Part shown: one piece after another, positions 1-38,761 of the stretch | Position numbering within the stretch: the first letter of the stretch is position 1 | Layout: each line of letters starts with the position of its first letter | DNA from: a virus | Length of the DNA stretch: 38,761 nucleotides | Virus record (IMG/VR): IMGVR_UViG_3300031673_000204 | Span: 1-38,761 of that record | Direction: 5' to 3' (one strand) | Made by a program: the position numbers and the translations under genes | Notes under the pieces: model-generated | Seen by the model: the letters and a program-made list of their open reading frames with translations, nothing else | What the model was told of the DNA's origin: nothing | Database searches by the model: none

Positions 1-1
1 T

Positions 2-418
2 GAAACAATTTATGCTGCGCTCTTTGCACTTGTATCAGCAGCAACAGGGTTTAAAACAACATCACGCCGCTATAAGCCATGGAGTGAATACAGCGCTGAT
101 CAGCAACCTGTGCTGAGCCAAGTCCAAAGAAGGGAAACCCCAGTTCAAAAGACTGGTGTGCCAGCATCTTGGAAGCTGGATGTGGATTTAGTGGTATATG
201 TAAATAGCACAGGCAACCCTGACACAATTGCATCTAGTCTGCTCAACCCGATTTTGGATGCAGTGACAAGTCTGTTTGATCCTGTTGGCGGAGTGAATCC
301 GCAAACACTTGGCGGCTTGGTTCATGTTGCCAGAATATCTGGAACAATTGAAACTGATGAAGGGGTATTGGGTGATCAGGCATTTGCAATTATCCCTGTT
401 GAAATTATAGTTTACTAA
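2..418 (+). CDS. Tail completion/terminator-like protein, 5'-truncated by window edge
   Basis: The reading frame is open from base 2 and ends with TAA at 416-418, so the N-terminus lies outside the window; an internal ATG at 110 is not the real start. The visible 138 residues are a mixed alpha/beta protein with a C-terminal stretch ending GDQAFAIIPVEIIVY. It directly precedes the tail tube gene, where siphophages place the tail terminator or minor tail protein U. The function is inferred from position and size; I see no diagnostic motif. It could instead be a head-tail connector. Confidence 0.6.
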   Translation, partial: ETIYAALFALVSAATGFKTTSRRYKPWSEYSADQQPVLSQVQRRETPVQKTGVPASWKLDVDLVVYVNSTGNPDTIASSLLNPILDAVTSLFDPVGGVNPQTLGGLVHVARISGTIETDEGVLGDQAFAIIPVEIIVY

Positions 419-429
419 AGGAGTCAATC

Positions 430-615
430 ATGAAACTGAAAGTTCCAGCAACATTCAAAGGAGAGATACGCGATGCTGATGGCAAAGTTTATCAGCCAAG
501 AGATGGCGCTGTTGACATCCCTGATGAAAAGGTTACGAACAATCTTTGGGGATTTGGCTTTGAAAGAATTTCACCTCAGCCAACAAAGTCATTCAGCAGC
601 AATAAAGAAGTTTAA
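430..615 (+). CDS. Small conserved-type phage protein, unknown function
   Basis: A 61-aa protein with a clear ribosome-binding site (AAAGGAG at 417-423) before the ATG. It begins MKLKVPATFKGEI and contains a DADGKVYQPRDG turn, suggesting a small beta-rich fold. It sits between the tail completion gene and the tail tube gene. Small proteins at this position occur in many siphophages, but I cannot assign a role. Confidence 0.7.
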   Translation: MKLKVPATFKGEIRDADGKVYQPRDGAVDIPDEKVTNNLWGFGFERISPQPTKSFSSNKEV

Positions 616-644
616 CAGCAGCAACTAACGCAAGGAGATACATC

Positions 645-1400
645 ATGCAATTCTTATTTGGAAGTGGTGCAATTTACGCAACACCATTGATTGATGCTGC
701 TGGTAATGCAGTTGTCAACCCAACCCCTGTCAAGTTTTTGGCTTGCCAGGATATTTCATGTGATCTGTCATTTGACACCAAAATGCTTTATGGCACTAGC
801 CAAATGCCATTGGCTGTTGGTCGGGGCAAAGGCAAAGTAAGCCTGAAGGCACACTTTGGGCAAGTGAATGGTGCACTCTTCAACAATGCCTTCTTTGGCC
901 AAACGCTGACCACAGGGCAAGAAGGCATCTATCAAGATGTGAGTGGAACAGCAATTCCAGCAGCAACGCCATGGACAATCACACCAGCCCCTCCATCCAG
1001 CGGTATATGGGCTGCTGACCTTGGTGTGCGTGATCACAATGGGGTGCCGATGACCCGAGTTGCCAGCACCCCAACCACAGGACAATATTCTGTGGCAGCA
1101 GGTGTGTACACCTTTGCTTCTGCTGATACAGGGCTGCTTGTGTTCATTGACTATCGCTACACCGTCACCACAGGCCAAAAGATCAGCATCACCAACCAAC
1201 TGTTGGGTTCAACTCCAACTGTTGCGCTTGATGTGGTTGTGCCATATGCAGGCAAACAACTCACTGCACGCTTCCCACAAGGCATTGCCGGCAAGATGTC
1301 ATTTGCAACAAAGCTTGATGACTTCACAGTTCCTGAAGTTGACTTTGACTGCTTTGCTGATGCAGCCAACAATGTCGGCACCTTGACGCTGGCTGAGTAA
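645..1400 (+). CDS. Major tail tube protein
   Basis: A 251-aa, beta-rich, mostly neutral protein with a strong Shine-Dalgarno (CAAGGAGA) before ATG 645. It lies immediately upstream of the two-frame assembly chaperone and the tape measure gene, the canonical position of the siphophage tail tube subunit. Segments such as DISCDLSFDTKMLYG and KGKVSLKAHFGQVNG near residues 30-70 fit a tube-forming beta-sandwich. It should polymerise around the tape measure to form the tail tube. Assignment rests on gene order, size and composition. Confidence 0.8.
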   Translation: MQFLFGSGAIYATPLIDAAGNAVVNPTPVKFLACQDISCDLSFDTKMLYGTSQMPLAVGRGKGKVSLKAHFGQVNGALFNNAFFGQTLTTGQEGIYQDVSGTAIPAATPWTITPAPPSSGIWAADLGVRDHNGVPMTRVASTPTTGQYSVAAGVYTFASADTGLLVFIDYRYTVTTGQKISITNQLLGSTPTVALDVVVPYAGKQLTARFPQGIAGKMSFATKLDDFTVPEVDFDCFADAANNVGTLTLAE

Positions 1401-1422
1401 TTAACAAGCAACGGAGAATGAA

Positions 1423-1701
1423 ATGAGCAAAATAACATTAGGCAGAAAAGAGTTTGAAGTTGATCCGCCAGCATTTGGCAATCTTCGCAAGATCATGGCA
1501 GCATTCAACACCATCAGCAAGGACAGAGAGAATCAAGATTTAATGATGGAGCAATCAGCCATCATATTCTCTTTGCTCCTCGGGAAATCTATTGCTGATA
1601 TTGAAGCCATGCCAATTGGGATGGCAGAAATTGCCGCTGCCATCGGGCAAGTTCCAGAGATTTGTGGGATGGTGGAGGCAAAGGCAACATCGGGGGAATA
1701 G
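1423..1701 (+). CDS. Tail assembly chaperone, short form (gpG-like)
   Basis: A 92-aa protein read in the zero frame and ending at TAG 1699-1701. Position between tail tube and tape measure, and the overlapping -1 frame that continues to 1952, identify it as the short product of the G/GT chaperone pair known from lambda. Such proteins coat the tape measure during tail assembly and are absent from the virion. An RBS (ACGGAG) precedes ATG 1423. The zero-frame product is made by most ribosomes; a minority should shift to give the 176-aa fusion. Confidence 0.85.
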   Translation: MSKITLGRKEFEVDPPAFGNLRKIMAAFNTISKDRENQDLMMEQSAIIFSLLLGKSIADIEAMPIGMAEIAAAIGQVPEICGMVEAKATSGE

Positions 1702-1952
1702 CTGGCAGTGGGGATGGGTGGGACTATCTCTACTGCCACTTGGCAACTTGCTTTGGCTGGACATGGGAGTATATTGATGAACACATGACACTCCCACGCC
1801 TTGATGCAATGAAGGATTATTGGAATGATAACCCTCCATTGCATCAGTTGGTGGCGGCATATCTAGGGCATAAGCCTGTTGCAAGCAAGACTGATGAGAT
1901 GGGCACTCTTGATGATTTTGTGAAAGCTATGGGTGGATTAAAAAATGGCTAA
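1605..1952 (+). CDS. Tail assembly chaperone, -1 frameshift extension (gpT-like)
   Basis: The -1 frame relative to the upstream chaperone is open from 1605 (after TGA 1602-1604) to TAA 1950-1952. It has no good start of its own; a TTG at 1662 lacks an RBS. It encodes the pattern GWDYLYCHLATCFGWTWEYI followed by LPRLDAMKDYWNDNPPLHQL, typical of the T half of GT chaperones. A shift before TAG 1699 would give a 176-aa fusion. The extension's end overlaps the tape measure start at 1945. The frame relationship is seen; the function follows from the lambda family. Confidence 0.85.
   Translation, partial: SHANWDGRNCRCHRASSRDLWDGGGKGNIGGIAGSGDGWDYLYCHLATCFGWTWEYIDEHMTLPRLDAMKDYWNDNPPLHQLVAAYLGHKPVASKTDEMGTLDDFVKAMGGLKNG
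1680..1698 (+). other. Candidate -1 ribosomal frameshift site
   Basis: Just before the zero-frame stop TAG (1699) the codons read TCG GGG GAA. G-GGG-GAA at 1692-1698 allows perfect P-site re-pairing on GGG and imperfect A-site re-pairing (GAA to GGA). A second candidate is A-AAG at 1680-1683. Neither is a textbook XXXYYYZ heptamer, so the exact slip point is uncertain although the need for a -1 shift is clear. Confidence 0.5.
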
Positions 1953-4650
1953 TAATGATGAAGTCAGCATAAAGTTTTCAGCAGACACAAAATCATTCAC
2001 TGATGCTGTTGCGCAAGTTGCCACATCCTATGATGAGGCGATGAAGAAGATTGCCACAGCCAGCAGCATGTCAGAAGTACAAGCAGCAATGACTACTGCC
2101 ACCGAGAATATGGGGCAAGCAATTGCAGTAGTTCAAACAAATTCAGAAGCAGCAGCAAAAGTAACAGGTCAAGTCTCAGAGGCTATGCTTGGGCTTGACT
2201 CATCAGCAGACACCGCATACAACCGGATCAAATCATCAGCAGAAGAAGCAGCGCATGCTGGTGACAAGGTTGCACACTCCACAGTAGGTCAACGCCGTGA
2301 GATAATTGTCCTTGCACATGAAATGCTGCAAGGAAATTTTTCAAGAATCCCTGGCTCATTGATGGTTCTTGCAGATCGCGCAGGAAGCTTGAATGGCTTA
2401 TTCAAGCAGATGACAGGGATCATGTTTGGGCCACTTGGCCTAGCAATTGAGCTCACTGCTGCGTTTGCTATGCTTGCAATTGCCTTTGAGAAAGGGCAGC
2501 AAGAGATAAAGAACATCAACAATGCACTTGTTGAAACTAGCAATTTTTCAGACCAGACAAGTGCATCAGTTCTTGCACTTAGTGATGCAATATCCAACTC
2601 AAGTAATATGTCATCTGGGGCAGCAGTCCAGATGGAAACAGATTTGATCAGCTCAGGGAAGATTGGTGCTGCTGCTTTTGATTCTGTCTCAAGTGCAATT
2701 GCGCGCTATTCATCAATAACAGGCGACACAGCTAGCAAATCAGCAGCATGGGGAATCAAAATATTCTCTGATCCAGTCAAAGGTGCAAAGGAGTTGGAAG
2801 CACAATACCATTTGCTGACTGGATCAGAGATGGCGCATATTGAGCAGTTGGTGCAGGAAGGTAAACAGGCAGAAGCAGCAGCATTCTTGTCTGACAAATA
2901 TCGTGATTCCATGAAAGGGGTGAACGCCGAACTCGGGTTCTTTGCCGGACTAGCAAAGCAAGCAAAGGATGATTGGGAGTCTTTGACTCATGCAATGTCA
3001 TTCTTTACAGTTGAGGCAGATAATACCAAGGCTGGCATCCAAGGGCTTGAGGGTGCTATTGCAATGCTTGAGGCACGCAAAAAGTCATCTGGCAGCTTAA
3101 ATGCTATTGATGAATCATCGCTGGCAATTGATAAGCAACGCCTTGCATTTGCACAAGCGCAAATTGGATATGACAAACAGCAAGCAGAAATAAAACACAG
3201 CACAGCAGTTAACAACCAAGCGAGCTTTGATGCCCAGCAAATAGCTGATAAGGTCAACCCTGCTTTGTCCCATGAGCGCGAGTTGATGCTTGAGATCAAG
3301 AAACTACAGGACAATGTTGATGGCAAAAATGGCCCAATTGATCCTGCTGAGTTAGATCGTGAGGTGGCAGCAATTCAAAAGTTGCAGGTGGAACTTGATA
3401 AGGTTGAGCACCCAAAAACTAAAAAGGCAGCAGCACAGAAATCGCATATGGGGGAATATGCTGCTGAGCTTGAAGCTGCCAAGGCGACATACATCCAAGA
3501 GCACAATGGCCGCGAGATGTCAAAGGCAGAAGAGGAGGCATTCTGGCAACAGAAGCTTGCGCTGGCTCAAGGAAATGAGCGCGATATGCAAGCAATCAGA
3601 ACTCGCATCAATGCTGCTACCATCTCTGACCTGAAGAGCAGCTACAAAGAGCAAACTCAGCTTGCTCAAATGGCAACACAAGAGCAGCAAAAAATTGACA
3701 CTGATGCAGTTAACATGAAAATGCAAGCAGTCACCCAAGCATTTAATATGGGGACAATCAGCCGTCAGCAAGAGCTTGTTCAGCTTCAGGCATTTGAAGA
3801 TCAAAAGACTGCTATTGCTGAAAAGGGAATGGCAACGCGCATTACTGCAATGCAAAATGATCCAAATCATAGTCCGGTTGCTCTGCAAAAATTGCTGGAT
3901 CAGATGCAAGCAATACAGGATGCAGCCGAAGTTAAAAAGCAAGATACAATAAACAAGGCAGCGCTTGCATCCAAAAAACAATGGGAAGGATATTTTGCGC
4001 CAATTGCTAGTGCATTTGATAAATCAATATCTGGCATCATCATGGGAACCACTACCATGCAAAAGGCATTGGCAAATATCGGGCAATCAATTGTTGCTGA
4101 ATTTGTTAACATGGGGGTGAAGCGCGTAACCACTTGGTTGGCTGACGAGGCAATGATGTTATTTGCCACCAATGCAAAGAATGCAGCTGTTGCAGCATCA
4201 AATGCTACAGGGGCTACATTAGCAGCAACAACTAAAGCCACAGAGGCGACAGCTGTGGTTGGTGCCAATGCTGCCGAGGGCGCATCCGCAGCAGCAGCAT
4301 CTGTGGCAGCTGTCCCGATAGTTGGCCCTGGGTTGGCAATTGGGGCATTTGCTGCTACAATGGCACTTATTCTAGGTGCAAAGTCATTGATTCACTCCTC
4401 TGCTGGAGGTGAATGGAATGTTGGTGCAGATCGCTTGAACTTTGTTCACAGGGGTGAAACAATTTTACCAGCGCACGTTGCTGCGCCATTGCGTGATATG
4501 GTTGAAGGAGGAGGCGCAAATGGAATGCAGATTCACATTCATGCTACTGATGCCCAAAGCGTGAAACGATTATTTGATCAAAATGGCAAACAGTTAGTGA
4601 ATAGCTTGCGCAAACAAGTGCGCGCATTTAATACAGGAGCCAAGGCATGA
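1945..4650 (+). CDS. Tail tape measure protein
   Basis: A 901-aa protein following the G/GT chaperones and overlapping the extension by 8 bp. The N-terminal 120 residues are helical. A lambda-gpH-type core follows (residues about 115-190: QRREIIVLAHEMLQGNFSRI, then a hydrophobic stretch ending AFAMLAIAF). The middle is a long coiled-coil Gln/Lys/Glu-rich region (about 350-700) and the end is an Ala-rich hydrophobic segment (about 760-820). Tape measure length sets tail length; with the lambda relation of about 1.5 angstrom per residue the tail would be about 135 nm. The Ala-rich segment may insert into the host inner membrane during DNA delivery. Confidence 0.93.
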   Translation: MANNDEVSIKFSADTKSFTDAVAQVATSYDEAMKKIATASSMSEVQAAMTTATENMGQAIAVVQTNSEAAAKVTGQVSEAMLGLDSSADTAYNRIKSSAEEAAHAGDKVAHSTVGQRREIIVLAHEMLQGNFSRIPGSLMVLADRAGSLNGLFKQMTGIMFGPLGLAIELTAAFAMLAIAFEKGQQEIKNINNALVETSNFSDQTSASVLALSDAISNSSNMSSGAAVQMETDLISSGKIGAAAFDSVSSAIARYSSITGDTASKSAAWGIKIFSDPVKGAKELEAQYHLLTGSEMAHIEQLVQEGKQAEAAAFLSDKYRDSMKGVNAELGFFAGLAKQAKDDWESLTHAMSFFTVEADNTKAGIQGLEGAIAMLEARKKSSGSLNAIDESSLAIDKQRLAFAQAQIGYDKQQAEIKHSTAVNNQASFDAQQIADKVNPALSHERELMLEIKKLQDNVDGKNGPIDPAELDREVAAIQKLQVELDKVEHPKTKKAAAQKSHMGEYAAELEAAKATYIQEHNGREMSKAEEEAFWQQKLALAQGNERDMQAIRTRINAATISDLKSSYKEQTQLAQMATQEQQKIDTDAVNMKMQAVTQAFNMGTISRQQELVQLQAFEDQKTAIAEKGMATRITAMQNDPNHSPVALQKLLDQMQAIQDAAEVKKQDTINKAALASKKQWEGYFAPIASAFDKSISGIIMGTTTMQKALANIGQSIVAEFVNMGVKRVTTWLADEAMMLFATNAKNAAVAASNATGATLAATTKATEATAVVGANAAEGASAAAASVAAVPIVGPGLAIGAFAATMALILGAKSLIHSSAGGEWNVGADRLNFVHRGETILPAHVAAPLRDMVEGGGANGMQIHIHATDAQSVKRLFDQNGKQLVNSLRKQVRAFNTGAKA

Positions 4651-5246
4651 GCAATCAAGTATTCCCAACTCTGCCTGGCCTTGGTTGGAGCATGATCAAG
4701 ATACCGCAGTGGCGCACCAAGATTCAAAGTGCTGCAAGTGGCAAGGAATATCGCAGCTCATTTTTCTCCTATCCAATATATCAAATCAAGCTCACCTACG
4801 AGATATTGCGCGCCACAACAGCCCTGCCAGAACTTCAGCAGCTGATTGGCTTGTTCAATCTTATGCAGGGTTCATTTGACAACTTTCTATATTCTGACCC
4901 AACAGACAATTCTGTGACTGCACAAGCACTTGGAGTAGGAGATGGCACCACCACTAAATTCCAGCTGGTGCGTGCTTATGGCGCCAACACTGAACCAGTA
5001 ATGAATGTGAATGCCATAGCTGGTGTGTATCTAAATGGCGTAGCAACTACAGCCTACACAATAGACAGCTATGGGTTGATAACATTCACAACCGCACCAT
5101 TAGCAGCTGTTGTCATTACATGGACAGGGACATATTACTATCGTTGCCGATTTGTTGCTGATTCAAATGAGTTTGAAAATTTTATGTATCAGTTGTGGTT
5201 CATAAAATCTTTGGACTTGTATGGATGCCTCGGGAATAAGATATGA
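4647..5246 (+). CDS. Tail-tip protein, DUF2460-like (distal tail)
   Basis: A 199-aa protein whose ATG overlaps the tape measure stop (ATGA). It begins MSNQVFPTLPGLGWSMIKIP and contains a loop around residues 70-90 (GLFNLMQGSFDNFLYSDPTD) and GVGDGTTTKFQLVRAYG, matching my knowledge of the DUF2460/TIGR02217 family found after tape measure genes in phages and gene transfer agents. These are distal-tail-like proteins that start the tail tip. The next gene, of the DUF2163 family, is its usual partner. Confidence 0.88.
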   Translation: MSNQVFPTLPGLGWSMIKIPQWRTKIQSAASGKEYRSSFFSYPIYQIKLTYEILRATTALPELQQLIGLFNLMQGSFDNFLYSDPTDNSVTAQALGVGDGTTTKFQLVRAYGANTEPVMNVNAIAGVYLNGVATTAYTIDSYGLITFTTAPLAAVVITWTGTYYYRCRFVADSNEFENFMYQLWFIKSLDLYGCLGNKI

Positions 5247-6091
5247 AAACTGCTAGCGCACCTTTGATTGCGCTTCTGGGCTCAGATGCACAGATATTGA
5301 TGGCAGACCTTCTCACCATCACGCTAAAGGATGGATCAGTTTCATACCTTACATCATCAGATGTGAACATCACATATGGTGGGTACACATATTTGAGCAA
5401 CAGCATTCAGTTCCAACGCAGCAAAATAAAATCTGTTGTTGGGGTGAAGGTTGATTCACTTGATTTATCATTGTATGGTGATTCCACTACTCTAATTGGT
5501 GGGCAATCACTTAAAGTTGCTGCTGTGCTTGGTGCATTTGATGGTGCCACTATTCAGCTTGATCGCGCCTTTATGCAGGTGTGGGGCCAAGTAGTTGGCA
5601 CCCTTCTTTTGTTCAGTGGCAATGCTGGGCAGATAGATATTGGGCGCACAGAAGTAAAGATTAATGTTACTAGCACGCTAGAACTTCTCAACATCCAAAT
5701 GCCGCGCAATGTATGGCAACCTGGGTGTATCAATACGCTATATGATACTGGCTGTGGTCTTGCGCGCACTGCTGTTGCCGGAGCAACTAGTGCGGGTAGC
5801 ACTGCTTTGGTGATCAATTCTACATTGACAAATCCTGATAAGTATTTCAACCTTGGATATATAACCTATACCAGCGGTGTGAATGCAGGATTGAGCAGGA
5901 CTATAAAATCATATACACTTGCCAGTGGGCAAATTACCTTAATGAATGAATTCCCGACAGCGCCCGCAACATCAGATGCATTTAATGCCTTTCACGGGTG
6001 TGATAAGCAACAGGCCACTTGTAGTGGTTATGGCAACCTTGCCCGATACAGAGGCTTCCCATATATACCTGCACCGGATGTGTTAACATGA
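5243..6091 (+). CDS. Tail hub protein, DUF2163/BR0599 family
   Basis: A 282-aa protein overlapping the DUF2460 gene by 4 bp. The C-terminal domain carries the family's cysteines: CINTLYDTGCGL (about residue 168-179) and GCDKQQATCSGYGNLARYRG near the end, followed by FPYIPAPD. In lambda gpL the equivalent cysteines hold an iron-sulfur cluster; metal binding here is an inference. The family forms the hub connecting the tail tube to the tip and normally neighbours an NlpC/P60 gene, but here a homing endonuclease intervenes. Confidence 0.88.
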   Translation: MKTASAPLIALLGSDAQILMADLLTITLKDGSVSYLTSSDVNITYGGYTYLSNSIQFQRSKIKSVVGVKVDSLDLSLYGDSTTLIGGQSLKVAAVLGAFDGATIQLDRAFMQVWGQVVGTLLLFSGNAGQIDIGRTEVKINVTSTLELLNIQMPRNVWQPGCINTLYDTGCGLARTAVAGATSAGSTALVINSTLTNPDKYFNLGYITYTSGVNAGLSRTIKSYTLASGQITLMNEFPTAPATSDAFNAFHGCDKQQATCSGYGNLARYRGFPYIPAPDVLT

Positions 6092-6645
6092 GTAATCAAT
6101 TTTACATTTATGTGCACTGTAGGCCATCAGGTGAGCCATTCTATGTTGGGAAGGGAAGTGGCAAACGGGCATATGCATTTGGCAAAAAGGTTGGAAGAAA
6201 TAATTACTATAAAAATATCATCGCCAAATATGGGAAAGAAAACATCACAATTTACATTCACCCATGTCAGTCAGAGCAGCACGCATTTGACTGTGAGATT
6301 TGGATGATTGAATGGTGTAGGAATCAAGGCCATAAATTGGCCAACCTGACAAATGGCGGTGAGGGATTGTCTGGACATAATCACTCTTCTGAAACAAAAT
6401 TGAAAATTGGCACATCAAATTCAATGTCACAAATTGGTAAGCCAAAACCTTGGATGATAGGGAATAAGAATGGCATTGGCAACAGAAGCAAAATTGGTCA
6501 ACCCATAACTCAGAAGCATAAAGAAAAATTACATGCAGCTGCATCTAAAGCAATGAAGAATTATTGGGGGTGTGAAGCCAACAGGTTGGCACTTATCCAA
6601 AGGAATAAATTGCGCAAAGGAACACACAATGCAAAACGAGCTTAA
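6088..6645 (+). CDS. GIY-YIG homing endonuclease with NUMOD3-like repeats
   Basis: A 185-aa protein. The N-terminus has the GIY-YIG pattern as FYIYVHC (residues 5-11) and FYVGKG (18-23), followed by the basic KRAYAFGKK helix region and ENITIYIH. NGGEGLSGHNHSSETKLKIG and IGQPITQKHKEKL in the C-terminal half look like NUMOD3-type DNA-binding repeats seen in freestanding phage homing endonucleases. The gene is inserted between the hub and NlpC/P60 genes, keeps an ATGA overlap with the former, and overlaps the latter by 17 bp. Probably a selfish element spreading by double-strand-break repair. Confidence 0.88.
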   Translation: MSNQFYIYVHCRPSGEPFYVGKGSGKRAYAFGKKVGRNNYYKNIIAKYGKENITIYIHPCQSEQHAFDCEIWMIEWCRNQGHKLANLTNGGEGLSGHNHSSETKLKIGTSNSMSQIGKPKPWMIGNKNGIGNRSKIGQPITQKHKEKLHAAASKAMKNYWGCEANRLALIQRNKLRKGTHNAKRA

Positions 6646-7069
6646 AATGCGTGAAGCAATTGTGACAGAAGCATTGACTTGGTTGCGCACCCCTTGGCAC
6701 CATCGCGCCTGTGTTAAGGGTGCTGGTACAGATTGTGTATTCTTTCTTGTTGGTGTATTTAATGCTGTTGGCATAACTAGCATTTCAGGTGATGATATAA
6801 TTTATTACCCACAAGATATCATGATGCACAGGAATGAAGAAACTGTGCTTGACATAATATCAAGATATGGCAATGAAGTCTATAAACCAAAAATGGGGGA
6901 TGTTGCAGTTTGGAGATTTGGACGCATATTCAGCCATGCAGCAATTGTGATTGATTGGCCGCAGATAATCCACGCTCACCAAATGTCTGGGATGATTGTT
7001 CTTGGGGATGGAGATGAAGGGCAGTTTGTTGGTCGTGAAGTTAGATTCTTTTCATTGGTGAAAGATTAA
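6629..7069 (+). CDS. NlpC/P60 tail peptidase
   Basis: A 146-aa protein of the NlpC/P60 cysteine peptidase family. The segment REAIVTEALTWLRTPWHH leads to the catalytic cysteine in KGAGTDC (Cys36 from this start), and FSHAAIVID supplies the catalytic histidine. Tail-tip NlpC/P60 proteins cleave peptidoglycan during DNA injection or act as gpK-like tip assembly factors. ATG 6629 is chosen for its AAAGGA site 7 nt upstream; ATG 6647 is possible. An in-frame ATG at 6572 would lie deep inside the endonuclease gene and is unlikely. Confidence 0.85.
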   Translation: MQNELKMREAIVTEALTWLRTPWHHRACVKGAGTDCVFFLVGVFNAVGITSISGDDIIYYPQDIMMHRNEETVLDIISRYGNEVYKPKMGDVAVWRFGRIFSHAAIVIDWPQIIHAHQMSGMIVLGDGDEGQFVGREVRFFSLVKD

Positions 7070-7070
7070 C

Positions 7071-10000
7071 ATGGGTGGCGGAGCAAATATATCATCACCA
7101 GTCATTGCAGGCCTGCAGATACAGACCTCAACATATGGCTTGCCTATCCCGATTGTTTGGGGGCAGCAGCGCATCCAAGCCAACCTTCTTTGGTTTGCTG
7201 ACTTCAAAGCTATTCCTCACACCAAGAGTTCTGGCGGCAAAGGTGGTGGCGGCGTATCACAAACAACATACTCTTATCAGGCAGCAGGATATTTGGGCTT
7301 GTGCGAAGGCCCAATCAATGGCGTGGCATCTGTGTGGGCAGGCAAGAACCTAACGACATTGGCTCTTTTGGGCTTGACGTTTGTTGCAGGAAGTTACCCA
7401 CAGGGCATTTGGGGCTATCTAACAACCAACCATGCTGGGCAAGCAATTGGATACTCGGGTGTTGCTTCAGTTTATAGCAGCGCATATTTGCTCACTGACA
7501 CAGCTCAATTGCCAAATCACTCATTTGAAATTAGGGGCAAATATCAATATGGCTCTGCAGGACAAACTCCAAAGACTTGTACATTTGTTGGCAGCGATAG
7601 CCCGACAATAAATAGCACAGCACACGGATTCACCCAGAATCAAGTTGTGCGCATAGCAAGCACAGGAACATATCCAACATACAATAATGGATACCACATT
7701 TATACTGCAGTTGATCCAAATGCTGATTATTATATTAACAACCCAACTGCAAATACATTTCAGCTATCGCTATCAATAAGGCCATCGCCACTCACCCCTG
7801 TTGCATCAATGACCTTCCACACAGCTGGGTCTGGGTCAATATCTGCAACATTGAGAATCACAGGCGCCAATCCAAAGGACATTGTTACTGATTTTCTCAC
7901 CAATCCAATATATGGAGTTGATGCTGCATTCCCAATTGACTCATTTGCATCATTTTCTGATTATTGTATTGCCAATGGATTCTTCTTATCACCCGCACTC
8001 ACAGGACAGATTCAGGCAAGTGACTTTGTAAGCAAGGTCTGTGAAATCTGCAATTCTGCCCCTGTGTGGTCAGATGGCATGCTGAAAATTATTCCATATG
8101 GCGATACACCAGTTACAGGGAACGGGATAACATTTACCCCAAACACAACGCCACAATATGATTTGTCTGATGATGATTTTATCTCTGATGGCACAGTTGA
8201 TCCAATACAAGTGACGCGTGGCACCCCAGCAGATGCATTTAATCAAGTGCAAGTGCAGTTTAAAGATCGGGTGAACCAGTACAACCAAAATATTACAGAA
8301 GCAAAAGATCAAAGCAACATTGACCTTTATGGATTGCGCCCTGTCCAGCCTCTTAATTATGATTACATCACTGATGGCATTGTTGCTAGGAGTGTTGCGC
8401 AAGTTCTGCTTCAACGTGTGTTATATCTACGCAACCAATTTACATTTAAGGTGAGTTGGAAGTATGCGCGCCTTGAACCAATGGATTTGGTCACAATCAC
8501 AGATTTGGCAATTGGCCTAGATCATCATGTTGTACGCATTATTGATATTGAAGAAGATGAAGATGAGCAGCTCACCATAATTGCTGAAGATTATCTTGAT
8601 AACAATGCTACTGCCACCGCCTACCCAACACAAGATGCAGGCGGATGGACATCTACCTATAATGCTGACCCTGGTGTGTGTAATACTCCAATAATTTTTG
8701 ATGCACCTGGTGCATTGACTGCTTTGGGATATGAGTTGTGGATTGCTACATCTGGTGCATCATCAGAGTGGGGCGGTTGTCAAGTTTGGGTTAGCACAGA
8801 TGATATAACCTATAAGCAAGTTGGCTCTATGTATGGCCCATCACGATATGGGTCATTATCTGCCAATGTTGCTGCTGGTTCTGATCCAGATACAACAGAT
8901 ACTTTTTCAGTTGATTTATCAATTAGCAAAGGAGTTATATCTTCTGGCTCCACTAGTGATGCTGATGCACACAATACCCTTGCTCTTGTTGCTGGCGAGG
9001 TCATTTCATTTTCCACAGCAACTTTGACTGGGGCAAATGCTTATAATTTAACCACATATACAAGGCGCGGAATATTTAACACAGTCAATGGCGCGCACGT
9101 GATTGGTGATCAATTTATTCGGCTTGATGATGGGTTATTCAAATACCCCTATGACAAATCCTTAATTGGCTCTACAATTTACATAAAATTGCTGCCATTC
9201 AATCAACACATAGCAGGGTTATATTCCCTGTCAGATGTCACTGGAGTGCCATATGCTATACAAGGGCCAATGGGATACCCCAATGATGTAACTCAGTTTG
9301 CAGTTCAGCAATCGGGAGAAGTTGTATCATTTAGTTGGAATCTTGTCCCAGATGCATACACTGATATTGCATATGCCCCAGTTGGCACTGCAGATTGGTC
9401 ACTATTTTCCATGTTGACTGAGGCAGCTCGTGGCACAGAAATGACAAATGCAGAAGTTCCCCCAGGGGCTTGGGCGTTTGGCATTCGCGCTCGGGACATT
9501 TCAAATAAGTTATCTCGCAACATTACTTTGCAAAATTTCACTGTGAAGAGCTTCAACATCAACATTATTCATGATGTTGAGAAAGTTGGATGGAGTGGGA
9601 CATTGGTTGGCCTTCAAGAGCACTATGCCGGAATGCTAATTCCTGATAACAATCAAGTTGGCAACTTCTACACTGGAGGCACCTACACTGGATGGGAGTG
9701 GATTGATGATTGGGTCATTGATCCAGTTTCATATATTGAATACACAACGCCACAGCAGGATGCTGGCTATGATGAGCAATTACGCGTGTATGATGTCCTT
9801 GGGCTTTCTCTTGGGTATGGGCAATCTGGCGTGCCATCAATGAATACATTTATTGATACATGGCTTACAGGGAATCCTGATCCAGCAATCTATACGCCAT
9901 GGGTTATTGGAACTTTGACAATGCGCTATATCAAAGGGCGCATCTCTGCATCAATTGCCCAAGGATCATTATTTATGATTACGGACTACACACTAAATGT

Positions 10001-10259
10001 GGACATGTCTCCAGTCATTGAATCACCCCCAACAGATATAACAATCACAGCACCAAATAGCACAGTCACATACTTCCCAACCCCATTCCATTATGCACCT
10101 TTTGTTGTGCCGCAAGTAAAATCTGGTGCAGGGACAAGTGCAACAGCTACCAGCTTTCACCAAAATGCGCAAGGGCAGTGGGATGGGGTTGTGTTTAAGA
10201 TTTGGCAAGGCGCCACTGAAGTGAGCGGAACTTTAACTTATACCGCAACCGGAGAATAA
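7071..10259 (+). CDS. Tail tip attachment / host specificity protein (J-like)
   Basis: A 1062-aa protein starting MGGGANISSPVIAGLQIQTS with a YGLPIPIVWGQQRIQ segment typical of phage tip proteins downstream of NlpC/P60 genes. The N-terminal half contains hub domains (about residues 1-190 and 290-560, including an SKVCEICNSAPVWSDGMLKI segment around 325). The C-terminal half is beta-rich with fibronectin-like stretches, for example VVSFSWNLVPDAYTDIAYAP. Residues about 165-255 look like an inserted beta-rich domain. It should form the central tip that contacts the host receptor. The start lies one base after the NlpC gene, with no strong RBS, consistent with coupling. Confidence 0.87.
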   Translation: MGGGANISSPVIAGLQIQTSTYGLPIPIVWGQQRIQANLLWFADFKAIPHTKSSGGKGGGGVSQTTYSYQAAGYLGLCEGPINGVASVWAGKNLTTLALLGLTFVAGSYPQGIWGYLTTNHAGQAIGYSGVASVYSSAYLLTDTAQLPNHSFEIRGKYQYGSAGQTPKTCTFVGSDSPTINSTAHGFTQNQVVRIASTGTYPTYNNGYHIYTAVDPNADYYINNPTANTFQLSLSIRPSPLTPVASMTFHTAGSGSISATLRITGANPKDIVTDFLTNPIYGVDAAFPIDSFASFSDYCIANGFFLSPALTGQIQASDFVSKVCEICNSAPVWSDGMLKIIPYGDTPVTGNGITFTPNTTPQYDLSDDDFISDGTVDPIQVTRGTPADAFNQVQVQFKDRVNQYNQNITEAKDQSNIDLYGLRPVQPLNYDYITDGIVARSVAQVLLQRVLYLRNQFTFKVSWKYARLEPMDLVTITDLAIGLDHHVVRIIDIEEDEDEQLTIIAEDYLDNNATATAYPTQDAGGWTSTYNADPGVCNTPIIFDAPGALTALGYELWIATSGASSEWGGCQVWVSTDDITYKQVGSMYGPSRYGSLSANVAAGSDPDTTDTFSVDLSISKGVISSGSTSDADAHNTLALVAGEVISFSTATLTGANAYNLTTYTRRGIFNTVNGAHVIGDQFIRLDDGLFKYPYDKSLIGSTIYIKLLPFNQHIAGLYSLSDVTGVPYAIQGPMGYPNDVTQFAVQQSGEVVSFSWNLVPDAYTDIAYAPVGTADWSLFSMLTEAARGTEMTNAEVPPGAWAFGIRARDISNKLSRNITLQNFTVKSFNINIIHDVEKVGWSGTLVGLQEHYAGMLIPDNNQVGNFYTGGTYTGWEWIDDWVIDPVSYIEYTTPQQDAGYDEQLRVYDVLGLSLGYGQSGVPSMNTFIDTWLTGNPDPAIYTPWVIGTLTMRYIKGRISASIAQGSLFMITDYTLNVDMSPVIESPPTDITITAPNSTVTYFPTPFHYAPFVVPQVKSGAGTSATATSFHQNAQGQWDGVVFKIWQGATEVSGTLTYTATGE

Positions 10260-10260
10260 C

Positions 10261-11310
10261 ATGAGTGTAGCATCTTTCTTACAAACAATCTGGGCAAGTA
10301 TGACGCCAACGGCATACAAGAATGCCATTGATGCAAACTTTGCTGTCGCCAAACGTAGCATAGACAATTTTGCACCGAATCAGCAAGTGACGCCTAACAT
10401 GACAGTCTTGCTCGATGCTGGGCACACTTATGATGGCACAACGCTGACTGAGGTTGCTGCACAAAGCACCGCAACCATTGCTACCCCAGCAACAGGCTAC
10501 ATGCGCATAGATCGTGTTGTGATAAATAGTGCAGGGGTGAATTCTGTGATAACAGGAACTCCTGTAACATCTGCCCCTGTTGCTCCAGCAATAACTGGAG
10601 GGGCATTCCCAGTGTGTCAAGTCTTATTGGATGCGACCAGCACGCCAGTAACTGCAATTGTCAATTCAATGATAACAGATGAGCGAGTGCTGGCTGTTGG
10701 GTATGCTACGAATGCTACGAATGCTACGAATGCTACGAATGCTATGAATGCTACGAATGCTACGAATGCCTTATCAAATTCAGCACCGCTGTATGCCAAA
10801 AAGTGGATAGGTCGCACCAGCGCAGCAGATAACTATTGGACCTCCATAGCTTGGAATGGAACGGTGTTTGCCGCAGTAGCAGGTAGTGGAACAGGAAATA
10901 GGGTAATGACAAGTCCGGATGGGATCACCTGGACAATCCGCACCAGCGCAGCAGATAATAATTGGACCTCCATAGCTTGGAATGGAACGGTGTTTGCCGC
11001 AGTAGCAAACACCGGAACAGGAAATAGGGTAATGACAAGTCCGGATGGGATCACCTGGACAATCCGCACCAGCGCAGCAGATAATGGTTGGACCTCCATA
11101 GCTTGGAATGGAACGGTGTTTGCCGCAGTAGCAGCTACCGGAACAGGAAATATGGTAATGACAAGTCCGGATGGGATCACCTGGACAATCCGCACCAGCG
11201 CAGCAGATAACTATTGGACCTCCATAGCTTGGAATGGAACGGTGTTTGCCGCAGTAGCAGGTAGTGGAACAGGAAATAGGGTAATGACCACACCAGAGTA
11301 TGCCGGATAA
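10261..11310 (+). CDS. Tail fibre / receptor-binding protein with tandem repeats
   Basis: A 349-aa protein directly after the tip gene. Residues 1-145 match phage fibre N-terminal domains (TGYMRIDRVVINSAGV and MITDERV are characteristic). Residues about 149-170 are a run of Ala-Thr-Asn triplets. The rest is four 42-residue repeats, each with SIAWNGTVFAAVA and an Asp-box-like SPDGITW, as in BNR or beta-propeller-type repeats that bind sugars. The last copy is truncated and ends TTPEYAG. Repeats differ only at a few loop codons, suggesting recent duplication with diversification of the binding surface. Ligand unknown. Confidence 0.82.
   Translation: MSVASFLQTIWASMTPTAYKNAIDANFAVAKRSIDNFAPNQQVTPNMTVLLDAGHTYDGTTLTEVAAQSTATIATPATGYMRIDRVVINSAGVNSVITGTPVTSAPVAPAITGGAFPVCQVLLDATSTPVTAIVNSMITDERVLAVGYATNATNATNATNAMNATNATNALSNSAPLYAKKWIGRTSAADNYWTSIAWNGTVFAAVAGSGTGNRVMTSPDGITWTIRTSAADNNWTSIAWNGTVFAAVANTGTGNRVMTSPDGITWTIRTSAADNGWTSIAWNGTVFAAVAATGTGNMVMTSPDGITWTIRTSAADNYWTSIAWNGTVFAAVAGSGTGNRVMTTPEYAG
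10705..10767 (+). repeat. Seven tandem 9-bp units (GCTACGAAT) in fibre gene
   Basis: Seven in-frame units of GCTACGAAT encode Ala-Thr-Asn; the fifth unit reads GCTATGAAT (Met for Thr). The unit length is a multiple of three, so slippage changes the length of the linker between the fibre N-terminal domain and its repeat head without breaking the frame. Confidence 0.95.
10813..11289 (+). repeat. Four tandem 126-bp repeats in fibre gene
   Basis: Units start at 10813, 10939, 11065 and 11191, exactly 126 bp (42 codons) apart; the fourth diverges after about 99 bp. Copies 1 and 4 are identical over their shared length. Differences among copies fall at three places only: codons 7-8 (Asn-Tyr, Asn-Asn, Asn-Gly), a dipeptide after AAVA (Gly-Ser, Asn-Thr, Ala-Thr) and one Arg/Met codon. 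The remaining bases are identical. Confidence 0.97.
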
Positions 11311-11449
11311 AATTAGTGCTTGAAGAATACGTTAAAATCTAACATCTATCCCAATCGAAAAATTATGAGCAGCAGTAGAGCAATAATAAAAGTTTTCATG
11401 GATATGATCCATATTTCCAAGCAACATAGCACACACAAAGGGGATTTGA
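11311..11449 (+). other. Intergenic stretch between fibre and lysis genes
   Basis: 139 bp with no ORF. It is AT-rich and contains a short inverted repeat ATGGATATGATCCAT around 11398-11412, but no convincing terminator and no promoter I would defend. The RBS of the next gene (AAAGGGGA) lies at its end. Confidence 0.6.
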
Positions 11450-11704
11450 GTGAACACAGAGCGCAGAAACACAACACTCACCGAGCAAGACATTGAAAAG
11501 CTCCGTGAGATAATTTACTCTGGCATTGCGCCTGATGTTCACCGTCAGCATCATGAAGCAATGTCACTGTGGATTGCCCGTGAAAATAGGAAGGCAGAGC
11601 GATATGAAAAAGTCAAGACGCACGTGATTGGTTGGTCGGCAGTGTCTGCTATATCTGGATTTATATATGCAATTGGCAATTATGTAAAGTTGCACTGGAG
11701 ATAA
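11450..11704 (+). CDS. Small membrane protein of the lysis cassette
   Basis: An 84-aa protein starting with GTG, chosen because AAAGGGGA lies about 7 nt upstream. Residues 1-55 are hydrophilic and highly charged (EQDIEKLREIIYSG, ARENRKAERYEKV). One transmembrane helix (about 61-80, VIGWSAVSAISGFIYAIGNY) precedes a short tail. It lies immediately upstream of the endolysin, so a holin, antiholin or lysis-regulating role is plausible. One TM segment alone does not identify a holin class. Confidence 0.7.
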   Translation: MNTERRNTTLTEQDIEKLREIIYSGIAPDVHRQHHEAMSLWIARENRKAERYEKVKTHVIGWSAVSAISGFIYAIGNYVKLHWR

Positions 11705-11706
11705 TT

Positions 11707-12189
11707 ATGGACTTTGAAACAGCATTTAATCGTCTCATTGGGAATGAAGGTGGATATGTTAACAATCCAGCAGACCCAGGAGGTGAAACAAATTGGGGCA
11801 TCAGCAAAAGATCATACCCAAATATTGACATCAAGGGGCTGACAAGGGATGGTGCAAAAATAATTTATATGCATGATTTCTGGCAAGCAGGGCAAATGGA
11901 CAAGCTCAACCCAGCAGTAGCATTTCAAGCCTTTGACTTTGCAGTCAATAGCGGAATACAAACAGCGCTGCGCAAACTTCAGTCTGCTGTTGGCGTTGCT
12001 GATGATGGCAATATTGGCCCTGTATCCTTGGCAGCAATCAATGGGATGGAACCAGCAAAGGTTATCATGCTGTATGTTGCTGAGCGCCTAGACTTCTGGA
12101 GAGCGCTGTCAACATTCCCAAGCTTTGGGGCTGGTTGGATTGGACGCGCAGCTAATGACTTACGATATGGGGCAGGAGATATATCATGA
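11707..12189 (+). CDS. Endolysin, GH108 (DUF847) with peptidoglycan-binding C-terminus
   Basis: A 160-aa muralytic enzyme. The signature GNEGGYVNNPADPGGETNWG (residues 12-31) is that of glycoside hydrolase family 108; Glu14 is the expected catalytic acid. The C-terminal half (from about residue 85, FAVNSGIQTALRKLQSAVGV) resembles the PG_binding_3 domain usual in this family. There is no signal peptide, so release through a holin is expected. ATG 11707 follows GGAGATAATT closely; a longer in-frame reading from 11632 lies inside the upstream gene and is rejected. The stop overlaps the next start (ATGA). Confidence 0.93.
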   Translation: MDFETAFNRLIGNEGGYVNNPADPGGETNWGISKRSYPNIDIKGLTRDGAKIIYMHDFWQAGQMDKLNPAVAFQAFDFAVNSGIQTALRKLQSAVGVADDGNIGPVSLAAINGMEPAKVIMLYVAERLDFWRALSTFPSFGAGWIGRAANDLRYGAGDIS

Positions 12190-12428
12190 GTGATGAAATT
12201 AAAGGATTTGCGTGGATCAAAAAGGGATACACTTGCGAAGATGGAAGCCTTGATGATGCAAGAGCTAGTGCATCACTTATGGTGATTGCCTACATTGCAA
12301 TGGGGCTGTGGGGATTCTATAAAATTGAATCAAATGACATGGCACCTTTCATTCAATCGTGGGGCATTGGTGCTGCTGCGCTGGCTGGTGGAATTGGTGG
12401 ATGGTTTAAGTTGAGAGGAGGGAATTGA
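12186..12428 (+). CDS. Putative holin, two transmembrane segments
   Basis: An 80-aa protein with a charged N-terminal 30 residues, a hydrophobic segment about 30-48 (SLMVIAYIAMGLWGFYKI) and a second, glycine-rich one about 57-75 (SWGIGAAALAGGIGGWF), ending with a basic LRGGN tail. It overlaps the endolysin by 4 bp and precedes the Rz-like gene, the usual place for a holin. It shares an exact 21-bp segment encoding MVIAYIA with the next gene. Holin function is inferred from topology and context. Confidence 0.72.
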   Translation: MSDEIKGFAWIKKGYTCEDGSLDDARASASLMVIAYIAMGLWGFYKIESNDMAPFIQSWGIGAAALAGGIGGWFKLRGGN

Positions 12429-12429
12429 C

Positions 12430-12933
12430 ATGGGCTGGATACTCGGGAAGATAACTGGCAACCCAATGGTGATTGCCTACATTGCAGCAGCGGCATTCGC
12501 AGCAGGATTGGCAACAGGCGCAATCCCTGTTTGGAAAATTCAAGGATATAGAATTGACATAGCAAAGGCAAGGTTTGATAAGTTTGTAGCATCAACAAAA
12601 TCAGAAGGCATTGTTGCAGCAGCAGCAGCAGTTTCAAAAGACAAAGAGAATGAATTGATCAAGGAGAAATATGATGAACAGCAAAAAGCAATGGCTGATG
12701 AGCTTGGTGTGCTTAGTGGGCAGTTGTACAACAGCCGTGCCGGTGCCCGTAGCAGTTACTTGCCCAAAGCCTCCCCCAGTTCCAAACATCCTGACACAGC
12801 CTGTCTCTACAGGGCCAAGCTTAACGCAGCAATGGGACACCTTGATGAAGCAGGTCAGGCAATTATTGATCAAGGCGACAGTGCCCGAATAGGATTGGAC
12901 ATTGCGAAGTCTTGGGCACAGAATAGACAATAA
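12430..12933 (+). CDS. Rz-like i-spanin
   Basis: A 167-aa protein with one N-terminal transmembrane helix (about residues 13-34) followed by a long charged periplasmic region with helical stretches (KFVASTKSEGIVAAAAAVSK, LIKEKYDEQQKAMADEL). This is the architecture of Rz inner-membrane spanins, which bridge to an outer-membrane lipoprotein to fuse the membranes at lysis. A lipoprotein ORF is embedded in its +1 frame, which strongly supports the call. Its C-terminal part beyond the embedded gene (about residues 155-167) is free of overlap. Confidence 0.85.
   Translation: MGWILGKITGNPMVIAYIAAAAFAAGLATGAIPVWKIQGYRIDIAKARFDKFVASTKSEGIVAAAAAVSKDKENELIKEKYDEQQKAMADELGVLSGQLYNSRAGARSSYLPKASPSSKHPDTACLYRAKLNAAMGHLDEAGQAIIDQGDSARIGLDIAKSWAQNRQ
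12674..12892 (+). CDS. Rz1-like o-spanin lipoprotein, embedded in Rz
   Basis: Entirely inside the Rz gene in the +1 frame. The 72-aa product begins MNSKKQWLMSLVCLVGSC: basic start, hydrophobic h-region and a lipobox-like VGSC, followed by a proline-rich stretch (PVPVAVTCPKPPPVPN) typical of Rz1 lipoproteins. AAGGAG at 12661-12666 is 7 nt from ATG 12674; ATG 12671 is an in-frame alternative. After lipidation the protein should sit in the inner leaflet of the outer membrane and bind the Rz C-terminus. Confidence 0.87.
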   Translation: MNSKKQWLMSLVCLVGSCTTAVPVPVAVTCPKPPPVPNILTQPVSTGPSLTQQWDTLMKQVRQLLIKATVPE

Positions 12934-12945
12934 AATTCACTGTGT

Positions 12946-12967
12946 ATAAGCGTGATAGCACGCTTAT
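12946..12967 (+). terminator. Hairpin after lysis genes, weak terminator candidate
   Basis: ATAAGCGTG (12946-12954) and CACGCTTAT (12959-12967) form a 9-bp stem with loop ATAG, 13 bases after the Rz stop. No T-run follows, so it may stabilise the mRNA end rather than terminate. Confidence 0.4.
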
Positions 12968-13139
12968 CTCTGAGTAAGATGAGCAAAGGTATGCTAAAGG
13001 GTTGCAAGTGAATAGCATGGTGTATATTAGTGGAACTGCCAATTAAGCACCTCCTACATCTGTGAATATTAGATATATTAGTAGTCAGATTTGTTCTAAT
13101 ATCCTCTGCAACTGTTGGTATGTATGGCCTGTGTGGGTT

Positions 13140-13175
13140 GCCTCGCGTATAGGCGTACGCGAGGCTAAAATTTTT
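13140..13175 (+). terminator. Rho-independent terminator of the late operon
   Basis: A perfect 10-bp stem, GCCTCGCGTA (13140-13149) with TACGCGAGGC (13156-13165), loop TAGGCG, followed by TAAAATTTTT. Its orientation fits termination of + strand transcription from the tail and lysis operon before the replication genes. Confidence 0.85.
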
Positions 13176-13176
13176 C

Positions 13177-13206
13177 TTGATGAATTTAATGCAATGCTGT
13201 TATGCT
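13177..13206 (+). promoter_or_regulatory. Candidate sigma70 promoter for replication operon
   Basis: TTGATG (13177-13182), an 18-bp spacer and TATGCT (13201-13206), the latter preceded by TGT to give an extended -10. It lies just after the terminator and 180 bp before the helicase start. Not tested; other AT-rich matches exist in the interval. Confidence 0.4.
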
Positions 13207-13388
13207 AATATATCTAATATGTTTATTTGAAAACAAAGTGTTAATCTAATACGTGTGTTAATATCTGGCATGAGGCTGTGGAGTTTATTGGCATGCAACT
13301 AATATCTTAAAAATTACAGGGATTGCCCTTTACTTGCGCTAATGTATCGCTAATAATCGCCGCTAGAATGTAGCCATAGGAGTCAAGA

Positions 13389-15095
13389 ATGAAGAAGTTG
13401 CCACCAAGGTACAAGCACCAGCAGAAAGTTCTAACAATCTCCAAGGACAAAGTGGCGTATGCACTTTTGATGGAGATGGGAACAGCAAAGACAAGGGTGA
13501 TCATTGAAACAGCAGAACACCTTTTCAAGAAGGGCAAGATTGAAGCATTGGTTGTGCTATCCCCGAATGGAGTTCAGCGCAATTGGGTATTGAATGAAAT
13601 ACCTAAGTGGTGCACAACTAGGTATCGCACTGCGTGGTGGATATCAGCACCAAATAAAAGACAGCTAGAAAATCTAACCAAGCTCACCGCTAGGCCATAT
13701 GACGGGCTGCGCATCCTCACAGCAAACTTTGAATCTTGCATCCTTCCAAAGTTCAAACTGTACATCAAGAAGTATTTGCGCAGCTTCCCAAGCCTATTGA
13801 CGCTTGATGAGAGCACACGGATTAAATCTCCACAGGCCAAGCGCACCAAGTTCATTGTAAATCTCCGTCATGAAGCGCCATACCGGCGTATCATGTCTGG
13901 CTTTGTTACTCCTAACTCGCCATTTGATTTATACAAGCAGTTTGAATTCCTTGATCCAACCATCCTTGGGTTTGGTTCTTATTATGCATTCAAGGCGCAT
14001 TTTGCAGAGATTGAGGAGAATCAATATTTGCTTGATGCAATTCAGGAGCGCAACGCCAAGCGCAATCCATATGTAAGTATGTTTCAGGCAGAGATGCCAT
14101 TCCATCAAATAAAGCTCACCAGCGGATATGTATTGAGCCCAAACAGCAGTGGGGTGGTTTCAGTCCCAACACCATATGTTAGTGAAGCAAAGAAGTTTGG
14201 ATTGAAGATTGTCCCGAGTGGCCGTGTGCCGCAGCTGGTGAAAAAGAATCCAATCACCAATGAACCTATATACCGGAACTTGGATGAGCTGTACAAGCTC
14301 ATTGAGCCATATTCATTCCGCATCATGAAGTCTGAGTGCCTAGACCTTCCAGAGAAAGTTTACAAACGGCTGTTGGTTGAGATGACAGCAAAGCAGCGCA
14401 GGGTATATGATGCAGTCCTCAATGAGTTGATTGCTGAGTTTGAAGAAGGAGAGATGACGTCACAACTGGCAATTGTAAAGATGACGCGCCTTCAGCAAAT
14501 TGCAGGAGGGTTCTGGAAGTTGGATGAGGAGCGCGATGTTAAGCCAATTGATAACAAGTTCCCAAAAGTTGAGGCAATAATGGATCACATTGAGGATGTC
14601 AATGGCAAGGTCACAGTTTGGACGCACTACCAGCACGAGAATGAATTGCTGGCAGATCAATTGCGCACCGCATATGGAGATAAGTCAGTTGTGCAATATT
14701 ATGGTGGATCAGGAAGCAATGCCAAGCGAATGTTGGCAGTTGACCAATTCCAGAATATCATCCGTGATAAAAAGGGTAACAAGATTTCAGAAGATGAAGA
14801 AGAAAGTGGTGTGAGGTTTTTCATTGGTGAGCCGCATTCTGGCGGTATTGGAATTGAACTTACCAAGGCTGAGACGGTGTATTATCATAGCAATTCTTTC
14901 AACCTTGAGGATAGGCTACAGTCAGAAGATCGCCATCACCGCTCAGGGGTGCGGCACGTTGTAACATATATTGATGTTGAAGTAATAGATACAATTGAAG
15001 GTGAAATAATAAACGCACTTCGGGCAAAGAAAAATGTTGCCCATGTGATTATGGGTGATGGTAAAGTTAGTTGGCTTGGAAGGGGCATAGCATGA
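13389..15095 (+). CDS. SNF2-type DEAD/DEAH helicase
   Basis: A 568-aa superfamily 2 ATPase. Walker A is MEMGTAKT (residues 28-35), replacing the usual GLGKT; motif II is LDESTRIKSP with Asp140-Glu141; motif III region is MSGFVTPNSPFDLY. The helicase C domain includes VTVWTHYQHENELLADQL (about 399-416), EPHSGGIGIELTKA and the motif VI-like QSEDRHHRSG (about 512-521). SNF2-type proteins translocate on dsDNA; phage members are often near replication genes. It opens the replication operon with RBS AGGAG before ATG. Whether it is a replicative or remodelling motor is unknown. Confidence 0.9.
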   Translation: MKKLPPRYKHQQKVLTISKDKVAYALLMEMGTAKTRVIIETAEHLFKKGKIEALVVLSPNGVQRNWVLNEIPKWCTTRYRTAWWISAPNKRQLENLTKLTARPYDGLRILTANFESCILPKFKLYIKKYLRSFPSLLTLDESTRIKSPQAKRTKFIVNLRHEAPYRRIMSGFVTPNSPFDLYKQFEFLDPTILGFGSYYAFKAHFAEIEENQYLLDAIQERNAKRNPYVSMFQAEMPFHQIKLTSGYVLSPNSSGVVSVPTPYVSEAKKFGLKIVPSGRVPQLVKKNPITNEPIYRNLDELYKLIEPYSFRIMKSECLDLPEKVYKRLLVEMTAKQRRVYDAVLNELIAEFEEGEMTSQLAIVKMTRLQQIAGGFWKLDEERDVKPIDNKFPKVEAIMDHIEDVNGKVTVWTHYQHENELLADQLRTAYGDKSVVQYYGGSGSNAKRMLAVDQFQNIIRDKKGNKISEDEEESGVRFFIGEPHSGGIGIELTKAETVYYHSNSFNLEDRLQSEDRHHRSGVRHVVTYIDVEVIDTIEGEIINALRAKKNVAHVIMGDGKVSWLGRGIA

Positions 15096-15421
15096 GCATC
15101 GTATTCATACCGCAAGAACCGCGCAAACGTGATGGCGAAGATTGGAGGCCATTGTATGATTTGTCGCCAGCAGTAAGGTTTGGCACATTAGAAGTCTTGA
15201 TGCCACATGGCCCAGTGATGTTGGACACAGGGTTGGTGGTGGCTGGGCTTCGGGAGAAACTGAAGCATATCACAGAGGATGACTATATCATGTTGATTGG
15301 TGATCCTGTTGCGATTGCTGCAGTTGTAATGGTGGCCTCTGAAATCAATGGAGGCTTTTTGAAGTTCTTGAAATATGACCGCAGCGAGCATCGTTACAAT
15401 GTGGTTGAGTATCAAGTGTAA
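15092..15421 (+). CDS. Hypothetical protein downstream of SNF2 helicase
   Basis: A 109-aa protein whose ATG overlaps the helicase stop (ATGA at 15092). Central segments LSPAVRFGTLEVLMP and TEDDYIMLIGDPVAIAAVVM indicate an alpha/beta fold. Proteins of this size and composition beside phage helicases are common but uncharacterised; no catalytic motif is visible. A longer reading from 15071 would lie within the helicase gene. Confidence 0.8.
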   Translation: MSIVFIPQEPRKRDGEDWRPLYDLSPAVRFGTLEVLMPHGPVMLDTGLVVAGLREKLKHITEDDYIMLIGDPVAIAAVVMVASEINGGFLKFLKYDRSEHRYNVVEYQV

Positions 15422-15438
15422 CTAGAACGGAGCACAAC

Positions 15439-16077
15439 ATGGCAAAAGCAAAGCCAGCAATTGATTTGGAAGAGGATGCTGCAAAGCCTCCTCCAACAAA
15501 TCAGCAGTTGAAGGAAATTTCAGCAATGGTCAACCGGATGCTTTCCATGGAAGCAGAGTTGGCAACAAAGGCTGAAGAGCTCAAGGCACTAAGCACCAAG
15601 ATTGAGCGCATGTCCTCAACTGACATCCCCGAGGCAATGAAACTGATAGGGCTGAAGATGTATGGCCTTGATGACGGGTGCATTGTTGAGATAAAAGAAA
15701 ATGACTATGGTGGTTACACAAAGGAAAATGAACCAGCTGTGTTCAAATTCCTTCGCGCTAATGGCCATGGCGACCTGATCAAGAGCACAGTTGATATTGT
15801 TCTTGGCAAGGGCAAGGAGCATCTTGTTGAGAAGATCAAGAAGGTGTTGTCACAGAAAGCGTATGAAGGCATTGTTATTGAATTCAAGGAGGCAGTTCAC
15901 CCTTCTTCATTCAAAGCCTTTGTGCGTGAGCAGTTGGAAGGAGGCAAGAAATTGCCAAAGCAAGTTGCAATTTTTCATAAAATGGAAACAATCATAAAGG
16001 AGCCAAATCATGGCAAACGCAAAGACAGCAGCAGCAAAAAGCAAACCAGCAGCAAAGGCAAGCAAGACCTCTTCTGA
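15439..16077 (+). CDS. Conserved replication-region protein, coiled coil
   Basis: A 212-aa protein: a Lys/Ala/Pro-rich start (MAKAKPAIDLEEDAAKPPPT), a predicted coiled coil (about residues 35-55), a globular part (TDIPEAMKLIGLKMYGLDDG, VFKFLRANGHGDLIKSTVDI) and a Ser/Lys-rich tail (KRKDSSSKKQTSSKGKQDLF). The middle resembles proteins of unknown function upstream of ssDNA-binding-type genes in other phages. The tail overlaps the next gene by 68 bp, an unusually long overlap here. A nucleic-acid role is inferred only from context and basic ends. Confidence 0.82.
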   Translation: MAKAKPAIDLEEDAAKPPPTNQQLKEISAMVNRMLSMEAELATKAEELKALSTKIERMSSTDIPEAMKLIGLKMYGLDDGCIVEIKENDYGGYTKENEPAVFKFLRANGHGDLIKSTVDIVLGKGKEHLVEKIKKVLSQKAYEGIVIEFKEAVHPSSFKAFVREQLEGGKKLPKQVAIFHKMETIIKEPNHGKRKDSSSKKQTSSKGKQDLF

Positions 16078-16885
16078 TCACCCAGCTGTTGTGGACAAAA
16101 AGAAGACAGCGCTGGCAGTCCGGTCAGTGTCACTGGAAGAGGATGCAGGTCAGGGATTTGAAAACACCGACAAGGATTCATTTGCCATCCCCTTCCTGCG
16201 CATCCTCCAAGGCCTGTCACCACAATGCAACAAGGCCAATCAGGAATTCATCAAAGGGGCAGAGCAAGGCAACTTGTTCAATACTGTGTCCAAGCAATAC
16301 TTTGATGCGGATGCGGATGGTGATGGAGTTGACTTCATCATTTGTCACTATGACCGTAAATTCACTGAGTGGGCGCCAAATCGCGGTGGATTCAGGGGTG
16401 AACACGCTCCAACTGATCCTGCCTTGACAAAGGCAACTGAGCAAGTGGATGGCGAAGGCAAACGCCAAATGGTTCTGCCAAATGGCAACAGCATCCAAGA
16501 CACACGCTATCACTTCGCGTTGCAACTTGATGAAGATGGCGGTGCGACACGCGTGCTGATTTGCTGCGCCAGCAGCGGCATCAAGAAGTCCAAACGCCTG
16601 ATGACTGAACTGGATGGCTTGAAGGAAACAAACAGTGCCGGCAAACGCTATACACCGCCACTGTTCTATTCCATTGTGACAGTCAAGACGGTGCCCGAGT
16701 CAAATGATGAGGGCGACTGGTTCAACTGGGACTTCACAGTCAAGCGTCAGCTTGACCTTAGTGATGCGGATGATGTTGAGCTGTATCTGGCAGCAAAGGC
16801 TTTCCGCGATTCCATCGCCAAGGGTGCTGTTAAAGTTGTCCATGACCTCGGCAGTGAAACAGGAAGTGATGTTGAGCAGTTCTAA
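16010..16885 (+). CDS. Possible single-stranded DNA-binding protein
   Basis: A 291-aa protein with a Lys/Ala-rich N-terminal 30 residues, a core with FAIPFLRILQGLSPQCNK (about 59-76), FIICHYDRKFTEWAPNRGGF (about 108-127) and KSKRLMTELD, and an acidic C-terminus ending GSETGSDVEQF. The acidic tail with terminal Phe recalls SSB and T7 gp2.5 tips that recruit replication partners. The family is common in phage replication regions without firm function; the ssDNA-binding role is inference. AAAGGAG precedes ATG 16010, and a terminator-like hairpin follows the stop. Confidence 0.65.
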   Translation: MANAKTAAAKSKPAAKASKTSSDHPAVVDKKKTALAVRSVSLEEDAGQGFENTDKDSFAIPFLRILQGLSPQCNKANQEFIKGAEQGNLFNTVSKQYFDADADGDGVDFIICHYDRKFTEWAPNRGGFRGEHAPTDPALTKATEQVDGEGKRQMVLPNGNSIQDTRYHFALQLDEDGGATRVLICCASSGIKKSKRLMTELDGLKETNSAGKRYTPPLFYSIVTVKTVPESNDEGDWFNWDFTVKRQLDLSDADDVELYLAAKAFRDSIAKGAVKVVHDLGSETGSDVEQF

Positions 16886-16895
16886 GTAATACAAC

Positions 16896-16930
16896 CAGGA
16901 TGGGTGCAATGCCCATCCTGTTTCACTTTA
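16896..16930 (+). terminator. Terminator-like hairpin after the SSB-like gene
   Basis: CAGGATGGG (16896-16904) pairs with CCCATCCTG (16912-16920) as a 9-bp stem with loop TGCAATG, followed by TTTCACTTTA. The T tract is interrupted, so termination may be partial, separating the SSB-like gene from the primase block. Confidence 0.6.
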
Positions 16931-16946
16931 TATTTGGGAGAGTATC

Positions 16947-17258
16947 ATGGGCTTTTATGAATCTGCTTGGTGGGTTGTTGCCGTTCTATTCCTTGTTGTT
17001 ATTGGTATGCTATTAACAATATTTATTATTGATAAAGTCCAGGCATTACACTCACAGCTAATTGCTTCTGCAGAAGAAGCAGCCATCATGCGCTATGGGT
17101 CAAATTTATATAGCACCAGCCATTGGTTCAGCGCAGACACATCACAGATGGCGCTGGCGCAAGCAATAGCAAAAGATATGGAGGTTGGATCAGCATATCC
17201 AAATGTGTCTGAAATTCGTGATCGTCATTTGCCAACTTATTTGGCCAAATTGAAATAA
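16947..17258 (+). CDS. Small membrane-anchored protein, unknown function
   Basis: A 103-aa protein with one N-terminal transmembrane helix (about residues 8-30, WWVVAVLFLVVIGMLLTIFI) and a soluble C-terminal part rich in Ala and Ser. GGGAGAG precedes the ATG. It lies between the terminator-like hairpin and the primase. It might tether replication to the membrane, but nothing shows this. Confidence 0.75.
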   Translation: MGFYESAWWVVAVLFLVVIGMLLTIFIIDKVQALHSQLIASAEEAAIMRYGSNLYSTSHWFSADTSQMALAQAIAKDMEVGSAYPNVSEIRDRHLPTYLAKLK

Positions 17259-17274
17259 TACTCAGGAGCTTGAC

Positions 17275-18771
17275 ATGAATCTAGCTGAAGAATTCTTCAA
17301 GCTATTTACTGGGTTGATGCGCGCACATGGCACATATGTGGTGTCAGGCGTCAAGGATAATAAAGGCAAGATGGGCGGCAAGGCAATTACACTTCAACAT
17401 GAAGTGACAGTTGACCTTTGGGCAAAACACCTCAACGGTAAAGCAGGGGTTGGAATAATCCCGATTGATGATGATGCGAATGTACATTGGGCAGCAATTG
17501 ATGTTGATGTATATCCGATAGACCATATTGCGCTTGGCGAGAAGATAACCAAGTTGAAGCTGCCATTGGTGCACTGTAAGAGCAAGAGTGATGGTGCACA
17601 TCTTTATGTATTCTTCAAAGAGCCAGTAACAGCAAAGTTGGCAAGATCAAAATGTATGGAATGGGTTATTGCCTTGGGTTATGCAGGGCTGGAAATATTC
17701 CCGAAGCAAATCAAGTTGGCAAATAAAAGTGATACAGGAAACTGGATCAACATGCCATACTATGATGCAGAGAAAACAGAACGGTTTGCAATTTACAAGG
17801 GCAAGAAATTATCTGCCCAAAAGTTTATTGAGTATGCTCACAAGATGGCACTCAGCTTAACAGAGCTTGAGAACTTTGAAGTTCAGATAAGTGATGGCGC
17901 TTTCAGTGATGGGCCGCCCTGCCTCCAAGCATTAGCAGCATCAGGCTTCCCGCAGGGCACCCGCAACATGGGCCTATTCAATATGGGTGTATATGCCCGA
18001 AGCAAATTTGGGGATACGTGGAAAGAAGTCCTTGAGGAATACAACCGTGACTTTATATCGCCGCCACTAGGGGTGACAGAAGTGTCACAGGCAATCCGGT
18101 CATTGAGCCGCAAGACTTACTTCTACACCTGCGACAAGCAGCCAATTGTACAGTGTTGTAATAAAGAGATATGCAAGAAGCGCACATTTGGGGTTGGCAG
18201 TGGCGGTGAGGATATTCCAGTCACCATTGGCAAGCTGGTTCGTATTAACAGCGAAGTTCCTACATTCTTCATTGATGTGGAAGGGGTGAGGATGGAGGTG
18301 GAACCAACCCAGTTGCTGCTACAAGATCGTTTCAGGCTTCTGTGCATTGAGAAGATCAGCAAACTGCCAACGCGCATGAAGCAACCAGAGTGGGAAGCAA
18401 TTGTGCGTGATCGGCTAGAGAATCAAGAGGTGATTGAAGCGCCACGTGATGCTGGGCCAAAGGGTCAATTCTTTCTACACCTTGAGGTGTTTCTCACAGG
18501 TAGGCATAAGGCCAAGGCCATTGATGAGTTGCTGCTTGGCAAACCATTCCCAAATGAGAAGGATGGACGCACCTACTTTCGCTCAATTGACTTGATGAAG
18601 TATCTTGACCAAGTTCACTTCAGGGATTTCAAGCCGCGTCAAATCTGGGCAATGATTGGTGACATGGGTGGACGGCACGAGCAATTCAATATCAAGGGCA
18701 AGTGCGTACAAGCGTGGAGTATTCCAAGCCCATCCGAGCAAACTGAAGAATTTGAAGAAGGGAAATTTTAA
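17275..18771 (+). CDS. Archaeo-eukaryotic-type primase, TOTE-like
   Basis: A 498-aa protein. Residues 70-180 carry AEP primase signatures: HWAAIDVDVYP with metal-binding Asp76 and Asp78, CKSKSDGAHLYVFF with His109, then GLEIFPKQ and GNWINMPYYD. This combination is that of the primase domain described in TOTE conflict systems and related phage proteins. The C-terminal region (about 230-498) looks like a helical accessory part with a Cys-containing stretch (CDKQPIVQCCNKEICKKR). It should make primers for the phage DnaE-type polymerase. Its last residues, EEFEEGKF, are shared with the repeat peptides downstream. Confidence 0.85.
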   Translation: MNLAEEFFKLFTGLMRAHGTYVVSGVKDNKGKMGGKAITLQHEVTVDLWAKHLNGKAGVGIIPIDDDANVHWAAIDVDVYPIDHIALGEKITKLKLPLVHCKSKSDGAHLYVFFKEPVTAKLARSKCMEWVIALGYAGLEIFPKQIKLANKSDTGNWINMPYYDAEKTERFAIYKGKKLSAQKFIEYAHKMALSLTELENFEVQISDGAFSDGPPCLQALAASGFPQGTRNMGLFNMGVYARSKFGDTWKEVLEEYNRDFISPPLGVTEVSQAIRSLSRKTYFYTCDKQPIVQCCNKEICKKRTFGVGSGGEDIPVTIGKLVRINSEVPTFFIDVEGVRMEVEPTQLLLQDRFRLLCIEKISKLPTRMKQPEWEAIVRDRLENQEVIEAPRDAGPKGQFFLHLEVFLTGRHKAKAIDELLLGKPFPNEKDGRTYFRSIDLMKYLDQVHFRDFKPRQIWAMIGDMGGRHEQFNIKGKCVQAWSIPSPSEQTEEFEEGKF

Positions 18772-18773
18772 TT

Positions 18774-19394
18774 ATGAATGTTCTAGTTGCTTGTGAATTT
18801 TCAGGCATTGTGCGTAATGCATTTGCAAAAAAAGGTCATAACGCATGGAGCTGTGACTTGTTGCCAACTGAAATGCCAGGGAATCATTATCACGGAAATA
18901 TTGATGATATTCTTTTCGAAAATTGGGATTTGCTCATTGCTCATCCACCTTGCCAATTTTTATCAAACAGCGGAGCAAAACATCTATACATTGATGGGAA
19001 ATTATCAAATGGGAAATATTTACCGCGTTGGAGAGATTTGCGAAATGGTGCGCAATTCTTTAAAAAGTTCGCAAAAGCAAAACACATTCCATTGCGATGT
19101 ATTGAAAATCCAATAATGCACAAGCATGCTAAACAGTTGATCCAATTACAACAGTCTCAAATTGTTCAACCATACATGTTTGGTCACCTTGAAACTAAGG
19201 CAACTTGTTTATGGTTATGGAATTTGCCGCTATTATCCCCAACCAATGATGTAAAGGGTGAAATGATGAAATTGCCATATAACATTCGTGCACGCTGTCA
19301 TATGATGTTGCCATCACCAACACGCTCAATGGATAGGAGTAGAACATTTTTGGGGATTGCTGATGCAATGGCAGAGCAATGGGGTTCATTATGA
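18774..19394 (+). CDS. DNA cytosine-5 methyltransferase-like protein
   Basis: A 206-aa compact protein. VLVACEFSGIVRNAF (residues 3-17) resembles the SAM-binding motif I, CDLLP motif II, and AHPPCQFLSNSG holds the PPC motif with catalytic Cys60; CIENP (109-113) matches motif VI. The length is half that of typical C5 methyltransferases, and no distinct target-recognition domain is visible; short versions are common in phages. It could protect phage DNA from restriction. Visibly AT-rich codon use and the flanking repeat sequence suggest it is an inserted cassette. Confidence 0.78.
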   Translation: MNVLVACEFSGIVRNAFAKKGHNAWSCDLLPTEMPGNHYHGNIDDILFENWDLLIAHPPCQFLSNSGAKHLYIDGKLSNGKYLPRWRDLRNGAQFFKKFAKAKHIPLRCIENPIMHKHAKQLIQLQQSQIVQPYMFGHLETKATCLWLWNLPLLSPTNDVKGEMMKLPYNIRARCHMMLPSPTRSMDRSRTFLGIADAMAEQWGSL

Positions 19395-19489
19395 CAATTC
19401 AAAAACTAATACTTGGCCCACCTGGATGCGGCAAGACAACTTGTTGTATCCAGATCACAGAAGAGGAATTTGAAGAAGGGAAGTTCTGA
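19391..19489 (+). CDS. 32-aa P-loop mini-ORF, repeat copy R1
   Basis: ATG at 19391 overlaps the methyltransferase stop (ATGA), and its own TGA (19487-19489) overlaps the next ATG. The peptide MTIQKLILGPPGCGKTT continues CCIQITEEEFEEGKF. It aligns with the first 30 residues of the UvrD-like helicase at 20843, including a full Walker A, and then stops. Bases 19400-19492 are identical to 20008-20100. It is too short to be an ATPase. It may be a relic, a coupling leader, or part of a recombination module; its GAAGAAGGG supplies the RBS for the following gene. Confidence 0.7.
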   Translation: MTIQKLILGPPGCGKTTCCIQITEEEFEEGKF

Positions 19490-19492
19490 TGA
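19400..19492 (+). repeat. 93-bp direct repeat, copy 1 (identical to 20008-20100)
   Basis: Exact copy of 20008-20100, offset 608 bp. It joins a sequence like the 5' end of the UvrD helicase gene to a 3' end like that of the primase gene; the shared 17-bp core GAATTTGAAGAAGGGAA also occurs at 18748-18764. Confidence 0.97.
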
Positions 19493-19695
19493 AAAATAAA
19501 ATAATAATTGCCACTGCTCAAGTCAATGTTGAAGAGGCAAGAAGATTAAACATTGAGGTGATGGAGATAATAAGAGTGCCAAAAAGAACTAGTGTGAAGA
19601 TGTTGCTAGAACTTCTGAATGGCGCAGCATACGGAATTTATTTTTACAAATATAGTGTAGTGGATAGAATGCCAAAGAAAAGGAGAATGACATGA
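19489..19695 (+). CDS. Small hypothetical protein in repeat-bounded cassette
   Basis: A 68-aa basic protein (MKNKIIIATAQVNVEEARRL, ending MPKKRRMT) with ATG inside the repeat's TGATGA. Its RBS (GAAGAAGGG) is provided by repeat R1. It overlaps the following gene by 4 bp. AT-rich; no recognisable domain. Confidence 0.7.
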   Translation: MKNKIIIATAQVNVEEARRLNIEVMEIIRVPKRTSVKMLLELLNGAAYGIYFYKYSVVDRMPKKRRMT

Positions 19696-20006
19696 GCGAG
19701 AAAGAATATGACCCTGATTTCCCAGAGTGGGCAACTTGCAAAAGTTCGGGCAACTACATGGAGGTTGGCGCACAACTTTGCACTCGGAATGGGCGCAAAG
19801 TTGGCAATGCGGTTGTCATTTCCATAACAACCCAAAATGGGTTAGCAACAGCAGAGTGTATCACTGATTCTGGCAATTCCTTGATACTCACAATTACTGA
19901 GCTTGAAGAGTTATTCCATGAGCCAAGATTCTTGATGGATATTTCAAGTCACATTGGAGTTGACAAATTTTACCACAACAATATTGCTGGGAGCCAATAT
20001 GAGTAG
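19692..20006 (+). CDS. Hypothetical protein in repeat-bounded cassette
   Basis: A 104-aa protein beginning MSEKEYDPDFPEWATCKSSG, with beta-rich middle (GNAVVISITTQNGLATAE) and helical end. AAAGGAG precedes the ATG. The stop lies 8 bp inside mini-ORF R2. The C-terminal residues GSQYE overlap the start of that repeat, so the gene end was probably shaped by insertion. Function unknown. Confidence 0.72.
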   Translation: MSEKEYDPDFPEWATCKSSGNYMEVGAQLCTRNGRKVGNAVVISITTQNGLATAECITDSGNSLILTITELEELFHEPRFLMDISSHIGVDKFYHNNIAGSQYE

Positions 20007-20097
20007 CCAAAAACTAATACTTGGCCCACCTGGATGCGGCAAGACAACTTGTTGTATCCAGATCACAGAAGAGGAATTTGAAGAAGGGAAGTTCTGA
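19999..20097 (+). CDS. 32-aa P-loop mini-ORF, repeat copy R2
   Basis: The second copy encodes MSSQKLILGPPGCGKTT and then the same 15 residues as R1 before TGA at 20095-20097, which overlaps the ATG of the adenine methyltransferase. Only the first few codons differ from R1. Identity over 93 bp without a single change implies recent duplication, gene conversion or strong constraint. Confidence 0.7.
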   Translation: MSSQKLILGPPGCGKTTCCIQITEEEFEEGKF

Positions 20098-20100
20098 TGA
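20008..20100 (+). repeat. 93-bp direct repeat, copy 2
   Basis: Identical to 19400-19492. Together with the primase 3' end (18748-18773) and helicase 5' end (20843-20892) it bounds three inserted gene blocks: 18774-19390, 19489-20006 and 20097-20842. Confidence 0.97.
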
Positions 20101-20846
20101 TTAAATTATTGCAAGGTGATTGCTTGAAACTTATGGCCAAGTTGGCAGCCCAGTCTGTGGATATGATTCTGTGTGACTTGCCATATGGCACAACAGTCAA
20201 TAAGTGGGACACAATTATTCCATTTGAGCCTCTGTGGGAGCAATACAAAAGAATCATCAAACCAAATGGGGCAATTGTGTTGTTTGGGGCACAGCCATTC
20301 ACAAGTGCATTGGTTATGAGCAACCCTAAGATGTTCAAGTATGTATGGGTGTGGCGCAAAAACTCAGGGAGCGGCTTTGCAACGGCAAAGTATCAGCCAA
20401 TGCGCTATCACGAGGACGTGCTTATATTCTGCGAGGGGCGAACTATTTACAATCCTCAAAAAACGGAACGGAATAGTGAGGCAAGTAAAAAGGCGTGTCG
20501 TAAACCGATACGTTCTGGGGCGGGCAAAAGCGAACATGTAACCGGCCTTAAGTCAGGAGGGTACACCCTCTACGATAGCGAAACAAAAACACCTGAGTCT
20601 GTACTCGATTTTGCCTCTGTACCTAACGGTGGGGGCGGTAAATTTCACCCCACCCAAAAACCCGTAGCCCTGTGCGAGTACCTTATCCGCACATACACCA
20701 ACGAAGGCGATGTTGTGTTGGACAACACAATGGGCAGCGGCACAACTGGTGTGGCCTGTAAAATTCTCAAGCGTTCATTCATTGGCATGGAACTTGATGC
20801 AGAATATTTCAAGATTGCAAGCAAACGCATAAAGGATACAAAATGA
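20097..20846 (+). CDS. DNA N6-adenine/N4-cytosine methyltransferase, beta class
   Basis: A 249-aa protein. Motif IV DLPYGTT (Asp27-Tyr30) precedes motif I DNTMGSGTTG (residues 209-218), the order of beta-class amino-methyltransferases; SVLDFASVPNGGG and HPTQKPVALCEYLIRTY complete the fold. DLPY suggests adenine methylation, but cytosine-N4 cannot be excluded. No restriction partner is nearby, so it is an orphan, perhaps anti-restriction. Codon use changes between about 20440 and 20710 (more CGT, GGG, GTA, ACC) compared with both ends, suggesting a mosaic segment. Confidence 0.92.
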   Translation: MIKLLQGDCLKLMAKLAAQSVDMILCDLPYGTTVNKWDTIIPFEPLWEQYKRIIKPNGAIVLFGAQPFTSALVMSNPKMFKYVWVWRKNSGSGFATAKYQPMRYHEDVLIFCEGRTIYNPQKTERNSEASKKACRKPIRSGAGKSEHVTGLKSGGYTLYDSETKTPESVLDFASVPNGGGGKFHPTQKPVALCEYLIRTYTNEGDVVLDNTMGSGTTGVACKILKRSFIGMELDAEYFKIASKRIKDTK

Positions 20847-22327
20847 CAACTCAAAAATTGATACTTGGTCCACCTGGATGCGGCAAGACAACCTTCTGCA
20901 TCTCCACAGTTGAGAAAGAGTTTGCTGATGGGGTCAGGCCTGATAACTTACTCTATACAACATTCACCCGCAAGGGTGCAAACGAGGCTATCATGCGTGC
21001 TTGTGAGAAGTTCCATTTCAAGCGCACGCAGCTTCCATACTTTAGGACAATTCACAGTCTGGTATTTCAAGAGATGGGTATGAGCCGCGAGGATGTGATG
21101 CAATTCCGCGATTATAAAAAGATTGGAGAGGCGCTTGGCATCCAATTTGGATATACAGACCTGTCTGAAGGGATGGTGGCACCAACGTCAAATGTTGGTG
21201 ATCAAATGCTGTACACACTCGGGTTGGCAAGAGCCAAACTGATAACTGAAGAGGAGCAGTTCCATGAACTTGATTTTGATTTTTCGTGGTTTGAATTTAA
21301 GCGGTTTTTGGATACGCTTAATTCATACAAAGAGCAGAAAAGCCTTTTGGACTTTAATGATATGCTTGATAGATATATTGCTGAAGGCAAGCCGCTGGAT
21401 ATTGAAGTTGCAATCATCGATGAAGCTCAAGACCTAAGCAAGAGTCAATGGAAGGTAATTGAGATTGCCACAGCCAATGCCAATCGCAAGTACATAGCTG
21501 GTGATGATGATCAGGCAATTTTCAAATGGTCTGGGGCTGATGTTGATACATTCCTGAACCTGACTGGAGATAAGAAGGTGCTGGGCAAATCATATCGGCT
21601 GCCAAGTGTGATCCATTCCTATGCAAATAAAATATCTGCACGCATTGATCACCGCTATGAAAAGGAATGGGAACCAAATGCGGAAGGCGGGACAATAGAT
21701 TTTGTTACCAATGTTGGTGAAATTGAAATCCGCGAAGGAACAAACCTATTGCTTGCACGCAATAAATATCTTCTCAAAAAATATGAGGAGTATTTGCGCA
21801 GCGAAGGGTATCCATATACAACGCAGTCAGCAAATAGCATTGACCAAAGCGCAGTGATAGCAGTCAAGGCGTGGGAGGCTTTGCGCGCTGGCAAGAAGGT
21901 TGATGTTGGCTCTATCCGAGCAGCATACCAATATCTGAAGGTTGGATCAGGCGTTGCCCGAGGATTTAAGGCATTACGTGGCGCCACAGGTGAGCTGACC
22001 ATGAAGGAGCTGAAGAAAGATTGGGGGCTGCTCACTGATGCGATTTGGCATGACGCGCTTGTGGAGATGGATGATGCTGAATACTATCTGGTTGCGTTGC
22101 GGCGTGGAGAGAAGTTAGACAAAGAACCGCGCATCCACATAAGCACTATTCACACAGTGAAAGGCGGTGAGGCAGATCACGTGACTATTATCAGTGATGT
22201 GTCATGGAAGGTATTTCACAACATGGGCGATGATGAGCACCGAGTATTTTATGTAGCAGCAACAAGGGCGCGCAAGACCTTGCAAATTGTCCTGCCACAG
22301 ACCGCTTCTGCATATGATTTTCCGTGA
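20843..22327 (+). CDS. UvrD/Rep-like superfamily 1 DNA helicase
   Basis: A 494-aa helicase with all core motifs: Walker A GPPGCGKTT (residues 9-17), FTRKGANEAI (Ia), IDEAQDLS with Asp193-Glu194 (II), GDDDQAIFKWSGAD (III), SYRLPSVIHSYA (IV), ISTIHTVKGGEADHV (V) and VFYVAATRARKTL (VI). It is shorter than bacterial UvrD (about 720 aa), lacking much of the 1B/2B domains, as in several phage helicases. Likely a 3'-5' motor in replication or recombination. The ATG overlaps the methyltransferase stop. Its first 50 bp are copied in repeats R1 and R2 with 4 differences. Confidence 0.93.
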   Translation: MTTQKLILGPPGCGKTTFCISTVEKEFADGVRPDNLLYTTFTRKGANEAIMRACEKFHFKRTQLPYFRTIHSLVFQEMGMSREDVMQFRDYKKIGEALGIQFGYTDLSEGMVAPTSNVGDQMLYTLGLARAKLITEEEQFHELDFDFSWFEFKRFLDTLNSYKEQKSLLDFNDMLDRYIAEGKPLDIEVAIIDEAQDLSKSQWKVIEIATANANRKYIAGDDDQAIFKWSGADVDTFLNLTGDKKVLGKSYRLPSVIHSYANKISARIDHRYEKEWEPNAEGGTIDFVTNVGEIEIREGTNLLLARNKYLLKKYEEYLRSEGYPYTTQSANSIDQSAVIAVKAWEALRAGKKVDVGSIRAAYQYLKVGSGVARGFKALRGATGELTMKELKKDWGLLTDAIWHDALVEMDDAEYYLVALRRGEKLDKEPRIHISTIHTVKGGEADHVTIISDVSWKVFHNMGDDEHRVFYVAATRARKTLQIVLPQTASAYDFP

Positions 22328-22715
22328 AAAGTAAAGAGCAATTTGTGAAAGTTGGACTACAGTTTTTCAGAAAAGTAAAGTGTTTTTTTGCACATTTTGT
22401 GAAATATATTTCACCTTTCAGGCCTTATATATAAGATAATTCTTTCACGTTATGAGGATGTAGTCGCTGGTTAGTTCAAAGTCAAGTCCCAGATAGCTCA
22501 TAGCCACCTAGCACCGCCCCACCCGAGAGGGTGCAGCACCGCGAAAGTGACCTCCCATGTACAGGGAAGACAATCAAAAAGAAAGCTCAGCACAGGTAGC
22601 AGGTTCGGCTTGCGTGACTGAGGAGTATAAGCCTCCACAATACGGTACAACCCATCGTATTGGATTGGCGACATAAGCGCAATATGGATAGCGCGATATG
22701 ACCCAGTCAACTCTC
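22328..22715 (+). other. Structured non-coding region, possible control or origin region
   Basis: No credible ORF. It begins with GTGAAA-type words at 22324 and 22345, two copies of GAAAAGTAAAG (22326, 22370), the palindrome at 22399 and TTTCAC at 22443. The second half has several hairpins: CACCC-GAGA-GGGTG at 22520-22533, GAGG/CCTC near 22620-22637, and CAATACG/CGTATTG near 22637-22661. This combination of iteron-like words, AT-rich DNA and stems suits an origin or a regulatory RNA. It is not a tRNA as far as I can fold it. Confidence 0.5.
22399..22414 (+). promoter_or_regulatory. 16-bp perfect palindrome GTGAAATATATTTCAC
   Basis: A perfect inverted repeat in an AT-rich tract between the helicase and the accessory region, surrounded by further GTGAAA/TTTCAC half-sites. 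It has the size of a dimeric repressor operator. An AT-rich TTATATATAAGATAAT follows and could include a -10 element. Confidence 0.5.
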
Positions 22716-22775
22716 GTTGTATCTTCAGCATAGGCTAGAGTCAAGTCTGAGGATACAACAGGAGCAATCCTGCTC
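22716..22775 (+). promoter_or_regulatory. Two-hairpin leader, copy 1
   Basis: Stem P1 pairs GTTGTATCTTCAG (22716-22728) with CTGAGGATACAAC (22747-22759), 13 bp including one G-T pair. Stem P2 is GAGCA-ATCC-TGCTC at 22762-22775. An AAGGAG RBS and ATG 22792 follow. Six related elements occur downstream. Confidence 0.8.
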
Positions 22776-22791
22776 AATGAAGGAGAATGAA

Positions 22792-23007
22792 ATGAAAAAC
22801 ACAAATGATGGAATAACAAAGACTACAGAATATGAAGTTGGCGATGAAATAAAATTTTACCAGATCGGCGCAAAGTTGAAAGGCACCATCCAAAAGATTC
22901 ACAAAGATGGGATGCTGGATGTTTTGTGTATGGCTTGGCATGTTATTGATGGTGATGTCCTTGAAGTTCATTTTGAAGATGTCATCACTGCACCATACGG
23001 CAAATAA
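22792..23007 (+). CDS. Small beta-rich protein, unknown function
   Basis: A 71-aa protein (MKNTNDGITKTTEYEVGDEI then KFYQIGAKLKGTIQKIHKDG). The pattern resembles an SH3-like or KOW-like barrel, but this is only a guess. ATG 22792 is preceded by AAGGAGAATGA and the two-hairpin leader; an ATG at 22777 is in frame but lies before the RBS. Confidence 0.75.
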   Translation: MKNTNDGITKTTEYEVGDEIKFYQIGAKLKGTIQKIHKDGMLDVLCMAWHVIDGDVLEVHFEDVITAPYGK

Positions 23008-23018
23008 GATTCCACGAC

Positions 23019-23056
23019 ATGCCCTGTGACAGAGGGCATTGCGGGCAATCTTGCCC
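23019..23056 (+). promoter_or_regulatory. Two-hairpin leader, copy 2
   Basis: P1: ATGCCCT (23019-23025), loop GTGACAG, AGGGCAT (23033-23039). P2: GGGCA (23043-23047), loop ATCT, TGCCC (23052-23056). Followed by AACTTTAGAATGGAGA and ATG 23083. Its P1 is almost identical to that of copy 5. Confidence 0.8.
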
Positions 23057-23082
23057 ACTTAACTTTAGAATGGAGAATCATC

Positions 23083-23346
23083 ATGAAAAACGCAAATCAA
23101 ACCGTAGCAATTGCAACTCCGAAATTCAAAGCAGTTGAACAGCCAATGGCAGAAAAGGCCATCAACTTCTTGCTGGAGCTTCGCAAGAAAGCGGTGAAGG
23201 AACAAATCTGCGCAACGCATGCAGTCAATGCGTTGCTTGATAAGTACCCAGACATGAGCCGCCCAGTTGTTTACAAGGCTGCTCCATATGCAGGCATCAA
23301 TCAACTCACTGCCCGCAACGTCTGGGATGCCCGCAATCATGGTTAA
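23083..23346 (+). CDS. Hypothetical small protein
   Basis: An 87-aa protein beginning MKNANQTVAIATPKFKAVEQ, helical with basic stretches (FLLELRKKAVKEQ). The C-terminal part (SRPVVYKAAPYAGINQLTAR) resembles a small DNA-binding helix region but is not diagnostic. Leader copy 2 and a GGAGA RBS precede it; it overlaps the next gene by 8 bp. Confidence 0.75.
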   Translation: MKNANQTVAIATPKFKAVEQPMAEKAINFLLELRKKAVKEQICATHAVNALLDKYPDMSRPVVYKAAPYAGINQLTARNVWDARNHG

Positions 23347-24013
23347 CCATATTGCGTTTATACGTGATGGTGGCCATACGTGCATCGCCTATGAGGTGAC
23401 AGCCAAGAGGGTTTTGGCTGTGGCGATGGACTCACCAGAATTGACCCTGATCAACGTGGGCACCGAAAGGTTCTATGAAGATTGGCGGCCAATAGAAGGA
23501 TACAGTGCCCAGAAGGCAGCAGACCGCTATCTGATGGGCATGATTCCTATTCCTAGCAACATTCAATATATATTGGAGGCAATCAAAATGAATCAAGAAG
23601 TTGATGCAGCAAAAGCAAAAGCAGTTCCAGCGGCACCCGCCGCACCCGAAAAGGCCAAAGGAAAGGCAACCAAGCCCGAAGCCAAACCTGCAAAGGCACC
23701 AGCAGCTGCAACGGCCAAGTCCAAGACTCCGGCAAAGCCTGCAAAGGCAACTGCGAAGGCTGCAGCGGCACCAGCTGGGAAGAAGTCCAAGATCACATCC
23801 GACACAACTATCAAGTTGCTGAAGGGTGCTGAGGGCAAGACCTTCCAAGAAGGTTCGGTGCGCGGTCAGGTTTTTGCCAAGATCAAGGATGGCCAGTCCA
23901 TCAAGGAATTGGTGAAGGCCTGTGCCAAGTTCGCGGATGAAAAGCAGGTCATTGCCTGTGTCGGCAAGTTGGCTGATGTGAATCAGAAACTGCCAACAAT
24001 CGCCTTGAAGTAA
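23339..24013 (+). CDS. Histone-H1-like Lys/Ala/Pro-rich protein
   Basis: A 224-aa protein in three parts: an N-terminal domain (residues 1-80, VNHIAFIRDGGHTCIAYEVT), a low-complexity linker (about 90-155) of Ala-Lys-Pro repeats (AKAPAAATAKSKTPAKPAK), and a C-terminal helical domain (ITSDTTIKLLKGAEGKTFQE onward). The linker resembles bacterial histone-H1-like proteins that bind DNA non-specifically. ATG 23339 is taken because it overlaps the upstream gene; ATG 23327 is possible. A strong TGGAGG before the internal ATG 23588 may also produce a 141-aa form lacking the first domain. Confidence 0.8.
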   Translation: MVNHIAFIRDGGHTCIAYEVTAKRVLAVAMDSPELTLINVGTERFYEDWRPIEGYSAQKAADRYLMGMIPIPSNIQYILEAIKMNQEVDAAKAKAVPAAPAAPEKAKGKATKPEAKPAKAPAAATAKSKTPAKPAKATAKAAAAPAGKKSKITSDTTIKLLKGAEGKTFQEGSVRGQVFAKIKDGQSIKELVKACAKFADEKQVIACVGKLADVNQKLPTIALK

Positions 24014-24025
24014 GGGGTGCGCAAC

Positions 24026-24066
24026 CTGCCTCTGAGCAATCGGGGGCAGTGTGAGCAATCCTGCTC
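24026..24066 (+). promoter_or_regulatory. Two-hairpin leader, copy 3
   Basis: P1: CTGCCT (24026-24031) with GGGCAG (24044-24049), 6 bp with one G-T pair. P2: GAGCA-ATCC-TGCTC at 24053-24066. GAATGGAGA and ATG 24086 follow. Confidence 0.75.
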
Positions 24067-24085
24067 AACAGAATGGAGATATATC

Positions 24086-24166
24086 ATGAGTGACCTTTGG
24101 TGGATGCTTTATGACTTTGGTGCAGCCGCGCTGCTCACTGTGGCATTTATGATGGGCAACAACTAA
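24086..24166 (+). CDS. 26-aa membrane micropeptide
   Basis: ATG 24086 follows a GGAGA RBS and a complete two-hairpin leader. The product is MSDLWWMLYDFGAAALLTVA followed by FMMGNN, essentially one transmembrane helix. Presence of the full leader and RBS, shared with its neighbours, argues that it is a real gene. Role unknown. Confidence 0.7.
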   Translation: MSDLWWMLYDFGAAALLTVAFMMGNN

Positions 24167-24179
24167 CAGGATTTCACCG

Positions 24180-24227
24180 GATGGTACTTAGGGAATTTGC
24201 TAGGTGCCATCAAGAGCAATCCTGCTC
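24180..24227 (+). promoter_or_regulatory. Two-hairpin leader, copy 4
   Basis: P1: GATGGTACTTAG (24180-24191) with CTAGGTGCCATC (24200-24211), 12 bp including two G-T pairs, loop GGAATTTG. P2: GAGCA-ATCC-TGCTC at 24214-24227. AGAATGGAGAG and ATG 24248 follow. Confidence 0.82.
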
Positions 24228-24247
24228 AACTAGAATGGAGAGATATC

Positions 24248-24478
24248 ATGAGCAATATGTCATACTGTAGATTTCAAAACACAGCAAATGATTTAGCAGA
24301 CTGTGCTGAACATTTGTTCGACAAAAGGGTTGATGGCGAGGAGGCGCGTGCGCGCCTTCGCATTTTAGAGATAGCAATTAATATGCTTAGTGACTTGGGC
24401 ATTGATGTTGACCTTGGTGATGCTAGTCTGGTAGATTGCATCAATGAGAGTATGTCTGATGTGCCAGATGAGGTGTGA
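24248..24478 (+). CDS. MSYCRFQNT-type phage protein, unknown function
   Basis: A 76-aa acidic protein beginning MSNMSYCRFQNTANDLADCA. The N-terminal motif is one I recognise from small phage and bacterial proteins of unknown function. The rest is helical (EEARARLRILEIAINML) with an acidic tail. It follows leader copy 4 and overlaps nothing; the next ATG begins one base after its stop. Confidence 0.82.
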   Translation: MSNMSYCRFQNTANDLADCAEHLFDKRVDGEEARARLRILEIAINMLSDLGIDVDLGDASLVDCINESMSDVPDEV

Positions 24479-24479
24479 C

Positions 24480-24785
24480 ATGGCCAACCACACTATCAGC
24501 ATCAAGCATGGCGTGGAAGGCCCAAAGCATGATCCATGGGCATACACAGACTACACCTTCACCAAGGGCAATCAGTACATGACGCTGCATCGTGGCCTTG
24601 GCACGCGCCTCACCTCAACCTATTATGATTCAGTTTGGGCGGATGGTGCTGTAGTCACCGAGGGTGAGTTGGTGAAAAAGTTTGAGGAGTGGGTTGGGAT
24701 GGACATTGACCGATTTGAGAAAGTCCATGACCGTTTGCACCCGCACTTCGATGACCTGATGGGCAACCCATCAGACTTTATATAA
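24480..24785 (+). CDS. Hypothetical protein
   Basis: A 101-aa protein, MANHTISIKHGVEGPKHDPW, with many His and aromatic residues and an acidic, helical C-terminal half (GELVKKFEEWVGMDIDRFEK). ATG 24480 is chosen over the upstream in-frame reading because GAGGTG lies just before it and it abuts the previous stop. No recognised domain. Confidence 0.75.
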   Translation: MANHTISIKHGVEGPKHDPWAYTDYTFTKGNQYMTLHRGLGTRLTSTYYDSVWADGAVVTEGELVKKFEEWVGMDIDRFEKVHDRLHPHFDDLMGNPSDFI

Positions 24786-24796
24786 AGGAGAATAGC

Positions 24797-25033
24797 ATGA
24801 GAAAAGAAAAAAGACACGATGATGTTGAGCGCACTCATATGAATCACATCATAATCACACGGCCATCAGGGCCAAAGAGCAGGGCGCACCCTCACAGTGA
24901 AAATCGTGACATTTATCTGGCCACATCGCGCCCTATCAATCAAGAGCACATCAATGAAATTGCGGCGCACGTGCGGCATGTAGAAGCCACACACACTGCT
25001 CCAAAGCCCAAGTTCAACTATTGGTCAAGGTAG
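24797..25033 (+). CDS. Small His-rich basic protein
   Basis: A 78-aa hydrophilic protein with AAAGGAG before the ATG. It is rich in His, Arg and Lys (RKEKRHDDVERTHMNHIIIT). No motif that identifies a metal site or function. It ends the first leader-bearing gene group before the longer spacer at 25034. Confidence 0.7.
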   Translation: MRKEKRHDDVERTHMNHIIITRPSGPKSRAHPHSENRDIYLATSRPINQEHINEIAAHVRHVEATHTAPKPKFNYWSR

Positions 25034-25039
25034 CACGAC

Positions 25040-25077
25040 ATGCCCTGTGACAGAGGGCATTGCGGGCAATCCTGTAC
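25040..25077 (+). promoter_or_regulatory. Two-hairpin leader, copy 5 (degenerate)
   Basis: P1: ATGCCCT (25040-25046), loop GTGACAG, AGGGCAT (25054-25060). P2 has GGGCA-ATCC (25064-25072) but the 3' arm is TGTAC instead of TGCCC, so pairing is broken. No gene follows directly, which fits relaxed constraint. Confidence 0.65.
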
Positions 25078-25178
25078 CACTTACAAAAGGATTGTTGTAG
25101 TCGGGCATAGCGCCCATTTTATCTGGCAAAGCCGCACTGGCCGAATGATGCGGACATTTTATTAGTTAGGAGAATATC

Positions 25179-25187
25179 ATGCGATAG
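25179..25187 (+). other. Two-codon ORF (ATG CGA TAG) with strong RBS
   Basis: TTAGGAGAATATC places a consensus RBS before ATG CGA TAG. It could be a remnant start of a deleted gene, or a regulatory minigene like the lambda bar AUG-AUA-stop sequences that sequester tRNA. No expression evidence. Confidence 0.4.
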
Positions 25188-25206
25188 CAGCTAAGAACTG
25201 CACCTC

Positions 25207-25251
25207 ATGCCCTTTCGGAATATTGAGAGGGCATCTGGGGCAATCCTGCCC
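25207..25251 (+). promoter_or_regulatory. Two-hairpin leader, copy 6
   Basis: P1: ATGCCCT (25207-25213) with AGGGCAT (25228-25234), 14-nt loop. P2: GGGCA-ATCC-TGCCC at 25238-25251. AACTTTAGGAGAATGAA and ATG 25273 follow. Confidence 0.8.
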
Positions 25252-25272
25252 AATTAACTTTAGGAGAATGAA

Positions 25273-25770
25273 ATGATAACCACCACACTAAACAGAATAC
25301 GCACCTGTCACCCCTGCGAATCAGGTTGGACAAAATTGCTCAAGCATCTTGGCAAGACTACCGCTGATGATGAACCTTTGCCATTTTCGGTAATCCTTGA
25401 ATCTAACGGACTGGATGACGCTTTATGGTGCTGCCGTGCCGCTCCTGAATATGACCGTGAATGGAGATTGTTCGCGGTCTGGTGTGCCCGTCAGGTACAG
25501 CATTTAATGACCGATCAGCGCAGCATTGACGCGCTGGATGTAGCGGAACGCTTCGCTAATGGATTGGCGACTACTCAAGAATTGGATGCTGCGGGGGCTG
25601 CTGCGTGGGCTGCTGCGTGGGATGCTGCGAGGGCTGCTGCGGGGGCTGCTGCGAGGGCTGCTGCGGGGGCTGCTGCGTGGGCTGCTGCGTGGGATGCTGC
25701 GAGGGCTGCTGCGTGGGATGCTGCGAGGGCTGCTCAAAAGGTAAAATTTTTACAAATTGTTAATTCATAG
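25273..25770 (+). CDS. Alanine-rich tetrapeptide-repeat protein
   Basis: A 165-aa protein. The first 100 residues form a domain (HPCESGWTKLLKHLGKTTAD, GLDDALWCCRAAPEYDREWR) that I recognise from phage and proteobacterial proteins of unknown function. Residues 105-154 are tetrads of the form (Asp/Ala)-Ala-Ala-(Trp/Arg/Gly), probably one long helix. The end is QKVKFLQIVNS. It follows leader copy 6. The repeat tract is much more GC-rich than its surroundings and can change length without a frameshift. Confidence 0.82.
   Translation: MITTTLNRIRTCHPCESGWTKLLKHLGKTTADDEPLPFSVILESNGLDDALWCCRAAPEYDREWRLFAVWCARQVQHLMTDQRSIDALDVAERFANGLATTQELDAAGAAAWAAAWDAARAAAGAAARAAAGAAAWAAAWDAARAAAWDAARAAQKVKFLQIVNS
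25585..25734 (+). repeat. 12-bp tandem repeats (GMTGCTGCGNGG)
   Basis: Twelve complete in-frame units of the pattern GCTGCTGCG(T/A/G)GG or GATGCTGCGNGG, followed by GCTGCT. Units fall into longer blocks, for example two copies of the order W-W-R, which suggests duplication of multi-unit segments. Confidence 0.95.
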
Positions 25771-25779
25771 GAGAATATG

Positions 25780-26622
25780 ATGGAACTTATTTTGAGTGAT
25801 GATCAGCTGATGGATGTTGCTCCGAGCATCTTTGCCTCTGAGCCATGGGGTGAGGTGAGTGACCGCTATACATTCATCCCAACCATTGGGGTTGTGAATG
25901 CATTGCGCAATGAGGGATTCTTCCCTGTGAAGGCTTCTCAATCGCGCACTCGCATTGACGGCAAGGGAATGTTCACCAAGCACATGTTGCGCTTCAGGCG
26001 TGAGCAGGACTTAAACATGCCACGTGTTGTGGAAGGTAATGCGCACCACTTCTACAAGATACCACCCGAGATACCTGAGTTGGTGCTTGTCAATTCGCAT
26101 GATCGCAGTTCTGGGTATCAACTGAATGGCGGCATCTGGCGCAAGATTTGCTCCAATGGCCTGATGGTGCAATCTTCTTACATGGGCAGCATCAGCGTGA
26201 GGCACAGCGGCAATATTGCTGATGAGGTCATTGAGGGTTCATACAGCATCATAAAGGAGATGCCAAAAATACTCAGCAAGATTGATAGCCTCAAGGCAAT
26301 AATCCTAGACCCAAAGCAGCAGGAGATATATGCCAATGCTGCGCTTGAGTTACGCTATCCGAAGGATGATGCCGGCAACAATCGCTCACCCATCAAGGCG
26401 CCACAGCTACTGGCAGCAAGGCGCGATGCCGACAAGGCACCAGACCTGTGGACCACCTTCAATCGTGTTCAGGAAAATTTCATGAAGGGCGGCTTGAAGG
26501 GGATAGCAACAACAGGCCGCAGGACACGCACAAGGAAGATTGGCAGCGTGAATGAAGACTTGCGGTTGAATAAGGCGCTGTGGACTCTCACAGAGCAGAT
26601 GGAAGAGTACATGTCCAAGTAA
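25780..26622 (+). CDS. DUF932-family phage protein
   Basis: A 280-aa protein. YTFIPTIGVVNALRNEGFFP and RIDGKGMFTKHMLRFRRE (residues about 29-75), ELVLVNSHDRSSGYQLNGGI and ICSNGLMVQSSY fit the DUF932 (plasmid/phage-like, TIGR03299-related) family. The family is widespread on mobile elements; a role in anti-defence or replication is suspected but unproven. ATG 25780 has AGGAG at 6 nt; ATG 25777 is adjacent and in frame. It follows the alanine-repeat gene by 9 bp. Confidence 0.85.
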   Translation: MELILSDDQLMDVAPSIFASEPWGEVSDRYTFIPTIGVVNALRNEGFFPVKASQSRTRIDGKGMFTKHMLRFRREQDLNMPRVVEGNAHHFYKIPPEIPELVLVNSHDRSSGYQLNGGIWRKICSNGLMVQSSYMGSISVRHSGNIADEVIEGSYSIIKEMPKILSKIDSLKAIILDPKQQEIYANAALELRYPKDDAGNNRSPIKAPQLLAARRDADKAPDLWTTFNRVQENFMKGGLKGIATTGRRTRTRKIGSVNEDLRLNKALWTLTEQMEEYMSK

Positions 26623-26633
26623 GATCGCACCCC

Positions 26634-26671
26634 ATGCCTCGTGACAGGAGGCATCCAGGGCAATCCTGCTC
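26634..26671 (+). promoter_or_regulatory. Two-hairpin leader, copy 7
   Basis: P1: ATGCCTC (26634-26640), loop GTGACAG, GAGGCAT (26648-26654). P2: GGGCA (26658-26662), ATCC, TGCTC (26667-26671), with one G-T pair. TAGGAGAATATC and ATG 26687 follow. P1 shows compensatory changes relative to copies 2, 5 and 6. Confidence 0.82.
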
Positions 26672-26686
26672 AACTAGGAGAATATC

Positions 26687-27226
26687 ATGAATGTGATTGA
26701 GAAAGTGGTGCTGTTCATTATCCTAATACTCGCAGCAATGTTCTGTGAGCAAGTGCACGCTGATAACTTCTTTGTGGTATCAGTTCATGCTTATCACTGG
26801 AACCGTAATGATGCTCATGGCACCCCAGCAACAAAGCCTGTGTGCCTCATCAACCGGCAACAATATATAGAGTGCAATTGGTCTACTGGTACTCCAAGCC
26901 TCAATGAAAATAATTTTGGCCTTGGATATGAACACACCTCGGGCAATTCTGTATATGGCGCTGGATTTTACAACAACAGCAACTACAAGCTGACAACATA
27001 TCTGTCATATGCCTATATGCCAATTCACTTTGCTGGAATTGCCATTGGCCCAATTGTATCATTGGTGACTGGCTATCCAATTGCACCTATTGCGGTGATG
27101 GGTGGGGCTGAAGTCCGGTATGATGTTGGCAAGTTTGGGCTGAATCTTATGCTTGTGCCAACAGCAACAGTGAACAATGTAAAGGCAACAGGCTTCGCAG
27201 GGCTACAACTAAGATGGAGATTTTGA
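26687..27226 (+). CDS. PagP-like outer-membrane beta-barrel protein
   Basis: A 179-aa secreted protein. A signal peptide (residues 1-25, hydrophobic 7-19, cleavage after VHA) is followed by a barrel-sized domain with alternating aromatic strands and a C-terminal Phe (LQLRWRF), the BAM recognition signature. Order and spacing resemble lipid A palmitoyltransferase PagP: VSVHAYHW (PagP His region), NNFGLGYEH, GAGFYNNSNYK (PagP has Asp-Ser here; this has Asn-Ser), IGPIVSLVTGY and GGAEVRYDVGKFGLNLMLVP. It may modify host lipid A or block superinfection. The active Asp is not conserved, so enzyme activity is uncertain. Confidence 0.72.
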   Translation: MNVIEKVVLFIILILAAMFCEQVHADNFFVVSVHAYHWNRNDAHGTPATKPVCLINRQQYIECNWSTGTPSLNENNFGLGYEHTSGNSVYGAGFYNNSNYKLTTYLSYAYMPIHFAGIAIGPIVSLVTGYPIAPIAVMGGAEVRYDVGKFGLNLMLVPTATVNNVKATGFAGLQLRWRF

Positions 27227-27229
27227 AAC

Positions 27230-27262
27230 AAGGCTGGCAGATACCCTCTGTCCAGCCTTTTA
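27230..27262 (+). terminator. Rho-independent terminator after the barrel gene
   Basis: AAGGCTGG (27230-27237) pairs with CCAGCCTT (27252-27259); the stem can extend by CAG/CTG. TTTT follows. It closes the accessory region and is followed by a new promoter. Confidence 0.8.
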
Positions 27263-27292
27263 CATTGCTCTTTTATCGCATTTTGCGAGTAG

Positions 27293-27304
27293 TATAATTA
27301 TACT
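27293..27304 (+). promoter_or_regulatory. Consensus -10 box inside a palindrome
   Basis: TATAAT at 27293-27298 lies within AGTATAATTATACT (27291-27304), a perfect 14-bp palindrome. A -35 match is poor (CTTTTA 17 bp upstream). The following gene starts at 27320 with TAGGAGGGA as RBS, so the leader would be very short. A repressor or activator binding the palindrome would control the metabolism/polymerase operon. Confidence 0.6.
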
Positions 27305-27319
27305 TTCTAGGAGGGAATC

Positions 27320-27547
27320 ATGGCAGCAAAATCACTTAATGGCATGACAGCAAAACAGGCAGCGCGTGGCATCATTCACAGCTTGCTTGTTTGTGCTGAG
27401 ACTGACTCAACGGCAGACTTGAAAGAATTTTATCCAGATGCTACTGCCAACCAACTCAATCAAGTTGCCAAGTTCATTGAGTCAGATATCAACCGCGTCA
27501 TAGTCCGGTATGGTTATGAGGCAATATCCATCCGGAGGAATGTGTGA
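27320..27547 (+). CDS. First gene of the metabolism operon, hypothetical
   Basis: A 75-aa protein, MAAKSLNGMTAKQAARGIIH, mainly helical with an amphipathic middle (QLNQVAKFIESDINRVIVRY). A strong RBS (GGAGGGAATC) and the promoter-operator upstream suggest it is highly expressed. Being first in the operon, and helical, it might be a regulator, but I see no clear helix-turn-helix. Confidence 0.75.
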   Translation: MAAKSLNGMTAKQAARGIIHSLLVCAETDSTADLKEFYPDATANQLNQVAKFIESDINRVIVRYGYEAISIRRNV

Positions 27548-27849
27548 TAAGAAAATTGACAATGCGGTGTAAGGCCCAAGTCAGTAATCACGATTGGGGC
27601 AGAACTCACCAATGCCCACGCGATGCAAAAAAGGATGGATACTGTATGCAGCATCATCCTGATAGCGTAGCAAAGCGCAGAGCAAAAAGTGATGCAAGAT
27701 TTGAGGAGAAGCGCGCAAGGGCTCACGCGCCATATGAGAGATTGAATGAGATGTCACTTGCCTTACAGAGAATCAAATGCGCCAAGTCTTTGAAGGAAGC
27801 AAAGAGCGTAGCAACCAAAGCACTAATGTTTAAGGAGGAAGTGAAATGA
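27544..27849 (+). CDS. Small zinc-finger-like protein
   Basis: A 101-aa basic protein starting with GTG (GGAGG 6 nt upstream). Residues 8-35 carry RCKAQ, then QCPRDAKKDGYCMQHHPD, giving Cys/Cys/Cys/His positions suited to one zinc ion; the rest is a charged helix. Proteins with a YCxxHxPD pattern are common in phage early regions. It overlaps both neighbours by 4 bp. Confidence 0.78.
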   Translation: MIRKLTMRCKAQVSNHDWGRTHQCPRDAKKDGYCMQHHPDSVAKRRAKSDARFEEKRARAHAPYERLNEMSLALQRIKCAKSLKEAKSVATKALMFKEEVK

Positions 27850-28811
27850 TAATACTCGGGGCAGGTATGGCAGGGTGTGTCGCTGCAATAATGAATCCGC
27901 GCGCACACGTCTTGGAGGGCTCAACTGTGCCACCAGACAACCACAACGCAGTGTTGCGGTTCCGCAATGACACCATCAGCAAAGTGACAGGAATTCCATT
28001 CAGGAAAGTTCTTGTGCGAAAGTCAATTTGGTACTTAGGGGATTTTCATCAACCCAACCCAATGCTGGCAAATCTCTACTCACAAAAGGTGTCAGGCAAG
28101 ATATTGCCGCGCAGCATCTGGAATGTGGAGCCAGTTGAACGGTTTGTCGCTCCTCCAGACTTTCATATGATGATGCTTGACATTCTTGAGAGCAGGATTG
28201 ACTATGGGGCCAGGGTTGCCGGCATCAATTCTGACATTATCATATTAGAGGGGCTGCGCGAAGGGGATACATCAGCAATTGACCGGACTGGAATGCCAAT
28301 CATCAGCACCATTCCAATGCCTGTGATGGTTCGGGTTGCCAACACCCCAAAGCCATTTAATGATATTGCTGATGACTTCTCTCACAAGCCTATCTACACT
28401 GAGCGTTGGCGCATTGAGGATTGCGATGTTCACCAGACAATTTATTTCCCTGATCCAAGCATGTCATTATATCGCGCCACCCTCACAGGCGGTGATTTAA
28501 TTCTTGAGTCTGCAAAGGAGGATGAAACATTTAGCACCATCCAACTGGAACTGGCATCAGAAGCATTTGGACTTCTTGATTCATCTTGTCAGCTTATCAA
28601 ATCAGGTGAGCAGAAGTATGGCAAGATTGCCCCGATTGATGATGGGGCAAGAAAGTTGTTCATGTTCAACTTGACGCAAAAGTTGGGCATCTACTCGTTG
28701 GGCCGCTTTGCGTGTTGGCGGAATATCCTGTTGGATGATGTCTATGAAGATGTATTCAAAATTCGTAGGATGCTGAATCAGGGCGCATATGATATGAGAA
28801 AGGAGTTGTAA
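27846..28811 (+). CDS. FAD-dependent, UDP-galactopyranose-mutase-like oxidoreductase
   Basis: A 321-aa protein beginning MIILGAGMAGCVAA, a dinucleotide-binding GAGMAG at residues 5-10. The C-terminal YSLGRFACWRNILLDDVYED resembles the FAD-contacting end of amine oxidase/UGM-type flavoproteins. It is shorter than cellular UGM (about 370-390 aa). The phage member lies one base before ThyX, also a flavoenzyme, so a link to nucleotide or DNA-base chemistry is possible but unproven. Substrate unknown. Confidence 0.75.
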   Translation: MIILGAGMAGCVAAIMNPRAHVLEGSTVPPDNHNAVLRFRNDTISKVTGIPFRKVLVRKSIWYLGDFHQPNPMLANLYSQKVSGKILPRSIWNVEPVERFVAPPDFHMMMLDILESRIDYGARVAGINSDIIILEGLREGDTSAIDRTGMPIISTIPMPVMVRVANTPKPFNDIADDFSHKPIYTERWRIEDCDVHQTIYFPDPSMSLYRATLTGGDLILESAKEDETFSTIQLELASEAFGLLDSSCQLIKSGEQKYGKIAPIDDGARKLFMFNLTQKLGIYSLGRFACWRNILLDDVYEDVFKIRRMLNQGAYDMRKEL

Positions 28812-28812
28812 C

Positions 28813-29529
28813 ATGAAAGTCACTTTGATAAGCCATACACAGGATGCGGTTGAACTCCTGCTGTTCACCAAGAGTACACGCCTCACCCTCAGCCCTCACC
28901 TGCTGGATGAGATTGCTGAGATGCCCGAGTCAGCAAAGCTCAAGGAACTTGAATACATGGCCAACACTATCCCAAGCAGCTGGGAGTTTGTTTCATATGT
29001 ATTCTTGGTTGAGGGGGTGAGCCGTGCGTACACCCATCAGCAAGTTCGGACTAGGGCGGCCAGTTATGCTCAGCAGTCAATGCGCGTCAATGACATGAGC
29101 GATTTTGACTATGTGTACTCAGATGCAATTCTTGCAGAGCCAATGGCAAAAGCAGAGGTTGATAACATCTTGCAAGAGATTAAATTCTCATACAGGAGCT
29201 TAGTTGCTGCAGGCGTTGCATCCGAAGATGCCCGAGGTATCCTGCCCACAAACATTGCCACCAACATCATCTGCAAGTTTAACCTGCGCACCTTTGTTGA
29301 CCTTGCTAAGAGCCGCACAGGTGGCCGCACACAATCCGAATATCAGAAGGTTGTGAATGCAATGGTGGATGAAGTCCTGAAGGTTCATCCGTGGGCTGAG
29401 CTGTTTCTGTTTAAGAAGGAGCGCGATTACTTTGCTGAGATTGAGGCATTTGCTTTGGCGAAGTTCCCAGACCTGAAGGAGCGTGGTGAGCTGCTGAAGA
29501 TAATTGACCACATGAGAAAGGAGGGGTGA
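28813..29529 (+). CDS. thyX: Flavin-dependent thymidylate synthase ThyX
   Basis: A 238-aa ThyX. The family signature RHRxxSxNxxSxR appears as RTRAASYAQQSMR (residues 79-91): Arg79, Arg81, Ser84, Ser89 and Arg91 are kept, His80 and the Asn are replaced by Thr and Ala. NIICKFNLRTFVDLAKSRTG, a segment contacting dUMP in the family, is also present. It makes dTMP from dUMP with FAD, NADPH and methylene-tetrahydrofolate, feeding phage DNA synthesis. It follows the FAD protein by 1 bp. Confidence 0.92.
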   Translation: MKVTLISHTQDAVELLLFTKSTRLTLSPHLLDEIAEMPESAKLKELEYMANTIPSSWEFVSYVFLVEGVSRAYTHQQVRTRAASYAQQSMRVNDMSDFDYVYSDAILAEPMAKAEVDNILQEIKFSYRSLVAAGVASEDARGILPTNIATNIICKFNLRTFVDLAKSRTGGRTQSEYQKVVNAMVDEVLKVHPWAELFLFKKERDYFAEIEAFALAKFPDLKERGELLKIIDHMRKEG

Positions 29530-29532
29530 GAG

Positions 29533-29718
29533 ATGAGCACCAATTATAGTGATGCTGACTTGGAGGCCATGGATGATGCTACCCTCCTTCGCAAATCTGA
29601 CCAAGCTTGGGATATGGCTGGGCTTGCTCGTCAAGATGGGGACATGGCTGATGCGGAGCGTCAAACAAAATTTGCTCAGCGCTGTGATGCAGAAAGGCAT
29701 AGGAGGGCAATGTCATGA
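29533..29718 (+). CDS. Small hypothetical protein
   Basis: A 61-aa acidic/helical protein (SDADLEAMDDATLLRKSDQA) between ThyX and the HAD phosphatase; the stop overlaps the next start. The preceding AAGGAGGGGTGAGAG serves as RBS. No function can be assigned. Confidence 0.72.
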   Translation: MSTNYSDADLEAMDDATLLRKSDQAWDMAGLARQDGDMADAERQTKFAQRCDAERHRRAMS

Positions 29719-30179
29719 ACAAAATCATCATCTGTGACTTGGATGGTACGCTGTTTGATCATACGCACCGCAGGCATTTATCTGATGCGCAGAAGTTTGA
29801 TGAATACAACAGTAAGCTCCATCTGGATGCCCCGAAGAAAGCGGTGCATGAAATATTGCACCGGATGGCACCACACCACCCAGTCATTCTGATCACAGGC
29901 CGTCCAGATAAGTGGGAGAAGGAAACACGCACCCAACTGCAACAGTATCACGTGCCATATGACGATTTGTATATGCGCAAAGAAGGTGATATGCAAAGCG
30001 ATGTTGACTTGAAGCGTGGCATCTTTGCTCAAGCTGTTGGCGATGCTGGCAATGTCTTGTTTGTTCTTGAGGACAGGGATTGCGTAGTGGACATGTGGCG
30101 CAGCATTGGCCTGACCTGCCTACAGGTTGAGCGGTTTGAGATGAAGTGTCATTCACAACTGAAGAGGAGTACAACATGA
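29715..30179 (+). CDS. HAD-family phosphatase, T4 PseT 3'-phosphatase-like
   Basis: A 154-aa HAD protein: CDLDGTLFD (Asp8 nucleophile, Asp10 acid/base), VILITGRPDKW (motif II), DVDLKRGIF with Lys, and VLEDRDCVVDMWR (motif IV). The last matches the 3'-phosphatase domain of T4 polynucleotide kinase and stand-alone phage relatives. It probably removes 3'-phosphates from nicked RNA or DNA, or acts on nucleotides. No kinase or ligase partner is seen nearby. Confidence 0.88.
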   Translation: MNKIIICDLDGTLFDHTHRRHLSDAQKFDEYNSKLHLDAPKKAVHEILHRMAPHHPVILITGRPDKWEKETRTQLQQYHVPYDDLYMRKEGDMQSDVDLKRGIFAQAVGDAGNVLFVLEDRDCVVDMWRSIGLTCLQVERFEMKCHSQLKRSTT

Positions 30180-30595
30180 CAGCATTCAAAAGATTGGCAG
30201 CATTAATGGGCGCAATCGCAATTGCATCATCTGAATTTGCCCACAACACAATTGGTTTCAATTTGCGGCGTGAAGAACTTGTTGCAGAAGACAAGTACAA
30301 ATCACGCGGCAAGGGAGGCAAGTTCAGAGGGCGCAGGAAGGTAACAAGCCGTGTGCGCAGGTCAAATAGCAAGCCACATCAAGGCAAGCAGGAATGTGCA
30401 AGGCGATTGCGCAGCCATTGCGACCTTCCCAAGATTCCACGCCGCATGTGGCATGTTGGAGCTGATACAAAAATAAATCAGCAAGATGACAAGGGACTCA
30501 GCTCCAAGCAATGGTGGTGGGGCGCAGATAGCCCTACAAGAAGGCCATTGGTCAAACTTGCTCAGCAAACTAAGTGTTACATCACGCTGAGATAA
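30176..30595 (+). CDS. Basic hypothetical protein
   Basis: A 139-aa strongly basic protein; ATG 30176 overlaps the phosphatase stop. Segments KYKSRGKGGKFRGRRKVTSR and KPHQGKQECARRLRSH resemble small phage proteins rich in Arg and Lys. The C-terminal part has several Trp residues (SSKQWWWGAD). Nucleic-acid binding is plausible from charge only. Confidence 0.68.
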   Translation: MTAFKRLAALMGAIAIASSEFAHNTIGFNLRREELVAEDKYKSRGKGGKFRGRRKVTSRVRRSNSKPHQGKQECARRLRSHCDLPKIPRRMWHVGADTKINQQDDKGLSSKQWWWGADSPTRRPLVKLAQQTKCYITLR

Positions 30596-30597
30596 TC

Positions 30598-30750
30598 ATG
30601 GACTATGATCCATACACCGGCATACAACTTCGGGCGCTGCGCTCTGATCCAACAGGCCGCTATAGCCCGATTGTTGATGATGAGCCATCCAAGTTGGTTG
30701 TTATTGCTAAATGGTTCTGGCGCTTAATTAGGTTTGGGGAGACATTATGA
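30598..30750 (+). CDS. 50-aa hypothetical protein
   Basis: MDYDPYTGIQLRALRSDPTG is followed by a hydrophobic C-terminal stretch (LVVIAKWFWRLIRF). It fills the gap between two genes, starts 3 bases after the previous stop and its stop overlaps the next ATG (ATGA at 30747). GAGATAATC gives a weak RBS. The tight packing makes it probable. Confidence 0.68.
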   Translation: MDYDPYTGIQLRALRSDPTGRYSPIVDDEPSKLVVIAKWFWRLIRFGETL

Positions 30751-31157
30751 GCAACAGCAAACGCTATCCGTGCAGGTGCCTTGGAAGGGTAAAGCGCAAG
30801 ACACCAACCAAGCACGATGGGGAATGGCGCACGTGCGATGCGAGGAGGTCATTGCGCAGAAATCCTCAGCAATATATCCATCAGCCAAAATGCCCAAAGT
30901 GTGGCGAACGGAATTGGGCAATTGACTGGCATCGGGTTGAAAAGGAAATGGGGCCATTGCCAATGTGTAATTGTACTGGTGGGCTTCATTTCCCGCATCG
31001 CAAAGGCTCCAAGTATTGCGAATGGCATCCGAGGTTTGAAGAAGATTGCGCAGAGCGTGACCAGTTGGCAAATGATTCAAGTAAGGGCACGGGCAATAGA
31101 ATTGATCCGGCATATGCTGGGTTCACTAGAATGATTGACAACATGGAGGCAATATGA
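30747..31157 (+). CDS. Cys-rich zinc-binding-type protein
   Basis: A 136-aa protein with several metal-site patterns: YPCRCLGR, PKCPKCGERNW, PMCNCTGGLHFPHRKG and KYCEWHPRFEEDC. The middle and last of these resemble zinc knuckles in phage proteins of unknown function. It overlaps both neighbours by 4 bp. Role unknown, but RNA or DNA contact is a fair guess. Confidence 0.78.
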   Translation: MSNSKRYPCRCLGRVKRKTPTKHDGEWRTCDARRSLRRNPQQYIHQPKCPKCGERNWAIDWHRVEKEMGPLPMCNCTGGLHFPHRKGSKYCEWHPRFEEDCAERDQLANDSSKGTGNRIDPAYAGFTRMIDNMEAI

Positions 31158-31630
31158 AACATGTATTATGGAAGAAAGGTGATGCTGGGCTTCCAGCAAG
31201 CCTAACAGATCGCAATGGTGATGTTGTTCTTGCCAAATGCAAGACCTGCGGCAGGGCAGAAGTTGAATTGGAAATTAGCCCAAATTGTTCTGGTGACCTT
31301 CTAAAAATGGCACAACCACCTAATGCTGCTGACATCCTTCGGGAAGCTGCTGAAACATTTGAAGGGCGCAATGCTGTCTATGGAAACAACTATCTGAATG
31401 TTGGCAATGTGATGGTTGCATTATTCCCAAATGGGGTGGTGCTGAAGACAGTTGATGATTTTCTTCGCTGGCATCTTTTTGAACTCAAGATTGTAAAGAT
31501 AACCCGCTTTGCCAATAGCGGATTGACTCATCAAGACAGCATCCGTGATGATACAGTATATGGCGCAATGGTTGAATCACTTATCAGCAGCAACACAAAA
31601 CCAATAACAGGAGGCAATACAAATGAGTAA
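31154..31630 (+). CDS. DUF6378-like phage protein
   Basis: A 158-aa protein. An N-terminal CKTCGRAEVELE is a common phage Cys-pair element. The main domain (about residues 55-150: ILREAAETFEGRNAVYGNNY, VVLKTVDDFLRWHLFELKIV, GLTHQDSIRDDTVYGAMVES) resembles the DUF6378/DUF1599 group, which has been associated with nucleotide metabolism. That role is not proven for this one. Confidence 0.7.
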   Translation: MKHVLWKKGDAGLPASLTDRNGDVVLAKCKTCGRAEVELEISPNCSGDLLKMAQPPNAADILREAAETFEGRNAVYGNNYLNVGNVMVALFPNGVVLKTVDDFLRWHLFELKIVKITRFANSGLTHQDSIRDDTVYGAMVESLISSNTKPITGGNTNE

Positions 31631-32309
31631 TATTTTAATCACAGGTGCAGCAAACGGACTTGGTGCGGCCATGGCAACTGCGTTGAAGCAAACAGGGCAC
31701 AGAGTAACTATGTTTGACATTGAGTATGGTGATGATGTCCTGCATCCAGATCAAAATGAAATTTATAATCACATGGGAGGAAAGCTGGATGTGCTCATCA
31801 ACTGTGCTGGTGTAAATATCATCAACTGGTTGCAGGACTTCACCGAGGAGGATTGGGACAAGGTTATGGGTGTGAATTCAAAGGGCATCTACATGATGAC
31901 TCGGGCTTGCCTTCCAATGCTGATTGAGAGCAGGGGCACAGTTGTCAACATTGTAAGCAATGCGGCGCATATGCCGATGACTTGCAGCCTAGCCTATAAC
32001 GCCAGCAAGGGTGCGGCACATATCATGACTCTCCAGCTGGCGCGTGAGTTGACAAAAGCTCACGGCATCACGGTGTTCGGGATAGCTCCAAACAAATTGC
32101 ATGGCACTGGCATGTCTGATTCCATTGATGAGCAGGTTGTTGCTACCCGTGGATGGACAAAGGAGTTTGCGCAGGAGTATCAGCTGAAGGGCTTGCTCAC
32201 TGGCGAAGAGACACCACCGCAATTGGTTGCTGAGTTCCTGGCATATCTGTTGCAGAACAAAGAACATCACAAGTATCTCACCGGAACAATTTTGCCATAT
32301 GGCGCTTAA
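31623..32309 (+). CDS. Short-chain dehydrogenase/reductase
   Basis: A 228-aa SDR with the Rossmann TGAANGLG (residues 7-14), NCAG (60-63), catalytic Asn85, Ser112, Tyr125 and Lys129 (YNASKG). The cofactor is NAD(P)H; Asp32 after strand beta2 (MFDIE) favours NAD. Phage SDRs of this kind have no known substrate. The gene overlaps its upstream neighbour by 8 bp and sits in a dense operon, so it is a phage auxiliary metabolic gene rather than a stray acquisition. Confidence 0.92.
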   Translation: MSNILITGAANGLGAAMATALKQTGHRVTMFDIEYGDDVLHPDQNEIYNHMGGKLDVLINCAGVNIINWLQDFTEEDWDKVMGVNSKGIYMMTRACLPMLIESRGTVVNIVSNAAHMPMTCSLAYNASKGAAHIMTLQLARELTKAHGITVFGIAPNKLHGTGMSDSIDEQVVATRGWTKEFAQEYQLKGLLTGEETPPQLVAEFLAYLLQNKEHHKYLTGTILPYGA

Positions 32310-32322
32310 AGGAGAAATGAAA

Positions 32323-32787
32323 ATGAAATTCAAGATCGAACAAATTGCAATCTGCCCTATTGACCCAGCTGCTGCAATTGAATTGCTAACAGCATTGGGC
32401 GCTGCTGAATGGGCACGTGATCATGTGGTGGCAAGCGGAACTGTGTATTGTGAAGGTGGCCGCAATGAAGCAGACCTTGCATTCAATTATGATTTGGGAG
32501 CAGCAAAGGAATTTGAGGTGCTGCATTACACTGAAGGCCAGAACTGGATGAATCATGATGCACGCGTCAACTCTGTGTCGCATCTCGGGATGCATTGCAC
32601 CGAGGAGGAACTGGATGAGTTCAAGGAATTCTTTGATGGCCGTAACATCCGAATTGCGCAAGAGGTGTACACATCATCGCATACCAATCCGGTGATTGCC
32701 GGCAAACGCCTGTACCACTATTGCATCTTCAACACAAAGGCAATCTTGGGCACAGACCTCAAGTTCATTGTGCGGAGGGAGCCATGA
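32323..32787 (+). CDS. VOC (glyoxalase)-superfamily-like protein
   Basis: A 154-aa protein beginning MKFKIEQIAICPIDPAAAIE. VNSVSHLGMHCTEEELDEFK, with a His in a beta-strand, and QEVYTSSHTNPVIAGKRLYH match vicinal-oxygen-chelate proteins seen in phages. VOC enzymes use a divalent metal; substrate unknown. ATG 32323 is chosen because AAAGGAG is 8 nt upstream; ATG 32317 is too close. It overlaps the following gene by 4 bp. Confidence 0.78.
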   Translation: MKFKIEQIAICPIDPAAAIELLTALGAAEWARDHVVASGTVYCEGGRNEADLAFNYDLGAAKEFEVLHYTEGQNWMNHDARVNSVSHLGMHCTEEELDEFKEFFDGRNIRIAQEVYTSSHTNPVIAGKRLYHYCIFNTKAILGTDLKFIVRREP

Positions 32788-32987
32788 GCAAAAATAAAGG
32801 ATCAATGGAGTGGTACAGGCTTGATGGTGAGGACTATACCATCATGCGCATGCTTGATAAGGCAATCTTGATCAAGACCACAGATGGTGAAGAAATTTGG
32901 TTGCCAAAGTCACAGATGGATTCGTATGATGAAAAGGAGATTGTGATGAAGGCTTGGATTGCAAAAGAGAAAGGATTTATATCATGA
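32784..32987 (+). CDS. Small hypothetical protein
   Basis: A 67-aa charged protein (MEWYRLDGEDYTIMRMLDKA) with a beta-strand pattern and a LPKSQMDSYDEKEIV segment. GGAGGGAGCC precedes ATG 32784. The end overlaps the DnaQ gene start by 4 bp. It may work with the polymerase module, but only proximity suggests so. Confidence 0.75.
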   Translation: MSKNKGSMEWYRLDGEDYTIMRMLDKAILIKTTDGEEIWLPKSQMDSYDEKEIVMKAWIAKEKGFIS

Positions 32988-33523
32988 TAATTCTTGACAC
33001 AGAAACTACGGGTTTGCCCAAACCATCAGCTGCTGGGCTTGATGCCCAACCGCATATCATTGAGTTTGCTGCAGTGAAGGTGGATGTGCGCAATATGAAA
33101 ATTATTGACCGCATTGAGTTCTTGTGTAAGCCTCCTATTGTGCTGCCCAAGGATGTTCCAAAGTGGAGCGGCATCACCGAGGCAATGCTGGAGGGCAAGC
33201 CATCATTTGGAAGCCACTTTGAAGAACTTGCCCAGTTCTTTCTTGCAGAGAGCGAAGGTGTTGCACACAATGCGGCATTTGACTTTGCGCTGATGGAGTT
33301 TGAGATGACAAGGGCGCGCAAGATGGGGTTATTCCCGTGGCCAATGCGTCGCATCTGCACAGTTGAGGCCACGCATCACATCAAGAACCATCGCATCAAA
33401 CTTGGTGACCTTTACAAGATGGCAACTGGCAAAGAGATTCAAAATGCTCACCGTGCAATGGGCGATGTTGAATCTTTGTATGAGATCGTCTGCTGGATGC
33501 ATAAGAAGGGGATGCCGCTGTGA
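32984..33523 (+). CDS. DnaQ-like DEDDh 3'-5' exonuclease
   Basis: A 179-aa exonuclease: ILDTETTG (Asp5 and Glu7), SGITEAML, AHNAAFDFALMEFEM (third Asp) and AHRAMGDVESLY with the DEDDh His and Asp. It has the length of an epsilon-type proofreading subunit. The DnaE-like polymerase 1.6 kb downstream has a degenerate PHP domain, so this is the likely proofreader. Its stop overlaps the GTG of the next gene. Confidence 0.92.
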   Translation: MIILDTETTGLPKPSAAGLDAQPHIIEFAAVKVDVRNMKIIDRIEFLCKPPIVLPKDVPKWSGITEAMLEGKPSFGSHFEELAQFFLAESEGVAHNAAFDFALMEFEMTRARKMGLFPWPMRRICTVEATHHIKNHRIKLGDLYKMATGKEIQNAHRAMGDVESLYEIVCWMHKKGMPL

Positions 33524-33744
33524 AAATCCAAATCACATTGAAAACTGATGCAAACAGGCACCGCGCAATTGTCACTGATGGCTGGCTGTTTGCTAAGCGC
33601 ACACGTGAATACACTTATGACCCAGATGGATACTGGCAAAATGTAATTAGCAAAAAACGGTTGAGCAAGCTATCAGCGCTGCACACTCAGCTGCTTGCTG
33701 CCCTCAACAAGAAGTTCTATGAGCTTTTGGAAGGGGAATTGTAG
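33520..33744 (+). CDS. Hypothetical protein
   Basis: A 74-aa basic protein starting with GTG that overlaps the exonuclease stop; AAGAAGGGG is the RBS. MKIQITLKTDANRHRAIVTD suggests beta-strands, followed by a helical end. Its TAG overlaps a GTG at 33744, which seems to be the original start of the GNAT gene. Confidence 0.72.
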   Translation: MKIQITLKTDANRHRAIVTDGWLFAKRTREYTYDPDGYWQNVISKKRLSKLSALHTQLLAALNKKFYELLEGEL

Positions 33745-33768
33745 TGCCAGCCAATTGCCTACAAACCT

Positions 33769-34116
33769 TTGTCCTCAAGCAATGGTGACCTTGAGGTATA
33801 TGGCGAGGTCAGCTTGTTCCAGTTATCGGCAGAGGATAGTTACATCAAGAGGGCCAATGACACGCGGGTGTATGTTGAGATGAGCAACCTGCTTGTTAAT
33901 GCGGCGTGGCGCGAGAATGGATATGGAAGGGTGCTTGTTCATCTCGCACAGCAGCATGCTCAGCAGCGTGGATGGTGCATCTTTCTTCGCGCTATCCCGT
34001 ATGGTGATTCACCAATTGACCTGATGGACTTGATTGCATTCTATCGGCGTTGCGGGTTTAGGAGTAGCACAAGAGTTGGCAATCAACAAGAGATGATATG
34101 GAGGCCAAAGAGATGA
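33769..34116 (+). pseudogene. GNAT-family N-acetyltransferase, apparently frameshifted near the start
   Basis: The open frame encodes about 115 residues with the GNAT acetyl-CoA fold: NLLVNAAWRENGYGRVLVHL, HAQQRGWCIFLRAI and LIAFYRRCGF. Its only starts (TTG 33769) lack an RBS. A well-placed GTG at 33744 in another frame reads PANCLQTFVLKQW and hits TGA 33786. Joining the frames near 33780 (a +1 shift) would give a continuous N-terminus running into EVYGEV. Thus it is a frameshift mutation, a sequencing error or a programmed shift. Marked pseudogene with reserve; the domain itself looks intact. Confidence 0.55.
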
Positions 34117-34184
34117 TGCCACGCAGAACAAAGAAGTTACGCAAACCAATACCAAGGAGATGGCCATGGCAACCCGTGCCCTGA
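34113..34184 (+). CDS. 23-aa Arg/Pro-rich peptide
   Basis: ATG 34113 overlaps the GNAT stop; the peptide MMPRRTKKLRKPIPRRWPWQ ends PVP. It contains the RBS and start of the next gene (34166), so it would also act as a coupling leader. Short basic peptides of this style occur in phage operons. Low confidence as a functional product. Confidence 0.42.
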   Translation: MMPRRTKKLRKPIPRRWPWQPVP

Positions 34185-34537
34185 AAGTGTTTGATGTAAG
34201 TTATAAAGGAATCAAATTACATGTGCGAGTGCTGCCGCATGCAAAGGATGTGATGAGAGAATTCCGAAGCGGTGGAACAAAGTGGAAGTTGGGCAAGGGC
34301 AAAATGTCTGAAGGATTCTTTTCTGGCAATTGCCTCCCTGCCAGATATACCGGAACTGTTGTTGTTGCTGGTAATGCTGAGCTCAATGAAGTTGTTCCAC
34401 ATGAAGTTGTTCATGCAGTGCTGTGGAAGATGGAGCAGGTCAACACAATAGATGATGAGCCATTTGCATATGCTGTTGGTGCATTGACACGGCTCATCTT
34501 GGATCAAATTGGCACTATAACTTTAGAAGGAGAGTGA
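34166..34537 (+). CDS. HEXXH metallopeptidase-like phage protein
   Basis: A 123-aa protein with VPHEVVHAVLW (His79-Glu80 ... His83), an HEXXH zinc motif in a helix, and DDEPFAYAVGALT with a downstream Glu98 as possible third ligand. Small phage proteins with HExxH and an EPFAY-like segment are familiar but uncharacterised. ATG 34166 is preferred to 34160 because AAGGAG ends at 34159, leaving a normal 6-nt spacer. Confidence 0.78.
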   Translation: MATRALKVFDVSYKGIKLHVRVLPHAKDVMREFRSGGTKWKLGKGKMSEGFFSGNCLPARYTGTVVVAGNAELNEVVPHEVVHAVLWKMEQVNTIDDEPFAYAVGALTRLILDQIGTITLEGE

Positions 34538-34538
34538 C

Positions 34539-34757
34539 ATGAGTAGCATCAGAACAGTTTACATATGCAAGGCAGACCCATCCAAAAAGAACAAGGATGT
34601 AATCACCACTCACCAAGTCTGGGACATTGACCGCTTCCTGAAGTCTCAGGCAGAGCAGCATATGCCTGGCCCAAAGGTGAAGGCAGAGGATGTGCGTGTC
34701 ATCTCTGTAGCAACAGAGGAGGAGTACAGGGCATATCGCGGCTACAAGGGGTATTGA
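34539..34757 (+). CDS. Small hypothetical protein
   Basis: A 72-aa protein (MSSIRTVYICKADPSKKNKD) with strong RBS AGAAGGAGAG upstream, ending in a Tyr-rich tail (EEEYRAYRGYKGY). No domain recognised. It is the second gene before the polymerase. Confidence 0.72.
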   Translation: MSSIRTVYICKADPSKKNKDVITTHQVWDIDRFLKSQAEQHMPGPKVKAEDVRVISVATEEEYRAYRGYKGY

Positions 34758-34759
34758 TC

Positions 34760-35104
34760 ATGAGCCAACCTGAAACTAATCCAAATGAACAAGCAAATAT
34801 CAGCGGTGCTGATTTAGCAATCCTTGTAGATGAGCTCAAGCTTGCTAATGCGCGTCTTGCGATGCTGGATGAATTGAACCCTGCGCTGATTTCAATTCTT
34901 GGCCGTCCAAACTTTACTTGCATCCAACTGGCCAATCTGATGCGGTTGGCTGGACATAAAATAAATACAAGATCAGAAGATGAGCAAGCTGCGGTGATAT
35001 TCTTTCTGCTCAAGTTATACATCCAACACGGCGATGCTTGGAGTGAGAATGCACAGATTGAAATTCAAGTAATGATCAACAAAGCAAAGGGGGAGAAGTC
35101 ATGA
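34760..35104 (+). CDS. Hypothetical protein preceding the polymerase
   Basis: A 114-aa helical protein (MSQPETNPNEQANISGADLA, LAILVDELKLANARLAMLDE). ATG 34760 has AAGGGG upstream; an in-frame TTG at 34754 overlaps the previous stop and is less likely. Its stop overlaps the polymerase ATG, giving translational coupling. Coiled-coil-like; possibly structural or regulatory. Confidence 0.75.
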   Translation: MSQPETNPNEQANISGADLAILVDELKLANARLAMLDELNPALISILGRPNFTCIQLANLMRLAGHKINTRSEDEQAAVIFFLLKLYIQHGDAWSENAQIEIQVMINKAKGEKS

Positions 35105-37893
35105 TGCTTGATAAAGTTCGCACCCAGTTCTCATTTGGTCAAGTCTATGGCCAGCTGGATAAGGTCATTGCAGCCTGTACTGGAACGCACGTGCTGATTG
35201 CTGACACAAATACTTGGGGGCATATTCCATTCCATGCTGCGTGCAAGAAGGCAGACAAAGTTCCGTTGCTCGGGGTGGTGATTGGAATTGTTGATGATGT
35301 ATTCTCAAACAAAGATCGTGCACCGAGCATGTGGGCAACTTTTGTTGCGGTGAATGATGAAGGGCTAAAGGAATTGTATGGCATAGTCCACATGTCACAT
35401 ACCTTCTTCTATTACCAACCAAGAATCGGCATTGATGACCTGCTTTCTGTTAATCCCAAGAACATCCGTGTAATACTCCAGAATTCAGCCATGCTAGCAC
35501 GTGCTAAAGGCCATAAGAATATATGGGTGGGAGTAAGTCCCAGCGATTATCGGTGGAGTGTGCCAGCGGCCAATAACGCACAACTACCACAAATCGCAGT
35601 ATCTGATAACTATTACCCACGCCCAGAGCATCGAGGCGCATATGAAATCCTGTGCCGCAACCCAGATAGCAAGACCAGCCCAATGCACATCCTCAATTAT
35701 GAAGAGCTGGCTGCTGCCCTTCCGCATGTTGGTGCTGATTCTTTTGAGCCTGCATGGAAATCATTTACAAAAGGGATTGATGTCTCATTACCAAAGGCAG
35801 AAAATATTCACATCATCTCTAAAAAGACCTTGCGGCAATTCTGTGTTGAGGGCGCGAAGAGAAAGAACATCAACCTCAAGGACAAGGTGTATGCTGCACG
35901 GCTAGATCGTGAACTGAAAATGATTGCACAGAAAAAGTTTGAAGATTATTTTTACTTGGTCAATGACCTGTGCGTTGCAGCGAAGAAGCAAATGTTGGTT
36001 GGCCCAGCACGTGGATCATCTGCTGGTAGTCTTGTTTGTTATCTCATGGACATCACCGAGGTTGATCCAATACCGCATGACCTTCTGTTTGAGCGGTTCA
36101 TTGATATCACCCGAGCTGATTTGCCGGATATTGATATTGACTTCCCTGACAAGGATTGGGTGTTCAAATATCTGCAGGGCAAATATGGTGTGGACAATGT
36201 GGCGCGCATTGGCACCATCCTAACCTATCAGGCCAAGAGTGCAATCACCGATGTCAGCAAAGCCTTGCGCATTCCTGAATGGGAAGTGAAGCCTGTCAAG
36301 GATGCGGTGATTGAACGGAGTGGTGGTGATGCGCGTGCAGCCTTCTGCCTGAAGGATACATTTGAAAGCCTTGATGTTGGCAAGGCGCTGCTGGTGAAAT
36401 ATCCTGCACTGGCAATTGCAAGTGAGCTGGAAGAGCACGCAAAGAGCAGCGGCATTCATGCAGCAGGGGTCATTGTGTGTAATGCACCTGTACACAATTA
36501 CTGCGGTGTGACTGCTGAAGGGGTGGCGTGTATTGATAAGTATGATGCAGAGAAAATCAATATGCTGAAAATTGATGCACTAGGTTTGCGCACACTCATC
36601 ATTCTGCAGGATGCACTTGAGCAGATCGGGAAGCCAAATGAATTCCTATACACATTGCCACTTGAGGACAAGGCTGCATTTGATTTACTTACTGTTGGAC
36701 GCTATGCAGGCATCTTCCAGTTTGAAGGCTATGCACTGAAGAGCCTTACCGCACAGATGGGTGTGCGCATCTTTGAAGACATTGTATCAATCACCTCACT
36801 GGCACGGCCTGGCCCACTCCACAACGGTGCAGCAAATGAATTTGTGCAGCGGCGTATCGGGAAGGAAGAGGTGACATACATGCATTCATCTCTTGAACCC
36901 TTCCTCAAGGATACGCTTGGCACCATGGTGTATCAGGAACAGATCATGGCCATTGTAAAAAACATCGGCAACTTCAGCTGGGAGGATACAACCAGCATCC
37001 GCAAGGCAATGAGCAAGACTCTTGGCGAGGAGTATTTCAACCAGTACATTGAAAAGTTTGTTGCTGGTGCTGACACACACGGCATCAACAAAGAAGATGC
37101 AATTGATATATGGAAGCACATGAGCACGCATGGCTCTTGGTCATTCAATAAATCGCACGGTGTATCTTACGGCTTGATCAGCTACTGGTGCGCATACATG
37201 AAGGCGCATTATCCATTGGAGTTTGCTGCTGCCACTCTTCGCAACCTGAAGGATGCAGATCAGGCTATCAAGATGCTGCGCGAGTTGGTGAAGGAAGGAT
37301 TTGAATACATTCCGTTTGATCCACAGTTGTCTGAAATCAACTGGTCAGTAAAGGATGGCAAGCTGGTTGGTGGCTGGCTTGGAGTCAAGGGTGTTGGTGA
37401 GAAGAAGGCTGTTGGCCTGATGAATAAAATCAAGAATGGATTTGAACTCACTGCTGCCGAGAAGCGCATGGTTGAGAATCCCGAAGTGGCATGGGCTGAT
37501 TTGTTTCCTGCTGAGCGGATGTTTGGGGAGATGTATCAGGACTATTTGGCTGCTGGCCTGAGTATGCCAGTCAGCTACATAGTTGATGTCAATGCAGATG
37601 GCGAGTACATTATCATTGGTGAAATAAAAGCACTCAACCAACGAGATGCTAACGAATATGGATCAGTTGCAAAGCGCGGCGGAAGGATTGTGAAGAATAA
37701 TTCCCTGTGGTTGAATATGTTTGTGGATGATGATACAGGTTCCATCATTGTAACCATACCTCGTGCAACATATGCAGAAATGGGTAAGCCATTAGTTGAA
37801 GCAGGCAGTATCGGGCACTGGTATATGTTCAGAGGTAAGTTGAGTGGCGGATGGAGAAAGTTGACTGTCACAAAGTTGAAGAGGTTAGCATGA
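35101..37893 (+). CDS. C-family DNA polymerase (DnaE-like Pol III alpha)
   Basis: A 930-aa replicative polymerase. The palm has GPARGSSAGSLV (about residues 301-312) and PDIDIDF (342-348) with catalytic Asp343 and Asp345; the third Asp is Asp492 in LKIDALG. SSGIHAAGVIV (about 451-461) is also diagnostic. The first 70 residues correspond to a PHP domain but lack its metal-binding His residues (RTQFSFG where HTEYSLL is usual, ADTNTWG for TDHG). The C-terminus (about 825-930) resembles an OB-fold. Cellular DnaE is about 1160 aa; no obvious beta-clamp peptide is seen. The RBS is GGGGGAG. Confidence 0.95.
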   Translation: MMLDKVRTQFSFGQVYGQLDKVIAACTGTHVLIADTNTWGHIPFHAACKKADKVPLLGVVIGIVDDVFSNKDRAPSMWATFVAVNDEGLKELYGIVHMSHTFFYYQPRIGIDDLLSVNPKNIRVILQNSAMLARAKGHKNIWVGVSPSDYRWSVPAANNAQLPQIAVSDNYYPRPEHRGAYEILCRNPDSKTSPMHILNYEELAAALPHVGADSFEPAWKSFTKGIDVSLPKAENIHIISKKTLRQFCVEGAKRKNINLKDKVYAARLDRELKMIAQKKFEDYFYLVNDLCVAAKKQMLVGPARGSSAGSLVCYLMDITEVDPIPHDLLFERFIDITRADLPDIDIDFPDKDWVFKYLQGKYGVDNVARIGTILTYQAKSAITDVSKALRIPEWEVKPVKDAVIERSGGDARAAFCLKDTFESLDVGKALLVKYPALAIASELEEHAKSSGIHAAGVIVCNAPVHNYCGVTAEGVACIDKYDAEKINMLKIDALGLRTLIILQDALEQIGKPNEFLYTLPLEDKAAFDLLTVGRYAGIFQFEGYALKSLTAQMGVRIFEDIVSITSLARPGPLHNGAANEFVQRRIGKEEVTYMHSSLEPFLKDTLGTMVYQEQIMAIVKNIGNFSWEDTTSIRKAMSKTLGEEYFNQYIEKFVAGADTHGINKEDAIDIWKHMSTHGSWSFNKSHGVSYGLISYWCAYMKAHYPLEFAAATLRNLKDADQAIKMLRELVKEGFEYIPFDPQLSEINWSVKDGKLVGGWLGVKGVGEKKAVGLMNKIKNGFELTAAEKRMVENPEVAWADLFPAERMFGEMYQDYLAAGLSMPVSYIVDVNADGEYIIIGEIKALNQRDANEYGSVAKRGGRIVKNNSLWLNMFVDDDTGSIIVTIPRATYAEMGKPLVEAGSIGHWYMFRGKLSGGWRKLTVTKLKRLA

Positions 37894-37952
37894 ACTTACA
37901 TCAAAAAAGGTCAACTGTGGTCAGAGGCAAGAAGAGCAGCACAAACAATTAA
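37890..37952 (+). CDS. 20-aa basic peptide after polymerase
   Basis: ATG 37890 overlaps the polymerase stop; the product MNLHQKRSTVVRGKKSSTNN ends at TAA 37950-37952, before the RBS of the next gene. Coupling and position are suggestive; it may be non-functional. Confidence 0.35.
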   Translation: MNLHQKRSTVVRGKKSSTNN

Positions 37953-37967
37953 CAAGGAGAGACAATC

Positions 37968-38210
37968 ATGAAATATAATTCTTTTCAAATAGCTGCAATG
38001 CTCAATGAAATTGATCCAGACCAGATGATGGTGGCTGCTGACTTTGATGATGCAGCAGTTGAAGGCTTTAACAAACTGGCCAGCCGCATTATTCTGGATG
38101 CTGCGCTTGAGGTTGAAGTTCACGAGAGCCGTTGTGATGATGATGATGATGAACTTGATCATGCAGGGCTTGTAGCTGCTGTTAATATCCTTCGGAAGAT
38201 GGCAGCATGA
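37968..38210 (+). CDS. Small acidic hypothetical protein
   Basis: An 80-aa protein with a strong RBS (AAGGAGAG). Helical with acidic run (ESRCDDDDDELDHAG) in the C-terminal half. Stop overlaps the next ATG. No function assigned. Confidence 0.75.
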   Translation: MKYNSFQIAAMLNEIDPDQMMVAADFDDAAVEGFNKLASRIILDAALEVEVHESRCDDDDDELDHAGLVAAVNILRKMAA

Positions 38211-38368
38211 ATATCCCGCAGACAGGGCCAGATGAACGCAAGGCAAAGTTCTTTCGTGAAGTTGCGCAAGCATTTGAGTTCTTGGCGGTGTTTCACTCGC
38301 TGTCTGCAGAAGATCAATTGAGCTTGATGCAACTAATGACTAAACTACAAGGAGGGAATAAGAGATGA
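38207..38368 (+). CDS. 53-aa hypothetical protein
   Basis: MNIPQTGPDERKAKFFREVA continues as a helix rich in Phe and Leu. ATG 38207 overlaps the upstream stop and TGA 38366 overlaps the downstream ATG 38365, filling the gap exactly. Small helical proteins here are probably real, though uncharacterised. Confidence 0.7.
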   Translation: MNIPQTGPDERKAKFFREVAQAFEFLAVFHSLSAEDQLSLMQLMTKLQGGNKR

Positions 38369-38556
38369 CAATCAAAATTGGCTTTGTGCTGATGATTCTT
38401 GGTGTGGTGCTGTTTGGCCTGGTGGCAATCTTTCCAACTCAATTATGGGCTGCCTATATTATCAGCTTGCTGATTTTTGCTGTTGGTGCTTGGCATGTTA
38501 TTGATGAGTTGATGGCTGCTGCTGAGTTCCACGGGTTTGATCGTTGGGTTGACTGA
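38365..38556 (+). CDS. Small two-TM membrane protein
   Basis: A 63-aa protein with hydrophobic segments at about residues 5-24 (IGFVLMILGVVLFGLVAIF) and 28-47 (LWAAYIISLLIFAVGAWHVI), followed by an acidic tail. GGAGGG precedes the ATG. It is far from the lysis cassette, so a host-takeover or exclusion role is as likely as lysis. The next gene is also a membrane peptide. Confidence 0.75.
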   Translation: MTIKIGFVLMILGVVLFGLVAIFPTQLWAAYIISLLIFAVGAWHVIDELMAAAEFHGFDRWVD

Positions 38557-38557
38557 T

Positions 38558-38665
38558 ATGCGCTCTGATAACGCAACAAAGGACATATGGGATGGGCCAA
38601 AGTGGTGCTGGATACTTCTGGCCGTGCTAGTGGTTATTGGTGCGGCTGTGCTGCAATTTATTTAG
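38558..38665 (+). CDS. 35-aa single-TM micropeptide
   Basis: MRSDNATKDIWDGPKWCWIL is followed by a hydrophobic helix (LAVLVVIGAAVLQFI). It starts one base after the previous stop and ends just before the RBS of the next gene. Second of two consecutive membrane proteins. Confidence 0.65.
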   Translation: MRSDNATKDIWDGPKWCWILLAVLVVIGAAVLQFI

Positions 38666-38674
38666 GAGTGAATG

Positions 38675-38761
38675 ATGGACAAGCAACGCGAAGATGAAAT
38701 CTGCAAGATATTTGAGGACATTGTAAAGAAGCATCCTGATGCTACTGCTGATGAGGGTTCA
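38675..38761 (+). CDS. Hypothetical protein, cut by window end
   Basis: ATG 38675 (AGGAG at 38665-38669, 5-nt spacer) begins MDKQREDEICKIFEDIVKKH and remains open to the last base; an ATG at 38672 is the alternative. Helical and acidic; the 3' part is outside the window. Confidence 0.6.
   Translation, partial: MDKQREDEICKIFEDIVKKHPDATADEGS

Follow-up and report, generated by a model that had tools for sequence, protein, structure and literature searches.

Analysis of the complete 38,761-nt viral stretch, hereafter the window, revealed an array of accessory genes between a primase gene and a helicase gene, where three blocks of cargo are separated by two coding joints that share an identical 93-bp repeat. 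The array is real and exceeds chance; the best reading is an array of cassettes at an insertion slot that has been used recurrently. Judging from sequence comparison, this slot was probably filled three times, with the joints being recombination joints and the stacking of cassettes resulting from unequal exchange.

All features of the interval lie on the plus strand. The upstream gene encodes a primase of the archaeo-eukaryotic type (17275..18771; PF22548, 4e-12; phrog_21866, 3.5e-102), whose tail is native, as it aligns with the tail of the nearest relative, L177. Block 1 is a small DNA methyltransferase of the cytosine-5 (C5) type with a PPC motif (18774..19394; phrog_757, 3.6e-52) and is followed by joint J1 (19391-19489). 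Block 2 comprises a 68-aa ORF (19489..19695), for which no relative was found and Pfam-type and phrog searches gave no family match, and a 104-aa protein of a phage family of unknown function (19692..20006; phrog_9905, 1.9e-20). After joint J2 (19999-20097), block 3 encodes an N6/N4-type DNA methyltransferase (20097..20846; PF01555, 2.1e-30; phage-like GC content of 46%), and the interval is closed by a UvrD/Rep-like superfamily 1 helicase (20843..22327; PF00580, 1.2e-25; phrog_1967, 2.3e-74). The composition of the C5 block (GC 38%) and of the 68-aa ORF (GC 34%) is foreign in comparison with 46%. In the primase family, 48 of 53 distinct tails end in Phe, many of them after acidic residues (EEIPF, DDVPF); such tails resemble the C-terminal tip of bacterial SSB, and the joint peptides end likewise (EEFEEGKF).

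An identical repeat of exactly 93 bp at 19400-19492 and 20008-20100, as reported in the initial annotation, was confirmed. Each copy makes up the larger part of a 32-codon ORF, with J1 (translation MTIQKLILGPPGCGKTTCCIQITEEEFEEGKF*) holding the first copy and J2 (MSSQKLIL...) the second. The description of each junction as a translation unit with start and stop overlaps, a ribosome site and TGATG was likewise found to be accurate. The ATG of J1 overlaps the stop codon of the C5 methyltransferase, and the TGATG at its end opens the 68-aa ORF; the 104-aa ORF and J2 overlap by 8 nt, and the TGATG of J2 opens the adenine methyltransferase of block 3, the stop of which is overlapped by the ATG of the helicase. 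At the 3′ end of the joint, AAGAAGG is followed after 9 nt by the TGATG of the next gene. Identity between J1 and J2 starts at codon 4; codons 2-3 differ (ACAATT vs AGTAGC, giving MTI vs MSS), so that J2 does not simply repeat J1 from its start codon.

The first 50 nt of J1 and the helicase start at 20843-20892 are equal at 46 of 50 positions (92%), as had been noted before, and the helicase start is likely a relative of the 5′ part of the joint. This likeness runs ungapped beyond Walker A as far as about codon 30, with identity at 21 of 39 nt (p = 0.0016 in codon shuffling), and the family PSSM score of the post-Walker A stretch is matched by 0.16% of the shuffles (p = 0.0016); the pattern E-x-E-[L/F]-x-x-G is common to the joint, the window helicase and L177. 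Since helicase likeness reaches that far, only the last ~26 nt of the joint are clearly primase-like. The clearly primase-derived part consists of a 17-bp core, GAATTTGAAGAAGGGAA, followed by Lys-Phe-stop-ATG. Within the window, this core occurs at 18748, 19466 and 20074 only, the first copy lying in the last primase codons (18748-18771), which also carry the stretch serving as ribosome site of the gene that follows. When primase and joint tails were codon-shuffled, 17-bp sharing was obtained in none of 2000 cases, the longest shared stretch being 12 bp. Primase tail and joints also have the peptide end EEFEEGKF-stop in common. The comparisons thus support a fusion of a helicase-start-like and a primase-end-like sequence; the fusion and the shared primase ending proposed initially hold, with the helicase part extending further than was stated there.

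Regarding the source of the joint, joint and window helicase show five differences over the first 17 codons, four of which are silent, and therefore the donor would have been a working helicase, probably that of a relative. The joint end TTCTGATG is closer to the abutting boundary of L177, TTCTAATG, than to the window's own, TTTTAATTATG. As the 17-bp core is missing from the window's own helicase gene, the short homology would have to lie in another donor or ancestor. An exact 80-bp search of IMG/VR, from which close records may be held back, retrieved no copy of the joint, a search for close helicases by QKLILGPPGCGKTT gave none, and seven matches to a candidate donor helicase pattern, EF[ED][ED]G after Walker A, were rejected as they were all unrelated proteins. 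Among 80 other viral loci around C5 methyltransferase genes, flank repeats were found only in L159, where the gene lies behind an HNH-like ORF (L159:4973-5620) with an exact 27-bp ribosome-site repeat on both flanks. A third, similar copy follows the next gene there; the repeat precedes successive genes and is of another kind than the joint.

The proposal that the blocks are insertions is supported by related phages. Primase and helicase genes are both present in 83 distinct relatives and abut (≤70 bp) in 40 of them, one being L177 (45% identity for the primase and 42% for the helicase), which has the unusual Cys of GPPGCGKTT in common with the window. In the other relatives, the intergenic distance is 71-300 bp (34 relatives) or more (nine relatives); among these nine, L182 has a broken primase frame, as which its 930-bp gap reads and for which it was rejected as cargo, and L086 and L088 have a different gene order. 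Cargo differs by lineage, comprising a cytosine methyltransferase (L031), a Mom-type gene (L183), a 289-aa protein (L180), HTH genes (L040, L185) and small genes, some of them unknown (L084, L085, L087, L178). The best annotated-phage match of the window's C5 methyltransferase is an autographivirus gene that likewise lies directly behind a primase, with an ATGA overlap. From these loci, we infer that the primase-helicase boundary is probably a recurrent cargo slot, used several times for DNA-modification genes.

Comparison of primase-helicase intervals, as suggested initially, hence gave different cargo at the same boundary, but no joints in relatives. Comparing L031 with the empty L014 and L028 (flanks 75-78% identical) revealed a precise insertion from primase stop to helicase start without repeats. 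Duplicated gene ends were present in none of the 43 relatives with a gap of at least 60 bp and are confined to the window, where the duplicated-end scores are 44 and 19, the highest null values being 13 and 12. Short Walker-A frames were found nowhere outside the window in 85 related and 17 genome-derived loci, and no relative found carries the three blocks together, be it with or without repeats, so that the counter-case named initially, the same three genes in relatives lacking repeats, did not arise.

For the origin of the array, we propose that a unit of primase end, boundary and helicase start would have been duplicated via recombination at a short homology that the primase tail (GAATTTGAAGAAGGGAA) shares with codons 25-30 of the helicase. 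Exchange between two molecules of the type primase end-cargo-helicase start would then give primase end-cargo A-joint-cargo B-helicase, with the first fused joint arising at the shared core. Later, unequal homologous recombination via joints and helicase starts could add a further cassette and copy the joint exactly, and each new cassette would inherit the ribosome site and start from the joint, so that the operon stays translatable. Stacking by unequal exchange would account for the identity of the joints, the diversity of the cargo and the maintained coupling. Lambda Red is known to recombine 22%-diverged sequences efficiently (PMC2327257). The order of events and the donors, as given here, are presumptive. 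Against this explanation count the facts that a comparable joint was found in no relative, the history being read from one contig, that the difference between J1 and J2 in codons 2-3 has no account from a single duplication, that the present window helicase lacks the 17-bp core, and that no recombinase of the window phage was identified.

Of the initial proposal of a portable module arising by homology-driven capture, the recombination part thus stands, as recombination at short homology explains the joint best, but portability of the 93-bp unit did not gain support, with no copy retrieved by the exact IMG/VR search, no duplicated ends in relatives and a scarless insertion in L031. A more far-reaching and rather improbable reading takes the joint as a portable, self-contained linker of ~100 nt made of coding sequence, which would provide homology to any such primase-helicase pair together with start, stop, ribosome site and RNA stem.

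The stem refers to the J1 RNA, in which an uninterrupted 14-bp stem, CUGGAUGCGGCAAG-ACAA-CUUGUUGUAUCCAG, is predicted at 19422-19453. A stem of 14 pairs occurs in just 0.1% of synonymous versions and in none of 90 helicase starts of relatives, where the longest has 10 pairs. It may suggest that the joint is kept as a regulatory linker, in which stem-loop, ribosome site and coupled mini-ORF tune the next gene and selection or conversion keeps the copies identical; the intact frame, the overlaps on both sides and AAGAAGG ahead of the ATG agree with such a function. However, the stem was spotted post hoc and is treated as a lead, the total folding energy of the joint is matched by 14% of synonymous versions, and a ribosome translating the joint would melt the stem. 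Moreover, no promoter or terminator pattern was found in the joint, with no sigma-70-like site in either copy in a scan for this type only. We consider such a spacer function unlikely, while noting that it is compatible with the joints having arisen by recombination and does not exclude it. Among the other 96-nt stretches sampled in the window, an uninterrupted stem of at least 14 pairs was found only at 1703-1738 (15 pairs).

As the window derives from a metagenome virus contig and a 93-bp repeat is short enough for assembler crossover between variants, it is conceivable that strain variants with single cassettes were joined via the repeat, without any one molecule carrying all three blocks. 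Overlap joining, however, cannot create a fusion with differing flanks and first codons at its two copies, and frame overlaps are kept at all of the transitions C5-J1, J1-68-aa ORF, 104-aa ORF-J2 and J2-methyltransferase, so that in the worst case the order or number of blocks would be wrong; an assembly artefact is therefore very unlikely. Still less credit is given to a tandem duplication of the helicase, with the joints being decayed 5′ ends of old helicase copies and their likeness to the primase tail being due to chance. While the joint is indeed mostly helicase-like, this is at odds with the core and peptide end held in common with the primase tail, given the outcome of codon shuffling, and with both copies ending at the same point with TGATG; furthermore, no other helicase remnants were found in the primase-helicase interval.

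Further repeats are present elsewhere in the window. In at least seven copies at 22745-26690, a GGAGAAT ribosome site and a hairpin unit (ATGCCCTGTGACAGAGGGCAT with GGGCAATCCTGCCC or GAGCAATCCTGCTC) recur in the intergenic stretches ahead of small genes; these units, which have no Rfam match, look like another type of cassette boundary in this phage, one based on stem-loops. Tandem repeats of 12 bp (GGCTGCTGCGTG type) lie at 25585-25735 at the 3′ end of ORF 25273-25770, and 9-bp and 126-bp tandem repeats at 10694-11297 within ORF 10261-11310, downstream of a tail gene.

Among known systems, PeSL promoter/stem-loop cassettes of T4-type phages have reportedly been described by Arbiol in 2010 and Comeau in 2014. 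PeSLs consist of an intergenic early promoter and a stem-loop, are repeated between small accessory genes and allow modular shuffling. The window resembles them in having repeats between accessory genes; a 14-bp stem is present as well, but within the ORF frame, and the joint is coding and without a sigma-70-like promoter site; by its promoter feature, the array is not a T4 PeSL array. An integron-type array is not indicated either, as no integrase was found among the window proteins scanned and the joint is coding. Likewise, there is no sign of insertion driven by a homing endonuclease, the cargo having no endonuclease family match and the 68-aa ORF no match at all. The scarless insertions of L031, L183 and L180 use the same slot and in part likewise carry DNA-modification genes, but, unlike the window, are single insertions without duplicated gene ends.

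In Cluster O mycobacteriophages, gene 14 of Corndog is a cargo gene flanked by a 17-bp direct repeat that is present once in relatives, and gene 60 of YungJamal is flanked by a 24-bp repeat of coding sequence with mostly synonymous differences (PMC4351075). As in these cases, the cargo of the window is missing from relatives, is located at a precise gene boundary and is flanked by a direct boundary repeat that is single in relatives, L177 having one boundary. In contrast to those single insertions with repeats of 14-24 bp, the window contains three blocks and two joints built as ORFs around identical 93-bp repeats. Start-associated repeats between small phage genes (PMC4351075) are similar in that a repeat bearing a ribosome site precedes each gene, but these are short and intergenic (27 bp in L159), whereas the joints are fused gene ends. 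We conclude that the window belongs with Corndog and YungJamal but extends their kind to an array whose joints are fused gene ends.

The pile-up of accessory genes at one point is seldom caught in mosaic phage genomes; here, the joints remain in the sequence. They let the steps be read, including the short homology used, the upkeep of translation and the way in which two DNA methyltransferases share one slot. It appears plausible that the joints couple translation in vivo and that the methyltransferases shield the phage genome from restriction. If the joint were indeed a portable linker, modification genes could be stacked and swapped in one slot across the phage population.
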